Shown here: in pieces, positions 1-64,000 of the stretch
How positions within the stretch are numbered: the stretch's first letter is position 1
How the letters are laid out: each line of letters begins with the position of its first letter
NCBI GenBank assembly: GCA_005883305.1
Contig: VBAC01000001.1
Coordinates: 1,054,001 to 1,118,000, forward strand
Direction of reading: 5' to 3'
Length of the DNA: 64,000 nt
Source: Alphaproteobacteria bacterium
GTDB taxonomy: Bacteria; Pseudomonadota; Alphaproteobacteria; Sphingomonadales; Sphingomonadaceae
Position numbers and translations under genes: made by a program
Notes under the pieces: generated by a model
Seen by the model: the letters and a program-made list of their open reading frames with translations, nothing else
The model's database searches: none
Told to the model about the DNA's origin: nothing

Positions 1-540
1 TCGCGCGTTTCCTTCGCTATCGTACCGCGCGTCGGTATTCGGGCCGTATTCGTCCAGGATGTGTTTGCTCTCGAGCATAAGCGGTTCAATGAGGCGTCGT
101 ACCTCTTCCCGCGATGCCAGTTTGGTCGCTCCAAAGAGTCCCGCCAATCTCTCGACCCGTTCGCGCTTCCAATGCCGGATCAAAGCATCGGGGAAATCGT
201 CCGGAGCTTTGTCGATGATTGTGTGGCAGTTGGCGCAGAGAAGAATGAGATTTTCGTACGTACCCCGTTCTTCCTCAGACAGTTCCGTATTGCCCCGGGG
301 GCCAGCGTCGCTGGCGGCGAATATGTGAGCGAGTTCGCCAATGTGGACGTGGCCTGACGGCAGCTCAGTGAACAGTTCCCGCGAGCATCCAGGGTTCTGG
401 CAAAAGCCAGCAGAGTCCGCAAAAAGCCGCAGCCGAGTGGGCTGGTTCGGATTTGCCCTCCCTCTTGAACAAGCCAAGGTCGCTTTCCCTCTATTTCTGC
501 ATTGCGCTTCCCAGATTTGGGGTGGCCATCTCAGTTTCAC
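1..540 (-). CDS. HNH endonuclease domain protein (partial, C-terminus beyond left edge)
   Basis: The frame is open from a GTG at 540 to the window edge (180 codons). It contains a complete zinc-finger HNH module: paired cysteines in FCQNPGC (about residues 46-52), the core histidine in ELAHI (72), a GPRGN turn, and NLILLCANCHTIID (98-110) with the second cysteine pair and the last histidine. This version of HNH occurs in stand-alone nucleases and fused to other domains in anti-phage proteins; what follows residue 180 lies outside the window, so the role is open. The start is uncertain because the only upstream candidates are GTG and TTG codons without a good ribosome binding site. DNA cleavage with a divalent metal is what the family does; a defence role is inference. 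Confidence 0.72.
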   Translation of the reverse strand, partial: MKLRWPPQIWEAQCRNRGKATLACSRGRANPNQPTRLRLFADSAGFCQNPGCSRELFTELPSGHVHIGELAHIFAASDAGPRGNTELSEEERGTYENLILLCANCHTIIDKAPDDFPDALIRHWKRERVERLAGLFGATKLASREEVRRLIEPLMLESKHILDEYGPNTDARYDSEGNAR

Positions 541-586
541 AACCGCTTGTGATGAGGCTCGGCTCGCACATCTCGAACCCGCCTCG

Positions 587-695
587 GGACCATTGTCCCG
601 TGACGTCGAACGGGCTCCGCGAACTTACTGTCCGCCGCCCCGCCGGCCGCGCCTGCGCGGCTCTTCGCCTAAGCACGCCTTTGCTGCGCAAAGAC
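587..695. repeat. Dispersed repeat, copy 1, flanking the lipoprotein gene
   Basis: About 110 bases related, with small gaps, to the stretch near 1231-1362. Both begin with a short palindrome around ACCATTGT, continue through a CCGCCGGCCG core and end in CGCC-AAGC...TTTGCT. The two copies bracket the small lipoprotein gene in the same orientation. The rest of the 541-711 gap shows no gene. Confidence 0.6.
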
Positions 696-711
696 GTGCT
701 TACGCTCGGCG

Positions 712-1134
712 CTACGGCAGCAACCGCGCCGCAATGATCTGCCGGGCCTCGATCAGGCAGGGATATTGGCTGAGGTGGCCGAAGCCGACGGGTGGCGGAG
801 GATAACCCTGCGCCACGATCATGTGCCGCTCGCGGCCGACGAGCGTCACTTCGGCGCTGTAGGGCGCGGTCTGGCTGTCCAAAGCGGGGCTCGGGGCGAG
901 CCGGGTCAGGTCCGCCACCGCCGTGCCGGTGAAATCGAGCCAGCAATGATCGAGCGACTGCCGCTCGAAGCCGAGCACGAGCGTTCCGGTGAAGGTCCGC
1001 TCGGGGCCGAACCCGCTCGGGCGCGGCTCGACATAGGGGAGCGGCGGCGGCGGCGCGGGCGGTGGAGCCGGCGCGCACGCGGCCGGCAGAGCGGCGAGGA
1101 CGCAAAGCACAAGGCGGGCGAAACGCGGATTCAT
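712..1134 (-). CDS. Small secreted lipoprotein of unknown function
   Basis: 140 residues. The ATG at 1134 is preceded by AGGAG at good spacing; a longer version from 1182 is less likely. The N-terminus is a lipoprotein signal (MNPRFARLVLCVLAALPAAC) with cleavage expected before the cysteine. A proline-rich linker and a compact domain containing HCWLDFTGTAVADL and GRERHMIVAQGYPPPP follow. I do not recognise the domain. The two flanking copies of one repeat suggest a small independent insertion, or simply repeat-rich intergenic DNA on both sides. Its product should be anchored in the periplasm or outer membrane. Confidence 0.6.
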   Translation of the reverse strand: MNPRFARLVLCVLAALPAACAPAPPPAPPPPLPYVEPRPSGFGPERTFTGTLVLGFERQSLDHCWLDFTGTAVADLTRLAPSPALDSQTAPYSAEVTLVGRERHMIVAQGYPPPPVGFGHLSQYPCLIEARQIIAARLLP

Positions 1135-1230
1135 GACGACACTCCTGCTTGCTCGGTAAGGGGAAAGCTGGAGCCCGATCAAGCCGGGGGGCGAGGATCG
1201 AGGGGCGCTGCTCGGCGCTGGAGAACCGTC

Positions 1231-1393
1231 AAGGCACCATTGTGCCGTGATCCCGGATCCAGTCCGGGACAGGCAAACGGGTTCGCTCCGCTGAAACGGA
1301 GCGCCCCGCCGGCCGGGCGTGCCGCGGCTCTACGCCCAAGCTGCGGTTTGCTTCGCGGAAGATAAAGTGGATCCCGGATCAAGTCCGGGATGA
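1231..1393. repeat. Dispersed repeats in the gap before the terminase genes
   Basis: Second copy of the repeat seen at 587-695 (about 1231-1362), containing a nested GATCCCGGATCCAGTCCGGG-type inverted repeat, followed near 1372-1393 by a related ATCCCGGATCAAGTCCGGGAT palindrome. The 1135-1413 gap contains no convincing gene. Confidence 0.6.
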
Positions 1394-1413
1394 CGAAGGG
1401 GAGCGGCTCGGCG

Positions 1414-3078
1414 CTACAGCGCTCGCACGCGTGGCTCGCGCTGGACGCCTAGCATCAGTTCGGTGAGTGCCCACACCATCGCATCGGCCCGGTCCGGGCT
1501 CTTGCCAGGGCCCTCGTAATCAGCGCCGGCAATAATCCCGCAAAGCTCCGCCTCCAGCTCCGGAAAGCGCCCGTGAAGCACCACCTTGCCGGCCTCGAAC
1601 AGCATCGCCACCGGGGCCGCGCGCTCGGCCTTGGAAAGCGTCGCGGTCACCGGGCGGACTCGCAGTTTCGGGTCGGCGGTGTGGAGGATGGCTTCGACCA
1701 TTCGGCCGCCCTGGTTTTGTTCGGCGACGATGAGGATGGGGATGGGGTGGGAGCGCTTCTTGCCCTCGTTGCCGGCGCTTCGACTGCCTCGCAGGCGATC
1801 AGGATAAACGCGGCGTGGCGATCCGGGGTCATCCTCCTCGGGACTGGGCTGCCGCGCCCCTTCGGGGCCTGGGCCCCGGCCTTCGCCGGGGACCATGCTC
1901 CAGATCCTTGCCGCGTCGGCCACCGCTCGGGACCAGCCTTCGGGGGTGCGGCCGGTGACGCTGTGATCGGCGAGGACGTGGGCCCTGCCCTCGCTGTCCC
2001 TGGCGCAGACGATTATGCCGCAGGTGCCGCCGGCGGCGGGGGGATCGACGCCGATGACGATGCGAGTGAAGCGCCCTCTCTCCCCTCCGGGGAGAGAGTT
2101 GGAGAGAGGGGCTGGGGCGGCGGGCATAGGGTGCGGAGGCTTGGGGTCCCCCTCTCCCCGCTCGCCTTCGGCGAGTCGACCCTCCCCCCAGTGGGGGGAG
2201 GATGGGCGCCGGCACGTCTCCAGCAATTCCACCGTCCACAATTGCCCCGGCGAATCCGCGAGCAGCTCGCCGCCGAGTTCCTGGCGCCCCAGGCGGGTGC
2301 CGGCGTAGAGGGACTGCATGCGCCGGTTCCAGCGCTCGCTGTTGTGGGGGTTGCGGTGGGTCGGGCCGCCGATCACCACCGTGTCCGGGGCGGCCATGAT
2401 CGCCGTCAGCACCGGGCCAGGGCGCGGGGTGGTGGTGACGATCGCGCGGGGATCCTCGCCGAGGCGAAGGCCGAGCTGGAGCATGTCCCAGGTCTCCTGC
2501 GCCTTCTCCCACTTGGCGAGCTCGTCGCACCAGGCGAGGTGGTGCTGGGGGCCGCGGAGCAATTCGGGCGAGTGGCCCGAGAAGAGCTGGGCCTCGGCGC
2601 CGCCGCGGAAACGGACGAGGCCGTGGCTCGGGCGCCATTCGCGGATGCAGTGGCCGGCGACCTCGAGCAAGCCGCTCGGCCCCTCGACCATCACGCGGCG
2701 GGCTTCGGCCAGCGTGGCGCCGACGAGGGCGATGCGCAGGCGCGTGCCGGGAGCAGCCGCCGCGACCTGCTGCTCGATCCACTTGGCGCCGGCGAAGGTC
2801 TTGCCGAAGCCGCGGCCGCCCATGACGACGCAGGTCGACCAGTCGGCGCCATCCTCGCGTTTCTCGGGCGGGAGCTGGCCCTCGTGGGCCCAGCTTTCGA
2901 AATCGCCGTCGAGGGCGTCGGCGTCCTCGGGCCCGAGCGCGCGGACCATCGCCTCGCGCACGTCCGGAGGGGCGTCGAGCAGGATATGGAGGATTCCGGT
3001 GCCGCGCGGGAAGCGGGGCGCGCGGTGCCACGGTTCGGGAAGCCGGCGGCCAGGGCGCCGGTGGCTAGAGGAGCCCAC
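1414..3078 (-). CDS. Terminase large subunit, gene-transfer-agent type, with two repeat-encoded insertions
   Basis: Phage-type DNA-packaging motor (TerL). The ATPase half has Walker A MGGRGFGKT (residues 86-94) and Walker B HHLAWCDE (179-186) followed by the coupling stretch TTTPRPGP. The nuclease half shows IGVDPPAAGG (first acidic residue), AEQNQGG (second) and DRADAMVWAL near the end (third). This arrangement matches the large terminase of RcGTA-like elements. Two stretches do not belong to the family: residues about 291-336 between the ATPase and nuclease halves, and about 395-447 inside the nuclease. Both are low-complexity peptides encoded by dispersed palindromic repeats; without them the length falls to about 455, close to the usual size. 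The GTG start at 3078 overlaps the small-subunit gene by 14 bases. No portal or capsid gene follows. Confidence 0.85.
   Translation of the reverse strand: MGSSSHRRPGRRLPEPWHRAPRFPRGTGILHILLDAPPDVREAMVRALGPEDADALDGDFESWAHEGQLPPEKREDGADWSTCVVMGGRGFGKTFAGAKWIEQQVAAAAPGTRLRIALVGATLAEARRVMVEGPSGLLEVAGHCIREWRPSHGLVRFRGGAEAQLFSGHSPELLRGPQHHLAWCDELAKWEKAQETWDMLQLGLRLGEDPRAIVTTTPRPGPVLTAIMAAPDTVVIGGPTHRNPHNSERWNRRMQSLYAGTRLGRQELGGELLADSPGQLWTVELLETCRRPSSPHWGEGRLAEGERGEGDPKPPHPMPAAPAPLSNSLPGGERGRFTRIVIGVDPPAAGGTCGIIVCARDSEGRAHVLADHSVTGRTPEGWSRAVADAARIWSMVPGEGRGPGPEGARQPSPEEDDPGSPRRVYPDRLRGSRSAGNEGKKRSHPIPILIVAEQNQGGRMVEAILHTADPKLRVRPVTATLSKAERAAPVAMLFEAGKVVLHGRFPELEAELCGIIAGADYEGPGKSPDRADAMVWALTELMLGVQREPRVRAL
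1738..1896. repeat. Repeat insertion inside the terminase nuclease domain
   Basis: Contains GCCCCGGCCTTCGCCGGGG-type palindromic sequence, the same family as the repeat upstream of paaE at 51648-51737. It is read in frame as about 53 extra residues of the large terminase. Confidence 0.65.
2071..2208. repeat. Repeat insertion between terminase ATPase and nuclease halves
   Basis: CTCTCCCCTCCGGGGAGAG-type arms facing each other, the same family as the repeat at the end of glyA (32098-32218). It is translated as about 46 residues rich in Gly, Pro, Ser and Glu. Confidence 0.7.
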
Positions 3079-3577
3079 GCTGCCTCGCGATCGCCGAGAG
3101 CTTGGCGAGGATCGATTCGTGGACCTCGGCGAGGCTTCGGCGGCGGGCCGGCCAGGCCGGGCGGCGGCCCTCCCCCGCCAAAGCCGGGCGGTTCAATTTG
3201 GCGATGGCGATCGCCTCCTGGACACTCATGTTCGGCCAAGGGCATTCGGGCGGCGGCGGCTTGCCCGAGAGGACATGGTCGGCGGCCTGGAACAGCCCGT
3301 CCTCGATGCGGCCGCAGCCGATCGCTCGGGCATGGGCCTTCTTCTCGGCGAAATCCGGATCGCGGCGGGCGCGGGCGTAGATCGCCTCCCTGCTGAAGCC
3401 AGCCTTCTCGGCGGCGAGGCGGACGTTGTTGGTGGCGGCGAGCGTGTCGAGGAAGAGGCTTTCCGCCTCGTCGGTCCAGCGCGCGCCGGCGCTGTGGATG
3501 ATCTGAGGCCCGTCCTTGCCCGACGCGCGGCGCCCGCGCCCCGGCGGCCCGCGGCGGGCGCTTTTCTTTGCGGCCAT
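3065..3577 (-). CDS. Small terminase-like DNA-binding protein (GTA gene 1 type)
   Basis: 170 residues starting at ATG 3577. A basic N-terminal tail is followed by a helix-turn-helix region (DTLAATNNVRLAAEKAGFSR, about residues 43-62, then EAIYARARRDPDFAEK), typical of terminase small subunits that recognise DNA and load the large subunit. Its position directly before the large subunit with a 14-base overlap matches genes 1 and 2 of RcGTA-like clusters. The C-terminal part (PNMSVQEAIAIAKLNRP) is the usual short helical tail. The rest of such a cluster is absent here, so the pair may be a remnant, or the structural genes may lie elsewhere on the chromosome. Confidence 0.7.
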   Translation of the reverse strand: MAAKKSARRGPPGRGRRASGKDGPQIIHSAGARWTDEAESLFLDTLAATNNVRLAAEKAGFSREAIYARARRDPDFAEKKAHARAIGCGRIEDGLFQAADHVLSGKPPPPECPWPNMSVQEAIAIAKLNRPALAGEGRRPAWPARRRSLAEVHESILAKLSAIARQRGLL

Positions 3578-3708
3578 GTGAGTCGCACCTCCCGAAGTTC
3601 CCTACATGTGCCGTATTGTTCTTGCTTTGTCAACATAGCTCACCGATCTGGTTCGCAGAGGGGCGGCAGCGGGTTGCCGGTCGCATCGAATCGTCGCACG
3701 GGTGCGGG

Positions 3709-4161
3709 ATGTGGATGTCGCGCGTTCCGATCCTTCCCGCCCTGCTGATCCGGGGCTTTTTCGGCCTTCGCGGCCTCGCTGCCGTCGCCATGCTCGGGGC
3801 TGCTGCCTCAGCAACTGCGTCGCACCCGCCGACCATCCCCGCTCCGCCGAGCGCCGCGATCGAGCGGGCCTGGCGGAGCATCGACGACCCGCAGCTCGCC
3901 GCCCAGCTGCGGCCGGGCCGGCGGCTCGAGCCCGAGGAATGCGTCGTCCTCCTCGGCCTCTATCGCCCTTCGGCGACGAGGCGCCAGCGTTCGGCCGTCG
4001 ACCACGCCGGCGATGCGTGGCGCGCCCGCCTGGTCCGCCGGCTCGGCGAGGCCGGCGCCCGGCAGATGATCGGCAGCAGCGTCAACCCGCTCGCCCCCAC
4101 GCCGCCGCCGCTGCGTCAGGCCGCGGCATCCTGGTGCGTGGCTCACGCGCCGCCGCGGTGA
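3709..4161 (+). CDS. Secreted protein of unknown function
   Basis: 150 residues from ATG 3709. The first about 37 residues form a signal peptide with a long hydrophobic core ending in AAASATA. The mature part starts with a proline-rich segment and contains ERAWRSIDDPQLAAQLRPGR and EPEECVVLLGLYRPS, then a basic stretch, and ends with an alanine- and proline-rich tail holding one more cysteine. Two cysteines in the mature part could form a disulfide in the periplasm. I do not recognise the family. It is transcribed divergently from the terminase pair; nothing in the sequence points to a shared role. Confidence 0.5.
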   Translation: MWMSRVPILPALLIRGFFGLRGLAAVAMLGAAASATASHPPTIPAPPSAAIERAWRSIDDPQLAAQLRPGRRLEPEECVVLLGLYRPSATRRQRSAVDHAGDAWRARLVRRLGEAGARQMIGSSVNPLAPTPPPLRQAAASWCVAHAPPR

Positions 4162-4244
4162 CGGGCGCTGAAGGCTCGCCGGCGGGGCGTCGGATCAGGT
4201 AACCGCGCGCCAGCTTCAGCAGGCCCGCGTTCCCGGCGCCGGCC

Positions 4245-5198
4245 CTAGCGCTCCGCGCCCGGCGCCGGCAGGCCGAGATAATGAAGCCGCCTGACCTCGC
4301 GCCGCCCGCGCACCACCGTGTCGAGGATCAGGCCGGTGAAGAAGGCGAGGAAGGCGAGGATCATCAGGCCGGTGACCAGGATCGCGGTCGGGAAGCGGGG
4401 GACGAGGCCGGTCTGGACGTAGGTGACGACCAGCGGCACCGCGAGGACGATCGCCAGCGCGGCGAGGAACAGGCTGAAGCTGCCGTAGAACAGGACCGGG
4501 CGCTCGATCCGGTAGAGGTGGAGGATGGTCTTGAGGATCCGCCAGCCGTCGCGGTAGGTCGAGAGCTTGGAGACCGAGCCTTCCGGGCGGGCGCCGTAAT
4601 CGGTCTCGACCTCGCCGACCGGCATGACCAATTCGAGCGCGTGGACGCTGATTTCGGTCTCGGTCTCGAAGCCGCGCGAGAGCGCCGGGAAGGACTTGGC
4701 GAAGCGGCGCGAGAAGATGCGGTAGCCGGAGAAGATGTCGGTGAAGCTGCGCCCGAACAGGCCGGCGAGGAGCCCGGTGAAGAGCCTGTTGCCGAGCACG
4801 TGGCCGGCGCGATAGGCCTCGCCTTCCCGCTCGGCCGGCGTCCGCCTCGCGCCGACGACCATGTCGAGTTGCTCGTCGAGCAATTTGGCGACCAAAGCGG
4901 GGGCGGCCGACGCGTCGTAGGTCGAATCGCCGTCGGCCATGACGTAGATGTCGGCCTCGACGTCGGCGAACATTCGGCGCACGACATGGCCCTTGCCCTG
5001 CATCTTCTCCGAGCGGACGATGGCGCCGGCCCGGGCCGCAACCTCGCGGGTGTCGTCCGAGCTGTTATTGTCGTAGACGTAGATCGCGGCCCCGGGGAGC
5101 GCGGCGCGGAACGCCGCGACCGTCTGCGCGATCGCGGCTTCCTCGTTATAGCAGGGGAGCAGGACCGCGACGCGGAGTTCGGAGATCTCGATCGGCAT
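4245..5198 (-). CDS. Family 2 glycosyltransferase, membrane-anchored
   Basis: 317 residues. The GT-A fold starts at once: LLPCYNEEAAIAQTV, YVYDNNSSDDT (nucleotide-sugar binding), then MADGDSTYD, the DXD-type metal site. The DIFSGYRIFSRRF segment is typical of the polyprenyl-phosphate sugar transferases. After about residue 225, two hydrophobic segments (FYGSFSLFLAALAIVLAVPL and AILVTGLMILAFLAFFTGLI) anchor the enzyme in the inner membrane. The likely reaction is transfer of a sugar from a nucleotide sugar to a lipid carrier for envelope polysaccharide or glycolipid synthesis; acceptor and sugar cannot be told. It follows tig on the same strand, separated by a large palindromic repeat, so co-transcription is doubtful. 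Confidence 0.8.
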   Translation of the reverse strand: MPIEISELRVAVLLPCYNEEAAIAQTVAAFRAALPGAAIYVYDNNSSDDTREVAARAGAIVRSEKMQGKGHVVRRMFADVEADIYVMADGDSTYDASAAPALVAKLLDEQLDMVVGARRTPAEREGEAYRAGHVLGNRLFTGLLAGLFGRSFTDIFSGYRIFSRRFAKSFPALSRGFETETEISVHALELVMPVGEVETDYGARPEGSVSKLSTYRDGWRILKTILHLYRIERPVLFYGSFSLFLAALAIVLAVPLVVTYVQTGLVPRFPTAILVTGLMILAFLAFFTGLILDTVVRGRREVRRLHYLGLPAPGAER

Positions 5199-5225
5199 TC
5201 CCGCCCCCGTTCGACGTCGGCCGTG

Positions 5226-5339
5226 CTTCGATACGGCATTTCGACTTCGCTCAATGCCTACTCAGCATGAGCGAATAAATTAAGCCCTATCCGCTCATCC
5301 TGAGTAGGGATCGAGCCTGGCGAGAGCCCGTATCGAAGG
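5226..5339. repeat. Long interrupted palindrome between tig and the glycosyltransferase
   Basis: Outer arms CTTCGATACGG and CCGTATCGAAG are perfect inverted repeats. Inner arms ACTCAGCATGAGCG and CGCTCATCCTGAGT match at 13 of 14 positions, with an AT-rich centre near 5276-5290. It could fold in RNA as one long hairpin and act as terminator or stabiliser downstream of tig. Confidence 0.7.
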
Positions 5340-5340
5340 A

Positions 5341-6888
5341 TTACGCCTTTTTGGCGGGAGCCTTCTTGGCCGCAAGCTTCTTAGCCGGCGCGGCGTCCGC
5401 CTTGGCAGGCGCAGCCTTCTTCGCCGGCTTCTCCGCGGCCCCGGCCTTGGCGGCGGGCTTCTTCGCGGCGGCTCCCTCGACCTTGCTCGGGACAGGCTTC
5501 CTGGCCGGCTTGGCGCCATGATCGTGATCGTGGCCGCAGCCGGGGCCGTGGACGTGCCCTTCCTCGGACTCGATCGCCGCCTCGAGCGCCTCGCGGGTCG
5601 TCGAGCGCTCGGTGATTTCGGCGGTGCCGAACAGGAAGTCGACCACCTTGTCCTCGAACAAAGGCGCGCGGAGCTGCGCCTGGGCCATTGCGTCGCCGCG
5701 GACATATTCGGCGAACTGCTGGCGCTGGTCGGGGCGGTATTGCTGGGCGGCCTGCATGATCAGCTGGTTCATCTCCTGCGGGCTGATCTGGATGCCGTTC
5801 TTCTGGCCGATCTCCGAGAGCAGCAGGCCGAGGCGGACGCGGCGCTCGGCGATGGCGCGATATTCGCCGCGCTCCTTCTCCATCTCCTCGCGCGCGGCCT
5901 TCGGGTCTTCCTCGTGGGTCGCCTCGTGCTCGAGCTGCTGCCAGATCTGGCCGAACTCGGCCTCGACCATCGATTCCGGAACCGGAAAATCGTGGGCGGA
6001 GGCGAGCTGGTCGAGAAGCTGGCGCTTCATATGGGTGCGGGTGAGGCCGTTCAGCTCCTGCTCGACCTGGCCCTTCAAAAGGCCGCGCAGCTGATCGATG
6101 CCTTCGAGGCCCATCGACTTGGCGAAGGCGTCGTCCGCCTTCATTTCCCTGGGCGTCTGGACCTCGCCCACGACCACGTCGAAGGTCGCCGGGCGGCCCT
6201 TGAGATAGTCGACGTTATAATCCTCGGGGAAGGTGACTTTGATGGTCAGCGCGTCGTTCGCCCTGGCGCCGACGAGCTGGTCCTCGAAGCCCGGGATCAG
6301 CCGGCCCGAGCCGAGCTCGACCGACATGCCCTCGCCCTTGCCGCCCTCGAAGGGCTCGCCGTCGACCTTGCCCTCGAAATCCATGATCACGAGGTCGCCC
6401 TTTTCGGCCTTGTGCTTGGCCGGGGCGGGATCGTAGCTCTTCTGGCCTTCGGCGAGACGCGCCACGGCCTGGTCGACCGCGGCCTCGTCGGCCTCGACCG
6501 TCAGGCGCTCGATCTTGAGGCCCTCGATCTTCGCCTCGGGCACGTCGGGGAGCGCCTCGAGCGCGACGGTGACGACCGCGTCGGTGCCGGCGTCGCCGCC
6601 CTCTTCGAGCGCGACCTCGGGCTGCATCGCCGGGCGGATGTTCTGCTCGGTCATCAGCTGCTGGACGCCGTCCTGCACCGCTTCGTTCAGCGCCTGCTGC
6701 TGAAGCGCCGGCCCGTGCATCTTGCGCACCAGATTGGCCGGAACCTTGCCGGGACGGAAGCCGGGCATGCGCACCTGAGGCGCGACCTTCTTCAGCTCCT
6801 GATCGACCCGGGCGTCGATGTCCTTGGCGGGAATGGTGATCCGGAAGGCGCGCTTCAGGCCCTCGTTCAACGTCTCGACAGTCTGCAT
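5341..6888 (-). CDS. tig: Trigger factor, ribosome-associated chaperone and peptidyl-prolyl isomerase
   Basis: 515 residues. The ribosome-docking domain carries the signature GFRPGKVPANLVRK (residues 44-57). The FKBP-type isomerase domain follows (EKGDLVIMDFEGKVDGEPFEGG), then the helical C-terminal chaperone arms. It binds nascent chains at the ribosome exit. The last about 75 residues are an extension: a His-rich patch (HVHGPGCGHDHDHG) that could bind metal, then Lys/Ala/Pro repeats like those of histone H1-like tails. Inside it, KPVPSKVEG is the peptide encoded by a scrap of the dispersed repeat (near 5473-5496). Members without the tail are about 430-450 residues. The C-terminus lies next to the long palindrome. 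Confidence 0.96.
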   Translation of the reverse strand: MQTVETLNEGLKRAFRITIPAKDIDARVDQELKKVAPQVRMPGFRPGKVPANLVRKMHGPALQQQALNEAVQDGVQQLMTEQNIRPAMQPEVALEEGGDAGTDAVVTVALEALPDVPEAKIEGLKIERLTVEADEAAVDQAVARLAEGQKSYDPAPAKHKAEKGDLVIMDFEGKVDGEPFEGGKGEGMSVELGSGRLIPGFEDQLVGARANDALTIKVTFPEDYNVDYLKGRPATFDVVVGEVQTPREMKADDAFAKSMGLEGIDQLRGLLKGQVEQELNGLTRTHMKRQLLDQLASAHDFPVPESMVEAEFGQIWQQLEHEATHEEDPKAAREEMEKERGEYRAIAERRVRLGLLLSEIGQKNGIQISPQEMNQLIMQAAQQYRPDQRQQFAEYVRGDAMAQAQLRAPLFEDKVVDFLFGTAEITERSTTREALEAAIESEEGHVHGPGCGHDHDHGAKPARKPVPSKVEGAAAKKPAAKAGAAEKPAKKAAPAKADAAPAKKLAAKKAPAKKA

Positions 6889-6925
6889 TTCAAACCTTCA
6901 TGTCAGCAAGGATTCGGGCGGCCGC

Positions 6926-7010
6926 TGGTGCGGGCGGAGGGGCTCGAACCCCCACATCTTTCGATACCAGGACCTAAACCTGGCGCGTCTACCAGTTCCG
7001 CCACGCCCGC
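6926..7010 (-). tRNA. tRNA-Leu (anticodon UAG)
   Basis: 85 bases including an encoded CCA. The acceptor arms GCGGGCG and CGCCCGC pair perfectly with discriminator A. The anticodon stem CCAGG/CCTGG encloses loop TTTAGGT, giving anticodon UAG (reads CUA and CUG). The long variable arm, the GGTAGACG D-loop and the GGTTCGAGCC T-arm are those of a class II leucine tRNA. It lies just upstream of tig on the same strand. Confidence 0.95.
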
Positions 7011-7149
7011 TTCGGCCACGGCAAGGCGGCGTCTATAGCAGCGAGGGGCGCGAGGGCAAGCCAAGTCGCCGCCCTCCCCGCTTCATTGCCACGCGCGGGG
7101 AACTGTTCTAGTCGAGCGGCACAGTCTTCTCCTCTCCAAGGTGGTTTTC

Positions 7150-8814
7150 ATGCAGTTCAAGCCGTTGCTCGCCGGCCTCGCCGCGCTTTCCCTGTCGGCG
7201 TCCGGGATGGCGCAGGCGCCGGCGGCAAATGCCGGCGATTTCAGCGCCGACGCCTTTCGCGCCCATGTGACGTTCCTCGCCGACGATCTGCTCGAGGGAC
7301 GCGAGGCGGGGACTCGCGGCTACGACATCGCGGCGCGCTATGTCGCCACCCAGTTCGAGGCGCTGGGCCTGAGGCCCGGAACCGCCAACGGCTGGTTCCA
7401 GCCGGTCGAGTTCGTCCGCTACAGCACCCACGGCCAGCCGACGCTGACCGTCGCCGGCCAGACCTACACCCACGGGCGCGAGATGATCGTGAGGGCCAGC
7501 CCCGAGGCGGCCCCGCTGACGCTCGACGCGCCTTTGGTCTTCGCCGGCTACGGGCTCGACATGCCGAGCCACGGCTTTAACGACTATCAGGGCATCGACG
7601 CGCGCGGGAAGATCGTCGTCGTGCTGAGCGGCGTTCCCGAGGGTATCCCAAGCGACGTTTCCGCCCATATGAACGGCGACAAGAGGCGGATGGCGGCCGC
7701 GCGCGGCGCCGTCGGCATGATCTCCATCCGTACCCGCCACGATATCGCGGAGACGCCGTGGGAGCGGACATTGCGCTTCGCCGACCGGCCCGGCACCACC
7801 TGGCTCGAAGCGGACGGAACCCCGTTCGTCGACGGCAGCGGCCTCAGGTTCAGCGCCACGATGAGCGACGCCGCGGCCGAGGCGCTGTTCCGCGGGGCGC
7901 GGCGCACGACCGCGCAGGTGCTCGACGAGGCCGCCCGGACCGGCGCCCGCCCGCACGGCTTCGCGCTCACGCAGACCGCTCATTTCGCTCGCGAGGCAGC
8001 CGAGACGACGCGCTTCTCCAGCCCGAACGTGATCGCCGTCCTGCCGGGGACCGACCCCAGCGTCGCCAATGAATATGTGCTGCTGATGGCCCATCTCGAC
8101 CATATCGGCGTGCGCACCAGCGGCGAGGGCGACCGGATCAACAACGGAGCGATGGACAACGCCACCGGAATCGCCACCCTGATCGAGGTCGCGCGGCAGT
8201 TCAGCCGGCCCGGCAACCGCCCGCGCCGCCCGATCCTGATCGCCGCGGTGACCGCAGAGGAGAAGGGCCTGCTCGGCGCCCAATATCTCTCGCGCCATCC
8301 GGTGGTCGGCCAGGGACGCGTGATCTCGGTCGTCAATCTCGACATGCCGGTGCTGACCTACGACTTCCAGGACGTGACGGCCTTCGGCGCCGAGCATTCG
8401 ACGATGGGGGCGATCGTCCAGCGCGCAGCGGCGCGGATGCATGTCGGCCTGTCCCCCGATCCGCTGCCCGAGGAAGGGCTGTTCACCCGATCGGACCATT
8501 ACCGCTTCGTCCAGCAGGGCGTGCCTTCGGTGTTCCTGATGACCGGCTTCGCCAATGGCGGGCGCGAACATTTCACCGACTTCCTCGAGCATCAATATCA
8601 CAGCCCGCGCGACGAGGTGACCTTGCCGTTCAACTGGCAGGCAGGCGCGCGCTTCGCCCAGCTCAACTATCTGATCGCGCGGGAAATCGCCGACGGGGCC
8701 GAAGCGCCGCGCTGGTATGCGGGAAGCTTCTTCGGCGACGCCTTCGGCGGCCAGCAGGCGCGCGCGCCGCAGCCGCCTCAGGCGGCCTCGCGGCCCTCCA
8801 GCGCGGCGCGGTAG
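7150..8814 (+). CDS. Secreted M28-family zinc aminopeptidase
   Basis: ATG 7150 is preceded by AAGGTGG; the GTG at 7141 is less likely. The signal peptide MQFKPLLAGLAALSLSASG ends near MAQA. A region with a protease-associated (PA) insert comes first, then the M28 catalytic domain with its zinc ligands and catalytic residues in order: AHLDHIGV (near residue 315), NNGAMDNATGIA, AVTAEEKGLLG, VVNLDMPV and the late YHSPRDE. It should trim N-terminal residues from peptides in the periplasm or outside the cell. The C-terminal 20 residues (rich in Gln, Pro, Ala) run 37 bases into the oppositely transcribed deacetylase gene. A paralogue lies at 37361. Confidence 0.88.
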   Translation: MQFKPLLAGLAALSLSASGMAQAPAANAGDFSADAFRAHVTFLADDLLEGREAGTRGYDIAARYVATQFEALGLRPGTANGWFQPVEFVRYSTHGQPTLTVAGQTYTHGREMIVRASPEAAPLTLDAPLVFAGYGLDMPSHGFNDYQGIDARGKIVVVLSGVPEGIPSDVSAHMNGDKRRMAAARGAVGMISIRTRHDIAETPWERTLRFADRPGTTWLEADGTPFVDGSGLRFSATMSDAAAEALFRGARRTTAQVLDEAARTGARPHGFALTQTAHFAREAAETTRFSSPNVIAVLPGTDPSVANEYVLLMAHLDHIGVRTSGEGDRINNGAMDNATGIATLIEVARQFSRPGNRPRRPILIAAVTAEEKGLLGAQYLSRHPVVGQGRVISVVNLDMPVLTYDFQDVTAFGAEHSTMGAIVQRAAARMHVGLSPDPLPEEGLFTRSDHYRFVQQGVPSVFLMTGFANGGREHFTDFLEHQYHSPRDEVTLPFNWQAGARFAQLNYLIAREIADGAEAPRWYAGSFFGDAFGGQQARAPQPPQAASRPSSAAR

Positions 8815-9740
8815 ACGCCGTCGAGCGTAGTGAAGCGCCCGCCCATGTGGTCTCGGAAGAAGGTCAGCACCTGCTCGATGCCGGCGAGGAAGGCGGCGAG
8901 GTCCGCCTCGTCGCGGACGTAGGGCGTGTGGCCCGGCGCGAGGCTGGGGCTGTGATAGGTGAGGCTGAAAAGGCGGTGGCCGCGCGCCGCCATCGCCTCG
9001 ATCAGCCGGCACTGCTCGTGCGGGGGCGTTCCCTCGGGCGTGAGCCGCGAGCGGGCGACGATTCCCGAGCGCGCCAGCACGCCGGGCAGGCGCAGACGAC
9101 CGGCGCCGGGACTGTCGAACAGCCAGCCGGCGCGTTCCCCCAGCGCGGGCATCGCGCCGAGGAAGCCGACGCTCAGCGGTATTTCGAGCAGGCCTTCCGG
9201 CAGCCAATGCGGCCGATCCGGGCGGCCGCGGAAATCGGGGCCGCCATCGCCGGAGAAATCGCTGTGCGGCACGAAGCTGCAATCGATCCGGTAGCCGAGA
9301 TCGGCGAGGATTCGGCCGGTATTCGGCCCGTAGCCGTAGCGGCCGGCCTTGAACGCGCCCGGAGCCTCGCCGAAATTCTTCTCGATCGCTCCGGTCAGCG
9401 CCTCGATCTTGGCGCGTTCCAGCCACGGCGGCAGGTTGCAGTGATAGGAATTGCGGGCGTTGACCTCCTCCTCATAGGGCGGAGTGACCCACGGATGGAG
9501 GTGCGCGGCGATCCCGGCCCTGCCGGCGTCGCGCAGGCTCGAGAGAAACGCGACCGCCTCCGGATCGGTCGCGACCGGGTAATCGACGGCGTAGGTCGGC
9601 ACGATCCCGAGACGGTGGTAGATTTCGTGAGCGAGCGCCTGGGCCGGGATCGAGCGGGTCGCGCGGCTGTCGCGCGAGAACGGCGCCGTCCAGTCGAACT
9701 CCTCCTCGGTGTCGACGACGATCAGCAGCTCGGGCGTCAC
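8778..9740 (-). CDS. Polysaccharide deacetylase-like protein
   Basis: 320 residues starting at a GTG (9740) that overlaps the stop of the upstream acetyltransferase as GTGA, a classic sign of translational coupling. VVDTEEEFDW near the N-terminus carries the aspartate of NodB-type deacetylases, and AAHLHPWVTPP has the paired histidines. KAGRYGYGPNT and the late FSLTYHSPSLAPGHTPY fit the rest of the fold. It resembles WalW-type deacetylase proteins linked to exopolysaccharide loci. Likely substrate is an N- or O-acetylated glycan; not provable here. With the upstream gene it forms a two-gene glycan-modifying operon. Confidence 0.75.
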   Translation of the reverse strand: MTPELLIVVDTEEEFDWTAPFSRDSRATRSIPAQALAHEIYHRLGIVPTYAVDYPVATDPEAVAFLSSLRDAGRAGIAAHLHPWVTPPYEEEVNARNSYHCNLPPWLERAKIEALTGAIEKNFGEAPGAFKAGRYGYGPNTGRILADLGYRIDCSFVPHSDFSGDGGPDFRGRPDRPHWLPEGLLEIPLSVGFLGAMPALGERAGWLFDSPGAGRLRLPGVLARSGIVARSRLTPEGTPPHEQCRLIEAMAARGHRLFSLTYHSPSLAPGHTPYVRDEADLAAFLAGIEQVLTFFRDHMGGRFTTLDGVYRAALEGREAA

Positions 9741-10900
9741 GGCCGCTGTCCCTTGACCAGCGCCGACGCGCGCTCGAGCCCGCGGCAGAGCGCATGGACG
9801 GCGCGGCGGCGCGCGCCCTTCAGCGGAATCGTGACCCGGACGACGGAGCGCCGCTCGCGCCAGAGACCGTCGATCATCGAATGATGGTCCATCGCGCAGC
9901 TGTCGACCCATTCTATGTCGGGATCCTCGAGGATGCGCAGATTTTCGATCTGGAGGAGGACTCCGGGCGAGAAACGGCCATAATCCTCGTCGAACGCGGT
10001 CTTGAACGAAAAGCCGCCCGGCGGCGTCAGGAAATTGGCGAGCATGGCGATGGCGCGGCCGTCGAGATCGAGGCGCAGGAACTGGAGGCGGCCCGCTTCC
10101 CACGCCCCGGCGGCGGCGGCGCGGAAGAAGGCTTCGGCCGCGGCGTCCACCGCGAGCCCGGTGCCCGCCTTGCCCTTCCAGCCCTTGCGCTCCAAAGCGA
10201 GATAATCGTCGCACCAGGCGGAGAGCTCGGACCCTTCCGCCAGGCGGCGAAAGCCGAGATCGCCGAGCTCGCCGAGGCGGCTGCGCTGGCGGCGCAGCTC
10301 CTTGCGCTTCTTGCCGCGGACGGCGAGCTCGAAATAGGCGCCGGGGTCGAGCCGGGTGTCGAGCATCGCACGGCGGCGGCGGTGAACGACCTCGCCGCGG
10401 CCGAGCGCCCGGAACAGGGGGCCGTCCTCCGCCAATCCGCGCAGGTGAAGGAAAGCACCGGCCCAATCGTCGCGGTCGAGCAGGCCGAGAAGAGCCTCCC
10501 AGAAGGCGGCCTCCTCGCCCGCGGCGACGAGCGGCGAGCCCAGAAAGGCGTGGTCGTGATACCAGTTCTGGACGAAGCGGACCGGCAAATGCGCATAACC
10601 CCGCTCGATCGTCAGCGGCAGCAGGCCGATCAGGCGCGCGCCGCGGCGGACCTCGGCCAGGCGGATGTCGCGATCCCCGGCGAGATGGGCGAGCGAAGCG
10701 GCGACGAACCAGCGCTCGTGAAAGGGGTTTGGCTCGGCGGCGCGCAGGACCAGATCGTCCCATTCGCCGGCCAGATCGGCAAGCGCGAGGCGGGCGGGAC
10801 GAAGCCGCGCGCGGACCCCTGCCGCCGACATGGCGGCGAGCGGCGCCCGCGAGGCGGCGCGGCGCTCCGCCGACGTCTCGATCCGGCCCATCGAACTCAT
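9737..10900 (-). CDS. GNAT-fold acetyltransferase, CelD/BcsL (FemAB-like) family
   Basis: 387 residues. The pattern NPFHERWFVAASLAHLAGDR, then LPLTIERGYAHLPVRFVQNWYHDHAFLGSPLV, and the second half with KELRRQRSRLGELG and FLRLDLDGRAIAMLANF plus FKTAFDEDYGRFSPGVLL, is typical of acetyltransferase_6 proteins of exopolysaccharide and cellulose loci. It is cytoplasmic, with no signal peptide. It probably acylates a sugar precursor; the deacetylase-like partner translated from the overlapping GTGA suggests opposing or successive modification of the same polymer. Start ATG 10900 or the methionine three codons later. Confidence 0.75.
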   Translation of the reverse strand: MSSMGRIETSAERRAASRAPLAAMSAAGVRARLRPARLALADLAGEWDDLVLRAAEPNPFHERWFVAASLAHLAGDRDIRLAEVRRGARLIGLLPLTIERGYAHLPVRFVQNWYHDHAFLGSPLVAAGEEAAFWEALLGLLDRDDWAGAFLHLRGLAEDGPLFRALGRGEVVHRRRRAMLDTRLDPGAYFELAVRGKKRKELRRQRSRLGELGDLGFRRLAEGSELSAWCDDYLALERKGWKGKAGTGLAVDAAAEAFFRAAAAGAWEAGRLQFLRLDLDGRAIAMLANFLTPPGGFSFKTAFDEDYGRFSPGVLLQIENLRILEDPDIEWVDSCAMDHHSMIDGLWRERRSVVRVTIPLKGARRRAVHALCRGLERASALVKGQRP

Positions 10901-10947
10901 CGGCGCGCGATAGCCGACAGAGGTAAATTAATGGTGCGGAGAGAAGC

Positions 10948-12534
10948 TCATGCCGTCTGGAGAAGATGGTCGCGATAGCGATCGCGCAGGGCCGTCTTGA
11001 GCAGTTTGCCGGTGGCCGTGTGCGGAAGGCTGTCGACGAACAGGATTTCGTCCGGAAGCCACCATTTGGCGACTCGCGTGCCGAGATGGGCGAGGATCGC
11101 GTCGGCGCCGACCTCCGAGCCTTCCTTGCGGACGACCAGCAACAGCGGCCGCTCGTCCCATTTGGGATGCCGCGCGCCGATCGCCGCCGCCTCGGCGACG
11201 CCCGGGCAGCCGACCGCCGCATTCTCCAGCTCGACCGAGCTGATCCATTCGCCGCCGGATTTGATCACGTCCTTGGAACGGTCGGTGATCTGGAGCGTGC
11301 CGCAGGGGTGGAGGACGGCGACGTCCCCGGTGTCGAACCAGCTGCCCTCGCCCGCGCAATCGCCCGCCTGGTCCTGAAAATAGCGGCGGATCACCCAGGG
11401 GCCGCGAATCTGGAGGCGGCCCGAGCTCTGGCCGTCGCGCGGCTGTTCCTTCTCCTCGTCGTCGACGACCCGGAGCTCGACTCCGAAGGGCACCCGGCCC
11501 TGCTTGCAGACGAGATCGACCTGCTCGTCGAAGCTCAATTCCTCCCAATTGGCGGGCGGCGAGCCGATCGTGCCGATGGGCGAGGTCTCGGTCATCCCCC
11601 AGGCGTGGCCGACTCGGATACCGGTCTTCATCAGCCGCTCGACCATCGAGCGCGGCGCCGCCGAGCCGCCGATGGTGACGATCCGAAGATGCTTCGGCAT
11701 CTCGCCGGTCTTGTCGATATGCTGGAACATGGAGAGCCAGACCGTCGGGACTCCCGCGCTGTGGGTCACCTTCTCCTCGTTCATCAGGCGGCAGAGCAAG
11801 ACCGGATCATTGACCGCCGCGTAGACCATCTTGATCCCGGCCATCGCTCCGGAGAAGGGAAGACCCCAGGCCGCGGCGTGGAACATCGGCACGATCGGCA
11901 GCGCCACCGTGCTCGGCGAAAGATCGAAGCAGGACGGCGCGACCTCGGCCATGGCGTGGATCACCGAGGAGCGATGCTCGTAGAGAACGCCCTTGGGATT
12001 GCCGGTCGTCCCCGAGGTATAGCAGAGCATGCAGGGCTCGCGCTCCGAGCCCTCGACCCAGGAATAATCGCCGTCCTCGGCGTCGAGCAGGGCCTGGAAC
12101 GCGCCGTCGTCGAAGCAGACGTAATGGTCGATGGAGGTCCACTGGTCCTTGAGGCGGTCGACGATCGGCTGGAACAATTTGTCGTAGAAGAGGACCTTAT
12201 CCTCGGCATGGTTGGCGATGTAGACGAGCTGCTCGTCGAACAGGCGCGGATTGATCGTGTGGATGACGCCGCCCATGCCGATCGCGCCGTACCAGGCGAT
12301 CAGGTGATAATGGTGGTTCATGGCCAAGGTGCCGACCCGGTCGCCGCGCTTCAGGCCCATCTTCTCAAGCGCTTGCGCGAGCTTCCTCGAATCGCGTGCG
12401 ATGCCGGCCCAGCTGGTGCGCTCGACCCTGCCGTCGGCCCAGCCGGTGACGATTTCGCGAGCGCCGTGCTCGCGCTCGGCATGGTCGATGAGCCGCGGCA
12501 CGCGCAGCTCGAAATCCTGCATCCCGCCCAGCAT
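10948..12534 (-). CDS. Acyl-CoA ligase (AMP-forming), medium/long-chain fatty acid type
   Basis: 528 residues, the length of AlkK/FadD-like enzymes. The AMP-binding P-loop is [18 protein letters not shown], the adenine motif GMTETSP, the ribose contact WFDTGDVA, the hinge [13 protein letters not shown], and the catalytic lysine motif TATGKLLKT close to the C-terminus. It activates a carboxylic acid through an acyl-adenylate and transfers it to CoA. Overall pattern ([20 protein letters not shown] at the start) is that of AlkK-like medium-chain ligases rather than phenylacetate-CoA ligase. It stands alone behind the dnaE gene; a shared operon is possible, since 41 bases separate them. Confidence 0.87.
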
Positions 12535-12575
12535 TCGAACTCTCCCGCTCCGTCTATGCGCGGGAGTCTATTCGC

Positions 12576-15500
12576 TTACGAAACGAGCGCAAGCCTGGGC
12601 GCCTCGGCGACCGACAGGCGCACGGCGCGGATCCCGCCGACGCGTTCGATTCGCGCGGCCAGCTCGGCGTCGACCTTATAGTCCCGGCCGAGCACCATTT
12701 CCGCCTCGCCGCCGCTCCACGCCGCGCGGCAGGTGAGCTGGCCGTTGCCGCCGCGCTCCGCAAGGACGATCGCTGCCAGTTCGCCGAGCGCGGCCGGATC
12801 GTCGACCTCGACCTCGAGCTGGAGGCGAGTCCGGCGCGACAGCCCCTCGAAGCCCTGAAGCGAGCGGATGGCGAGGCGCGGCGTCTCCTCGCCCGGGCGC
12901 CGGTCGAGCTCGACGCTGAGCAGGGCGCACTGGCCGTCCTTGGCGAAAGCGGCGACCTGATCGGCCACGGCGTCGTCGAAGATCGTCGCTTCGAACTGAC
13001 CGGAGGAATCGGACAAGGTGGCGATCATGTAGCGGCGGCCCTTGGCCGAGGTTCGCCAGCGCACGTCCTCGATCATTCCGGCCATCACCGCGCCTGTCCG
13101 GCCGCCGTCGGCGGGAGCGGCGAGCGCCGAAAGGTCGCCGAAGCGGCGCGCGCCGTGGGCGGCCGCGAGGTGGCGGTAATTGTCGACCGGGTGGGCGGAG
13201 AAATAGAAGCCGAAGGCCTCCTTCTCGGCGGCCATCCGCTGGGCGAGAGTCCAGTTCTCCGCCGCGGGCATTCGGATAGGGACGACATTGGCGGCGCCCT
13301 CGCCGAACAGACCGCCCTGCCCGCTGACCCGCGCATCGGCCGCGCTCGATGCCGCGGAGAGGATCGTCTCGGCCGCGCCGAACGCCGCCCAGCGCTCGGC
13401 GATCCCGTCGAACGCGCCGGCGGCGGCGAGGCTTTCGAGCTGGCGGCGGTTGAGCTGCCGCGGATCGATCCGGGCGGCGAAATCGTCGAGCGTCCGGAAG
13501 GCGCCTCCGCGATCGCGCTCCTCGACCAGCACCTCCATCGCCTTCTCCCCGACCCCCTTGAGCGCGCCCAGGGCGTAGCGCACCGCGTGGCCCTCGCCGT
13601 GGGGCTCGACCGAAAAGTCGGCTTCGCTGGCGTTGATCGAGGGGGGCAGGATCGAGTCTCCGCGCCGGCGCATGTCGTCGACGAAGATCGCCAGCTTGTC
13701 GGTGAGGTGGATGTCGAAAGCCATCGAGGCGGCGTAGAATTCGACCGGGTAATGGGCCTTGAGCCACGCCGTCTGGTAGGCGACCAGCGCGTAGGCGGCG
13801 GCGTGGCTCTTGTTGAAGCCGTAGCCGGCGAACTTGTCGATCAGGTCGAACAGCTCGTTGGCCTTCGGCCGGGCGATGGCATTGACCGCGCAGCCGGTGA
13901 TGAAGCGCTCGCGCTGCGCGTCCATCTCCGACTTGATCTTCTTGCCCATGGCGCGGCGCAGCAGGTCCGCCTCGCCGAGGCTGTAGCCGGCAAGCACCTT
14001 GGCCGCCTCCATCACCTGCTCCTGGTAGACGAAGATGCCGTAGGTTTCCTTGAGCACGTCTTCGAGCAAAGGGTGCGGATATTCGATTCGCGCGCGGCCG
14101 TTCTTGCGGTCGCCGAACATCGGGATATTGTCCATCGGGCCCGGCCGGTAGAGCGAGACGAGCGCGATGATGTCGCCGAAATTGGACGGGCGGACGGCCG
14201 CCAGCGTTCGGCGCATGCCTTCCGATTCGAGCTGGAACACGCCGACCGTGTCGCCCTTCTGGAGCAGCGCGTAGACGTCCGGATCGTCCCACGGCATCAG
14301 CCGGTCGAGATCGACCTCGACTCCGCGCCTGGCGAGCAAAGCGACTGCCTTGCGCAGCACGGAGAGCGTCTTGAGGCCGAGGAAGTCGAACTTCACCAGC
14401 CCCGCGGCCTCGACATATTTCATGTCGAACTGGGTCACCGGCATGTCCGAGCGCGGATCGCGGTAGAGCGGCACGAGCGCGTCGAGGCGGCGGTCGCCGA
14501 TGACGACGCCCGCGGCGTGGGTCGAGGCGTGGCGGGGAAGGCCCTCGAGCTTCATCGCCAGATCGAACAGGCGGCGGACCTGGGCGTCGTTGCGATATTC
14601 GGCGGCGAGCTCGGTGACGCCGTTGAGCGCCCGCTCCAAGGTCCAGGGATCGGTCGGATGGTTGGGGATGAGCTTGGCCAGCCGGTCGACCTGGCCGTAG
14701 GGCATTTGCAGGACGCGGCCGGTATCCTTGAGCACCGCGCGCGCCTTCAATTTCCCGAAGGTGATGATCTGGGCGACCTTGTCCGACCCGTAGCGCTCCT
14801 GGACGTAGCGGATCACCTCGCCGCGCCGGGTCTCGCAAAAGTCGATGTCGAAATCCGGCATCGACACGCGTTCGGGGTTGAGGAAGCGCTCGAACAGCAG
14901 GCCGAGGCGGATCGGATCGAGATCGGTGATGGTCAGCGCCCAGGCGACCACCGAGCCGGCCCCGGAGCCGCGGCCCGGGCCGACCGGAATGTCCTGGTCC
15001 TTGGCCCATTTGATGAAGTCGGCGACGATCAGGAAATAGGCCGCGAAGCCCATGTCGATGATGATCTCGGTCTCGAAGGCGAGCCGGTCGAAATAGGCCT
15101 TGCGGTCCTCATCCGAGAGATCGTCGTAGAGCGCGAGGCGCGCATCGAGGCCGGCCTTCGCGTCCGCCCGGAGCTGGCTTGCCTCGGCCTCCAGATCGCC
15201 GGCGATGGACGGGAGGATGGGCTTGCGCTTGGGCGCTCCGACCGCGCAGCGCCGCGCGATGACCGAGCTGTTGTCGATCGCCTCCGGAAGGTCGGCGAAC
15301 AAGGCGCGCATGTCGGCGGCAGGCTTCATCCATGCCTCGGGCGAAGAGCGAACGCGGTCGTCGCGGTCGATCTGGCTCGACTGGGCGATGCACAGCATCG
15401 CGTCGTGGGCGCGATGGAAGTCGGCGTCGGCGTAAGACGCCGGATTGGTCGCCACCAGCGGAAGGTTCCGCGCATAAGCGAGCGCGATCAGCCCGGCCTC

Positions 15501-16046
15501 GGCGGCCTGCTCGACCGGATCGCCGCGCCGGCTGAGCTCGACGTAGAGCCGGCCGGGGAACAGGCGCTCCAGGCGGTTGGCCACGTCGTTGAACGGCTGC
15601 TCCTCGGCGATCAGCCGGGCGAGCGCGCCCTCCCCGCCCCCGGTCAGCGCGATCAGCCCCGCGGTGCGCCCTTCGAGCGCGTCGAACGTGACGTGGGCCT
15701 CCTCCTCGACCGGGCGGCCGAGATGCGCTTCGGAGACCAGCGCGCAAAGGTTGACGTAGCCCGTCTCGTCCTGCGCGTAGAGCGCGAGCCAGTCGATCAG
15801 CGGCGCCCGTCCCTCGGCGCCGGGCCGGGCGACCCCGAGCAAGGCGCCGACGATCGGCTGCACGCCCGCCTCGATGCAGGCATCGGTGAACGGCATGGCG
15901 GCGTAGAGCCCGTTGCGGTCGGTCAGCGCCACCGCGGGGAAATCGAGCCTTTTGGCCTGCCTGGCGATCGCCTTCGGCTCGATCGCGCCCTCGAGCATCG
16001 TGTAGCAGGAGAAGATTCGAAGCGGGACGTAGGGCGCGGCCGACAT
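12576..16046 (-). CDS. dnaE: DNA polymerase III alpha subunit (replicative polymerase)
   Basis: 1156 residues, full length. The PHP domain opens the protein (PLRIFSCYTMLEGAIEPKAI). The polymerase palm has GPGRGSGAGSVVAWAL followed by the catalytic aspartates in MPDFDIDFCETRRGEV (around residue 400). The fingers contain SLYRPGPMDNIPMF, with QLESEGMRRTL just before them, and MGKKIKSEMDAQRERF after. GYGFNKSHAAAYALVAYQTAW precedes the helix-hairpin-helix, and an OB-fold domain is near the end. This is the main replicative polymerase (DnaE1), not the shorter mutagenic DnaE2. The ATG at 16046 gives the family N-terminus. Confidence 0.96.
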   Translation of the reverse strand: MSAAPYVPLRIFSCYTMLEGAIEPKAIARQAKRLDFPAVALTDRNGLYAAMPFTDACIEAGVQPIVGALLGVARPGAEGRAPLIDWLALYAQDETGYVNLCALVSEAHLGRPVEEEAHVTFDALEGRTAGLIALTGGGEGALARLIAEEQPFNDVANRLERLFPGRLYVELSRRGDPVEQAAEAGLIALAYARNLPLVATNPASYADADFHRAHDAMLCIAQSSQIDRDDRVRSSPEAWMKPAADMRALFADLPEAIDNSSVIARRCAVGAPKRKPILPSIAGDLEAEASQLRADAKAGLDARLALYDDLSDEDRKAYFDRLAFETEIIIDMGFAAYFLIVADFIKWAKDQDIPVGPGRGSGAGSVVAWALTITDLDPIRLGLLFERFLNPERVSMPDFDIDFCETRRGEVIRYVQERYGSDKVAQIITFGKLKARAVLKDTGRVLQMPYGQVDRLAKLIPNHPTDPWTLERALNGVTELAAEYRNDAQVRRLFDLAMKLEGLPRHASTHAAGVVIGDRRLDALVPLYRDPRSDMPVTQFDMKYVEAAGLVKFDFLGLKTLSVLRKAVALLARRGVEVDLDRLMPWDDPDVYALLQKGDTVGVFQLESEGMRRTLAAVRPSNFGDIIALVSLYRPGPMDNIPMFGDRKNGRARIEYPHPLLEDVLKETYGIFVYQEQVMEAAKVLAGYSLGEADLLRRAMGKKIKSEMDAQRERFITGCAVNAIARPKANELFDLIDKFAGYGFNKSHAAAYALVAYQTAWLKAHYPVEFYAASMAFDIHLTDKLAIFVDDMRRRGDSILPPSINASEADFSVEPHGEGHAVRYALGALKGVGEKAMEVLVEERDRGGAFRTLDDFAARIDPRQLNRRQLESLAAAGAFDGIAERWAAFGAAETILSAASSAADARVSGQGGLFGEGAANVVPIRMPAAENWTLAQRMAAEKEAFGFYFSAHPVDNYRHLAAAHGARRFGDLSALAAPADGGRTGAVMAGMIEDVRWRTSAKGRRYMIATLSDSSGQFEATIFDDAVADQVAAFAKDGQCALLSVELDRRPGEETPRLAIRSLQGFEGLSRRTRLQLEVEVDDPAALGELAAIVLAERGGNGQLTCRAAWSGGEAEMVLGRDYKVDAELAARIERVGGIRAVRLSVAEAPRLALVS

Positions 16047-16320
16047 GAGGCGACTATGGTGCCTTCATCGGCGGCGCGAAAGCCTCCTGCGGCGATTCGC
16101 CCACAGGAATCCGGCTCACCCGGCCTGCCGCCCGATCCGCCCAAACAGCATGATCGAATCGAAGCTTCTATCTTTCGTTAAGGCAGAATCCGGAGCCGTT
16201 GGCAGCCGGGACGGAAAGCAGCGCGATAAATCAGGATAGCATTTGGCGAATTGAAAGATTGCGCCGAAATGGACACCTCAGACAGTTTGACTGTAGATTA
16301 CCTAGCTATTTACTTCAGGA

Positions 16321-16348
16321 GATTCCAACCTGAATCGGACGATTCCAA
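16321..16348. promoter_or_regulatory. Paired GATTCCAA sites in an AT-rich promoter region
   Basis: The 440-base gap 16047-16486 has no gene and is clearly more AT-rich than its surroundings from about 16165 on. Within it GATTCCAA occurs twice exactly 20 bases apart (16321-16328 and 16341-16348), the first copy being half of a GATTC-6-GAATC inverted repeat. Two helical turns of spacing suggests binding of a dimeric regulator upstream of the orphan gene at 16487. No known box is recognised. Confidence 0.35.
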
Positions 16349-16486
16349 TCTAGACTCTAAAAATGTTCCGTGACTAGCTACACATGCGCTCCATCGACGC
16401 CGCCTGACTTCAGCGCGGCTCACGAAAGCGCCTGTTTGGCTATGCGGCGCCACTCGCGCCGCACTACTCATCGAACGGAGGTTTCC

Positions 16487-17065
16487 ATGGCCAGCAAGCA
16501 ACCCGGCGGACCCGGCGGCATACGGGGTGAAGTCGAAGGCCCGCTGTTCACGATCGATTTCGAGAAGCACGCCGTCGAGCGGCCGCGCGAGCTTCCGCGC
16601 GAACTGGCCGAAGCCGAGCTTTTCGACGAGAATTTCTTCTCGCTCCAGGCCGACACCAACGAGGCCGCGAAAGTCTCGATCGCATGCCAGCAGGTCCACC
16701 TCCTGAACCTGGTCAGCTGGCCCGAATTCAAGACGGTCTGGGGCAAGCGCTGCTACAAGGTCAAATGGTGGACGGTGTGCATCCCCTGGCCCTACATCTA
16801 CAAGCGGGTCTGCACGCGCAGCTACTATCTGCAGATCTGTCATCCGACCATCGGCGAGATCATGGCCGCCATCCTCGACTGCCTCAAAAAGTCGCTCAGC
16901 GAGGCGCTCCTCGCCCTGCTGATCCAGAAGAAATTCGACGTGTTCCTGAACGTGCTCCGGATCGTGCTCGTCAACTGCCTGCAGCAGAAGGGCGTGAAGC
17001 TCCTCGAACAGCTGTCGGTCGGCATCAAGGAGCAGGTCAATTGCACCAACTGGCAGGAGGTTTGA
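16487..17065 (+). CDS. Orphan Cys/Trp-rich protein of unknown function
   Basis: 192 residues; ATG 16487 has a strong GGAGGT seven bases upstream. No signal peptide. Residues 1-60 are acidic/basic and low in structure. From about 80 to 125 there is a remarkable aromatic and cysteine-rich segment (GKRCYKVKWWTVCIPWPYIY, then KRVCTRSYYLQICHP). It is followed by a long amphipathic or hydrophobic helical region (SEALLALLIQKKFDVFLNVL, then RIVLVNCLQQ) that could insert into a membrane, and a C-terminal VNCTNWQEV. Eight cysteines in all. I do not recognise the family. It lies on the opposite strand between dnaE and lolD, which are commonly neighbours in alphaproteobacteria, and has its own AT-rich promoter, so it looks like an insertion. 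Confidence 0.6.
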   Translation: MASKQPGGPGGIRGEVEGPLFTIDFEKHAVERPRELPRELAEAELFDENFFSLQADTNEAAKVSIACQQVHLLNLVSWPEFKTVWGKRCYKVKWWTVCIPWPYIYKRVCTRSYYLQICHPTIGEIMAAILDCLKKSLSEALLALLIQKKFDVFLNVLRIVLVNCLQQKGVKLLEQLSVGIKEQVNCTNWQEV

Positions 17066-17078
17066 TCGCGAGACGGAC

Positions 17079-17107
17079 CCGGACGGCATGGGCCGTCCGG
17101 ACGTTTC
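17079..17107 (+). terminator. Terminator-like hairpin after the orphan gene
   Basis: Stem CCGGACGG (17079-17086) and CCGTCCGG (17093-17100) with a six-base loop, followed by ACGTTTC. It lies between two convergent genes and may serve both directions, although the T-run is short. Confidence 0.45.
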
Positions 17108-17779
17108 TCACTCGATCACGCCCTCGTGCAGCCTCAGCACCCGGTCCATCTTCGCCGCTATGCGCTCGTTGTGGGTGGCGACGAGGGCGGCGCTGCCTTC
17201 CTCGCGGACGAGGCTGAGGAATTCGGCGAAGACGATGTCGGCGGTGGCTTCGTCGAGGTTGCCGGTGGGCTCGTCGGCGAGCACCAGAGCGGGCCGGTTG
17301 GCGAGCGCCCGGGCGACGGCGACTCGCTGCTGCTCGCCGCCCGAAAGCTTGCTCGGCGGATGGGTCAGCCGCTCGGAAAGGCCGAGCGCTCCGAGCAGCG
17401 AGCGGGCGCGCTCGCGGGCCGCGGCCGTCGTCGCGCCGTGGACGAGCTGCGGGATGACGACATTTTCCTCGGCGCTGAAATCGGGCAGCAGATGGTGGAA
17501 CTGGTAGACGAAGCCGAGCGTGTCGCGGCGCACCCGGGTGCGGTTCGAATCGTCGAGCGCCGCGGCTTCCTCGCCGGCGATCCGGATCGAGCCCTCAAAG
17601 CCGCCCTCGAGCAACCCGACCGCCTGGAGCAAGGTCGACTTGCCCGAGCCGGAGGGGCCGAGAAGCGCCACGATCTCGCCGGCGCGCACCGTCAGGTCGA
17701 TTCCGCGCAGCACCTGGATGGTGACGTCCCCCTGGACGAAGCTGCGCCTGAGTCCGGCGGTTTCGAGCACCTCACTCAT
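17108..17779 (-). CDS. lolD: Lipoprotein-releasing ABC transporter, ATPase subunit
   Basis: 223 residues. Walker [11 protein letters not shown]-loop [21 protein letters not shown] signature [15 protein letters not shown], Walker [14 protein letters not shown] and the switch histidine in VATHNE are all present. The FHHLLPDF stretch is typical of LolD and its relatives. With LolC/E it extracts outer-membrane lipoproteins from the inner membrane and hands them to LolA. Its start overlaps the end of the permease gene by 8 bases, so the two are translationally coupled. Confidence 0.93.
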
Positions 17780-19022
17780 AGCGAAGCACCTGAACCGGAT
17801 CGGTCTTCGACGCGCGCCAGGCCGGAATGACGGTGGCGATGAAGCTCAGCACCAGCGCCATCAGGACGATCGCCATCACCTCTACGGGATCGGGCTTGGC
17901 CGGAAGCTCGGTGAGGAAGCGGACCGAGGGATCCCAAAGATTTTGGCCGGTGAGCCGCTGGAAGAAATCGACGACCGGCTGGCGGAAATAGAGGCCGAGC
18001 GTGCCGAGGACGAAGCCGGCGAGGATTCCGAGCACGCCGATCGTCAGGCCGACCGTCATGAAGATCCTCATCACGCCCGCGCGGGTGGCGCCCATCGTCC
18101 GAAGGATGGCGATGTCGCGATGCTTGGCGCGGACCAGCATGATCAGCGAGGAAAGGATGTTGAACGCGGCGACGAGGATGATGATCGAAAGGACCACGAA
18201 CATCACCACCCGCTCGACCTGCAGCGCCTCGAACAGGGCCGAATTCATCGAGCGCCAGTCGCTGACGATCGCCCGGTTGGCGAGCTGCCCGGAAAGCGGC
18301 GCCAGGATGTCCTCGACCCGGTCGGCGTCGGCGGTGTCGACCTCGACCATGCCGATCGAATCGCCCATCAGAAGGAAGTTCTGCGCTTCCTCCAGCGGCA
18401 TGATCACGAAGGCCTTGTCGAAATCGTAGAGGCCGACCTCGAAGATCGCGGTGACGTTGTAGTCGACGATCCGCGGCACGGTTCCGAAGGGGGTCGCCCG
18501 CCCCTGCGGCGAGATGATGGTGATCGAGCCGCCGACGCTGATGCCGAGCAATTGGGCGAGGCGCGAGCCGATCGCGACATTGTTGCTGCCGGGGCGAAGC
18601 GAGGCCATGGAACCGGCGATCACGTTCGCGTTGATCGCCCTGTTGGCGGCGATGTCCGGCGCCGGCATGCCACGCAGAAGGATCGCCTCGACCCGCCCTT
18701 CGTGCGTGGCCATCAACGGCTGCTCGATCAGCGCGTGGGCGGAGGTGACCCCCGGCGTGCGCCGCGCCGCATCGAGCACCGGGCGCCAATCGTCGAGCCG
18801 GCCGCCATAGCCCTGGATCACGGCATGGCCGTTCAGGCCCACCACCTTGTCGAACAGCTCGGCGCGAAAGCCGTTCATCACGCTCATGACGATGATCAAA
18901 GCGGCGACTCCGAGCATCACCGCGGCCAGGCTGATCCCGGCGACGAGGAAGATGAAGCCCTCGCCCTTGCCCGGCAGGAGATAGCGCCGGGCGATCATGC
19001 GCTCGTAGCGGGTGAGGATCAT
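17772..19022 (-). CDS. lolC: Lipoprotein-releasing system permease, LolC/LolE family
   Basis: 416 residues. One transmembrane helix near the N-terminus ([20 protein letters not shown]), a large periplasmic domain of about 220 residues, then three C-terminal helices of the FtsX type. The motif [22 protein letters not shown] just after helix 1 (given here only as a landmark) is diagnostic for Lol[21 protein letters not shown] is the coupling helix that contacts LolD. Alphaproteobacteria generally have one permease that works as a homodimer, which fits the single gene here. Likely co-transcribed with lolD and possibly with proS upstream, although a repeat separates proS and lolC. Confidence 0.93.
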
Positions 19023-19029
19023 CGGAGCC

Positions 19030-19160
19030 GCTGTCCCCCGTTCGTCCCGAGCGAAGTCGAGGGACCCTTTCGAGCGGAGCGAGAACAGGCCTCGGCTTCG
19101 CTTCGTCCCTCGACTTCGCTCGGGAGGGTGTCTCGACTTCGCTCGACACGAACGGACGGA
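19030..19160. repeat. SEVEG-type dispersed repeat between proS and lolC
   Basis: GTTCGTCCCGAGCGAAGTCG and its inverted counterpart CTCGACTTCGCTCG occur twice, in nested arms that end in ACACGAACGG. The same family lies at 33082-33240, 39988-40110 and inside paaD at 52174-52275. Confidence 0.75.
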
Positions 19161-19170
19161 GTGGCGATCT

Positions 19171-20475
19171 TCACGCGGTCAGCCTCGCAAGCGCGCTTTC
19201 GATGCTCAGCTCCTCGCGTTCGCCGGTGGAGCGGCGCTTCAGCTCGACGACGCCCTTCTCCAGCCCCTTGGGGCCGACGATCAGCTGCCAGGGCAGGCCG
19301 ATCAGGTCCATCGTCGCGAACTTGGCGCCGCCGCGCTCGTCGCGGTCGTCGTAAAGGGTGTCGACGCCGGCCTCTTGCAGCCGGCCGTAGATCTCGTCGG
19401 CGGCGCTGGTGACGCTGCCGTCGTCGGCGCGCATGTTGACGAGGCCGACGCGGAACGGCGCGACCGCCTCCGGCCAGACGATGCCGCCCTCATCGTGGCT
19501 CGCCTCGATGATCGCGCCCATCAGGCGCGACACGCCGATGCCGTAGCTGCCCATTTGCGGGTGAACCTGAGCGCCGTCCGCCGTCTGCACGCTGAGGCCC
19601 ATGGACTCGCTGTATTTGGTGCCGAAGGCGAAGATGTGGCCGACCTCGATTCCGCGCCGCTGCCGCAGGCGATCGGCGGGCACGGGGCAGTCGGGAACCT
19701 TGGCGTGCTCCTCTTCCTCCATCGCGTAGAGGCCGGTGAGGCGGGCGATGGTCGCGGCATCGGCGCCGAGCAGGTCCTCCCGAGTGACCTCCTCGATCGC
19801 CGCGTCGTAGAAGATCGCGCTCTCGCCGGTCTCAGCGAGGATGTGGAATTCGTGGCTGAGATCGCCGCCGATCGGCCCGGTCGGGGCGCGCACCGGAACC
19901 GCCTGGAGGCCGAGCCGGGCGAAGGTGCGAAGGTAAGCGACGAACATCGCCTCGTAGCTCGCCTTCAAACCCGCCTCGTCGAGATCGAAGCTGTAGGCGT
20001 CCTTCATCAGGAACTCGCGGCCGCGCATGATCCCGAAGCGCGGGCGGATCTCGTCGCGGAACTTCCACTGGATGTGGTAGAGCGTGCGCGGAAGATCGCG
20101 GTAGCTCTTGACGCTGCCGAGGAAGATCTGGGTGATCATTTCCTCGTTGGTCGGCCCGTAGAGCATCTCGCTGCCCTTGCGGTCCGGGAAGCGAAGCATT
20201 TCGGGACCGTAGGCGTCGTAGCGGCCCGACTGGCGCCACAGCTCGGCCGACTGGATGGTCGGCATCAGCAGCTCGACCGCGCCGGCCTTGTCCTGCTCCT
20301 CGCGAACGACCTGCTCGATCCTCTTGAGCACCCGGTGGCCGAGCGGAAGCCAGGCGTAGATTCCGGCGGCGGTCTGGCGGATGAGGCCGGCGCGGAGCAT
20401 CAGCTTGTGGCTGACGATCTGGGCGTCGGCGGGCGTCTCCTTGACGACGGGGAGGAAGTAACGGGACAGGCGCAT
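19171..20475 (-). CDS. proS: Prolyl-tRNA synthetase, short alphaproteobacterial type
   Basis: 434 residues, the usual length for the form lacking the editing domain insert. Class II motifs are visible: [20 protein letters not shown] with [12 protein letters not shown] (motif 1 region), [20 protein letters not shown] (motif 2) with the following [11 protein letters not shown], and [16 protein letters not shown] (motif 3). The C-terminal anticodon-binding domain starts near [12 protein letters not shown]. It charges tRNA-Pro in the cytoplasm. No zinc or Ybak-like domain is present. Upstream lies a gene-free stretch of more than 400 bases. Confidence 0.95.
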
Positions 20476-20639
20476 GGCGACGCCTTACGGATGCCGCCAG
20501 CGCAACGCAACGCAAAGCCAGATCAGGACGAGCGCCTGATTAAGGCGCCTGTTGCGGATCGTTCGCAGCTTCTGTTGCGGGTCGGCAACAGTTTCGCCGC
20601 AAAGTCGCCACGATTGGCGATCGGGCGATGACAAGGCCG

Positions 20640-20820
20640 GTGGGCGGGCATAGGTACCGGGCCACGCAACCAAGGACTTAACGCCCTGGTTCGGGGAAGC
20701 TCCGGTCCCGTTTTCTCTGGCGAGGTGAGAAAGCGCGCGGGCCGGGGCATCACAAGGGGGTAGACGGCGCGAGCCGTCTCACGGGTGCCCGGTCCGCAAG
20801 GCCCGGGCACTTGTCGTTTG
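20640..20820 (+). other. Possible structured RNA ending in a terminator hairpin
   Basis: The gap 20476-20911 has no convincing gene. Its second half holds several potential hairpins in a row: AACCAAGG/CCCTGGTT, then AGACGGC-GCGA-GCCGTCT (20762-20779, a perfect stem with a GNRA-type loop), then GTGCCCGG/CCGGGCAC (20785-20792 and 20803-20810) followed by TTGTCGTTT. No plus-strand gene lies upstream that would need this terminator, so a small RNA is possible. I cannot match it to a known RNA family. Confidence 0.3.
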
Positions 20821-20911
20821 GGCCCCGTCTCCTCCCAGTCCGCCGTCCGAGCCGAGTGGTGCTCGCTCCGCGGCGATGATAGGTTCGGCTCCGGCAGCAA
20901 GGAGGAAAACG

Positions 20912-21124
20912 ATGCAGGAAGACGAACATGTCGATCCGCAGGACGCTTCGCTGAGGAGCTCGCCAAAAGCGAGCGAGGACGAGGCCGGCGACGATCTGCA
21001 AGGCCTGGCCGCCGCCGAATGCTATTGGAACGACAAGAAATATTCGGACGGCGCGACCGTTTGCGACAACCACCAGCGCTTCAAATGCTGGAACGGGCGC
21101 TGGGTCGACATCGGCAGCTGCTAG
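20912..21124 (+). CDS. Small four-cysteine protein with acidic N-terminus
   Basis: 70 residues; ATG 20912 has AAGGAGG at ideal spacing, so this short frame is very likely translated. The first 35 residues are acidic and polar (MQEDEHVDPQDASLRSSPKA) with no signal peptide, ending in GLAAA. The rest is a compact domain, ECYWNDKKYSDGATVC followed by DNHQRFKCWNGRWVDIGSC, with four cysteines spaced 14, 9 and 10 residues apart. The YSDGATVC core resembles the small DUF1496-like Cys proteins; I am not certain. A leader-plus-core architecture like that of modified peptides was considered, but no modifying enzyme lies nearby. Confidence 0.6.
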   Translation: MQEDEHVDPQDASLRSSPKASEDEAGDDLQGLAAAECYWNDKKYSDGATVCDNHQRFKCWNGRWVDIGSC

Positions 21125-21133
21125 TCGACGGCC

Positions 21134-21625
21134 CTAATCGACGCGGCGGACGGTCGTTTCGACGGTGGCGACGTTGAAGCCGAAGCGGCGGATGGTCATC
21201 CGGTTCGAGGCGGCGCGGCCGCCCGGCTGGAGCGTGATCCACTGCTCGACCGAGGGCCCCTCGGCAAGGCGGTAGCGCAGGTGGAGGGTGGCGCCGGACA
21301 CTTCGCCGGCGACCGCGCCGCGCGCGTCGCTGATCGTCCCGGTCACCGCGTTGGCAGCGCCGCGGGTCAGCCGCCAGACCCGGCGCCGCGCCGGCTTGCC
21401 CTCCTCCTCGACGACCTGATCGAGCACCAGCGTGCCCCCCTGCATGCGCCCGGTGGCACGATCGCGAACGGCGTGGCGGCCGGACATGATGATGTGCACA
21501 ATGCCCGAGCCCTCGGTGCGGCCGACGAAGAAGCGCTCGAGCGCGCTTCCCGGCGGCGGCGGCGGATGCGCCGGCCCCTGCGCCGCGGCGAGGAGCAGGA
21601 AGCCGAGGATTTCGGGAAGGGCCAA
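21134..21625 (-). CDS. DUF3833 family envelope protein
   Basis: 163 residues. The only sensible start is a TTG at 21625 with GGAG seven bases upstream. The N-terminus is a short signal peptide (MALPEILGFLLLAAAQG). The mature part fits DUF3833: ERFFVGRTEGSGIVHIIMSG, GGTLVLDQVVEEEGKPARRR then VWRL, GTISDARGAVAGEVSGATLH with LRYRL, and a final RMTIRRFGFNVATVETTVRR. Family members are periplasmic or lipoproteins of unknown role; this one lacks a lipobox cysteine. It converges on the small four-cysteine gene with only 9 bases between the stops. Confidence 0.7.
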   Translation of the reverse strand: MALPEILGFLLLAAAQGPAHPPPPPGSALERFFVGRTEGSGIVHIIMSGRHAVRDRATGRMQGGTLVLDQVVEEEGKPARRRVWRLTRGAANAVTGTISDARGAVAGEVSGATLHLRYRLAEGPSVEQWITLQPGGRAASNRMTIRRFGFNVATVETTVRRVD

Positions 21626-21680
21626 GCATGTGCTCCGGACGGCGGTGAGGCCGTCACCATGGCAGGCCTCGCCCCTTCGC

Positions 21681-22295
21681 TCAATCCGCGGCGAGCTGGG
21701 TGGCGACCGGCAGGGGCGCGGCCAGCGCCAGCGCTTCCTCCGGGCTGGAGGGCGCCTCGTCGGTCACCACCACCTGGCTGCCGAGCGCGGTCACTCCGTA
21801 GAGCCGCTGGGCGAAGGCGCGCGGCAGGCGGACGCAGCCGTGCGAGGCGGGATGGCCGGGGATCTGGCCGGCGTGGAGCGCGACTCCGTCCCACGTAAGC
21901 CGCTGCATGAAGGGCATCGGCGCGTCGTCGTAGAGGTTGGAATGGTGGTCGACCTCCTTCTGCAGGATCGGGAAGGTGCCGGTGGGCGTGTCGTAGCCCG
22001 GCTGGCCGCTGGAGATGGTGGAGACGCCGATCAGGGCGCCGGAGCGGAAGACGAAGGCGCGCTGGAGCGGCAGGCTGACGACGATGGCCACCGGGCCGTC
22101 ACCGGGCGCGGCCGCCGGGTGCCAGCGATACTGGCCGGGGCGAAGACCGTCGGAGGCGAGATCGGCGCCCTCGGCGGCGGCCGGGATTTCGGGGTCTGTC
22201 GCGGCATAAGCGGCGGCCGGGATCGTTGCGGAAAGGCTGAGGGAAAGAAGGCCGAGCGCGAGCGCGCGCCGCAGCCGGGGGGCACCACCGGACAT
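21681..22295 (-). CDS. L,D-transpeptidase (YkuD family)
   Basis: 204 residues from ATG 22295, preceded by GTGGAG. A signal peptide (LRRALALGLLSLSLSATIPA) exports it. The YkuD domain runs from about residue 65; the catalytic motif is HPASHGCVRLPRAF, with the active cysteine, and HAGQ upstream supplies the first histidine. YDTPTGTFPILQKE is the typical substrate-binding strand. These enzymes form 3-3 cross-links in peptidoglycan or attach proteins to it, in the periplasm. The family is bypassed by beta-lactams other than carbapenems. The C-terminal alanine-rich 25 residues are variable tail. Confidence 0.88.
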   Translation of the reverse strand: MSGGAPRLRRALALGLLSLSLSATIPAAAYAATDPEIPAAAEGADLASDGLRPGQYRWHPAAAPGDGPVAIVVSLPLQRAFVFRSGALIGVSTISSGQPGYDTPTGTFPILQKEVDHHSNLYDDAPMPFMQRLTWDGVALHAGQIPGHPASHGCVRLPRAFAQRLYGVTALGSQVVVTDEAPSSPEEALALAAPLPVATQLAAD

Positions 22296-22453
22296 AGGAT
22301 ACTCCACTTTTACTGGCGCGGCCGCCGAAGGGGACGGAGGTTCGCGCTTACCTGTGTTGCAAAACGCGGCTGGTCCGCTTTGGTGCCGTGAGGCAGTTCA
22401 GGCGCCGCTCATGTCGCGGGCGCGACCTTCGAGGCTCGACGAGGGAGGATGCG

Positions 22454-22900
22454 ATGCGGGGAGCGACGGCGGTGCTGGCCGGGCTGGCGATGACGAGCGG
22501 GGCGGCGGCGCAGGTGCCGAGCGCCGAGGCGCAGTTCTGCCACGATCTCGGCCGGATCATCGCCGCGGCGGCGGAGACGCCCGAGCCCTTCTACAGCCTG
22601 GAGCGGAGCGCCGCGGCCCCGCCCCGCCTGGGCTTCACCCATTGCTTCCGCGCCGGCGACGCACGGCGGAGCTACTGGCACTGCCACCAGAGCCTCGCGC
22701 CCGACCATCTCAGCGCCGAGCGGCTGACCGCGCTGACCAGGGCCTGCCTTCCCGAAGCGGCCGCTTTGCCCGCCGAGACGCGCCGCGAGGCCCGCTTCCG
22801 CCTGGGCGATCTTGAGATCATCATCAGCGAAACCGGCGGCCCGCGCGCTCATGTCGGGCGCGTCGTGAGCTATATCGTGGCCGCCGCGCCGAAGCCCTGA
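22454..22900 (+). CDS. Secreted protein of unknown function
   Basis: 148 residues from ATG 22454 with GGGAGG upstream. A signal peptide ends in GAAAQ. The mature protein has FCHDLGRIIAAAAETPEPFY, GFTHCFRAGDARRSYWHCHQ and TRACLPEAAAL, that is four cysteines that could pair, and ends with RLGDLEIIISETGGPRAHVG and VVSYIVA. This pattern occurs in small uncharacterised periplasmic proteins of sphingomonads, as far as I recall. No functional motif is recognised. It is divergent from the L,D-transpeptidase. Confidence 0.55.
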   Translation: MRGATAVLAGLAMTSGAAAQVPSAEAQFCHDLGRIIAAAAETPEPFYSLERSAAAPPRLGFTHCFRAGDARRSYWHCHQSLAPDHLSAERLTALTRACLPEAAALPAETRREARFRLGDLEIIISETGGPRAHVGRVVSYIVAAAPKP

Positions 22901-23375
22901 GGGGCCCTTCGACACGCTCAGGACAGGCCCTTTCGGCAGGCTCGGCACAGGCGGAAGTTTCCGAAGTTTCCGCTTCCTTAGGGAGAGAAAAACCTGAACC
23001 TTCCGGGATTTGTTCGGCCGGGGCGGGAGCGTGCGGGAGCAGATTACGATCAAGCTGGGCTTCGCCCACCTGTCGGCCGGGCGTTCAACCTCTCCGTCGC
23101 TGCGCTGCGCGCTGCTCAGGTGCGTTTCCGCGCGAATGGTCCCAATGTTCGCGGTGGCCATGAGCAATGCGACGGCCAAGCCCGGATCGGTAGGCGCGCA
23201 CCTTTTCCCAACTGAGAATCAGCCGCCCGGCGGGCGAGCGCCGAGTCGCACTAATTTAGCAGACAGAGCTCGAGCTCGCAAGAACGTGGCAGGAACATTT
23301 CCAGATCAATTCGAGGTCTATCGTATTACACCAAGGAAGTCCGTCACCGACCGTCGCTGAGCACAGATTACGAGG
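22901..23375. other. Gene-free border of the foreign island
   Basis: Starts with a CCCTTCGACACGCTCAGGAC-type dispersed repeat (22905-22950) and a GCGGAA...TTCCGC hairpin near 22973, then degenerate sequence without a convincing reading frame. From about 23220 base composition shifts to more A and T, marking the left border of the island holding the methyltransferase and nuclease genes. I found no integrase and no copy of the pyrG tail here. Confidence 0.4.
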
Positions 23376-24026
23376 TCACGCCGCAGCGCTCATCTCTACA
23401 AAGACGTGCTTAAGGCGCAATGGATGCGCGCCATTTTGCAATACCGTCCCCTCCAGTAGGGCTAATGCGAGTGGATGCCCTTCGCACGTAGCAAGCTTGG
23501 CGGGAGTTCCGTAGTGGTGGCAGATGGATGCATCTATCGCTTCTACCACGTCATTCACAGGAGGCTTCAGAACATACCCAAGCATAAAGCCCCACTCCAA
23601 ACCCGAGCCGTATTGCCCCGCTACGTACCGTTGGACACCTTTCACCACATAATTTGCATTCAGCGTGGAATCTCCCGCTGCCACCCTCTTACACTCCACC
23701 GGAACGTACGCATCTTCAAATCCAAACTGATGCGTGAATTTCATCGTGATATCTATTCTACCTAGGATCTCGGGGCCCATTGTTGACATGTCCTCCAGCT
23801 CATGCTCGCCGCGAATTTCGAGATTTGTAAGGCCCAACGCCACTTTAACCCGGCGCACAGCTTTCCGAACGACCATTGTTATAGGGACTTCCAGCATCTT
23901 CGCTTCGATATGCGGCCTTGCTTCCTCAGCCCCACGGCATATCAAATCCACTACTGTCGCAACTTGATCAGCACCAAGTCCGAAAGCCGGATTGCCGATA
24001 GGGTCGTCGGAGCTAAGCAGCGGCAT
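23376..24026 (-). CDS. PD-(D/E)XK nuclease candidate paired with the methyltransferase
   Basis: 216 residues. The central segment GRIDITMKFTHQFGFEDAYV followed by PVECKRV gives the D...ExK arrangement of restriction-type nucleases, the strand VPVECK being characteristic. YVVKGVQRYVAGQYGSGLEW and GFMLGYVL downstream match the helix and strand that follow the active site in many such proteins. No DNA-binding domain is recognisable. The start overlaps the end of the 1025-aa methyltransferase by 14 bases, so the two are translated as a unit. Codon use is AT-richer than in neighbouring genes. A cleaving partner of the methylase is the best guess; another role in the same defence module cannot be excluded. 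Confidence 0.6.
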   Translation of the reverse strand: MPLLSSDDPIGNPAFGLGADQVATVVDLICRGAEEARPHIEAKMLEVPITMVVRKAVRRVKVALGLTNLEIRGEHELEDMSTMGPEILGRIDITMKFTHQFGFEDAYVPVECKRVAAGDSTLNANYVVKGVQRYVAGQYGSGLEWGFMLGYVLKPPVNDVVEAIDASICHHYGTPAKLATCEGHPLALALLEGTVLQNGAHPLRLKHVFVEMSAAA

Positions 24027-27000
24027 GCTGAGTCTGGAGCCAATGATCCGCTAACACAACATCCCCGTCATTCAAGCCAGCAGTCGCCGTCCAGTACCGT
24101 TGTTCAGACGGCTTGAGAATAAATAGGCTGTTTTGAATGTAAAACCGCAAGTGTCTACGCTCGTTGAGATATGGGGGCGCATGAGTCTCAGACTTTCCGC
24201 CAAGCAGAGTGGCTAGATTTGCAAGGTCTTTCGCATCGCCCATGCCAACGGAGCACGAACCATCGGGGCTTCCAGGGGCCATGCTGAATCTGACCGCTGT
24301 AATCCCGGGAATGCCTTTGGACAGATCACCACCTTCAACCTGCGCATCGTATAACGAAGCTCTCAAATGTCGCTCGCCTCGTGCCCTAAGATAACCGTTT
24401 ACAGTTGCCACGGCTGCGAGGGCATAGGTCTCTAAGTCTCCGACATTGGGTCTCTTCACCGCGCGACAGCGTTCGCTTCGCCCTTCAAATATCAAGAACC
24501 GTGCTCTCTCGACACTATCCTCAACTATTACACGTTCTTGATCCTCCAATTCGTAAAGATCAAAAACCGCTTTATCTAGAGCCCTGAGGGCCTCTTGCGA
24601 GTGCGGCGAGTCTGCAAGTGCCCTTTCTCGATCAACGGCTTGTTTCAATAAATGTTCTGGGCATCTCGCCAGATCAGGGACTCTTAAGGATAGTATATCC
24701 TCTGGCGTCACTGTGGGCCGCTCCAACCCCCATGTCGGGCCCCCAAATGCCAATTGAAAAGTAGTAATCGCAGAATTTAAAATTGCCGACAAGACGAACG
24801 GATACCTTCCGTCTAGTCCAGAAAATGATATGCCATAAAGATTCTGGGTATAAAGAGCGTCGTCCAATACTATGGATGCTGCATAACGGCCTCTCTCAAT
24901 ACCGAATGAGTAGGCCCCTTTCGGGCAGAGAACGAGAGGGCCTGAAAATATCGAACGCTTACGTGGTCGGTGAAGGGTGGCCCGCTCAAGATGGTCTAAC
25001 CCTTCGGTCGCGATACGAAGCGGCCGAAATTCCATGGGGGTGACAACCGGAAGTTTGTAGTACGACGGGGGAACAGACCTCTGTGGGGATCCTCCCACAA
25101 TGTAGCCTTGCCCCCGCCCCTGCTCCGGATCAACGTCAAGGCAATTAAGTTGATGTTCGAGCGTCGGAAAATTCTCCCAGAGACGGCGAATGAGCCATCC
25201 GTCACGAATGGTGCCGAACGTGGCGGCTTTCAGAAAGGTAGGAGCCGCTTTGATATCGGCCAGTGGCACTGACTTAATCTCGGCAGGGCCAATCTGGAAA
25301 ATCCCACTACCCTTGAAATGAGGGGCCCAAGGAATTGATCCGACGAGCACTCGCTCCTTTACTGTCGTCAGTGCACATCGCGCAAAAAACAGTAGCGCGG
25401 GCCCCGATGCGTCAGGAAAGAGATCCTCCTTTCTCAGAAACGACAAATTTATCAGAGCGGTTGGCGCAAGTCGCTCCATAAGCGACGAACGCGATTGAAT
25501 CGCAAAGTCGTCGCCCGAAAAGAATGGAGTGGCTTTCATGATCATGCCGACTCTGCCGGAAGCCCCTGCCAGGGACGCTGCAACTGTTAGAAATTGCTGA
25601 TCCGGGCTACGGCGCGGACGAAGCGTTTTCTCATCCTGTAGGTTACGCGTCGGATATCCTCCGTCTAGCTTGACGTAGGTCCAGGGTGGGTTGCCAACCA
25701 CGGCGTCGAATGGGACTTGATTAAGGGTAGCCGGGAGCTCATCTGCCAAGGAATCTGCATGAAATAATGTTGTTCCTAAGAGGTGTTCGAACCTCAAATC
25801 CGAGATATCGTTGATGCTTTCTTCGTCGAATTCGAGGGCGGCGAGGTATAGACTGAATGCCGCAATCCCGAGTGCAGATTTATTAACATCGATCCCAAAG
25901 AGCTGTGTGTATAGGATTCTGCGAACTATGTTCCGAGTGGATGGCGCCCCTTTAGTCGCTTTCCAAACCAAACGGCGGAAAGCTTCTACGAGAAATGCCC
26001 CTGAACCACAGGTGGGATCTACAATCCGCGCTTCGCTATCCAAATCCTCAAATACGGGATCGAGGGTCAAATGCACGAGTTCGATGGGAGTGTAATGGAG
26101 TCCTTGCGCCGCAGCCTCCTCGGCTGCGGACGATCGAGCGAACTGTTGATATATAGAACTAATTAGGTCAACAGGGATCGCATTGAACCGAAACTTGAAT
26201 AATCTTCCTTGACCCCTTTTTTCGGGAACTAAGCTTCGGCTGTCTACAAAGTCGCGAAGCAATACCAGGTGCGCGTCGGTAAGATGCTCCTCTTCAAGCC
26301 CTTGGTCTTCCATGGGAAACAGGTCCCCGTCGAACGTCGACCGGAGCCATGCAAACAGCGCAAAGGTTGTCCTCTTCTCCTGGAAGATTTTTCCGAGGTC
26401 TGCCGGTATGTCGTCGGGTAAAAATCTCTGAGCGATGCCCCGATCGATCAAATACCAAGTGAATATGCATCGACCAATAAAGCGTTGAGATAAATCGCGG
26501 ATAACTGCAGGCCGATCCACAACCGCTGCTTCACTCAAACCCGAAGGAGCGAAAGCCAATTCGTTTTCTAAAGCATCAATCTCAGCCAGTAGCTCACGGT
26601 CAATACGACAGTTGCGATTGATTGATGATCCAAGCGAACTGCTCCAGAAAGCGCCCGTCTCTGTTGCAACACGTCCACAGATCGCATTGAGAGATTTCAA
26701 TCCATCCACGCCAAGTGCGAACACTTGAAGTGGCTTAGTACCACTCTTCTCGTTCCATATGCGAGGTGCTGCATAACAATCATACAGGCGGACCTCAACG
26801 GGTGTGATGATCCACAGTAACGGCGCAAAGCCGATATTCCACGCGGTCTCGTGCCAGTGCTTTAGCTGATCGGGCGTCGGGTCTTCCTCACCCGAGTCTT
26901 TGAAGACACTTGTCGCGGAATTCTGCGCAAAGAAAAGATCGTCCGCTTCGAGACCGATTTCCGGCGAGAAAACCGCCCGATATTGTCGAGCCCTAGAGTC

Positions 27001-27090
27001 GCCTGATGCTACTAGCCCCCTCGCAGGCGAACCATCGGGCGCCAAATAGCCGGTTTCTTGAAGAACGCGTTTATATACGGCACTGGCCAC
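24013..27090 (-). CDS. Adenine-specific DNA methyltransferase, Eco57I/type IIG-like
   Basis: 1025 residues. An N-terminal domain of about 320 residues (with WNIGFAPLLWIITPVEVRLY) precedes the catalytic core: LHYTPIELVHLTLDPVFEDL (331-350), the SAM-binding motif VDPTCGSGAFLVEAF (357-371), FGIDVN (398-403), and the catalytic NPPW (467-470), which mark N6-adenine methylation of the gamma class. The remaining 550 residues should hold target recognition (PLVLCPKGAYSFGIERGRYA region) and an extra C-terminal domain ending in LFILKPSEQRYWTATAGLND. No clear PD-(D/E)XK site is seen in its own N-terminus, which makes the small downstream nuclease candidate meaningful. No specificity subunit or helicase accompanies it. 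Composition is foreign relative to the chromosome. Likely self/non-self marking in a restriction-like defence system. Confidence 0.82.
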   Translation of the reverse strand: MASAVYKRVLQETGYLAPDGSPARGLVASGDSRARQYRAVFSPEIGLEADDLFFAQNSATSVFKDSGEEDPTPDQLKHWHETAWNIGFAPLLWIITPVEVRLYDCYAAPRIWNEKSGTKPLQVFALGVDGLKSLNAICGRVATETGAFWSSSLGSSINRNCRIDRELLAEIDALENELAFAPSGLSEAAVVDRPAVIRDLSQRFIGRCIFTWYLIDRGIAQRFLPDDIPADLGKIFQEKRTTFALFAWLRSTFDGDLFPMEDQGLEEEHLTDAHLVLLRDFVDSRSLVPEKRGQGRLFKFRFNAIPVDLISSIYQQFARSSAAEEAAAQGLHYTPIELVHLTLDPVFEDLDSEARIVDPTCGSGAFLVEAFRRLVWKATKGAPSTRNIVRRILYTQLFGIDVNKSALGIAAFSLYLAALEFDEESINDISDLRFEHLLGTTLFHADSLADELPATLNQVPFDAVVGNPPWTYVKLDGGYPTRNLQDEKTLRPRRSPDQQFLTVAASLAGASGRVGMIMKATPFFSGDDFAIQSRSSLMERLAPTALINLSFLRKEDLFPDASGPALLFFARCALTTVKERVLVGSIPWAPHFKGSGIFQIGPAEIKSVPLADIKAAPTFLKAATFGTIRDGWLIRRLWENFPTLEHQLNCLDVDPEQGRGQGYIVGGSPQRSVPPSYYKLPVVTPMEFRPLRIATEGLDHLERATLHRPRKRSIFSGPLVLCPKGAYSFGIERGRYAASIVLDDALYTQNLYGISFSGLDGRYPFVLSAILNSAITTFQLAFGGPTWGLERPTVTPEDILSLRVPDLARCPEHLLKQAVDRERALADSPHSQEALRALDKAVFDLYELEDQERVIVEDSVERARFLIFEGRSERCRAVKRPNVGDLETYALAAVATVNGYLRARGERHLRASLYDAQVEGGDLSKGIPGITAVRFSMAPGSPDGSCSVGMGDAKDLANLATLLGGKSETHAPPYLNERRHLRFYIQNSLFILKPSEQRYWTATAGLNDGDVVLADHWLQTQHAAA

Positions 27091-27200
27091 CGGTCAGCTC
27101 GTTCGCTCAGAAATAAGGTCAGTTGTCGGCACCAATCGCCCGCTCCAATTCAGTAGAACAAAGCAGTAACATGGCGTTTGGCTGGCGTAAACTCAGCAAT

Positions 27201-27707
27201 TCAAACGAGCCGAGATTGCTTGACCGCAGCCTCGATGAAGCTTGCGAAGAGAGGATGCGGTTCCTTCGACTCCGCCACTCGCTGCGCTCGGGACGGGCTC
27301 AGGACATTCGGGGTGTCGGCTCTCGGCTTCGCTCGATCCAACATCAGCGGCAAACCCTTCGATCCCGAACGCCACGGCTAGACCAGCCGCGATTGCTTGA
27401 CGGCGGGCCTCAATGAAGCTCGCGAACAGTGGCTTCCTTCGACTGCACCACTCCCTTCGGTCGGGCTGCGCTCAGGATGAGCGGGTTTCAGCGGAGTTTC
27501 AGCCCCGTCAAACGAGGCGAGACTGCTTGACCGCAGCCTCGATGAAGCTTGCGAAGAGAGGGTTCCTTCGACTCGGCCATTCCCTTCGGTCAGGACCGGC
27601 TCAGGATGAGCGGGGGGTCCGCTCTCGTCTCCGCTCGATCGGACATCAGCGGAGTTTGAAGCTCACCCCCTCAAACGAGCCGTGATTGTTTCATGGCCGC
27701 CTCGATA
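27201..27707 (-). repeat. Tandem array of four displaced pyrG 3' ends
   Basis: Four degenerate copies of the last codons of pyrG follow the gene in the same orientation, at about 27201-27260, 27378-27430, 27508-27562 and 27671-27707. The first reads [19 protein letters not shown]-stop, identical in protein to the real pyrG tail at 27747-27806 although 12 of 19 codons differ. The third reads [16 protein letters not shown]-stop. The second has the same tail with one extra base. The fourth is shorter with one change (IEAAMKQSRLV). Between them lie CCTTCGAC...CTCAGGA dispersed repeats. Synonymous-only differences mean these were once functional gene ends, as expected if elements repeatedly integrated at, or recombined with, the end of pyrG. 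The remainder of the 27091-27746 gap has no gene. Confidence 0.8.
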
Positions 27708-27746
27708 ATCCTTCGACAGGCTCAGGACGATCGGAGGGTGGAGCCC

Positions 27747-29384
27747 TCAAACAAGACGAGATTGTTTGACGGCGGCTTCTATGAAGCTGGCGAATAAGGG
27801 GTGAGGTTCAAACGGCTTGGACTTCAGCTCCGGGTGGAACTGAACCCCGATAAACCAGGGATGATCCGGCCGCTCGACGATCTCCGGCAATTCCCCGTCC
27901 GGGCTCATTCCTGAGAAGACCAGCCCGCCCTGCTCCAGCGCTTCCTTGTAGTGGACGTTGACCTCGTAGCGGTGGCGGTGGCGTTCGCTGATGCGTTCGG
28001 CGCCGTAGACGCTTCGGACCACGCTGTTGCCGCCGAGCACCGCTTCATAGGCCCCGAGCCGCATCGTGCCGCCGAGATCGCCGCCCTCCGCCCTCTTCTG
28101 CAGGCCCTCCTCGCTCATCCATTCGGTGATCAGGCCGATGATCGGCTCCTCCGCCTCGCCGAACTCGCTGCTCCCCGCCCCCGCCAGCCCCGCGGTGTTC
28201 CGCGCCGCCTCGATGCAGGCCATCTGCATTCCGAGGCAGATGCCGAAGAAGGGGACGGCGCGTTCGCGGGCGAAGTGGACGGCGGCGATCTTGCCCTCGC
28301 TGCCGCGCTCGCCGAAGCCGCCGGGGACGAGGATGGCGTGCATCGGCTCGAGCGAGGCGGCGATCTCGGCCTCGGGATGCTCGAACAATTCCGCGTCGAG
28401 CCACTGGATGTTGACCTTGACCCGGTTGGCGAGGCCGCCGTGGACGAGCGCTTCGGTGAGGCTCTTATAGGCATCCTGGAGGCCGACATATTTGCCGACC
28501 ACGCCGATCGTCACCTCGCCCTCGGGGTTGAACAGGCGGTCGGTGACGTCGCTCCAGCGGGCCATTTCGGGCTCGCGCGCGTCCGCGATGCCGAAGGCGC
28601 GCAGCACCTCGGCGTCGAGGCCGGCCTCGTGATATTGGGCGGGGACGGCGTAGATGCTCTTCGCGTCGAGCGCGGGGATGACCGCTTCCTTGCGCACGTT
28701 GCAGAAGAGCGCGATCTTGGCCCGCTCGTTGTCGGGCAAGGGGTGTTCGAGGCGGGTGACGATGATCTCGGGCTGGATTCCGAGGCTGGTCAGCTCGCGG
28801 ACCGAGTGCTGGGTCGGCTTGGTCTTCAGCTCGCCGGCGGCGGCGATGTAGGGGACTAAAGTGGTGTGGATCGAGAGGGTGGAGCCGCGCTCGCTTTCGT
28901 TGCGGAACTGGCGGATCGCCTCGACGAAGGGCAGGGATTCGATGTCGCCGACCGTTCCGCCGACCTCGCAGATGATGAAGTCGCATTCCGGGTCGATGTC
29001 GGCGCGGATGAAGTCCTTGATCGCGTTGGTGACGTGCGGGATGACCTGGACGGTGGCGCCGAGATAGTCGCCGCGCCGCTCGCGCTGGATGATTCCCTGG
29101 TAGATTCGCCCCGAGGTGACGTTGTCGCTCTGGCGCGCGGGGACTCCGGTGAAGCGCTCGTAATGGCCGAGATCGAGGTCGGTCTCGGCGCCGTCGTCGG
29201 TGACGTAGACTTCGCCGTGCTGGTAGGGGCTCATCGTGCCGGGATCGACGTTGAGATAGGGATCGAGCTTCCTCAGGCGGACCGTATAGCCGCGGGCCTG
29301 GAGAAGCGCCGCGAGCGACGCCGCCATCAGGCCCTTGCCAAGCGATGAGACCACGCCGCCGGTGATGAAAATGAACCGCGCCAT
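27747..29384 (-). CDS. pyrG: CTP synthase
   Basis: 545 residues, full length. The synthetase domain begins [19 protein letters not shown] (P-loop) and contains [20 protein letters not shown] and the allosteric region [14 protein letters not shown]. The C-terminal glutaminase domain has the nucleophile in [11 protein letters not shown] and the His-Glu pair in GVQFHPEL. It aminates UTP to CTP with glutamine. The final codons include TTA and ATA, which are rare in this GC-rich DNA, whereas the displaced tails downstream use GC-ending codons; this suggests that the present gene end was imported. In many alphaproteobacteria pyrG follows secG, which here lies 27 kb away. Confidence 0.97.
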
Positions 29385-29472
29385 GGGAGTCGAGGCTTAA
29401 GGGCACGGCGCGCGAAAGGGCAAGCGGGAGAATCGAATTTATTTGCGCGGCGGCGAGCGCTAGGGGCCGGTA

Positions 29473-30252
29473 ATGCCCTATCGAACCATCCTCTTCGCCA
29501 TCGAAGGCGGGATCGCCCGGCTGACGCTCAACCGTCCCGACCGCCTCAACAGCTTCACCGTCGAGATGCACGAGGAGGTGGCCGACGCGCTGAACCGGCT
29601 CGAGGGCGCGCGGACCCTGATCCTCACCGGCGCGGGGCGCGGCTTTTGCGCCGGCCAGGACCTGAACGACCGCGCGGTGGCGCCGGGCGAGGCGGTCGAC
29701 CTCGGCGAGTCGGTAGAGCGCCGGTACAACCCGCTGATCCGCACGCTCACCGCCTTGCCGATGCCGGTGATCGCCCGAGTCAACGGAGTCGCGGCCGGCG
29801 CGGGGGCCAATATCGCCTTGGCCTGCGATGTCGTGGTCGCGGCGAAGAGCGCGAAGTTCATCCAGTCGTTCGCCGCGATCGGCCTGATCCCCGACAGCGG
29901 CGGCACCTGGGTGCTTCCGCGGCTGGTCGGCCAGGCGCGGGCGCTCGGCCTGGCGCTGACCGGCGAGCCGCTCGAGGCCGAGCGGGCGGCCGAATGGGGG
30001 CTGATCTGGAAGGCGGTGGAGGACGAGGCGCTCGACTCCGAGGTGGACGCGCTGGCCGGGCGCTTCGCCGCCGGTCCGACGCTCGGCCTTGCCCGGATCA
30101 AGGCGATGCTCCGCGAAAGCTGGGGCCAGAGCCTCGGCTCCGAGCTCGACCGGCAGCGCGACGCGATGCGCGAGCTCGGTTTTTCGGACGATTATCGCGA
30201 GGGGGTCGCCGCCTTCATGGAAAAGCGCAAACCGCGCTTCACCGGACGCTAG
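29473..30252 (+). CDS. paaG: Enoyl-CoA hydratase/isomerase, PaaG-like
   Basis: 259 residues of the crotonase fold. ITRLTLNRP-like strand IARLTLNRPDRLNSF, the oxyanion-hole motifs GRGFCAGQDLNDR and VNGVAAGAGANIALACDVVV, and the later IGLIPDSGGTWVLPRLVG with the aspartate used by PaaG isomerases are present. The GQDLNDR and IPDSGGTW segments are those of 2-(1,2-epoxy-1,2-dihydrophenyl)acetyl-CoA isomerase, which converts the epoxide made by PaaABCE to an oxepin. It lies 20 kb from the other paa genes, divergent from pyrG. A general enoyl-CoA hydratase role is the alternative. Confidence 0.8.
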   Translation: MPYRTILFAIEGGIARLTLNRPDRLNSFTVEMHEEVADALNRLEGARTLILTGAGRGFCAGQDLNDRAVAPGEAVDLGESVERRYNPLIRTLTALPMPVIARVNGVAAGAGANIALACDVVVAAKSAKFIQSFAAIGLIPDSGGTWVLPRLVGQARALGLALTGEPLEAERAAEWGLIWKAVEDEALDSEVDALAGRFAAGPTLGLARIKAMLRESWGQSLGSELDRQRDAMRELGFSDDYREGVAAFMEKRKPRFTGR

Positions 30253-30304
30253 GGAGCCAATATCCGGTGGCGAATCCGCGCGCGATTGCCTAGGGGCTTG
30301 CCTC

Positions 30305-30757
30305 ATGCGCATCGCCATCGCCTCCGATCATGCCGCGGTCGAGCTGAAGGCGCAGCTCGTCCGGTGGCTCGGCGAGATCGGCCACTCGGTGGCGGACCTC
30401 GGCCCGGAGGGAATCGAATCGGTCGACTATCCCGATTACGGCTACAAGCTGGCCGACGAGATCGCCGCCGGACGCGCCGATCTCGGAGTCGCGCTGTGCG
30501 GCTCCGGAATCGGCATCTCGATCGCCGCCAACCGCCACCCGGCCTGCCGCTGCGCTTTGGTCTCCGAGCCGCTCTCCGCCCGCCTGGCGCGCGAGCATAA
30601 CGACGCCAACGTCGTCGCCATGGGCGCCCGCCTCGTCGGCATCGAGATGGCCAAGGCGTGCATCGAGACCTTCATCGCCACGCCCTTCGCGGGCGGCCGC
30701 CACCATAATCGAGTCGAGAAGCTGACCCACCCCCGTTTCGCCGAGGAATCCGCATGA
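30305..30757 (+). CDS. rpiB: Ribose-5-phosphate isomerase B
   Basis: 150 residues from ATG 30305. RpiB/LacAB signature: [18 protein letters not shown] at the start, [13 protein letters not shown], and [19 protein letters not shown], which holds the active-site cysteine and the anion-binding loop; [14 protein letters not shown] closes the sugar site. It interconverts ribose-5-phosphate and ribulose-5-phosphate. The stop overlaps the start of glyA as ATGA (30754-30757), indicating an operon with translational coupling. Confidence 0.93.
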
Positions 30758-32145
30758 GCAGCGACACCATGGACCGCTCATCCCGAGCGAGCATCGAGCG
30801 AAGTCGAGATGCGGAGTCGGGGGACCTGCAGCCGGGCGGCTTCTTCACCGACACGCTGCGCCAGGCGGATTCTGCGGTCGCCGACGCGGTGTGCGCCGAG
30901 CTCGACCGGCAGCAGAACCAGATCGAGCTGATCGCGTCGGAGAACATCGTCTCCCGGGCGGTGCTCGAGGCGCAGGGATCGGTGCTCACCAACAAATATG
31001 CCGAAGGCTATCCGGGCCGGCGCTACTACCAGGGCTGCGGGCCGTCGGACAGCGTAGAAACGCTGGCAATAGAGCGCGCCAAGCAATTGTTTGATTGCGG
31101 TTTCGCCAACGTGCAGCCGCATTCGGGCGCGCAGGCGAACGGGGCCGTCATGCTGGCGCTGACCAAGCCCGGCGACACGATCCTCGGCATGTCGCTCGAC
31201 GCCGGCGGCCACCTCACCCACGGCGCCCGGCCGGCCATGTCCGGCAAGTGGTTCAACGCCGTCCAGTACGGGGTGAGGCCCGACGACCATCTGATCGATT
31301 TCGATCAGGTCGAGGCGCTGGCGAAGGAGCACAGGCCGACGCTGATCATCGCCGGCGGCTCCGCCTATCCGCGCCACATCGATTTCGCCCGCTTCCGCGC
31401 CATCGCCGACGAGGTCGGAGCGCTCTTCATGTGCGACATGGCCCATTTCGCCGGCCTGGTCGCGGCGGGCGAGCATCCGACGCCCTTCGGCCACGCCCAT
31501 GTCGTCACCACCACCACCCACAAGACGCTTCGGGGCCCGCGCGGCGGCATGGTGCTGACCGACGACGAGGTGATCGCCAAGAAGATCAACTCGGCGGTCT
31601 TCCCCGGCCTTCAGGGCGGCCCGCTGATGCACGTCATCGCCGCCAAGGCGGTCGCGTTCGGCGAGGCGCTGAGGCCCGATTTCAAGGATTATGCCAAGGC
31701 GGTGATCGCCAACGCCAAAGCGCTCGCCGGCCGCCTCAAGGAGCGCGGCGCCGATCTCGTCGCCGGAGGCACCGACACCCACCTCGCTTTGGTCGACCTT
31801 CGCCCGCTCGGGATCACCGGCAAGGACGCCGACGAGGCGCTCGAGCGCGCGTCGATCACCTGCAACAAGAACGGCATCCCGTTCGATCCCCTTCCCCCGG
31901 TCAAGACCAGCGGAATCCGGGTCGGCTCGCCCGCGGGCACGACCCGCGGCTTCGGAGTGCCTGAGTTCCGCGACATCGCCGACATGGTCGCCGACGTGCT
32001 CGAAGGGCTCAGGGCCAAAGGCGAGGACGGCGATCCGGCGGTCGAGGCCGAGGTGAAGGCGCGGGTGCGCGAGCTTTGCGCCCGGTTTCCGATCTATTCT
32101 CCCTCTCCCCTCGGGGGAGAGGGCCGGGGAGAGGGGGAGTCTTGA
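30754..32145 (+). CDS. glyA: Serine hydroxymethyltransferase
   Basis: 463 residues. PLP enzyme making glycine and methylene-tetrahydrofolate from serine. [43 protein letters not shown] and the PLP lysine in [16 protein letters not shown] are all present. Both ends are unusual: residues about 9-20 ([13 protein letters not shown]) come from a GAGCGAAGTCGAGA-type dispersed repeat, and the C-terminus ([15 protein letters not shown]) is encoded by a CTCTCCCC-type repeat that supplies the stop codon. Typical members are about 430 residues without these. It is coupled to rpiB by an ATGA overlap. Confidence 0.95.
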
Positions 32146-32218
32146 GCGGCTCGCTCGGACTCCCCCTCTCCCTTCGCCGCTTCGCGGCTCTTCCCTCTCC
32201 CCGGAGGGGAGAGGGGTC
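32098..32218. repeat. CTCTCCCC-type palindromic repeat from the end of glyA to nrdR
   Basis: Arms CCCTCTCCCCTCGGGGGAGAG and CCGGAGGGGAGAGGGG face each other around a central CTCGCTCGGACTCCCCCTCTCC. The left arm encodes the last residues of glyA; the right arm ends four bases before the nrdR start and provides its purine-rich Shine-Dalgarno region. Confidence 0.75.
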
Positions 32219-32668
32219 ATGAGATGCCCGTTCTGCGCCCATGAGAACAGCCAGGTGAAGGACAGCCGTCCGACCGAGGACGGCTCGTCGATCCGCCGCC
32301 GCCGCCAGTGCGAGGATTGCGGGGCGCGCTTCACCACGTTCGAGCGGGTCCAGCTGCGCGAGCTGACCATCGTCAAGTCGGGCGAGAGGCGCGAGCCGTT
32401 CGACCGCACCAAGCTGGAGCGCTCGATCGCCACCGCCTGCCGCAAGCGCCCCGTGCCCGTGGAGCGGATCGAGCGCCTCGCCTCCTCGATCCAGCGCCAG
32501 ATCGAGACCAGCGGCGAGAGCGAGACGCCCTCGGCGCGGATCGGCGCGCTGGTGATGGAGGGCCTGAAGGCGCTCGATCCCGTCGCCTATATCCGCTTCG
32601 CCAGCGTCTATAAGGACTTCCGCGAAGCCAAGGATTTCGAGGATTTCGCGGGCACGGTGGGGGAGTAA
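32219..32668 (+). CDS. nrdR: Transcriptional repressor NrdR
   Basis: 149 residues. The N-terminal zinc ribbon [20 protein letters not shown] with the second pair in [13 protein letters not shown] binds DNA, and the ATP-cone domain follows ([20 protein letters not shown] onward). NrdR senses ATP/dATP and represses ribonucleotide reductase genes. GlyA-NrdR adjacency is common in alphaproteobacteria. The start codon sits just behind the arm of a dispersed repeat whose GGGGAGAGGGG serves as ribosome binding site. Confidence 0.95.
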
Positions 32669-32689
32669 GGCTCCGCCAGCCGATCCCAA

Positions 32690-32775
32690 TTCCGTTCGTG
32701 TCGAGCCCATCGACGCCACCTGCGGCGACGCTCTGGATAAACTCCGTCGAGACACCTATCGAGCGAAGCCGAGAT
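32690..32775. repeat. Dispersed repeat remnant upstream of the fusion gene
   Basis: GTTCGTGTCGAGCC...GTCGAGACACCTATCGAGCGAAGC shows the arms of the SEVEG-type repeat, partly decayed. Confidence 0.5.
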
Positions 32776-32781
32776 GAACCG

Positions 32782-34002
32782 ATGAGCTTCTGGACCTACA
32801 TTTTGCGTCTCTCGAACGGGATATATTATACCGGGCACACCGACGATCTCGACCGCCGGATCGCCGAGCACCAGAGCGGCGCGATCCGGGGCTACACGCA
32901 CGACAAGCGCCCGGTCGAACTGATGTGGGCCGACGAATTTCCCACGCGGGCCGAGGCGCTGGAGGCGGAGCTTCGGGTGAAGAGCTGGTCCCGGGCCAAG
33001 AAAGAGGCGCTGATCCGCGGTGATTGGGGGGAGGTGAGCTGGGCCGCCATACCGCCGAGCGAGCGTGCGGCACGGGCCTCGACGGTTCGTCCCTCGGCTT
33101 CGCTCGGGAGGGTCCCTCGACTTCGCTCGGGACGAACGGAATCTGTTGTGGTTTCCTCTTCCCCTTCTCCTATCCCTCCCCCTCCCCCCGTTCGTGTCGA
33201 GCGAAGTCGAGACACCCCGCCGAGCGAAGCCGAGGCAATAGGCGCAGCCGAGAATGGTCACCCCCCACCCCCCGCCATAATCCTCGTCCGCCCCCAGCTC
33301 GGCGAGAATATCGGCAAGGCGGCTCGGGCGATGCTCAATTTCGGGCTCACGGACCTGCGCCTCGTCGCCCCGCGCGACGGCTGGCCCAACCCCTCCGCAG
33401 GCCCCGCGGCTTCGGGCGCGGACGTGGTTCTGGAGCGGGCGCGGGTGTTCGGCAGCGTGGCCGACGCGGTCGCGGATTGCGCCCACGTCTATGCGACGAC
33501 GGTGAGGAAGCGGGGGCTGGTCATGCCCGTGGTGTCGCCCGAGGATGCGGGGCGCGAGATCCACGGCAATGACGGCCCCTCGGCGATCCTGTTCGGCGCC
33601 GAGCGCTCGGGGCTCGAGACCGACGAGGTGGCGCTCGCGGGGAAGATCGTCACGGTCCCCGTCAATCCCGATTTCCGATCGCTGAACCTCGCCCAGGCGG
33701 TGATCCTCGTCGCCTACGAATGGTCGAAATTCATCCCGCGCGGCGACGAGGGGCATGTCGCGCTCGCCGTCCCGACCGAAGGCGGGATCGAGGAGCCGCG
33801 CGCGCCCCAGGCGCACCTCGAAGGCCTGATCAACCAGCTGTTCGACGCGCTCGCGGCGGCGGATTATTTCCATCCGCCAGATCGCACCCAGGCGACCAAG
33901 CACACGATTCGCACGATCCTCACCAAGGCCCCCTGGTCCACCCGCGAGATCCAGGCGGTGCGGGGAATCGTGCGCGCCCTCGCCGAGCCCCGCCGCCGCT
34001 AG
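32782..34002 (+). CDS. Fused GIY-YIG nuclease and TrmJ/SpoU-type RNA methyltransferase
   Basis: One open frame of 406 codons joins two normally separate proteins. Residues 1-85 are a GIY-YIG domain of the UPF0213 type (MSFWTYILRLSNGIYYTGHT, DDLDRRIAEHQ, then the catalytic-like glutamates in PTRAEALEAELRVKSW). Residues about 100-160 are encoded by dispersed repeats. From about residue 165 begins a SPOUT methyltransferase: IILVRPQLGENIGKAARAML, RLVAPRDGWPNPSAGPAASG, ILFGAERSGLETDEV and VNPDFRSLNLAQAVILVAYE, the TrmJ family that 2'-O-methylates tRNA position 32. An ATG at 33254 looks like the old methyltransferase start but runs into a stop because of a one-base shift in a C-rich run. An ATG at 32698 would extend the N-terminus. 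Whether one fused protein or two products are made is open. Confidence 0.75.
   Translation: MSFWTYILRLSNGIYYTGHTDDLDRRIAEHQSGAIRGYTHDKRPVELMWADEFPTRAEALEAELRVKSWSRAKKEALIRGDWGEVSWAAIPPSERAARASTVRPSASLGRVPRLRSGRTESVVVSSSPSPIPPPPPVRVERSRDTPPSEAEAIGAAENGHPPPPAIILVRPQLGENIGKAARAMLNFGLTDLRLVAPRDGWPNPSAGPAASGADVVLERARVFGSVADAVADCAHVYATTVRKRGLVMPVVSPEDAGREIHGNDGPSAILFGAERSGLETDEVALAGKIVTVPVNPDFRSLNLAQAVILVAYEWSKFIPRGDEGHVALAVPTEGGIEEPRAPQAHLEGLINQLFDALAAADYFHPPDRTQATKHTIRTILTKAPWSTREIQAVRGIVRALAEPRRR
33082..33240. repeat. SEVEG-type repeats forming the linker of the fusion gene
   Basis: Two facing units: GGTTCGTCCCTCGGCTTCGC...CTTCGCTCGGGACGAACGG (33082-33139) and CGTTCGTGTCGAGCGAAGTC...GAGCGAAGCCGAGG (33189-33240). 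No stop codon occurs in the frame that joins the GIY-YIG and methyltransferase domains. Confidence 0.75.
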
Positions 34003-34110
34003 CAAGGCTCGGTTCAGCTTCCGGATTGCACTTGGCCGTTGAGCCGGACTTGACTTTCGCCGGCCCCCAACACCATTTCACGCGGCTCCAAGACAAAGAG
34101 TGGGTGGACG

Positions 34111-34362
34111 ATGAAGAAGATTGTGTTTGTCAGTGCGCTTCTGGCCTCCGGCGCCGCCTGGGCCCAGGCGCCGAGTTCCGGCCAGGCCAATGAATCCGGC
34201 TTCGATCCGAACGAGCTGGTCTGCCGCACCGTGGACGATACGGGCTCGCGCCTCGGGCGCCAGCGCATTTGCATGACCCGCCAGCAATGGGTGGATTCCC
34301 GCCGCCTCACGCGCGAGAATACCGAGCGCACGCAGAACAACCGCGGCGCGCGCCAGTTCTGA
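34111..34362 (+). CDS. Small periplasmic protein of unknown function
   Basis: 83 residues with GGGTGGA before the ATG. The signal peptide MKKIVFVSALLASGAAWAQA is clear. The mature part is about 63 residues with ELVCRTVDDTGSRLGRQRIC, two cysteines that may pair, then MTRQQWVDSRRLTRENTERT and an Asn/Arg-rich end. The MTRQQW segment recurs in small uncharacterised alphaproteobacterial exported proteins, as I recall. A hairpin terminator follows 27 bases downstream. Confidence 0.65.
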   Translation: MKKIVFVSALLASGAAWAQAPSSGQANESGFDPNELVCRTVDDTGSRLGRQRICMTRQQWVDSRRLTRENTERTQNNRGARQF

Positions 34363-34388
34363 TTGCCGAAACCCCGCGTCGAAGCCTG

Positions 34389-34414
34389 CGCCGTCCGTCC
34401 GGGCGGCGTTTCGG
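34389..34414 (+). terminator. Terminator hairpin after the small periplasmic protein
   Basis: CGCCGTCC (34389-34396), loop GTCC, GGGCGGCG (34401-34408) with one G-T pair, followed by TTTCGGCTT. Confidence 0.55.
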
Positions 34415-34484
34415 CTTGACTTAGCGGGCCTCGGCCCGCATGTGCCCGCCTTCGCAATTGGCCCCGCACCCCTGGTGAAGCGGC

Positions 34485-34519
34485 GGCCGCGCCGGACAAC
34501 AAGGTCCGGCGGTGCGGCC
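34485..34519 (+). promoter_or_regulatory. Extended leader hairpin upstream of rpsD
   Basis: GGCCG (34485-34489) pairs with CGGCC (34515-34519) and CGCCGGAC (34490-34497) pairs perfectly with GTCCGGCG (34504-34511) around loop AACAAG. A smaller GCGGGC-CTCG-GCCCGC hairpin lies at about 34424-34439. S4 is a known translational autoregulator in other bacteria, so a leader target is plausible but not shown. Confidence 0.4.
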
Positions 34520-34553
34520 CAGGGAACCTGACAGAAGCAAATTGGAGTAAGAC

Positions 34554-35168
34554 ATGTCTAAGCGCACCAGCGCCAAGTACAAGCTCGACCGCCGCATGGG
34601 CGAGAACGTCTTCGGACGGCCCAAGAGCCCGGTCAACCGCCGCGAATACGGCCCCGGCCAGCACGGCCAGCGCCGCAAGGGCAAGGTTTCCGATTTCGGA
34701 ATCCAGCTGCGCGCCAAGCAGAAGCTCAAGGGCTATTATGGCGACGTGACCGAGAAGCAGTTCAAGCGCGCCTATACCGAAGCCGCCAAGATGAAGGGCG
34801 ACACCGGCCAGAATCTGATCGGCCTGCTCGAGCGGCGTCTCGACGCGGTCGTCTACCGCGCCAAGTTCGCTCCGACCATCTGGGCCGCGCGCCAGATCGT
34901 CAACCACGGCCACATCCGGGTCAACGGCAAGAAGCTCAACATCGCCTCGGCCAAGGTCTCGGTCGGCGACGTCATCGAGCTCGGGGCGAAGGCGCAGGAG
35001 ATGGCGCTGGTGATCGAGGCTCAGGGCCTGCCCGAGCGCGACATCCCCGAATATATCGTCCAGGACGGAACGACGAAGGTCGTCTTCAACCGGATCCCGA
35101 CGCTGGACGAGGTTCCCTACCCCGTCCGGATGGAGCCGAACCTGGTCGTCGAGTTCTACTCGCGCTGA
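34554..35168 (+). CDS. rpsD: Small ribosomal subunit protein S4 (uS4)
   Basis: 204 residues. [20 protein letters not shown] and [19 protein letters not shown] are the N-terminal S4 block; [20 protein letters not shown] and [17 protein letters not shown] form the S4 RNA-binding domain. It nucleates 30S assembly by binding the 5' domain of 16S rRNA. A long leader with strong hairpins precedes it and a perfect intrinsic terminator follows, so it appears to be its own transcription unit. Confidence 0.97.
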
Positions 35169-35193
35169 TCGATCGGCCTCTGCCGGAAGGAAC

Positions 35194-35223
35194 GGGCGGC
35201 TCCACTGGAGCCGCCCTTTTTTT
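35194..35223 (+). terminator. Intrinsic terminator of rpsD
   Basis: Perfect 10-base stem GGGCGGCTCC (35194-35203) and GGAGCCGCCC (35207-35216), three-base loop, then seven T. The oppositely transcribed peptidase gene ends six bases further. Confidence 0.92.
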
Positions 35224-35228
35224 GCCTG

Positions 35229-37211
35229 CTAACGGGCCGCCGTATTGGCGGCGAGGAAGGTTCCGATCCGCTCGAGCATCTGCGTCCGGACGGCCGAATC
35301 CGCGAGGTCGTGCTCGAGCCCCGGGAAGAGCGAAAGCTCGCTCGATTTGCCCGCGTCGCGCAGGGCGTCGTCCATCCTGCGGCTGTGGGACACGGGCACA
35401 TTGAGATCGCGGTCGCCGTGGAACAGCAGCACCGGAGCCCGGATCGCCGAGACGTTCTGGAGCGGCGAACCCTCGCGCACATGGGGCCCGTCGCCGACGA
35501 ACGCCGCGACGCTGCGGGCGCTCGAATAATCGTCGAAATCGTGCTTGAGCTGCTGGAGATCGGTGACCGGCGCGATCGCCACGATCGCCCGATAGAGGCC
35601 GGGCTCGGCGACTCCCGACTGGAGCGCCGCGTAGCCGCCATAGGACCAGCCGACGATCGCCATCCGATTGGCGTCGGCTATGCCCTGCGCCGCCAGCCAG
35701 CGGGCGCCGGCGCTGATATCGCCGATCGAGGTGCGCCAGCCCTGGAAGCCGTTGCGCTGCAGCCAGGCGTCGCCATAGCCCGCCGAGCCCCGGAAATTGG
35801 GCTGGAGGACGGCATAGCCCAGGCGGGCGAGATATTGGGCGATCCAGTCGAACCCCCATTCGTCGCGCGCCTCGGGGCCGCCATGCGGCAGGATCACCGC
35901 CGGCAGGCCGCGCCCGTCCGAGCCCGGCGGAAGCGTGAGATAGGCGGGCACCATCACGCCGTCGGCGGCGGGATAGGAGACCGCGCGGACCTGGGCGGTG
36001 GCGACGCCCTCGAGCTGGGGCCGGACCATCAGCACCTCGTTCAGCGCCCGCGCCGAACGATCGTAGACGTAGTAGCGCCCCGCGTCCGTGTCGCTGCCGG
36101 CGTGGATGATCACCCGGTTGCCGTCGGCGCTGGTCGTCCCGAAATTGATCTGGCTGAGATTGGGTATGGCGCGGGCGAGCGCTCGGGCAAGCACCTCGTA
36201 GTCGTGATCGAAATAGATCACCCGGCGCTGCTCCTCCGCGAAGGTCACGCCGATGATCTTCGAGCCGCGGTTGGCGGAGACGACGTCGTCCACGTCGACG
36301 CGCTCGTTGGCGTAGACCAGCTCGGTGGCCATCGAGCCGTCGAGCTTGATCCGATAGAGCGCCTGGCGGCCGTTCAGCTTGCGCAGGAAATAAGCCGAAT
36401 CGAGCCCCGAATCGACGGCCAGCGGAACCATGTCCGCCTCGGTGCGGGTGCCCGAGCTGCCGAGGCGCTGCCAGTCGCGGCTGCCGCTGGCGCGGTAATA
36501 ATAGTTGATCTGCGAGGCGACCTGGCCCGCGCTGGTGCTCGCCGGCGAGGCCATGATCCGCACGTGGCCCCTGCCGTCGCTGATATAGTAGCCGGCATGG
36601 GGGTTCGGCGCCTCGATTTGGGTCGATCGGCCGCTGGCGAGGTCGATCCGGTCGACGCCGAGGCCGTTCGCGGTCCGCACCATCCGGGTGCCCTGGCGGC
36701 CGGCCTCGGGAACATATTCGCGGGCCATCAGCACCGCGCTCTCCTGCCCGCCGAGCCAATCGAGGATCGATCCGTCGAACTGGCGAAGATTCGCGTCGTA
36801 GAAGGATTGCCGCTGGCCGAGCATCGTCAGGTTGCGGCCGGCCGTGTCGATCGAGATCAGCCGCGAGAAAGGGATCAGGATTCCGGCGCTGTCGTTCATG
36901 CCGGTCACCTTGCAGATCAGCCGCTCGTTGGTGACGAAATTGCACCAGCGCAGCCGCTCGGGATCGCCGCCGGAGCGCAGGATCGCCTGCGGCTCGCCGC
37001 CTTCCGAAAGGGTGGCATAGAAGACGACCGTCGTTCGCCCCGGACCGGGCTGGAGGTAGACGACGTGGGTGCCGTCGGGCGAAATGTCGATCGCCTCGAC
37101 GCTTTCCCTGACGCCGTAGAGCGCCGCGGGGCTCGCCGCCGGCTGCGCCGACGCGGCGGACGTGGCAGACGCGGCGACGCACGCCGCCAAAACAGAAATC
37201 CTGGTGATCAT
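35229..37211 (-). CDS. Secreted S9-family prolyl-oligopeptidase-like peptidase
   Basis: 660 residues from ATG 37211, with signal peptide MITRISVLAACVAASATSAA. The first 400 residues are beta-propeller-like (ISPDGTHVVYLQPG and similar strands). The alpha/beta-hydrolase domain has HGGPEARDEWGFDWIAQYLA, LQPNFRGSAGYG, the nucleophile serine in VGWSYGGYAAL, the aspartate in FHGDRDLNVPV and the histidine in LEHDLAD. It cleaves oligopeptides in the periplasm, probably dipeptidyl- or acylaminoacyl-type. A paralogous function to the M28 peptidase that starts divergently 150 bases away is likely: both feed on peptides. Confidence 0.88.
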   Translation of the reverse strand: MITRISVLAACVAASATSAASAQPAASPAALYGVRESVEAIDISPDGTHVVYLQPGPGRTTVVFYATLSEGGEPQAILRSGGDPERLRWCNFVTNERLICKVTGMNDSAGILIPFSRLISIDTAGRNLTMLGQRQSFYDANLRQFDGSILDWLGGQESAVLMAREYVPEAGRQGTRMVRTANGLGVDRIDLASGRSTQIEAPNPHAGYYISDGRGHVRIMASPASTSAGQVASQINYYYRASGSRDWQRLGSSGTRTEADMVPLAVDSGLDSAYFLRKLNGRQALYRIKLDGSMATELVYANERVDVDDVVSANRGSKIIGVTFAEEQRRVIYFDHDYEVLARALARAIPNLSQINFGTTSADGNRVIIHAGSDTDAGRYYVYDRSARALNEVLMVRPQLEGVATAQVRAVSYPAADGVMVPAYLTLPPGSDGRGLPAVILPHGGPEARDEWGFDWIAQYLARLGYAVLQPNFRGSAGYGDAWLQRNGFQGWRTSIGDISAGARWLAAQGIADANRMAIVGWSYGGYAALQSGVAEPGLYRAIVAIAPVTDLQQLKHDFDDYSSARSVAAFVGDGPHVREGSPLQNVSAIRAPVLLFHGDRDLNVPVSHSRRMDDALRDAGKSSELSLFPGLEHDLADSAVRTQMLERIGTFLAANTAAR

Positions 37212-37360
37212 GAATGCCCCCTGTAAGGCGCCATCCTCAGCAGGCCGGGCGCCTCGTGGCAAGAGACCGCGTGGCATTACCGTGTTCTCCCCGTGCCTTG
37301 CGGGCTCCGCCCGGCCCACCCTATAGCGGCCGCGTCGCCGACCGATCCGAGGAGCCAGCC

Positions 37361-38994
<1,634 letters not shown>

Positions 38995-38995
<1 letters not shown>

Positions 38996-39969
38996 TGACC
39001 TACCGCCAGCCCCCCGAATGGGCGCCGCACGCCTTCGTCTGGATCGGCTTTCCGAGCCATCCGGACCTGTGGGAGGACGATCTCGAACCCGCCCGCGAGG
39101 AGGTCGCGGCCTTCGCCCGCGCGGTCTGGCAGGACGGCAAAGGCGAGCAGGTCCATCTCGTCGCCGCCGACGCCGAGGCCGCTGCGGCGGCTCGGGCGCT
39201 GGCACCCTTCGCGACGATCGTGGAGCAAAAATTCGGCGACATCTGGCTTCGCGACACGGGGCCGATCGTGGTCAGGGGCCCCGGCCCGGCGCGGGCGATG
39301 AGCTTCCCGTTCAACGGCTGGGGCGGGAAATACGACCTTCCGGGTGACGATCTGATCGGCCGGCGGCTGGCCGAGGGAATCGGCCTCCACGTCCGCCGCG
39401 CCGAGTGGATCCTCGAAGGCGGGGCGATCGACGTCGACGGCACCGGCCTCGTCGTCACCACCGAGCAATGTTTGATGAACCCCAACCGCAACGCCTTCCT
39501 CTCGCGCGGCGAGATCGAGGCGAAGCTCGCGGCCGACCTCGGGCTCGACCGCGTGCTCTGGCTGGGCAGCGGCCTGATGAACGACCATACCGACGGGCAT
39601 GTCGACAATCTCGCCCGCTTCGTCGCGCCCGGAACGCTCGCCATTCCCGAGCCTGCCGAAAGCGACCCCAACGAGGCGGTCTATCGCGACGCCGCCAGCC
39701 GCGCCCGCGCCTTCGGGCTGGAAGTCGTCCCCCTGCCCTCGCCCGGCCGCGTACTGCGCGGGGGCGAGACCATTCCCGCCTCCTACATGAACTTCTACAT
39801 CGGCAACGCCGCGGTGGTCGTGCCGCAATATGGCGCGCCGAACGACGCGGCGGCGGTGGCGGCGATCCAGGCGCTGTTTCCAGGCAGGGTGGCCGTGGGC
39901 CTTCGGGCCGACCATATCCTGACCGGCGGCGGCAGCTTCCACTGCATCAGCCAGCAGGTGCCGGGCTAA
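38995..39969 (+). CDS. aguA: Agmatine deiminase
   Basis: 324 residues of the peptidyl-arginine deiminase fold. RQPPEWAPHAFVWIGFPSHP at the start, DIWLRDTGPI, WILEGGAIDVDGTGLVVTTE, NDHTDGHVDN and the catalytic cysteine in GGGSFHCISQQVPG at the C-terminus are all diagnostic. It converts agmatine to N-carbamoylputrescine. The next enzyme of the route follows after a repeat. Start ATG 38995 overlaps the preceding stop as TAATG. Confidence 0.93.
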
Positions 39970-39987
39970 CACTGACCTGTCCCCCCA

Positions 39988-40110
39988 CCGTTCGTCCCGA
40001 GCGAAGTCGAGGGACCCTCCCGAGCGAAGTCGAGGGACGAGGGCGTAGCCGAGGCAAGAGTTCTCGCTTCGCTCGAAGGGGTGTCTCGACTTCGCTCGAC
40101 ACGAACGGAT
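39988..40110. repeat. SEVEG-type dispersed repeat between aguA and aguB
   Basis: GTTCGTCCCGAGCGAAGTCG, a second GAGCGAAGTCGAGGGAC, and the inverted TCTCGACTTCGCTCGACACG with a final AACGG. It is nearly the same unit as at 19030-19160. Confidence 0.8.
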
Positions 40111-40121
40111 ATGGGGCAGCG

Positions 40122-40970
40122 ATGACCAAGCTCACCGTCGCCGCTCTCCAGCTCGCCTTCACGGACGATATCGACGAGAATATCGCCAACGTCTCCGCGC
40201 TCGTCCGCGAGGGCGCGGGCAAGGGCGCGAAGGTCGTCCTTCCGCCCGAGCTCTTCGAAGGTCCTTATTTCTGCAAGACCCAGGACGAGGCGTTGTTCGC
40301 CACCGCGCGCCCTGTCGATTCCCATCCCGCCGTGCTGGCGATGCGGAAGCTCGCCGCCGAGCTCGAAATCACCATCCCGACCAGCTTCTTCGAATTGGAC
40401 GGGCCCCACCATTACAACAGCCTGGCGATGATCGATCCCAAGGGCGCGGTGATGGGCCTCTATCGCAAGAGCCACATCCCCGACGGGCCCGGCTATTCGG
40501 AGAAATTCTACTTCCGCCCCGGCAATACCGGCTTTCGCGCCTGGCCGACGGCGCAGGGCACGCTCGGAGTCGGCATCTGCTGGGACCAATGGTATCCGGA
40601 GACCGCCCGGGCGCTGATGCTCGAGGGCGCCGAAATCCTCTTTTACCCCACCGCGATCGGCACCGAGCCGCACGATCCGGACCTCGACACGTCGCGGCTC
40701 TGGCGCCGCGCGATGATCGGCCATGCGGTGTCCAACGTCGTCCCGGTCGTCGCTTCCAATCGGATCGGCGAGGAATGCGGCCAGCGTTTCTACGGCCACT
40801 CCTTCATCTGCGACGAGCGCGGCGACATCCTTGCCGAATTCGGCGCGAGCGAGACCGGAGTCATCACCGCCACGCTCGACCTCGAAGCAGCGCGCCGCCA
40901 CCGCGCCGCCTTCGGCTTCTTCCGCGACCGCCGGCCGGACCTTTACGGGCGTTTGGTCGAGGACGTCTAG
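40122..40970 (+). CDS. aguB: N-carbamoylputrescine amidase
   Basis: 282 residues of the nitrilase superfamily. Catalytic triad: glutamate in LPPELFEGPYF, lysine in LYRKSHIPDGPGY, cysteine in VGICWDQWYPE. The YRKSHIPDGPGYSEKFYF block (landmark only) and WYPETARALML are typical of AguB rather than of other nitrilases. It hydrolyses N-carbamoylputrescine to putrescine, completing polyamine synthesis from agmatine together with aguA. No arginine decarboxylase is in the window. Confidence 0.93.
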   Translation: MTKLTVAALQLAFTDDIDENIANVSALVREGAGKGAKVVLPPELFEGPYFCKTQDEALFATARPVDSHPAVLAMRKLAAELEITIPTSFFELDGPHHYNSLAMIDPKGAVMGLYRKSHIPDGPGYSEKFYFRPGNTGFRAWPTAQGTLGVGICWDQWYPETARALMLEGAEILFYPTAIGTEPHDPDLDTSRLWRRAMIGHAVSNVVPVVASNRIGEECGQRFYGHSFICDERGDILAEFGASETGVITATLDLEAARRHRAAFGFFRDRRPDLYGRLVEDV

Positions 40971-41017
40971 TTTCTCTACCGATAGAGTGGTAAAAGCGCC
41001 TCGACGGAGGTGCTTCC

Positions 41018-41440
41018 ATGCGATCTATCGTCTTGCTTCTGCTCCTCACTCCGCTTGCCGGCTGCGACGGTCGCCCTGATTCCGGATCGGGGCCACGTCA
41101 TGGCGGGCGCTATCAGGGTATCGGAACCTATCCAGCGGGAACTTTGTGGTCGCGACAGCAGGCCGATCGATCGCGCGACCCGGCCTCCGCGACGATCGCC
41201 GACGACGAACAGGTCATCGTCGTCGTCGACAGCAGCACCGGCGAGGTCCGCCAATGCGGCAATCTGAGCGGTTACTGCATTCGGACGAACCCCTGGTCGG
41301 GCGCGGCCGCGCCGGCGCGCCTCACGGCGCACGCGGCCGATGTCGCGCGCGAGGCGGAGCAGACGAGATCGCCGGAAATGACCGATGCGGCGAACGACTT
41401 GAACGCCGCCGCGGACGCGGGCGCGGCTAGGGGCCGCTGA
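41018..41440 (+). CDS. Small lipoprotein of unknown function
   Basis: 140 residues; ATG 41018 follows GGAGGTGC. The lipobox is LLLLTPLAGC, so the mature protein begins at a lipidated cysteine. The rest contains RYQGIGTYPAGTLWSRQQA, EQVIVVVDSSTGEVRQCG, and NLSGYCIRTNPWSG, then an Ala-rich helix. Two cysteines in the middle may pair. Not recognised. Its 3' end overlaps the oppositely transcribed glycosylase gene by 14 bases. Between aguB and this gene lies a CTCTACCGATAGAG hairpin. Confidence 0.6.
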   Translation: MRSIVLLLLLTPLAGCDGRPDSGSGPRHGGRYQGIGTYPAGTLWSRQQADRSRDPASATIADDEQVIVVVDSSTGEVRQCGNLSGYCIRTNPWSGAAAPARLTAHAADVAREAEQTRSPEMTDAANDLNAAADAGAARGR

Positions 41441-42080
41441 CCGCAATCGCCCGGGCGAAGACGGCCTCGAACATCGCCGCGGTCAGCCGTCCGGTATTCT
41501 GGTTGTAGCGCGAGCAGTGGTAGCTATCGATCAGGATCCGCCCGTCCGGCAGCCGATGCTCGGCGAGGTGGGCGAAGGAATGGTCCGCCAGCCGTTCTCC
41601 GGCCGTCCGCAGGGCGTTGTCGTGCGCGATGCGGCCGAGCGCGACCATCACCCGCACATTGGGGAGCAGGGCGAGCGAGGCTTCGTAATAGCGCCTGCAG
41701 TTCGCGACTTCGGCGGGCAGCGGCTTATTCTGCGGCGGCAGGCACTTCACCGAATTGAGGATGACGCAGCCGTTCAGCCGCACGCCATCGTCGGGCCGCT
41801 CCTTGTAGACACCCTCGGCAAGGCCGAACTTCATCAGAGTGGCGTAGAACAGGATGCCCGAATGATCGCCGGTGAACGGCCGCCCGGTCCGGTTCGCCCC
41901 CCACATGCCCGGCGCCAGGCCGACAATGGCGAGCCATGCCCCGCGGTCGCCGAACGCCGGCACCGGCGCGTTCCACCAGTCCGCGTGCTTCTCCCGCAGA
42001 TCCTCGCGCAGCGCGACGAGGCGCGGGCAGAGCGGGCAATCGCGCGGCGCTTCCGCTTCGGGGACGGGGCTTTCATCCAT
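41427..42080 (-). CDS. Iron-sulfur uracil-DNA glycosylase, family 5 (UdgB-like)
   Basis: 217 residues from ATG 42080. DCPLCPRLV (two cysteines), NSVKCLPPQNKP and ANCRRYY supply the four ligands of a 4Fe-4S cluster. IVGLAPGMWGANRTGRPFTG, followed by DHSG, is the motif 1 region of family 5 glycosylases, which lacks the polar catalytic residue of families 1 and 4. SYHCSRYNQNTGR near the end carries the second active-site histidine. It removes uracil and hypoxanthine from DNA. An upstream in-frame extension runs through a dispersed repeat (RHSRESGSPA...) and is rejected as coding. Confidence 0.87.
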   Translation of the reverse strand: MDESPVPEAEAPRDCPLCPRLVALREDLREKHADWWNAPVPAFGDRGAWLAIVGLAPGMWGANRTGRPFTGDHSGILFYATLMKFGLAEGVYKERPDDGVRLNGCVILNSVKCLPPQNKPLPAEVANCRRYYEASLALLPNVRVMVALGRIAHDNALRTAGERLADHSFAHLAEHRLPDGRILIDSYHCSRYNQNTGRLTAAMFEAVFARAIAVSGP

Positions 42081-42094
42081 CAAAATGCCAATCC

Positions 42095-42183
42095 TCGTCA
42101 TCCCGCGAAAGCGGGAATCCAGCTTCCTCGCTAGCCAGCCGTTCCCAAAGAAGAAAGCTGGGCTCCCGCTTTCGCGGGAGTGA
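42095..42183. repeat. CATCCCGCGAAAGCGGGA-type repeat
   Basis: Facing arms CATCCCGCGAAAGCGGGAAT and GCTCCCGCTTTCGCGGGAG around a spacer; the same family is between paaA and paaB (53497-53578). Confidence 0.8.
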
Positions 42184-42202
42184 CGTTGTGCTAGGTCGAG
42201 CC

Positions 42203-42682
42203 ATGGCCACGACAAACTACGCGATCGCGCTCGGCTCCAACCGGCGCAGCCGCCACGGCTCCCCCGCCGAGACTCTGCGCGCGGCGCTGGGCGAGCTTGA
42301 GCCGGTCGCCGTTTCCACGATCCGGGCCACGCCTGCCCTCGGCCCCGCGGGACGAAGCTTCGCCAACGCAGTGGCGATCGTCGAAAGCGACCTTCTGCCG
42401 GACGCGCTGCTCGCGGTCTTCAAAGGCATGGAGCGCGCCTTCGGCCGCCGCCCGGGCAAGGCCTGGGGACCGCGCGTGCTCGATCTGGATATCATCCTTT
42501 GGTCGGAGGGTCCCTGGGGCGGACCGGGGCCGATCGTCCCCCACCCCGCGTTTCGCGGCCGCAGCTTCGTGCTCTCGCCGCTCGCCGAGCTCGCCCCCGA
42601 TTGGCGCGATCCCGTCACCGGCCTCGCCGTCCGTCACCTCCTCGCGCGGTTGACCGCACCGCGCCCCGCGCATAGGGGCTGA
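42203..42682 (+). CDS. folK: 2-amino-4-hydroxy-6-hydroxymethyldihydropteridine pyrophosphokinase
   Basis: 159 residues. YAIALGSNRRSRHG at the start, FANAVAIVESDLLPDALL, the HPPK signature GKAWGPRVLDLDIILW with the magnesium-binding aspartates, and VPHPAFRGRSFVLSPLAELA are all there. It transfers pyrophosphate from ATP to the pterin alcohol in folate synthesis. It is unaccompanied by folB or folP; the tRNA-Lys gene follows directly, nine bases after the stop. Confidence 0.92.
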   Translation: MATTNYAIALGSNRRSRHGSPAETLRAALGELEPVAVSTIRATPALGPAGRSFANAVAIVESDLLPDALLAVFKGMERAFGRRPGKAWGPRVLDLDIILWSEGPWGGPGPIVPHPAFRGRSFVLSPLAELAPDWRDPVTGLAVRHLLARLTAPRPAHRG

Positions 42683-42691
42683 GCCCGGAAC

Positions 42692-42767
42692 GGGCCCTTA
42701 GCTCAGTCGGTAGAGCAACTGACTTTTAATCAGTAGGTCGCTGGTTCGAATCCAGCAGGGCTCACCA
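42692..42767 (+). tRNA. tRNA-Lys (anticodon UUU)
   Basis: 76 bases with encoded CCA. Acceptor arms GGGCCCT and AGGGCTC pair (one G-T), discriminator A. Anticodon stem ACTGA/TCAGT with loop CTTTTAA gives UUU. T-arm CTGGTTCGAATCCAG is canonical. The last 26 bases plus three following bases are repeated 82 bases downstream. Confidence 0.96.
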
Positions 42768-42823
42768 TTCGCCGTGCCGACCAGCGAGAGTCCTTGCGGC
42801 CGGATCGCCAAGCCGATCCGGCG

Positions 42824-42852
42824 TGGTTCGAATCCAGCAGGGCTCACCATTC
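42824..42852 (+). repeat. Duplicated 3' end of tRNA-Lys (att-like direct repeat)
   Basis: 29 bases beginning TGGTTCGAATCC are identical to 42742-42770, covering the T-arm, acceptor strand and CCA of the tRNA plus TTC. Tyrosine-recombinase elements commonly duplicate exactly this part of a tRNA gene when they integrate. Only 53 bases separate the copies, so no element remains. Confidence 0.85.
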
Positions 42853-42958
42853 TTCCGGCTCGCGCGCCGCTTCCTGACATAGACCGACACAATCGACGAC
42901 AAAGCGCGACATTCTTGCGCTGGCGCTCGCCGCCGGCACAGACCAAATAGGCGCAGCC

Positions 42959-43672
42959 ATGGCCGAAGAACCGCATATCCTGCTGGTCGACGACGAGCGC
43001 GAGATCCGCGAGCCGCTCGCCGCCTATCTCTCGCGCAACGGCGTTCGGGTGACCAAGGCGGAGAATGCCGCCGCGGCGCGACAGATGCTGAGCGCCTATG
43101 CGATCGACCTCGTCCTGCTGGACATCATGATGCCGGGCGAGGACGGGCTGGCGCTGGCCGGATTCATCCGCGCGACGACCGCGATCCCAGTCATCCTGCT
43201 CACCGCCAAGGCGGAGGAGATGGACCGCGTGGTCGGCCTGGAGATCGGCGCGGACGATTACGTCACCAAGCCCTTCTCCCCGCGCGAGCTGCTCGCCCGG
43301 GTGAAGGCGGTGCTGCGCCGCGCCGGCGAGACCCGCGTGCGCGCCCCGGACGCCGACACCTACGGCTTCGGCCCCTGGCTCCTGAAGAGCGGCGAGCGCG
43401 AGCTGATCGGCGAGGACAATGTCGCCATCCCGCTTTCCACCGGCGAGTACAACCTCCTCCACGCCTTCGCGACCCACCCGCGCCGAGTGCTCAGCCGCGA
43501 CCAATTGCTCGACCTCAGCCAGGGCCGCGAGCTCGCCGCGTTCGAGCGCAGCATCGATAACCATATCAGCCGCCTCAGGAAGAAGATCGAGGAAGATCCG
43601 GCCAATCCGAAGCTGATCAAGACCGTGTGGGGCGGCGGCTACATGCTCGCGGCGGACGTGAAGCGGCTGTGA
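42959..43672 (+). CDS. Two-component response regulator, OmpR/PhoB family
   Basis: 237 residues. Receiver domain: acidic pocket in ILLVDDE, phosphorylation site in DLVLLDIMMPGEDGLAL, threonine in ILLTAKA and lysine in DDYVTKPFSP. The C-terminal winged helix contains STGEYNLLHAFATHPRRVLS, RSIDNHISRLRKKIEEDP and the end motif KTVWGGGYMLA. It binds DNA when phosphorylated. The kinase gene follows 10 bases downstream. Target genes cannot be read from the sequence; OmpR-type pairs like this often control envelope stress. Confidence 0.92.
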   Translation: MAEEPHILLVDDEREIREPLAAYLSRNGVRVTKAENAAAARQMLSAYAIDLVLLDIMMPGEDGLALAGFIRATTAIPVILLTAKAEEMDRVVGLEIGADDYVTKPFSPRELLARVKAVLRRAGETRVRAPDADTYGFGPWLLKSGERELIGEDNVAIPLSTGEYNLLHAFATHPRRVLSRDQLLDLSQGRELAAFERSIDNHISRLRKKIEEDPANPKLIKTVWGGGYMLAADVKRL

Positions 43673-43682
43673 GGCCCGCCCC

Positions 43683-45062
43683 GTGAGACGGCTCCTGCCC
43701 AGGAGCCTGATCGGCCAGATCGCTTTGGTCATGGCGCTGGCCCTGCTGGTCGCGCAGGCGATCAACTTCGGCGTGATCTTCAACGAGCGCCAGCGTGCCA
43801 CCCACACGCAGATCGAGGCGCCGCCGATCGGCCGCTTCGTCATGATGCTTCAGAGGCTCAGCCCGCTCGACGGCGGCGAGCGCGCGGCGCTGATCGCCGA
43901 GCGGGGCCGGCGCGGCCGCTTCGCGATCGAGGTGGCAAGCGCAGTGGCGCCCGATAGCAACGACGCGCGGATCGCGCAGCGGCTTCGCGAGCACGCCGCC
44001 GAAAACGGAGTCTCCCTGCGCGACGCGCGCGCGGCGGTGCGCGAGGCGAGCGACCTGCCCCGCCGGATGCGCGGCCGGATGACTCCGGCCGAGCAGGAGC
44101 GCGCGCGCGAGCGCATGCAACGGATGCAGGTGCTGGTTCTGTCGGCCCAGCTTCAGGACGGCGCATGGGTCAATGCCAGAATGCTGACGCCCAAGCCCAA
44201 CCCCTGGCTCGCCGCGCGCCTCGCGGGATCGACCCTTTTGATCTACCTGCTCATTCTCGGAGCGATCATCTGGATCGTCTCGCGCCTCGCCCGGCCGCTG
44301 CGGGCGCTGACGGCCGCCGCGCAAAGCTTCGAAGGGCGCGGCGAGGCGCCGCAGGTCGAGCCGCAGGGCCCGGCCGACGTGCGCCGAGCGATCCTCGCCT
44401 TCAACGCGATGAGCGCGCGGGTTTCGACCATGCTCGACGAGAAGGACCGGATGCTGGGCGCGATCGGCCACGATCTGCGCACGCCGCTGGCCTCGCTTCG
44501 CATTCGCCTCGAGAGCGTCGAGCCGGCCGATGAGCGGGCGAAGATGATCGCCACGATCGAGGAGATGACGGCGCAGCTGGACGACGCGCTCGCCTTGGCC
44601 CGCTCCGGCCGGGCGACCGAGGAGATTCGCGACGTGGACCTGGGCGCGCTCGCCGACGCCGTTGTCGAGGAATTCCGCGCCCTCGGCCAGGACGTGCAGT
44701 TCGAGGAGGGCAACAGGCTGACCGCCCAGGTGCAGCCCAACCTCCTTCGCCGCGCGGTGCGCAACCTGGTCGACAATGCCGTCAAATATGGCGGGTCGGC
44801 GGCGGTTTCGGTGCGCGCCGCCTCAGGCGGCATCGCCATCGAGGTCGCGGACTCCGGGCCCGGCATCCCCGAGGCGTCGATCGGCAAGGTTCAGGAGGCC
44901 TTCGTGCGCCTTGAGCAATCGCGCAGCCGCCAGACCGGCGGATCGGGCCTCGGCCTCGCCTTGGCGCGGGGCGCCGCGGTGGCACATGGCGGGAGGCTGG
45001 AGCTTGAGAACCGGGCCGAAGGCGGCCTGCTGGCGCGGATCGTTCTGCCGAAGGGGAGCTAG
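43683..45062 (+). CDS. Sensor histidine kinase, EnvZ-like
   Basis: 459 residues from a GTG at 43683. Two transmembrane helices (LIGQIALVMALALLVAQAIN near the N-terminus and STLLIYLLILGAIIWIVSRL near residue 185) flank a periplasmic sensor region of about 150 residues that is unusually rich in Arg and Glu (RGRMTPAEQERARERMQRMQ). HAMP, then the phospho-acceptor H-box AIGHDLRTPLASLRIRLE, N-box NLVDNAVKYG, G1 EVADSGPGIPEA and G2 GGSGLGLALARG follow. It phosphorylates the regulator encoded upstream. Confidence 0.92.
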   Translation: MRRLLPRSLIGQIALVMALALLVAQAINFGVIFNERQRATHTQIEAPPIGRFVMMLQRLSPLDGGERAALIAERGRRGRFAIEVASAVAPDSNDARIAQRLREHAAENGVSLRDARAAVREASDLPRRMRGRMTPAEQERARERMQRMQVLVLSAQLQDGAWVNARMLTPKPNPWLAARLAGSTLLIYLLILGAIIWIVSRLARPLRALTAAAQSFEGRGEAPQVEPQGPADVRRAILAFNAMSARVSTMLDEKDRMLGAIGHDLRTPLASLRIRLESVEPADERAKMIATIEEMTAQLDDALALARSGRATEEIRDVDLGALADAVVEEFRALGQDVQFEEGNRLTAQVQPNLLRRAVRNLVDNAVKYGGSAAVSVRAASGGIAIEVADSGPGIPEASIGKVQEAFVRLEQSRSRQTGGSGLGLALARGAAVAHGGRLELENRAEGGLLARIVLPKGS

Positions 45063-45079
45063 GTTTTGTCCGCCCTTTC

Positions 45080-45195
45080 GAGTCATCCCGGCGCAAGCCG
45101 GGACCCATGAAGACCGGCCTTTGCCAGTGATCACGAACCGTTATCGCTTCACCTCGCGAACTTCGGTTCATGGGTCCCGGCTTTCGCCGGGATGA
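45080..45195. repeat. CATCCCGGCGAAAGCCGGGA-type repeat after the kinase gene
   Basis: Arms GTCATCCCGGCGCAAGCCGG and CCCGGCTTTCGCCGGGATGA with GACCCATGAA/TTCATGGGTC inside. The same unit recurs at 49758-49870 and 61307-61424. Confidence 0.8.
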
Positions 45196-45215
45196 CTCCC
45201 GTTTGGGTCCGAAGC

Positions 45216-45407
45216 CTATCCCTCCGCCCGCGCCGCCGCCTGGACGGCCAGGCTCTTCACCTTGCGCTTGCCGCACCACAGCTCGACGGCATGGGTGAGG
45301 TTGCGACGCTCGGCCTTGCGCAGGGCTTCGATGTCGTCGACCGCGTCGATTTCCTCAAAGCCGACGAACCGGCCGCTTTGGACCAGATAGAGCCGGTAAT
45401 AAGCCAT
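45216..45407 (-). CDS. Small protein of unknown function
   Basis: 63 residues from ATG 45407. MAYYRLYLVQSGRFVGFEEI, then DAVDDIEALRKAERRN and LWCGKRKVKSL: a compact alpha/beta pattern with one cysteine, cytoplasmic. The YYRLYLxxxGxFxGFEEIDAxDDxEALRxAE pattern is common in short sphingomonad proteins of unknown role, as far as I remember. It reads out from the stretch between the kinase gene and the EF-hand gene, next to a repeat. Confidence 0.6.
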   Translation of the reverse strand: MAYYRLYLVQSGRFVGFEEIDAVDDIEALRKAERRNLTHAVELWCGKRKVKSLAVQAAARAEG

Positions 45408-45506
45408 ATGTCCCCCCCTCCCGACTCGGAAGGTGGGCAAATTCTGCCACGAACCGCGCGGCACTTCCTTAAGCCAGATCAATAGTCTTGCTGAACCGGG
45501 CAAATA

Positions 45507-45535
45507 AAAGAGGGCGGACCTTTCGATCCGCCCCC
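45507..45535 (-). terminator. Intrinsic terminator of the EF-hand gene
   Basis: On the minus strand GGGCGGA (45533-45527) pairs with TCCGCCC (45518-45512), followed by TCTTTTATTTG. It lies 31 bases past the stop at 45567. Confidence 0.85.
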
Positions 45536-45566
45536 CAATATTCCGGTCCCGAAGATCTTCTCGAAA

Positions 45567-46193
45567 TCAGCCCGGACGACGCTCGCGGAAACGCTGGCGC
45601 ATCGCGCCGCGCGCCGCCTGGCGCTCCGCCGCCGTCACCGTGCCGTCGTGATTGGCGTCGGCCTGGTCGAACCGGGCCAGCGCGCGCTCGCGCATCTGGT
45701 CACGGGTGATGAAGCCTTGGGTGCCGAACATGCGCTCGCCGCGCATGCCGGGAGCGCCGGGGCCGCCGGGGCCATCCGGACCGCGCGCGCCCTCGGGACC
45801 GCCGGGGCCGTGCGGCCCGCGCATGTGGCGCATGCCGCGGCGATGGCCCATGCCCTCGCCTCGGCCCTCGCCGCGATGCTCGCGCATCTGCGCATGGGCC
45901 TGGGTCATCTCCTCGCGGGTGATCGAGCCGTTATGGTCGAGGTCCATGCGGTCGAACATGCGAGTCTGCATCTCGGCGCGGCGGCGCTCGCCGGCGGCGC
46001 GCATCTCCTCGGGCGTGAAGCGGCCGTCATTGTTGGCGTCGAGCCGCGCGAAGCGCTGGTCGACCCGCTCGATGACCTGCTGGCGGGTAACGTCGGCGTT
46101 GCGATCCGGGCGCTGGCCCGGTCCGCCCTGCGCCAGCGCGACTCCAGCGGCTGCGAGCAGGGCCGTGCCGGCCAGGATGGTGAACTTGTTCAT
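45567..46193 (-). CDS. Secreted EF-hand protein with a collagen-like segment
   Basis: 208 residues from ATG 46193. Signal peptide MNKFTILAGTALLAAAGVAL ends at AQG. Three canonical calcium-binding loops are visible: DANNDGRFTPEE (52-63), DLDHNGSITREE (84-95) and DANHDGTVTAAE (179-190). Between the second and third lies an Arg/Met/His-rich stretch and eight Gly-X-Y triplets (GPHGPGGPEGARGPDGPGGP, about 126-149), a collagen-like region. It should bind calcium in the periplasm. Proteins with several EF-hands and similar length are common in sphingomonads; the collagen-like linker is less usual. Confidence 0.82.
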   Translation of the reverse strand: MNKFTILAGTALLAAAGVALAQGGPGQRPDRNADVTRQQVIERVDQRFARLDANNDGRFTPEEMRAAGERRRAEMQTRMFDRMDLDHNGSITREEMTQAHAQMREHRGEGRGEGMGHRRGMRHMRGPHGPGGPEGARGPDGPGGPGAPGMRGERMFGTQGFITRDQMRERALARFDQADANHDGTVTAAERQAARGAMRQRFRERRPG

Positions 46194-46332
46194 TGCGTGC
46201 TCCTCTACACGGACGATTCGATCGGGCCGGTTTGGGGCCGAGCTGTCCCCCAATTTTGTCGGAGGCGGCCGAATTTTGTCTCGAATTGTAGCATGATCGC
46301 GCGGCGAGCCGCACCGCATCCGCGACGAGCAC

Positions 46333-46349
46333 GATTGATATAACATTAC
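46333..46349 (+). promoter_or_regulatory. Zur-like half site upstream of the TonB receptor
   Basis: GATTGATATAACATTAC contains the half-site TATAACATTAC of zinc-uptake regulator boxes known from alphaproteobacteria; the other half matches at only about five of nine positions. It lies 39 bases before the receptor start. Suggestive only. Confidence 0.35.
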
Positions 46350-46387
46350 GTCCTGCTACAGGCCTCCCACCCCCGGAGGACTATCTC

Positions 46388-48502
46388 TTGCTGCGCAATC
46401 TCCTTCTGGCCGGCGTCGCGTGCGTCGGTCTCCCCCAGATCGCCCTCGCCCAGCCAGCCGCGCCCGAGGCCGCGCCGGCGTCTCCCGCTACGGCTCCGGT
46501 CCCGGACCAGGCGGGCGACTATCACGCGCCGGAATCGCAGGAGATCGTCGTCACCGGCGTCGCCCGGCGGCGCGCGGACGTCCTTTCCGGCACGTCGGTG
46601 CTGAGCGGCGAATCGCTCAACCGGGACATGCGCACAACGCTCGGCGAGACCCTGGCGCGCCAGCCCGGCGTTTCGGCGACGTCCTTCGGCCCCAACGCCT
46701 CGCGCCCCGTATTGCGCGGCTTCCAGGGCGACCGGGTGCGAATCCTGACCGACGGCATTGGCAGCCTCGACGTCTCCAGCACCAGCGCCGACCATGCGGT
46801 GGCGATCAATCCGTTGACGGCCGACCGGATCGAGGTTCTGCGCGGCCCGGCGGCCCTGATGTTCGGCTCCTCGGCGATCGGCGGAGTCGTCAACGTCGTC
46901 GACGCGCGCATCCCCCGCCGCGTGCCGACCGAGCCGGTCCATCTTGACGGCATCCTGACCTACGGCTCGGCCGCCGACGAGCGCTCCGCCAACGCGTCCG
47001 CCGACGTGCCCATCGGCGGCCATTTCGTGCTCCACGCCGACGGCAATTACAGCAAGACCGGCGATCTTCGCATCGGCGGCTATGCGCTGACGCCGGAACT
47101 TCGCGCCCAGGCGGCGGCCAGCCCCGATCCCGCCATCCGCGACCTCGCCAATCTGCGCGGCCGGCTGCCCAACAGCGCGGGCGAGACCTGGGACGTCGCC
47201 GGCGGCTTCGCCTGGATCGATGCCGACAACAGCGCCGGCATGTCGATCAACCATTATGACAGCCTCTACGGCATTCCGATCCGCTACTCGCTCGACCCGG
47301 CGGTCGAGGCCGAGGCGCCGCGGATCGATATCGCCCAGACCCGCATCGACGGCCGCGCCGAGCTCGACACCGGTTCGGGCTTCGTCGACTCGGTGCGGGC
47401 GCGCGCCGGCTGGTCCGACTATCGCCATTTCGAGCTCGAGGAGACGGGCGCGATCGGCACCGCCTTCTACAGCACCGGCTTCGAAGGCCGGCTCGAGGCG
47501 CAGCAGTCCGTCCGCAACGGCTGGGGCGGAGGCTTCGGCCTGCAATATTACAGCGCCGACCTCGATGTGGAGGGCGCGGAGAAGTTCCTGCCGCCGAGCC
47601 GATCGAGCCAGCTCGGAATCTTCGCCCTGGAGACGCTCGACCGCGGCGCGTTCAAGGCCGAGGCCGGCGCCCGCTACGAGCATAGCAGCGCGCAGGCCGA
47701 CGCGGACGCCGACCTCGGCAATCCGGCGCTGGAGCGCCATTTCGACGTCTTCACCGGCTCGCTCGGCGCGAGCTACGCTTTGGCAAGCGCGCTTCGCCTC
47801 GGCCTCAACCTCTCCCGTAGCGAGCGCGCGCCCTCGGCCGAGGAATTGTTCGCCAACGGGCCGCACGCGGGAACGCAGGCCTTCGAGATCGGCGACCCCG
47901 GCCTTTCCACCGAGAAGAGCTGGGGCCTCGAGGCGACCCTGCACCGCACCGGCGACGCTTTCAGCTTCTCGGCCTCGCTCTTCCACAGCTGGTTCGACGG
48001 CTACATCTACGACCAAGCGACCGGCGCCGTGCAGGACGGCCTGCCCGTGTTCCGGACCAGCCAGGGCGACGCCCGCTATTACGGAGTCGAGCTCGAGGCC
48101 TCGGCCCGGCTGGCGACGATCGGCGAGGTCGCGCTCAATCTCGACGGAGTCGCCGACTATGTCCGAGCGACGATCGACGACGTCGGCCCGGCGCCGCGAA
48201 TCCCGCCGCTTCGTCTTCTCGCCGGCGTCGAGGCGCAGTCCGAAGCCGTGAACGGCCGGCTCGAGGTCGAATGGGTCGACGATCAGGAGCGCATCGCGGA
48301 CCTGGAGACTCCGACCGAGGGCTATACGATGGTCAACGCATCGCTCGCCTTCCATCCGTTCGGCGCGCGCAACCGAAGCAGCGTCACGCTCGCGGCGAAC
48401 AACATCTTCGATGTCGTCGCCCGCCGCCACGCCAGCTTCCTCAAGGACTACGCCCCGCTCGCCGGCCGCGACCTGCGCGTCACCGCCCGCTTCGCCTTTT
48501 GA
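46388..48502 (+). CDS. TonB-dependent outer membrane receptor, ZnuD-like
   Basis: 704 residues from a TTG at 46388 with GGAGGA seven bases upstream. Signal peptide LLLAGVACVGLPQIALAQ. The plug domain shows the TonB-box-like EIVVTGVARRRADVLSG, the core LGETLARQPGVSATSFGPNA with PVLRGFQGDRVRILTDGIG, and SADHAVAINPLTADRIEVLR, then GPAALMFGSSAIGGVVNVVD. The SxDHAV and RIEVLRGPAALMFGSS blocks followed by IPRRVP resemble ZnuD, a zinc importer. The 22-strand barrel ends in a phenylalanine (RVTARFAF), required for outer-membrane insertion. Substrate zinc is inferred from resemblance and the Zur-like half site; no long histidine loop is present. Confidence 0.85.
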   Translation: MLRNLLLAGVACVGLPQIALAQPAAPEAAPASPATAPVPDQAGDYHAPESQEIVVTGVARRRADVLSGTSVLSGESLNRDMRTTLGETLARQPGVSATSFGPNASRPVLRGFQGDRVRILTDGIGSLDVSSTSADHAVAINPLTADRIEVLRGPAALMFGSSAIGGVVNVVDARIPRRVPTEPVHLDGILTYGSAADERSANASADVPIGGHFVLHADGNYSKTGDLRIGGYALTPELRAQAAASPDPAIRDLANLRGRLPNSAGETWDVAGGFAWIDADNSAGMSINHYDSLYGIPIRYSLDPAVEAEAPRIDIAQTRIDGRAELDTGSGFVDSVRARAGWSDYRHFELEETGAIGTAFYSTGFEGRLEAQQSVRNGWGGGFGLQYYSADLDVEGAEKFLPPSRSSQLGIFALETLDRGAFKAEAGARYEHSSAQADADADLGNPALERHFDVFTGSLGASYALASALRLGLNLSRSERAPSAEELFANGPHAGTQAFEIGDPGLSTEKSWGLEATLHRTGDAFSFSASLFHSWFDGYIYDQATGAVQDGLPVFRTSQGDARYYGVELEASARLATIGEVALNLDGVADYVRATIDDVGPAPRIPPLRLLAGVEAQSEAVNGRLEVEWVDDQERIADLETPTEGYTMVNASLAFHPFGARNRSSVTLAANNIFDVVARRHASFLKDYAPLAGRDLRVTARFAF

Positions 48503-48614
48503 TTCGGTCCGGCGCGCCGGGCGCACGGCTCGTCCCCGCCGCGGCCTCGTTCGGCTGACAGAAAGGCGCGATTCCGTAAGGAGATAGGCAAGGGCAGCAA
48601 AAGGCGTTGGGAGC

Positions 48615-49745
48615 GTGGTCGTGACGAGTGGGGCGAAGAGGCGCGCGGTTCGGATCCTGGGTGTGGCGGCGGTCGCCTTGGCCGGGTGCATCCCGCAGGC
48701 GCAGTCCGCCCAGCTTCGCCAACCGCCGCGAGGCCCGCGCCCGGCCCAGGTCCAGCCGCAGCCGCGCGTCGCGGCCCCCGTTCCCGCCGCCACCCCCGCG
48801 CAGCGCTTGCTCACGGCACGGATCCGCGAGCTCGGCCGCGCCTTCGAGGGCCGAGTGGGCATCGCCGTGCGCGACGTCGATACCGGCTGGGTGGCCGACT
48901 GGCAGGGGGACCGCTTCTACCCGCAACAGAGCGTCAGCAAATTCTGGGTCGCGCTGACCGCGCTCCAGCGCGCCGATGCCGGCGATCTCGATCTCGACAG
49001 GCGCGTCACCGTGACCCGCAACGACCTGACCCTGTTCCACCAGCCGATCGCCCAGCAGGTCGGCGCCAACGGCTACACGACCACGCTCAACGACCTCATG
49101 TTCCGCGCCCTGACGCAGAGCGACAACACCTGCAACGACATCGTCCTTCGCCACGCCGGCGGCCCCGCCGCGGTTCGCGAGATGCTGACCCGCAACCGGC
49201 TCGACGGAATCCGCTTCGGCCCGGGCGAGCGGCTGCTCCAGTCCGGCATCGCCGGCCTCAACTGGCAGCCGGCCTTCTCGCGCGGCAATGCCTTTTTCAC
49301 GGCGCGCGACGCCGTCCCAATCGACCGGCGGCGGGCGGCGTTCGAACGCTATGTCGAGGACCCCGTCGACGGAGCGACCCCCAACGGAATCACCAACGGC
49401 CTGGCGCGGCTCCAGCGCGGCGAGCTGCTTTCGGCGGAATCGACGCGCCGCCTGCTCACCATCATGTCGCAGACCCATACCGGCCCCAACCGGCTGCGCG
49501 GCGGCCTCGCGGCGGGCTGGACGATCTCGCACAAGACCGGAACGGGGCAGGTGCTCGGCGCCGAGCAGGCCGGCTATAACGACATCGGCATCCTCCACGC
49601 CCCCGACGGCCACCATTATGCGCTGGCGGTGATGATCGGCCGAACGAGCACGCCGCTGCCCGCGCGGATGGAGCTGATGCAGGACGTCGTCCGGGCGGCG
49701 ATCGCCTATCACGAGGCGACCAGGGACGCGCGCGGCACCCGCTAG
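48615..49745 (+). CDS. Class A beta-lactamase, lipoprotein type
   Basis: 376 residues from GTG 48615. The lipobox VALAGC suggests membrane anchoring, then a proline-rich linker. Active-site motifs: SVSK (106-109) for Ser70-x-x-Lys73, SDN (169-171) for the 130 loop, glutamate 205 at the exact spacing of Glu166, and HKTGTG (306-311) for the 234 motif. The residue equivalent to Asn170 is glutamine (ERLLQ), and about 30 residues are inserted between the omega loop and the DPVDGATPNGIT helix, so kinetics could be altered. It should hydrolyse beta-lactams in the periplasm. No AmpR-like regulator is adjacent. Confidence 0.87.
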   Translation: MVVTSGAKRRAVRILGVAAVALAGCIPQAQSAQLRQPPRGPRPAQVQPQPRVAAPVPAATPAQRLLTARIRELGRAFEGRVGIAVRDVDTGWVADWQGDRFYPQQSVSKFWVALTALQRADAGDLDLDRRVTVTRNDLTLFHQPIAQQVGANGYTTTLNDLMFRALTQSDNTCNDIVLRHAGGPAAVREMLTRNRLDGIRFGPGERLLQSGIAGLNWQPAFSRGNAFFTARDAVPIDRRRAAFERYVEDPVDGATPNGITNGLARLQRGELLSAESTRRLLTIMSQTHTGPNRLRGGLAAGWTISHKTGTGQVLGAEQAGYNDIGILHAPDGHHYALAVMIGRTSTPLPARMELMQDVVRAAIAYHEATRDARGTR

Positions 49746-49757
49746 CCTCCAGTCGAG

Positions 49758-49870
49758 TCATCCCGGCGGAGGCCGGGACCCATGAACACCAGGCTTCGAA
49801 AAGAGCCGATGCCGCTGGAGCGATTTTGCGCTGTCCGAGTGCTTGGATCCCGGCTTTCGCCGGGATGACT
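49758..49870. repeat. CATCCCGGCGGAGGCCGGGA-type repeat
   Basis: Arms GTCATCCCGGCGGAGGCCGG and TCCCGGCTTTCGCCGGGATG with GACCCATGAACAC after the first. The rest of the gap 49746-49938 has no gene. Confidence 0.8.
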
Positions 49871-49938
49871 CCTCCTCTGGTTGGCGCGCGGCACCCGCTA
49901 GGCTGGCGAAGCCGCGCCTGGCCTCATAAGAAGGGCCG

Positions 49939-50535
49939 ATGGCGCGGCCCCAATCCCCCGATTACGACCGCCGGCGCGAGGCGATCGTCGCCGCGGCCGC
50001 GCGGCTCTATGCGCGGCGTGGCTTTCGCGGCGCCTCACTGGCCGACCTGGCGAAGGCGTGCAAGACCAGCAAATCGCTGATCTACCACTATTTCCCGGCC
50101 AAGGAGGACATTCTCTACGAGGTCATGGCGAGCCATCTCGACGCGCTCGTCGCCGCGGCGACCGAGGCGACGCGCAGCGGCTCCGGCGAGGAGCGCCTGC
50201 GCGCGCTGACCCACGCCTTCATGCGCCTCTATGTCGGCGCTCAGGACCGCCACAAGGTGCTGCTCAACGAGCTGGACAATCTCGCCCCCGCCTCGCGCTC
50301 CGAGGTCATCGCCAAGCAGCGCCGAATCATCGCGATGGTCGAGGAACTGATCCGCGCCCTGCGCCCGCAATCCGGCCCGCTCGCGCTGCCGCTGACGATG
50401 CTGTTCTTCGGAATGATCAACTGGACCCACACCTGGTTCCGCGGCGAGGGGCGCGTCTCGGCGGACAATCTCGCCGAGCTGGCGGTGGAGGTCATGCTCG
50501 GCGGCCTCGGAAAAATAGGGACAGTCCCCATTTAA
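49939..50535 (+). CDS. paaR: TetR-family regulator of phenylacetate genes (PaaR-like)
   Basis: 198 residues. The N-terminal helix-turn-helix is AARLYARRGFRGASLADLAK then ACKTSKSLIYHYFPAKEDIL. The C-terminal domain (RLRALTHAFMRLYVGAQDRH, with HKVLLNELDNL) fits TetR regulators of the phenylacetate group, whose effector is phenylacetyl-CoA. It converges on paaE with only 22 bases between the stops. A perfect GACCGATCGGTC palindrome upstream of paaA is its likely operator. Its stop codon lies inside a 14-base inverted repeat that should terminate transcription in both directions. Confidence 0.8.
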   Translation: MARPQSPDYDRRREAIVAAAARLYARRGFRGASLADLAKACKTSKSLIYHYFPAKEDILYEVMASHLDALVAAATEATRSGSGEERLRALTHAFMRLYVGAQDRHKVLLNELDNLAPASRSEVIAKQRRIIAMVEELIRALRPQSGPLALPLTMLFFGMINWTHTWFRGEGRVSADNLAELAVEVMLGGLGKIGTVPI

Positions 50536-50552
50536 TCCAAATGGGGACTGTC
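50520..50552. terminator. Bidirectional terminator hairpin between paaR and paaE
   Basis: Perfect 14-base arms GACAGTCCCCATTT (50520-50533) and AAATGGGGACTGTC (50539-50552) with a five-base loop. The core GGGACTGTCCC recurs between the other convergent pair at 55063. Confidence 0.8.
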
Positions 50553-50557
50553 GCTGT

Positions 50558-51634
50558 TCAGGCGTCGTAATCGAGCTCGACGCCGTCGCCCCTGGGCACC
50601 GACTGGCAGGTCAGCACGTAGCCCGCCGCCACCTCCTCGTCGGTCAGCCCGTAGCGCGCCGCCATCTCGACCTCGCCGGAGACGACCCGCGCGCGGCAGG
50701 TGGCGCAGACCCCGGCCTTGCAGGCGAAGGGCGCGGGAAGGCCGGCGGCGCGCGCGCTATCGAGGATGTTGCCCGCCGCGGCGTCGAACGGCACCCGTCG
50801 CTTCCTGCCGTCGAGCGTGACCAGCATCGTCGCCCCCGCGGCCTCGCGCGACATCTCGGCGAGCTGGGCCTGAAGCATTTCGGGCGGGCGATCGGCCGTG
50901 AATCGTTCGAGATGGATATGATCCCTGGGAACGCCGCGCGCGAGCAAAGCCTCTTCCGCCGCGTCCATCATCGGCCCCGGGCCGCAGATGAAGAAGGCGG
51001 CGACCTCGGCAGGATCGATCAAAGTGTCGAGGATCTCGTCGCACTTCGCGCGGTCGAGCATGCCGTTGAACAGGTCGAACTCCTCGGCCTCTTCGGCAAG
51101 GAAATGATGGACTTCGAGCCGGTCCATGAAACGGTTTTTGAGCCGCGCAAGCTCTTCGAGGAAGATGATCGAGAGGCTGTCGCGGTTGCCGTAGAAGAGG
51201 GTGAAGCGGCTTTGCGGCTCGCTCAGCAAGGCGGTCCTCAGCAGGGACATGACCGGAGTGATGCCCGATCCGCCGGCGAAGCCGACATAATGATTGGCCT
51301 GCGCCGGATCGAAATCCCAAGTGAAGCTGCCGTGCGGCGGCATGACGTCAACCGCCACGCCCGGCTTCAGCGCGTCGTTGGCCCAGTTCGAGAAGACGCC
51401 GCCGGCGATGCGCTTGACGGTGACCGTCACCGCTCCGTCCTGCGGCGCCGCGCAGAGCGAATAATTGCGCCGAAGCTCCTCGCCCGCAATCTCAGCCTTG
51501 AGCGTCAAATGCTGGCCCGGCTTGAATAAAAAGGTCTCGCGTAGCTCTTCGGGCACGGCGAAGCGGATCGAGCGCGCTTCGGCCGTCTCGTCCATCACCT
51601 CGGCGACAATCAGCCTGTGAAAGCCCGCGCTCAT
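50558..51634 (-). CDS. paaE: Phenylacetyl-CoA 1,2-epoxidase reductase subunit
   Basis: 358 residues from ATG 51634. Ferredoxin-NADP reductase module: FAD-binding RRNYSLCAAP, then GGVFSNWAND, and NAD(P)-binding GFAGGSGITPVMSLLRTAL with FICGPGPMMDAAEEAL. The C-terminal plant-type 2Fe-2S domain has CKAGVCATCRARV and the fourth cysteine in LTCQSVP. It passes electrons from NADPH to the diiron centre of PaaA. Upstream in-frame codons (from 51739) translate a dispersed repeat and are not part of the protein. Confidence 0.94.
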   Translation of the reverse strand: MSAGFHRLIVAEVMDETAEARSIRFAVPEELRETFLFKPGQHLTLKAEIAGEELRRNYSLCAAPQDGAVTVTVKRIAGGVFSNWANDALKPGVAVDVMPPHGSFTWDFDPAQANHYVGFAGGSGITPVMSLLRTALLSEPQSRFTLFYGNRDSLSIIFLEELARLKNRFMDRLEVHHFLAEEAEEFDLFNGMLDRAKCDEILDTLIDPAEVAAFFICGPGPMMDAAEEALLARGVPRDHIHLERFTADRPPEMLQAQLAEMSREAAGATMLVTLDGRKRRVPFDAAAGNILDSARAAGLPAPFACKAGVCATCRARVVSGEVEMAARYGLTDEEVAAGYVLTCQSVPRGDGVELDYDA

Positions 51635-51647
51635 CAGTAGCCCTTCC

Positions 51648-51737
51648 GTTCCCCGGCGAAGGCCGGGGCCCAGGCCTTGGCGCAAGCCAGGGTTCCCGCA
51701 AAGGCTTCGCCCTGGACCCCGGCCTTCGCCGGGGCAC
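51648..51737. repeat. CCCCGGCGAAGGCCGGGG-type repeat between paaD and paaE
   Basis: Arms TTCCCCGGCGAAGGCCGGGG and CCCCGGCCTTCGCCGGGGCA around a CCAGGCCTTGGCGCAAGCCA spacer. Same family as the insertion at 1738-1896 in the terminase. Confidence 0.8.
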
Positions 51738-51749
51738 AAGAGGATCGGT

Positions 51750-52304
51750 TCAGTGACACTTGAACCGGTCGAACGGCTCGGCGCAGGCCCGGCAGCGCCA
51801 CAAGGCCTTGCACGGGGTCGAGCCGAACCGGCTGACCTCCTCGGTGTCCGATGAACCGCATTGCGGGCAAGTCGCGGTCGCCGCCGTGCTGGGCGGAGCG
51901 ATGCCGTAGGCGTGCAGCTTGGCCCGCCCGGCCGGGCCGATCCAGTCGGTCGTCCAGGGCGGCGACAGCACGGTTTCGATCGCTACGCCACGGTAGCCTG
52001 CCGCGTCGAGCGCGGCGCGGATGTCGCGCTCAATCACCTGGGTGGCGGGACAGCCGGTATAGGTGGGCGTGATCGTCACCCGGTCCGCCGTTACCGTGCG
52101 GACGATACCAAGATCGACCACCGAGACGACCGGGATTTCCGGATCGGGCACATCCCGCAAGACATCCCAAATCCCGTTCGTGTCGAGCGCAGTCGAGACA
52201 CCCCTTCGAGCGCAGTCGAGAACGGGGCCTCGACTTCGCTCGGCAGGATCCCTCGACTTCGTCCGGGACGAACGGAGCTTGGCAGGAGATTCGGTGGCTA
52301 CCAT
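51750..52304 (-). CDS. paaD: Phenylacetyl-CoA epoxidase maturation subunit PaaD, with repeat-encoded N-terminal insertion
   Basis: 184 residues. The MIP18-type domain reads IWDVLRDVPDPEIPVVSVVD then LGIVRTV, and TPTYTGCPATQVIERDI holds the conserved cysteine. A C-terminal zinc ribbon follows: CPQCGSSDTEEVSRFGSTPC then CRACAEPFDRFKC. It is thought to help assemble the iron centre of the epoxidase. Residues about 10-44 are translated from a SEVEG-type repeat inserted after MVATESPA; typical PaaD proteins go straight from the start into the IWDVL helix. The ATG lies seven bases inside the end of paaC, so coupling to paaC fixes the start. Confidence 0.9.
   Translation of the reverse strand: MVATESPAKLRSSRTKSRDPAERSRGPVLDCARRGVSTALDTNGIWDVLRDVPDPEIPVVSVVDLGIVRTVTADRVTITPTYTGCPATQVIERDIRAALDAAGYRGVAIETVLSPPWTTDWIGPAGRAKLHAYGIAPPSTAATATCPQCGSSDTEEVSRFGSTPCKALWRCRACAEPFDRFKCH
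52174..52275. repeat. SEVEG-type repeat inside paaD
   Basis: CGTTCGTGTCGAGCGCAGTC...CCTCGACTTCG...CCGGGACGAACGG; an in-frame insertion that keeps paaD open. Confidence 0.75.
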
Positions 52305-53185
52305 GCCGCGTCGGGATAGGTGCGCGGCAGATACTGCATCACCGCCAGCAGATGGCCGAGATGCTCGCCGTGGTGGCCGCGGCGGCCGCCGAGGATCGGG
52401 CGCTGGTCGGCCGGCGCCTCGAGCGTCCCCTCGGCGAGCACGGCGCGGATGCGCGCGTCATAATCTTCGCGGAAGGCCGCGACGTCCGCACCGATGCCCA
52501 GGCGCGCCGCCTCGGTGGCGATCGCGTCCATCTCGAACAATTCGGGGATGAAGCGCCACATCCACTCCAGCCCGCCCGCCATCCGCCGCCGGCTCTCCTC
52601 GGTCCCGTCGCCGAGCCGGATCACCCATTCGGCGCTGAGCTCGGCATGGTAGCGCACCTCCTTGACCGCCTTGGCGGCGATCGCGGCGATCGTCTCGTCC
52701 TTCGACGCCTGGAGGTGCCCGAACAGCATCTCCTGCCAGGTCGAAAACAGGAACTGCCGCGCCATGGTCTGCGCGAAATCGCCGTTCGGCTGCTCGACCA
52801 GCCAGCAATTGCGGAAATCGAGCACGTCGCGGTGGAAGGCGAGCGCATCGCCGTCGCGGCCCTGCCCTTCGGCCTCGCCTGCATAGTTCAAAAAATGAGT
52901 CGCCTGCCCGATCAGGTCGAGCCCCATGTTCGCAAGGCTGAGGTCGACCTCGACGCTCGGCGCGTGGCCGCACCATTCGCCGAGCCTTTGCCCGAGGATC
53001 AGGCTGTCGTCGCCGAGGCGGAGAAGGGTTTCGAAGAGCACCAGATCCTCCCCGGAACGGGGAGGGGGACCATGCGAAGCATGGTGGAGGGGCCGGGGAG
53101 GCTGATCGGCCCCACCACCACGTCGCTTCGCGCCGCGGTCCCCCTCCCCGTTCCGGGGAGGAATTTCGGGTTCGGTACCAGCCAT
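52298..53185 (-). CDS. paaC: Phenylacetyl-CoA epoxidase structural subunit PaaC, with repeat at the N-terminus
   Basis: Ferritin-like structural subunit paired with PaaA. The conserved part starts LFETLLRLGDDSLILGQRLG and continues to LPRTYPDAAW, with EMLFGHLQASKDETIAAIA in the middle. Two starts compete. ATG 53185 overlaps the paaB stop (TGATG) but adds 48 residues, most of them (8-45) translated from a palindromic repeat. GTG 53041 gives 247 residues, the usual PaaC length, and is preceded by GGGGAGG five bases upstream, supplied by the repeat arm itself. The repeat may have created a new ribosome binding site after breaking the old N-terminus, or both forms are made. Confidence 0.9.
   Translation of the reverse strand: MAGTEPEIPPRNGEGDRGAKRRGGGADQPPRPLHHASHGPPPRSGEDLVLFETLLRLGDDSLILGQRLGEWCGHAPSVEVDLSLANMGLDLIGQATHFLNYAGEAEGQGRDGDALAFHRDVLDFRNCWLVEQPNGDFAQTMARQFLFSTWQEMLFGHLQASKDETIAAIAAKAVKEVRYHAELSAEWVIRLGDGTEESRRRMAGGLEWMWRFIPELFEMDAIATEAARLGIGADVAAFREDYDARIRAVLAEGTLEAPADQRPILGGRRGHHGEHLGHLLAVMQYLPRTYPDAAW
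53051..53163. repeat. CTCCCCGGAACGGGGAG-type repeat at the start of paaC
   Basis: Arms CTCCCCGGAACGGGGAGGGG and CCCCTCCCCGTTCCGGGGAG around CCATGCGAAGCATGG. It is read in frame as a Gly/Arg/Pro-rich peptide if the upstream ATG is used. Confidence 0.8.
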
Positions 53186-53469
53186 CAGATGTGCTTCACG
53201 TCGTCCGGGATGTCGTAGAAGGTCGGGTGGCGGTAGATCTTGTCCTCGGCGGGATCGAACATCGCCGCGTCGTCCTGCGGGTCCGAGGCGGTGATCGAGG
53301 CCGAGGGCACGACCCACAGGCTCACCCCTTCCATCCGCCGGGTATAGGTGTCGCGCGCGTGGCGCAGCGCGATCTCCGAGTCCGGCGCATGGACGCTGCC
53401 GACATGGCGGTGCGACATCCCGCCGCGCGCCCGGACGAAGACTTCCCAGAGCGGCCAATCCTTGCTCAT
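53185..53469 (-). CDS. paaB: Phenylacetyl-CoA epoxidase subunit PaaB
   Basis: 94 residues, the usual size. WPLWEVFVRARGGMSHRHVG, SVHAPDSEIALRHARDTYTR then REGV-like RMEGVSLWVVPS, and the end FYDIPDDVKHI are diagnostic. It is a small bridging subunit needed for the active PaaABC(E) complex. A repeat separates it from paaA, while its stop overlaps the upstream start of paaC (TGATG). Confidence 0.94.
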   Translation of the reverse strand: MSKDWPLWEVFVRARGGMSHRHVGSVHAPDSEIALRHARDTYTRRMEGVSLWVVPSASITASDPQDDAAMFDPAEDKIYRHPTFYDIPDDVKHI

Positions 53470-53496
53470 CCAACCTCTCGTTTCCCCTTAAGCCGT

Positions 53497-53578
53497 CATC
53501 CCCGCGAAAGCGGGGATCCAGCTTCTTTTCTTCCAGCTCCATGTCAAAGCTGGATTCCCGCTTTCGCGGGAATGACGA
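53497..53578. repeat. CATCCCCGCGAAAGCGGGGA-type repeat between paaA and paaB
   Basis: Arms GTCATCCCCGCGAAAGCGGG and TTCCCGCTTTCGCGGGAATG around a CAGCTT...AAGCTG inner pair; same family as 42095-42183. Confidence 0.8.
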
Positions 53579-53587
53579 AGAAAGCGT

Positions 53588-54571
53588 CTAGGCCGCCACC
53601 TTCTTCGCCGTCCGTTTCTCCGCATAAGCGGCCGCGGCCTCGCGCACCCAGGCGCCATCCTCCCAGGCGTCGCGGCGGGCCTTGATCCGCTCCCTGGCGA
53701 CCGGGCCCTCGCCGCGGACCACGGCGTAGAATTCCTCCCAGTCGACCGCGCCGAAATCGTAGCCGCCCTTGGCCTCGTTCCACGCGAGATCGGGGTCAGG
53801 CACGGTCAGCCCCAGCGCGTCCGCCTGCGGCTTGGTGATGTCGACGAACTTCTGCCTCAACTCGTCATTGGTGTCGCGCTTGATCCGCCAGCGCATCGAC
53901 TGGGCGGTGTTGGGCGAGTTGTCGTCGGTCGGCCCGAACATCATCAGCGAGGGCCACCACCAGCGGTTGAGCGCGTCCTGCGCCATGCGCTTCTGCGCCT
54001 CGGTGCCCGCGGCGAGATGCATCATGATCTCGTAGCCCTGGCGCTGGTGGAAGCTCTCCTCCTTGCACACACGGACCATCGCCCGCGCATAGGGCCCGTA
54101 GGAGGTGCGCTGCAGCGGCACCTGGTTCATGATCGCCGCGCCGTCGACCAGCCAGCCGATCGCGCCGATGTCCGCCCAGGTGAGCGTCGGATAGTTGAAG
54201 ATCGTGCTGTACTTGGCCTTGCCCGAGTGGAGCGCCTCGATCATCTCCTCGCGGCTCGTGCCCAGAGTCTCGGCGGCGCTGTAGAGATAGAGGCCGTGCC
54301 CCGCCTCGTCCTGCACCTTCGCCAGCAGGATCGCCTTGCGCCGCAGCGACGGCGCCCGCGTGATCCAGTTGCCCTCCGGCAGCATGCCGACGATCTCGCT
54401 GTGCGCGTGCTGCGAGATCTGCCGCGTGAGCGTGCGCCGATAGGCCTCCGGCATCCAGTCCTTGGGCTCGATGAACTCGTCCGCCGCCACCCGCGCCTCG
54501 AACGCGGCGAGCTTCTCCGGATCCTCGGTCGAGACGATTTTGGCCGTCTTCTGCATCTCGGTGGTGTACAT
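53588..54571 (-). CDS. paaA: Phenylacetyl-CoA epoxidase catalytic subunit PaaA
   Basis: 327 residues from ATG 54571 (GGTGAG upstream); three more codons from a GTG are possible. Diiron ligands are in [26 protein letters not shown] and [15 protein letters not shown], giving the E..EaxH..E..ExxH pattern. It inserts one oxygen into the aromatic ring of phenylacetyl-CoA to form the 1,2-epoxide. First gene of the operon paaABCDE. A GACCGATCGGTC palindrome lies 22 bases upstream, placed to block transcription when the TetR regulator is bound. Confidence 0.96.
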
Positions 54572-54592
54572 CGCTCTCACCTACCATTAATC

Positions 54593-54604
54593 GACCGATC
54601 GGTC
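54593..54604. promoter_or_regulatory. Palindromic operator upstream of paaA, likely PaaR site
   Basis: Perfect 12-base palindrome GACCGATCGGTC, flanked as TC-site-AA, typical of TetR-family operators. It sits between paaA and the divergent SseB-like gene. The TetR gene at 49939 next to the operon is the obvious ligand-binding partner. Confidence 0.7.
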
Positions 54605-54685
54605 AACGAATCCGCCTTCCCGCGACAACAACGCGCGAACCGCGCTAAGGGTCGCGCGAATCGAAACGAGAGAGCGATCGCTTCC

Positions 54686-55060
54686 ATGTCCAAGCCACTG
54701 AACGCGCTCGAGGCCGCGCTCTTCGGCGCCCTTGAGGGCGAAACGACGATGACCGGCTTCTTCGACGCGCTGACCGCCGCGCAGATCGTCATCCCGACCG
54801 TCACCGAGGTGAAGCCCGACGGCAGCGGCTTCGCGCCGCTTACCCAGTGGCGCCAGGGCGTCGAGCTGGTCCTCGCCTTCACCAACAACGCGCGGATCGG
54901 AAACTCCTATCTCGAGCTCGCGCCCTATCTGCTCACGGTCGATTCGACCTGGCTGATCAGGAACCTGGCCTACGACCGCGGCCTGCTCCTGTTCGCCGGG
55001 CCGGACCAGGGGCTGATGGTCACTCCGAAGCAGCTCGCTGGTATCAGGGCCAAACTATAA
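54686..55060 (+). CDS. SseB-domain protein
   Basis: 124 residues from ATG 54686. The SseB N-terminal fold is visible: LNALEAALFGALEGETTMTG, FFDALTAAQIVIPTV, FAPLTQWRQGVELVLAFTNN and the end GLMVTPKQLAGIRAKL. Members are cytoplasmic proteins of poorly known role, some linked to secretion or serine sensitivity. It is divergent from paaA and convergent with the thiolase gene, so it may share the paa operator region by position only. Confidence 0.7.
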   Translation: MSKPLNALEAALFGALEGETTMTGFFDALTAAQIVIPTVTEVKPDGSGFAPLTQWRQGVELVLAFTNNARIGNSYLELAPYLLTVDSTWLIRNLAYDRGLLLFAGPDQGLMVTPKQLAGIRAKL

Positions 55061-55062
55061 AT

Positions 55063-55075
55063 AGGGACTGTCCCT
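55063..55075. terminator. Short palindrome between convergent genes
   Basis: AGGGACTGTCCCT, perfect six-base arms, flanked by AAAT and CTTT, between the SseB-like gene and the thiolase. It has the same core as the hairpin at 50520-50552. Confidence 0.55.
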
Positions 55076-55083
55076 CTTTACGG

Positions 55084-56286
55084 TCAGACCCTCTCCACCA
55101 CCGTCGCGATGCCCTGCCCGACGCCGATGCACATCGTGCACAGCGCATAGCGGCCGCCGGTGCGGTGAAGCTCCTCGACGGCGGTGAGGATAAGGCGGGC
55201 GCCGGACATGCCGAGCGGGTGACCGAGCGCGATCGCTCCGCCATTGGGGTTCACGCGCGGATCGTCGTCGGCCAGGCCGAGCTGGCGCATCACCGCGAGG
55301 CCCTGGGCGGCGAAGGCCTCGTTCAATTCGATCACGTCCATGTCGGCGATGGTCAGGCCAAGCCGCTTGAGCAATTTCTCGCTCGCCGGCGCCGGGCCGA
55401 TGCCCATGATCCGCGGCGGCACGCCGGCGACGGCGCCGCCGACGAAGCGGGCGCGAGGGTTGAGGCCGTTGCGCTTGGCCGCCTCCTCGGTGGCGACGAT
55501 GATCGCCGCCGCGCCGTCGTTGACGCCGGACGCGTTGCCCGCCGTCACGGTGCCGTCGGCGCGGACGATCGGCCGCAATTTGGCCAAAGCCTCGACGCTG
55601 GTCTCGCGCGGATGCTCGTCGCGGTCGACGACCACCGGATCGCCCTTGCGCTGGGGGATCTCGACGGCGACGATCTCCGCGTCGAAGCGGCCGCCGGCCT
55701 GCGCCGCCGCCGCCTTGGCCTGGCTCCGTACGGCGAAGGCGTCCTGGTCGGCGCGGCTGATCTGGAAGTCCTGCGCGACGTTCTCGGCCGTCGAGGGCAT
55801 CGTGTCGTCGCCATAGGCATCGCGCATCTTGGGATTGACGAAGCGCCAGCCGATCGTCGTGTCGTACATCTCGGCGTTGCGATCGAAGGCCGAATTCGCC
55901 TTGGCCATGACGAACGGCGCGCGGCTCATGCTCTCCGAGCCGCCGGCCACAACCAAGTCGGCCTCGGAGCCGCGGATCACCCGCGCCGCCATCGCCACCG
56001 CGTCCATGCCCGAACCGCACAGGCGGTTGAGGGTCACCCCGCCCGATGTGTCGGGAAGCCCGGCGAGCAGCCCCGCCATCCGGGCCAGGTTGCGATTGTC
56101 CTCCCCGGCCTGGTTGGCGCAGCCGAGGATGACGTCGTCGAGCTCGGCCCAATCGACGGCCGGATTGCGATCCTTGAGCGCCTTGATCGGAATGGCGGCG
56201 AGATCGTCGGCGCGGACCTGGGCGAGGCTTCCGCCATAGCGTCCGATCGGCGTGCGCGCGGCGTCGCAGATAAAGGCTTCGGTCAT
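55084..56286 (-). CDS. paaJ: Acetyl-CoA acyltransferase; 3-oxoadipyl-CoA thiolase type
   Basis: 400 residues, the length of PaaJ/PcaF thiolases. Acylation cysteine in LNRLCGSGMDAVAMAAR, the GGSESMSRAPFVM block, the histidine of NGGAIALGHPLGMSGAR and the second cysteine of YALCTMCIGVGQG near the end are present. The DDVILGCANQAGEDNRN and PFVMAKANSAF segments agree with the 3-oxoadipyl-CoA subgroup that ends both the phenylacetate and the protocatechuate routes. Its position beside paaABCDE favours phenylacetate (paaJ); pcaF is an equal name for the same activity. Confidence 0.88.
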   Translation of the reverse strand: MTEAFICDAARTPIGRYGGSLAQVRADDLAAIPIKALKDRNPAVDWAELDDVILGCANQAGEDNRNLARMAGLLAGLPDTSGGVTLNRLCGSGMDAVAMAARVIRGSEADLVVAGGSESMSRAPFVMAKANSAFDRNAEMYDTTIGWRFVNPKMRDAYGDDTMPSTAENVAQDFQISRADQDAFAVRSQAKAAAAQAGGRFDAEIVAVEIPQRKGDPVVVDRDEHPRETSVEALAKLRPIVRADGTVTAGNASGVNDGAAAIIVATEEAAKRNGLNPRARFVGGAVAGVPPRIMGIGPAPASEKLLKRLGLTIADMDVIELNEAFAAQGLAVMRQLGLADDDPRVNPNGGAIALGHPLGMSGARLILTAVEELHRTGGRYALCTMCIGVGQGIATVVERV

Positions 56287-56320
56287 TTGGCTGGGAGCAT
56301 CGATCAGGCTCGGGCTCTCG

Positions 56321-56683
56321 TTATTGGGCGAGTGGGACCGAGCCGTTGCTCTGTGCCGGCTGGGCGGGAGCCGGGGTCGTCGCGGGGGCCGTGCCCGGAA
56401 CCGTGCTGGCCGGCGTCGGCCGGGCGAGGCTGGCGTCGATCTCGCGCGGGCCGCGCGCTCCGGCGGCGAGCGCCGCGAGAAGGATCGACATGGCGATGAA
56501 GGCGGTAGCGAGGATCGCCGTGCCGCGGGTGAGGAAGTCCGACGCACCGCGGGCGCTCATCATCCCCGCCGGGCTGCCGCCTCCGGCCAGCCCGCCGCCC
56601 TCCGAGCGCTGCATCAGGATGAGGATGATCAGCAAGGTGGCGACGATCGACTGGACGACGAGGAGGAAGGTGAACAGGCCCAT
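56321..56683 (-). CDS. secG: Protein-export membrane protein SecG
   Basis: 120 residues. Two transmembrane helices (LFTFLLVVQSIVATLLIILI and TRGTAILATAFIAMSILLAA) flank the conserved QRSEGGGLAGGGSPAGMMSA and GASDFLTR loop. It assists SecYE in protein translocation. The Pro/Ala/Thr-rich C-terminal 45 residues are the variable tail seen in alphaproteobacteria. It follows tpiA on the same strand by about 60 bases, a common gene order. Confidence 0.93.
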   Translation of the reverse strand: MGLFTFLLVVQSIVATLLIILILMQRSEGGGLAGGGSPAGMMSARGASDFLTRGTAILATAFIAMSILLAALAAGARGPREIDASLARPTPASTVPGTAPATTPAPAQPAQSNGSVPLAQ

Positions 56684-56744
56684 GGCTCTTTACGATCTTT
56701 CGGAAAAAGGTGTGCGCGCGACTTAGGCGATCGGGCGTGCGGGT

Positions 56745-57497
56745 TCAACCGCGCGAGGCGGCGGCGGCGACGATCGGGACGAACTGCGCGGCGGTGAGGC
56801 TGGCGCCGCCGACCAGCGCCCCGTCGACGTCGGGGACGGCGAAGAGCTCGACGGCATTGTCGGCCTTGACCGAGCCGCCGTAGAGGATCCGGATCCGGTG
56901 GCCCTTATCGCCGTAGCGCTGGACGAGGGCCGAGCGGATCGCCGCGTGCATGTCCGCCACGTCGGCTGCGGTGGCGACCTTGCCGGTGCCGATCGCCCAG
57001 ATCGGCTCGTAGGCGACGACCAGCTCGCCCTCCTCCCACCGGTCGGGAAGCGAGCCGGCCAGTTGCGCCGCGACCCGGTCCAGATGGCCTCCGGCGGCGC
57101 GCTCGGCTTCCGATTCGCCGACGCACACGATGGTGACGAGGCCGCCCTTGAGCGCGGCCTCGGCCTTGGCGCGGACTGCCGAGTCGCTTTCATGGCTCTC
57201 GGCGCGGCGCTCGCTGTGGCCGACGATGACCAGCCTCGCGCCCGCTTCCTTGATCATCGCGACGGAGACGCAGCCCGTATGCGCGCCGCTCTCGCCGGCG
57301 TGACAATCCTGGGCGCCGATGGTCAGCCCGCCCGAGCGGGTCAAAGCGGGGGCGATCAGGGTGAAGGGCGGGCAGATGGCGACGTCGACACCGCCCGTCT
57401 CGCGCGCGCCCTGGGCGATCGGCGCGAGCTCGGACAGCGCGGCGATCGAGCCGTTCATCTTCCAGTTGCCGGCGACGAGCTTGCGGCGCAGGTGCAT
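56745..57497 (-). CDS. tpiA: Triosephosphate isomerase
   Basis: 250 residues from ATG 57497 (GTGAGGA upstream). KLVAGNWKMNG carries the N-terminal lysine, IVGHSERR the electrophilic histidine, AYEPIWAIGTGK the catalytic glutamate and phosphate loop, and ILYGGSVK the other phosphate loop. It interconverts dihydroxyacetone phosphate and glyceraldehyde-3-phosphate. Divergent from ppiD with 85 bases between, so the promoter region is shared. Confidence 0.96.
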   Translation of the reverse strand: MHLRRKLVAGNWKMNGSIAALSELAPIAQGARETGGVDVAICPPFTLIAPALTRSGGLTIGAQDCHAGESGAHTGCVSVAMIKEAGARLVIVGHSERRAESHESDSAVRAKAEAALKGGLVTIVCVGESEAERAAGGHLDRVAAQLAGSLPDRWEEGELVVAYEPIWAIGTGKVATAADVADMHAAIRSALVQRYGDKGHRIRILYGGSVKADNAVELFAVPDVDGALVGGASLTAAQFVPIVAAAASRG

Positions 57498-57582
57498 CGG
57501 TTGGTTCCTCACCGGGGCAGTTGCCGGGCGCCTAGCGCGCTTCTATGACCCGCGCAAACGTCACGTCAGGATCATCGCACGC

Positions 57583-59559
57583 ATGCTCGCTTTCGCCCGC
57601 AAGAAGCTCGCCAAGTGGCTCGGCATCGTCCTGCTCGGCTTCATCCTGATCGCGATGGTGATCACCGGCTTCGGCACCGGCGGCTTCGGCGGGCTCGGCA
57701 GCCTGAGCGGCGGCGGCAACGGAGCCGCCGCGGGCGATGCGCTGGCGAGCGTCAACGGCCAGCCGCTGACGGTTAATGAAGTCAACGACATGGTCAACCG
57801 CGCCTACGAGCGCGCGCGCCAGCAGCAGCCGACCCTGGACATGGCCACCTTCCTTTCGCAGGGCACCTACGAGCAGGTGCTCGACCAGCTGATCATGGCG
57901 CGATCGATCCAGGCGTTCGGCGAGAGCCAGGGAATTCGGGTCTCCGACCGGATGATCGACCGCGAGATCGTCAACATCCCGGCCTTCCGCAACCTCACCG
58001 GCCAGTTCGACCAGAACGTCATGCGCCAGCAGCTGCAGACCCAGAATCTGAGCGAGGCGCGCTTCCGCCAGGACGTTGCGCAATCGCTGATGCAGCGCCA
58101 GCTGCTCGGCCCGATCGCGCTCGGCGCCCGGGCGCCTGAAGGGGTCGCCCGCGAATATGCCAATCTGCTGGTCGAGCGGCGCCGCGGCCAGGTCGCCGCC
58201 ATTCCGAGCGCGGCGCTGGCGCAGGGGATCAACCCGTCCGAGGCGGAGATCGCCGCCTTCTACAATTCGCACCGGCTGATGTTCACCGTGCCCGAGCGCC
58301 GGGTGATCAAATATGCGGTGATCGGGCCGGAGCAGACGGGCCAGGCGGGGCAGGCGACCGAGGCCGAGATCGCCGCGGTCTACCGCAATAGCCCGCGCAG
58401 CTACGGCGCGCGCGAGACCCGGACCATCCAGGCGATCGTGCTTCCGACCAAGCAGGCCGCCGACGCCTTCGCCGCCCGGGTCCGCTCAGGCACGAGCTTC
58501 GTCGAGGCGGCGGCCGCGGCGGGCTTCGCCGCCGGAGACGTGACCTTCGCCAGCCAGACCCGCCAGCAATTCGAGAGCGTGGCCAACGCCCAGGTCGCGG
58601 CCGCGGCCTTCTCCGCCGCGCGCGGCGCGGTCGCCGGACCGATCCGCTCCGAGCTCGGCTTCCACGTCGTCAGGGTCGAGGCGATCAACCAGATCGCCGG
58701 ACGCCCGCTCGAAGCCGTGCGCGGGGAGATCGCCGCGGCGATCAACGCGCGCAAGCGGATGGAGGCGCTGTCCGACCTCGTCTCGCGCATCGAGGAGCAG
58801 CTCACCGACGGCGCCAGCTTCGAGGAGACGGCGCGGGCGCACAATCTGACCGTCGTCACCACCCCGCCGGTGACCGCGGTCGGCCAGGCCGCGGGGGGCG
58901 AGCCCTTCACCGCCTCCCCCGATTTGCAGCCGCTGCTGACCCCGGCCTTCGAGATCGATCCCGAGCAGCCCGAGCCGGCGGTCGAGCAGATCGCGCCCAA
59001 CGAGCGCTTCGCCTTGCTCGCCGTCGACCGCGTCCTTCCCGCCGCTCCGCCGCCGCTCGCCCAGATCCGCGACCAAGTGCGAAGCGCCTTCATCGCCCAG
59101 CGCGCGACCCAGCTCGCCCGCCAGCTTGCGGACCGGATCGCCGCGGCGATCAATTCGGGCACCCCGGCGGCCCAGGCCTTCGCCCAGGCGCAGCCGCGAA
59201 TCGCAACCGTGAGGCCGATCGAGATCCGCCGGCTCGACATCAGCCGCCAGGGCCAGCAGGTGCCGGCGCCCCTGATCACCCTCTTCTCGATCCCGCAGGG
59301 CCGGGCGCGGGTGATCCCCGGCGAGAACGGCGCCGGCTGGTACATCGTCGTCCACGAGCAGCGCACCGCCGGCGACGCCTCGGGCACGCCGCAGCTGATC
59401 CAGTCCACGCGCACGGAGTTCACGAGCAGCGCGAGCGAGGAGCTCGCCCAGCAATTCGCCCGGGCGGCGCAGGCGCGCGGCGAGGTGAGCCGCAACGCCG
59501 AAGCCATCCGCCGCGCCCGGCAGGCGCTCGGCGGAGGCGCCGCGGCCGGGGCGGAGTAA
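57583..59559 (+). CDS. ppiD: Periplasmic folding factor PpiD-like, SurA/parvulin domain
   Basis: 658 residues from ATG 57583. A single N-terminal membrane anchor (WLGIVLLGFILIAMVITGFG) leaves the rest in the periplasm. A SurA-N-like region (VNGQPLTVNEVNDMVNRAYE, then FRQDVAQSLMQRQLL) is followed by a parvulin domain (ETRTIQAIVLPTKQAADAFA, GAVAGPIRSELGFHVVRVEA). It helps newly exported proteins fold at the Sec translocon. Start of an apparent operon with trpG, 20 bases downstream. Confidence 0.87.
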   Translation: MLAFARKKLAKWLGIVLLGFILIAMVITGFGTGGFGGLGSLSGGGNGAAAGDALASVNGQPLTVNEVNDMVNRAYERARQQQPTLDMATFLSQGTYEQVLDQLIMARSIQAFGESQGIRVSDRMIDREIVNIPAFRNLTGQFDQNVMRQQLQTQNLSEARFRQDVAQSLMQRQLLGPIALGARAPEGVAREYANLLVERRRGQVAAIPSAALAQGINPSEAEIAAFYNSHRLMFTVPERRVIKYAVIGPEQTGQAGQATEAEIAAVYRNSPRSYGARETRTIQAIVLPTKQAADAFAARVRSGTSFVEAAAAAGFAAGDVTFASQTRQQFESVANAQVAAAAFSAARGAVAGPIRSELGFHVVRVEAINQIAGRPLEAVRGEIAAAINARKRMEALSDLVSRIEEQLTDGASFEETARAHNLTVVTTPPVTAVGQAAGGEPFTASPDLQPLLTPAFEIDPEQPEPAVEQIAPNERFALLAVDRVLPAAPPPLAQIRDQVRSAFIAQRATQLARQLADRIAAAINSGTPAAQAFAQAQPRIATVRPIEIRRLDISRQGQQVPAPLITLFSIPQGRARVIPGENGAGWYIVVHEQRTAGDASGTPQLIQSTRTEFTSSASEELAQQFARAAQARGEVSRNAEAIRRARQALGGGAAAGAE

Positions 59560-59579
59560 GGCGGCGGCGGAGAGGCCCC

Positions 59580-60167
59580 TTGATCCTCGTCGTCGACAAT
59601 TACGACAGCTTCACCTGGAACCTGGTCCATTATCTGCGCGAGGTCGGCGCCGAGGTCAGGGTCGAGCGCAACGATTCGCTGAGCGCCGCAGAGGCTCTGG
59701 CGCTTGCCCCGGACGCGATGCTCATCTCTCCCGGACCCGGCAGGCCCGACGAGGCCGGAATCTCGCTCGATCTCGTCGCCGCCTGCGCGGAGGCCCGGAT
59801 GCCGCTGCTCGGCGTGTGCCTCGGCCATCAGGCGATCGGGCGGCATTTCGGCGGCCGGATCGTGCGCGCGCCGACGATCATGCACGGCAAGGTCTCGGCG
59901 ATCGAGCATGACGGCAGCGGGGTCTTCGCCGGCCTGCCCTCGCCGTTCGACGCGACCCGCTATCATTCGCTGTGCGTCGATCCGGTGCCCGAATGCCTGA
60001 TCGTCAACGCCCGGGCCGAGGACGGAACGGCGCAGGGGGTGCGCCACCGGGACCTGCCGATCCACGGCGTTCAGTTCCATCCGGAAAGCATCGCCAGCGC
60101 GCACGGCCACGCGTTGCTCGTCAACTTTCTCGAACTGGCCAGGGACGGCATTTCGGCCGGCGCTTGA
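59580..60167 (+). CDS. trpG: Glutamine amidotransferase of anthranilate or aminodeoxychorismate synthase
   Basis: 195 residues from a TTG at 59580. Class I amidotransferase: VVDNYDSFTWNLVHYL, ISPGPGRPDEAGIS, the nucleophile in LLGVCLGHQAIG, and the His-Glu pair in GVQFHPESIAS. It releases ammonia from glutamine for TrpE or PabB. In related genomes, as I recall, trpE lies before it and trpD/trpC after it; here it is flanked directly by ppiD and lexA. It may therefore serve folate synthesis as PabA, or the other trp genes may have moved. Confidence 0.9.
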   Translation: MILVVDNYDSFTWNLVHYLREVGAEVRVERNDSLSAAEALALAPDAMLISPGPGRPDEAGISLDLVAACAEARMPLLGVCLGHQAIGRHFGGRIVRAPTIMHGKVSAIEHDGSGVFAGLPSPFDATRYHSLCVDPVPECLIVNARAEDGTAQGVRHRDLPIHGVQFHPESIASAHGHALLVNFLELARDGISAGA

Positions 60168-60180
60168 CAGCGGCCGAAAC

Positions 60181-60206
60181 GTTCCGTAACTGTTCGGCGT
60201 ACGTTC
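60181..60206 (+). promoter_or_regulatory. Double LexA box (three GTTC at 11-base intervals)
   Basis: GTTC occurs at 60181-60184, 60192-60195 and 60203-60206, each pair separated by exactly seven bases, so two GTTC-N7-GTTC boxes share the middle GTTC. This is the alphaproteobacterial SOS box. It lies 20 bases before the lexA start and overlaps the expected promoter, indicating autorepression. Confidence 0.9.
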
Positions 60207-60225
60207 CAGCGGGAGGAACCTGGAT

Positions 60226-60876
60226 ATGCTGACGCGCAAGCAACACGAGCTTCTTCTCTACATCGACGCCCGGCTCGGCGAGACCGGCGTGTCGCCCTCG
60301 TTCGAGGAGATGAAGGAGGCGCTCGACCTCAAATCGAAGAGCGGAGTCCACCGGCTGATCTCGGCGCTGGAGGAGCGCGGCTTCATCCGCCGCCTCGCGA
60401 ACCGGGCCCGAGCGCTCGAAGTGCTGAAGATGCCGGAGACTCGCGCCGCGGCCGCGCCCAAGGCGCCGGTCCAGGTGCCGCAGGCGGCCAACGATTCGGT
60501 CGTCGAGCTGCCGCTGCACGGGCGGATCGCGGCCGGCACGCCGATCGAGGCGCTGCAGGGCACCGACACCCTGCCCGTTCCCGCCGCCCTGCTCGGGCCG
60601 GGCGAGCATTATGCGCTCGAAGTGGCCGGCGATTCGATGGTCGATCTCGGAATCCTCGATGGCGACTATGCGCTGATCCGCAAGACCGACCAGGCCCGCG
60701 ACGGCGAGATCGTCGTCGCCCTGGTCAACCAGGAGGAAGCGACGCTCAAGACTCTGCGGCACGAGGGACAGATGATCCGGCTCGATCCGGCCAACCGCCA
60801 ATACGATCCGCAGCGCTACCGGCCCGAGCAGGTGGTGATCCAGGGCCGGCTGGCGGGATTATTGCGGCGCTACTGA
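60226..60876 (+). CDS. lexA: LexA repressor of the SOS response
   Basis: 216 residues; ATG 60226 has GGGAGG upstream. N-terminal winged helix: [20 protein letters not shown], then [20 protein letters not shown]. Self-cleavage site Ala103-Gly104 in [13 protein letters not shown], catalytic serine 137 in [11 protein letters not shown] and lysine 175 in EEATLKTL. RecA filaments trigger its autocleavage after DNA damage. Regulated by the double box just upstream. Confidence 0.97.
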
Positions 60877-60926
60877 ACGTGATTCCCCTCCCCTTGATGG
60901 GGAGGGCTTTTCGGAGGCAATTGCCG

Positions 60927-61262
60927 ATGGCCCGTCTCAATTATGTCGAGCTGCCGGTCGGCGAGATCGGGCCGGCCAAGGCGTTCTATGAGCGCGCGTT
61001 CGGCTGGGCGCTGACCGGTTTCGGGCCGACCTACGCGGCGACGCTGAGCGGTGACACGGACATCGGGCTTCAGGCGGACGCCGCCGAAGCGACCAAAGCG
61101 CCACTGGCGGTGATCGACGTCGACGATCTCGAGGCGGCGCTCGAGGCGGTGACGGCGGCGGGCGGGACGATCGTCCGGCCGATCTTCGCCTTTCCGGGCG
61201 GCCGCCGTTTCCAGTTCACCGATCCCGCTGGCAACGAGCTGGCCTGCGTCAAGGGGGATTAG
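60927..61262 (+). CDS. VOC-family (glyoxalase fold) protein
   Basis: 111 residues from ATG 60927 with CGGAGG upstream. Two beta-alpha-beta-beta-beta units: NYVELPVGEIGPAKAFYERA with FGWALTGFGPTYAA, and LAVIDVDDLEAALEAVTAAG with FPGGRRFQFTDPAGNELACV. Glutamate 9 in NYVELPV and the Glu of GNELACV could be metal ligands. Such proteins act as lyases, dioxygenases or resistance proteins; the substrate is unknown. It is on the same strand as lexA, about 50 bases later, and not preceded by an SOS box. Confidence 0.82.
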   Translation: MARLNYVELPVGEIGPAKAFYERAFGWALTGFGPTYAATLSGDTDIGLQADAAEATKAPLAVIDVDDLEAALEAVTAAGGTIVRPIFAFPGGRRFQFTDPAGNELACVKGD

Positions 61263-61306
61263 GGGCGGGCTCAATTGGCTTCGACGGACTTGCGTCCGAT
61301 TTTCGG

Positions 61307-61424
61307 AGTCATCCCGGCGAAAGCCGGGACCTATGAACACAGATCATCGAGGAGACGCTCAGCTTCGGGCCCGCATTTGCCCGTCCGAGTTCATGGGTCC
61401 CGGCTTTCGCCGGGATGACTCTTG
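61307..61424. repeat. CATCCCGGCGAAAGCCGGGA-type repeat
   Basis: Arms GTCATCCCGGCGAAAGCCGG and CCCGGCTTTCGCCGGGATGA with CTATGAAC/TTCATGGG inside, between the VOC gene and the convergent metallo-beta-lactamase gene. Confidence 0.8.
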
Positions 61425-61464
61425 GGTCAGACCACCGCATCTCAATTCTGATTGGGTCCGAACC

Positions 61465-62328
61465 CTAGCGCTCCGCCGGAAGCGAGCGCTGTCGGGCGAG
61501 CTCCGCGCGGAAGGCGGCTTCGGCGTCGGCGGCGCGACGCCCAAGCTCGGCGGGATCGACGAAGGCGAGCGGGTCTCCACCCTCCAGCCGCGCACGCCGG
61601 GCCATCAGATCGAACTGGTTGTCGTGGAAGGTGAGGAAGATGTCGGCGCGCATCGCGCGCAGCCGCGCGAAGGTGCTTTCGAACTCGGCGACAATATCGG
61701 GCGCGCGCGGATTATCGACCAGGCGCTGGCCTGCCACGCTGAGGCTGCACGCGAAGATCACGTCATAGGCCCGCCGGCCTTCACGCACCCGGGCGGTCCA
61801 GCTCGTGCAGCCCCGCGTGTGGCCGGGCGTCAGGTGCGCGACCAAGCGAACGGGGCCGAGCTCGAGCGCTTCGCCCTCCCGCACCTGGCGCGCCACGCGG
61901 ACCGGCGGGAAATGCGCCGTATCGTCGCGGTCGTGGTTGAAGCCGGCCTCGAGGTCCGGCGTGTCGGCCGCGCCGGCGACGATCCGGGCGCCGGACAGGC
62001 GCTGAAGCTCGGCCAGCCCGCCGGCATGATCCCAATGGGCGTGGTTGATCAGGATGTAGCGCACATCCTCGATGCGCAAGCCGAGGCGGCGGATGTTGCC
62101 GGCGATCTGGGCCGCGCTTTCCTCCATCGCGCCGTCGATCAGCACATGCCCGGCCGGCCCGGTGACGAGATAGGCGCCGATCGCCGCGGTGCCGACATAA
62201 TAGACGTTGCCGATCACCCGAAAGGGCGCGAGCGGCCGATTCCATTCGGCGCGTTGCTCGGCGAAGCTGTTCTGGCCGAAGGCAGGGACGGCGAAGAGGA
62301 TGAGGGCGGCGGCGAGCAGGCGGTGCAT
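61465..62328 (-). CDS. Subclass B3-like metallo-beta-lactamase
   Basis: 287 residues with signal peptide MHRLLAAALILFAVPAFGQ. The B3 pattern is clear: WNRPLAPFRVIGNVYYVGTA then IGAYLVTGPAGHVLIDGA, zinc site HAHWDH (96-101), second ligand His170 in LTPGHTRGCTSW, and His235 in FLTFHDNQFDL. In B3 enzymes these give two zinc ions and broad beta-lactam hydrolysis including carbapenems. CSLSVAG (194-200) matches the serine that replaces cysteine in B3. It shares the periplasm with the class A enzyme encoded 12 kb away. An ancestral hydrolase with weak lactamase activity is the alternative. Confidence 0.82.
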   Translation of the reverse strand: MHRLLAAALILFAVPAFGQNSFAEQRAEWNRPLAPFRVIGNVYYVGTAAIGAYLVTGPAGHVLIDGAMEESAAQIAGNIRRLGLRIEDVRYILINHAHWDHAGGLAELQRLSGARIVAGAADTPDLEAGFNHDRDDTAHFPPVRVARQVREGEALELGPVRLVAHLTPGHTRGCTSWTARVREGRRAYDVIFACSLSVAGQRLVDNPRAPDIVAEFESTFARLRAMRADIFLTFHDNQFDLMARRARLEGGDPLAFVDPAELGRRAADAEAAFRAELARQRSLPAER

Positions 62329-62382
62329 GATCTTTCCCGGACGATTCGTGGGGACCAGCCTAGCCTGCGGCCCGGGGCTTCT

Positions 62383-64000
62383 CTACCTTCCGGCGGCCCA
62401 GGGATGGCGGCCCACCCGCTCGGCCACGCTGGCCACGATCGGCCGCTCGCCGAAGGTAATGGAGAGCCCGCCCGTTCGCCGAAGGAAGAAGAGGTCGGCG
62501 CGAAGCCAGCGCGGGGCGCAGGCGCGCGGCAAGGGCCGATCCGAGACGACGACGTCGGCCTCGGCGCAGGCGCGGATCATCTCCTCCCAGCGCACGCGGT
62601 TGGGCGTCCGCGTGGCGAGGATTCGCCAGCGGCGGCCGTCGCGCTCGACCTCGGCGACGCACAGGTCCGGGCTGCACGAGGCCAACGGGAGGGATTCGAG
62701 CTCGAGAAACTCGGCCTCGGCGCCGTTCGCCTCGGCCAGGGTGTCGCGGACATAGTCGCCAGCGCGCGGCCTGAGCAAAGCGAGGCTTCCGTCCGACGCA
62801 CGCAAGGCGAGATGGCGGCCGTCGCCGGTGACGACGAGATCGGGCGCCGGCGTGGCGAGCGCCCAGAGCGAGCCGATAGCGACAAAGGCGAGGCCCCACC
62901 GGCGCAGCTTCGTCCGCCACAGGCAGATCCACAGGCCGCCGGCCGCGATCAGCGCGAATGCCGCGGGCGGCATGGCGGGGAGCATGGCCACCGCGCCGGG
63001 GGCAGCGGCGGCGCTGTGCGCCAGCCAGAGCAGCAGCGAAAGCGCCTGGCCGGCCAGCCACCAGAAGGGCGCGCCCAGGCCCACGAGATCGAAGAGCAGC
63101 GCGACCGCCTCCAGCGGCATGATGACGAAAGTGGTGAGCGGGATGGCGACGACGTTGGCCAGCGCGCCATAGAGCCCCGCCTTGTGGAAATGGAACAGGG
63201 CGATCGGCGCCAGCGCGATTTCGACGGCAAGGCCGGTCAGGACCAGCGCCAGCAGGCCCCTTCCCGCCTTGGCCGGCCAGCCTTCGTCGCGCCGGGCGAA
63301 CAGGGCGCGCATGCGCGGGTGCTCGTGAAGCGCGACGATGGCGACGATCGCCGCAAAGCTCATCTGAAAGCTCGCGCCGGGCAGCGATTCGGGCCAGAGC
63401 AAGAGCACGACCAGAGCGCCGACCGCGACGAGACGCAGGGTCAGCGCCTCGCGGCCGAGGGCGATTCCGGCGAGGACCAGCAAGGCGGCGATGCACGAGC
63501 GAACGGTCGGCACCTCGGCGCCGGTGAGCAAGGTGTAGGCGATTCCGGCCAGCGCGCCCGCGGCGGCGGCGGCGAGGACCAGGCGGTAGCGCAGCGCAAG
63601 CGCCGGGCTGAGCGCCAGCAGCCTGAGCGTCAGAAGCATCACCGCGCCGACCACCGCGGTCAGGTGGAGCCCGCTCACCGAGAGCAAGTGGGCGAGGCCC
63701 GAGCGCCGCATCGCCTCGGCGTCAGCGTCGGGAATGCCATATTGGTCGCCGGTGGCGAGCGCCGCGGCGATTCCGCCCTCCCCGCCGCCGAGCCGGGCGC
63801 GGATGTGCGCGGAAAGCCGCTGCCGCCAGCTCGCGATCCGGGCGGCGAACCCCTGGCCCGATGCGGGGCTCACGAGCGTCAAATCGAGTGCGCGCCCGGT
63901 GCCGCCGATCTGCTGGAACCAGGCGGCGCGCGCGAAATCGTAAGCGCCGGGCACGGCCATCGGCGCCGGCGGCATCAGCCAGGCGCGCAATCTTATCGTC
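62383..64000 (-). CDS. comEC: ComEC/Rec2-family DNA uptake channel (partial, N-terminus beyond right edge)
   Basis: The frame is open across the right edge (RLRAWLMPPAPMAVPGAYDF is the end of the OB-like domain). GLAHLLSVSGLHLTAVVGAV is the ComEC competence-domain signature, followed by about eight hydrophobic helices (for instance LRLVAVGALVVLLLWPESLP and LYGALANVVAIPLTTFVIMP). The C-terminal segment corresponds to the beta-lactamase-like part, but it is short and no HxHxDH motif is seen, as in several alphaproteobacterial members. It moves single-stranded DNA across the inner membrane during natural transformation. 54 bases separate its stop from the metallo-beta-lactamase start. Confidence 0.92.
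   Translation of the reverse strand, partial: TIRLRAWLMPPAPMAVPGAYDFARAAWFQQIGGTGRALDLTLVSPASGQGFAARIASWRQRLSAHIRARLGGGEGGIAAALATGDQYGIPDADAEAMRRSGLAHLLSVSGLHLTAVVGAVMLLTLRLLALSPALALRYRLVLAAAAAGALAGIAYTLLTGAEVPTVRSCIAALLVLAGIALGREALTLRLVAVGALVVLLLWPESLPGASFQMSFAAIVAIVALHEHPRMRALFARRDEGWPAKAGRGLLALVLTGLAVEIALAPIALFHFHKAGLYGALANVVAIPLTTFVIMPLEAVALLFDLVGLGAPFWWLAGQALSLLLWLAHSAAAAPGAVAMLPAMPPAAFALIAAGGLWICLWRTKLRRWGLAFVAIGSLWALATPAPDLVVTGDGRHLALRASDGSLALLRPRAGDYVRDTLAEANGAEAEFLELESLPLASCSPDLCVAEVERDGRRWRILATRTPNRVRWEEMIRACAEADVVVSDRPLPRACAPRWLRADLFFLRRTGGLSITFGERPIVASVAERVGRHPWAAGR

Follow-up and report, generated by a model that had tools for sequence, protein, structure and literature searches.

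The window, that is, the whole stretch of 64,000 nt that we analysed, derives from Alphaproteobacteria bacterium (Sphingomonadaceae; GCA_005883305.1, contig VBAC01000001.1, positions 1,054,001-1,118,000 of the forward strand). It contains two overlapping genes on the minus strand, coding for a methyltransferase (MTase) and for a putative nuclease, together with the following features:

23376-24026, minus strand: nuclease gene, PD-(D/E)XK, 216 aa, ATG start
24013-27090, minus strand: MTase gene, gamma-type N6-adenine methyltransferase with a fused target-recognition region, 1025 aa, GTG start
24013-24480, minus strand: MTase C-terminal domain, residues ~870-1025, conserved in the family
24850-25209, minus strand: variable target-recognition segment of the MTase, residues ~628-747, exchanged between alleles in relatives
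25231-26193, minus strand: MTase catalytic domain, residues ~300-620, with SAM motif DPTCGSG and catalytic NPPW
26611-27090, minus strand: MTase N-terminal domain, residues ~1-160, occupying the position of the Type IIG nuclease domain
27091-27200, minus strand: place of a MerR-like gene in relatives, with no remnant in the window
27201-27746, minus strand: region immediately upstream of the pair, with four degenerate copies of the pyrG 3' tail

The initial annotation had placed the pair at the same coordinates (23376-27090) and had given the same protein sizes, as well as the overlap of 14 bases, which corresponds to 24013-24026. It had also considered the pair as AT-richer foreign DNA, which is supported by a GC content of 52-53%, versus 68.7% in the rest of the window, and had noted the absence of a helicase, HsdS or BREX/DISARM partner, none of which lies next to the pair in the window, where its neighbours are housekeeping genes. 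Both frames are conserved over their full length in other genera, with 56-65% identity, and the nuclease gene shows a dN/dS of ca. 0.06-0.10 among relatives, indicative of purifying selection; the pair is therefore more than a chance association of two reading frames.

The pair lies beside an array of pyrG tails, as first described, with copies at 27201, 27382, 27508 and 27671 and the real end of pyrG at 27747; these copies are probably integration scars. In several congeners, pyrG is closely followed by the gene that is located at 21134-21625 in the window and, thus, its 3' end looks like a repeated integration site. Additionally, a near-identical short repeat (CTTCGACASGCTCAGGAC) flanks the low-GC island, with one copy on each side (22907-22924 and 27711-27728), and a congener carries a second partial pyrG (G007:C16:110401-111210, locus L062; residues 1-270, 70% identity) away from the main pyrG. 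We discarded tRNA genes as a general integration site in the relatives, because there is only one tRNA gene in 18 loci.

Distribution and gene order in relatives

Searching genome contigs with the nuclease retrieved 17 loci from Mesorhizobium, Bradyrhizobium, Methylobacterium, Sphingomonas, Rhizobium, Rhodobacter, Bosea and others, to which we added two loci from Agrobacterium plasmids, annotated as "hypothetical protein" beside "N-6 DNA methylase". The MTase gene is directly upstream of the nuclease gene in all of these close loci (19/19), with visibly overlapping frames in most of them, and the relatives at ca. 20% identity found in profile searches are again MTase-nuclease pairs. In the converse search, the C-terminal domain of the MTase matched 10 of 385 genomes of the class, and the nuclease gene was directly downstream in the nine credible matches (9/9); the nuclease of G193 was too diverged for the first profile, and G402 was rejected as an example of an MTase without nuclease, because there is no such MTase at that place. 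The co-occurrence of both genes in other genomes, on which the pairing originally proposed depended, consequently holds in both directions. The family is sparse, appearing in ca. 2% of the sampled genomes of the class; in the window's genus, the other members that were sampled lack it, with one distant relative as the sole exception. Likewise, we found no homologue of the nuclease in a phage collection. Some copies are altered: in the two Agrobacterium plasmids (L021 and L022, both at 9798-12017) the MTase is devoid of its first ~290 residues and the nuclease is intact, and in L035 (5870-8903) a frameshift separates the MTase into two frames of 624 and 374 aa, with the nuclease gene next to it intact.

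The locus had been described as a two-gene unit, which does not hold for the relatives: they contain a three-gene MerR-MTase-nuclease operon, of which the window form is a reduced version. The MerR-like gene ends on or at the start codon of the MTase in 14 close loci, belongs to PF13411 (above the gathering score in L015 and L088) and recurs in L088, a distant relative from outside the class. In other clades, the same place is occupied by an HTH_11 gene (L080); by eye, L081 (~2500-2640) and L099 (1073-1444) show a small ribbon-helix-helix-like gene instead. The MerR-like gene of L012 (4848-4943) is cut to a remnant ORF of ~31 codons; both its start and its stop, the latter at the MTase start, are preserved, so that translational coupling to the MTase may persist. 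Nothing resembling this gene was found in the genome of the window, where a weak partial match (E 0.012) was the only candidate and was rejected. These two losses, in L012 and in the window, occurred without visible damage to the pair, which suggests a regulatory and not a catalytic function for the MerR-like gene. The pyrG gene is upstream of the MTase in the same orientation, and we found no terminator-like site in the interval between them, making it possible that the pair is reached by read-through from pyrG.

Neighbour clustering over the relatives did not retrieve any constant partner besides the MerR-like gene, ruling out a helicase or any other gene as a constant third partner; helicase-like neighbours appear in single loci only. 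Five relatives (L004, L005, L010, L013 and L014) contain, shortly upstream of the operon (~2860-4285), phage-type tyrosine integrases with an Arm-DNA-binding domain, suggesting that the integrase-flanked MerR-MTase-nuclease operons are small mobile elements. Defence genes are also found near relatives, including homologues of a Type IIG enzyme, DrmD, HamB-like, Upx and PDC-S28. The DrmD homologue, near one relative, and the resemblance of the MTase to PglX/BrxX could indicate that the pair is a fragment of a larger defence system of the BREX, DISARM or BR type with its other parts nearby. We nevertheless regard this as very improbable, given that the sole constant partner is the MerR-like gene, that the window neighbours are housekeeping genes and that the core of the known BREX-related systems is a BrxC/DUF499-type ATPase (PMC12839542). 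No BrxC/DUF499 ATPase, PglZ, DrmA/B or helicase lies beside the pair in the window, and none is constant in the relatives.

Predicted structure of the nuclease and the methyltransferase

The 216-aa protein has no match in Pfam, PADLOC or PHROGs and no significant match in NCBIfam; the analysis brings to light a nuclease family that is absent from all these collections. Across three clades at ca. 20% identity, its only invariant charged or histidine residues are E46, D92, E111, K113, R133 and H207, the first four of which constitute the expected helix-1 Glu and D...ExK set, with R133 and H207 as extra residues. When its predicted model (pLDDT 84) was re-aligned to solved structures with VIA, the best match was BamHI (142 residues, 4.1 Å), with a Z of 7.9 that, as all VIA Z-scores below 8, is middling according to the tool's own note; further matches were OkrAI, BstYI, BglII, McrC, SwaI, BsaWI, Bse634I and NgoMIV. 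Foldseek alone did not retrieve any restriction enzyme at a significant E-value with this model, and the Xaa-Pro peptidases that it returned were judged spurious (TM-scores of ~0.2-0.26, rmsd >13). Searches of the PDB produced only chance matches in phmmer with the single sequence (YopH, E 0.4 and worse) and nothing useful with the nuclease profile. The model contains a restriction-endonuclease core, that is, the alpha-beta core with D...(E/D)xK and helix-1 E that characterizes the PD-(D/E)XK superfamily. Although the Z values alone are middling, fold, motif and conservation agree, and the predicted assignment to this superfamily is firm, as anticipated from the D...ExK signature in the initial annotation.

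The MTase matches PF02384 N6_Mtase (E 9.9e-19), PF07669 Eco57I and Type IIG models which, together with the DPTCGSG and NPPW motifs in the ORF, bears out its identification as a gamma-type adenine methyltransferase. In structure comparisons, its predicted model (pLDDT 75) matches CamA, Type I HsdM, MmeI, DrdV, BpuSI and BrxX/PglX, and is aligned with DrdV over 7-846. The order of domains is an N-terminal domain (~1-160), a helical connector, the methyltransferase (~300-620), the recognition region (620-850) and a C-terminal domain (~870-1025), the last of which is a candidate docking site for the nuclease; profile searches with the N-terminal and C-terminal domains did not find any solved relative. 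The island, first described as having no specificity subunit, does contain an element of this kind: the target-recognition region is fused inside the MTase and includes the segment of residues ~628-747 that is exchanged between alleles.

The N-terminal domain shows an order of strands and helices comparable to that of the Type IIG nuclease domain, and no D, E or K is invariant across clades in residues 1-165. Only the near clade retains D50 and K64, but with V or I at the position of the catalytic Glu; clades B and C have lost both residues. This agrees with the original remark that the MTase has no visible nuclease site of its own, and we infer that its N-terminal domain is a dead nuclease-like domain.

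The catalytic residues of both the MTase and the nuclease are all intact in the window copy. This, the low dN/dS of the nuclease and the defence-island neighbours of relatives argue against a role of the MTase as an orphan-like epigenetic enzyme accompanied by a nuclease that is non-restricting, or accessory or abortive. Such a role would fit the missing regulator of the window copy and the seemingly broken copies of L035, L021 and L022, but we consider it rather improbable.

Exchange of the target-recognition segment

Between the MTase genes of L006 and L009, DNA identity is 83-98% to either side of codons ~630-745 and falls to 47-67% inside, with dS values of 0.32 outside and 2.1 inside the segment, whereas their nucleases share 88% protein identity. 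In phylogenetic trees, two alleles of residues 628-747 are distributed over three backbone lineages. AU tests, for which the segment and the groups were picked after inspecting the data, indicated that the TRD tree rejects the grouping of L006 and L009 (p 3e-4) and that the grouping by TRD allele is rejected by both the nuclease tree (p 5e-6) and the backbone tree (p 1e-38). A similar dip in identity occurs in another clade, between L034 and L079. As deduced from these comparisons, two alleles of the target-recognition segment have been exchanged, and the nuclease has remained associated with the backbone; in effect, recombination in the relatives has already performed a recognition-swap experiment.

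If the recognition domain set both methylation and cleavage, one would predict such an exchange of the segment, chosen here post hoc, without any change in the nuclease. Were the system an orthodox one, with an endonuclease specific in its own right, altering only the methylation specificity would leave the host unprotected against its own enzyme. It is simplest to assume that the nuclease follows the MTase; sequence choice would then probably lie in the MTase, which would guide the nuclease. However, the two recognition alleles might have an identical target site, and a nuclease with its own specificity would then be compatible with the swap.

This bears on the possibility of an orthodox two-gene Type II system, composed of a BamHI-like endonuclease with its own specificity and a large protecting MTase. 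BamHI has 213 aa and recognises its own site, so that the size of the 216-aa protein is compatible with such an endonuclease; also, the gene order and size are classical, and the closest nuclease folds are those of self-sufficient Type IIP enzymes. Moreover, separate endonuclease and MTase enzymes exist in some Type II systems (PMC6158711). Against this, the recognition segment has been repeatedly exchanged without a matching change in the nuclease, the nuclease is kept with the same partner over three clades, and the MTase retains a Type IIG-like N-terminal domain and connector. We therefore see an orthodox system as unlikely, albeit as the strongest competitor.

In all, we favour, as the probable interpretation, a split and motor-less Type IIG-like restriction-modification system whose nuclease is supplied in trans. 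The MTase would bind a specific site, a putative motif read by its own target-recognition domain, and methylate what is presumably an adenine in host DNA; its N-terminal domain would occupy the position of the Type IIG nuclease with the catalytic residues lost. The 216-aa BamHI-fold protein would dock on the MTase, in a putative complex, and cut where the MTase engages an unmethylated site. The small upstream DNA-binding gene, MerR-like in the clade of the window, would normally control expression, and the window copy, without this regulator, could be expressed by read-through from pyrG. For the narrower proposal that the MTase, together with its recognition domain, lost its own nuclease domain to decay and now recruits in trans a BamHI-fold nuclease that is blind to sequence, we see about an even chance.

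If the nuclease is indeed recruited in trans, the specificity of the system could be changed by swapping a single segment of the MTase and, if it is both blind and guided, many recognition domains could serve to program one and the same nuclease.

Comparison with known restriction systems

The MTase and recognition-domain fold is similar to that of PglX/BrxX from BREX, but here there is no BrxC, PglZ or other BREX gene beside the MTase. Like Type I systems, the family shows specificity and methylation on one side with the nuclease as a separate subunit, as well as exchange of recognition domains; unlike in them, there is no HsdR motor and no separate HsdS in the window neighbourhood, and the MerR-like gene is the only constant third partner. 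With orthodox Type IIP systems that combine a gamma MTase and a BamHI-like endonuclease it shares the two adjacent and separate genes for endonuclease and MTase, and the small PD-(D/E)XK nuclease; in contrast, the recognition segment is exchanged here independently of the nuclease and the MTase is ca. twice the usual size.

The closest resemblance in architecture is with Type IIG/IIL enzymes such as BpuSI, DrdV and MmeI, with the gamma MTase, N-terminal domain, helical connector and C-terminal recognition region matching over most of the protein; as shown by the matches to MmeI, DrdV, BpuSI and CamA, the gamma MTase and the C-terminal recognition region are in one chain. Type IIG enzymes are described as always having the nuclease at the N-terminus (PMC3874165). 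Here, no endonuclease active site is fused to the MTase chain: the nuclease is a separate gene product, the N-terminal domain of the MTase is devoid of any conserved catalytic residue, and the MTase has an extra conserved C-terminal domain. The initial suggestion of a restriction-like pair stands, but a split variant of Type IIG fits better than a wholly new kind of defence pair. A literature search, with REBASE and subscription papers outside its scope, did not find any description of the MTase-nuclease family, and the arrangement is thinly spread and apparently undescribed.

A partial precedent is the proposed split Type IIG complex of Haloferax volcanii, HVO_A0006/HVO_A0237, with nuclease and MTase on separate genes (PMC4389544). 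As in our family, the nuclease and MTase of a Type IIG-like enzyme are encoded separately; however, the Haloferax nuclease is an N-terminal fragment of a Type IIG enzyme and the genes are apart, whereas here there is a dedicated nuclease family, one overlapping operon and an MTase that keeps its own, seemingly dead, N-terminal domain. The origin of the classical two-enzyme Type II systems is an open question; one proposal, which has also been modelled, derives them by separation from a Type IIG-like ancestor (PMC6158711). The family described here resembles a present-day example of that separation and, if a sequence-blind nuclease is recruited in trans, it would represent an evolutionary step between one-piece Type IIG and two-enzyme Type II systems.
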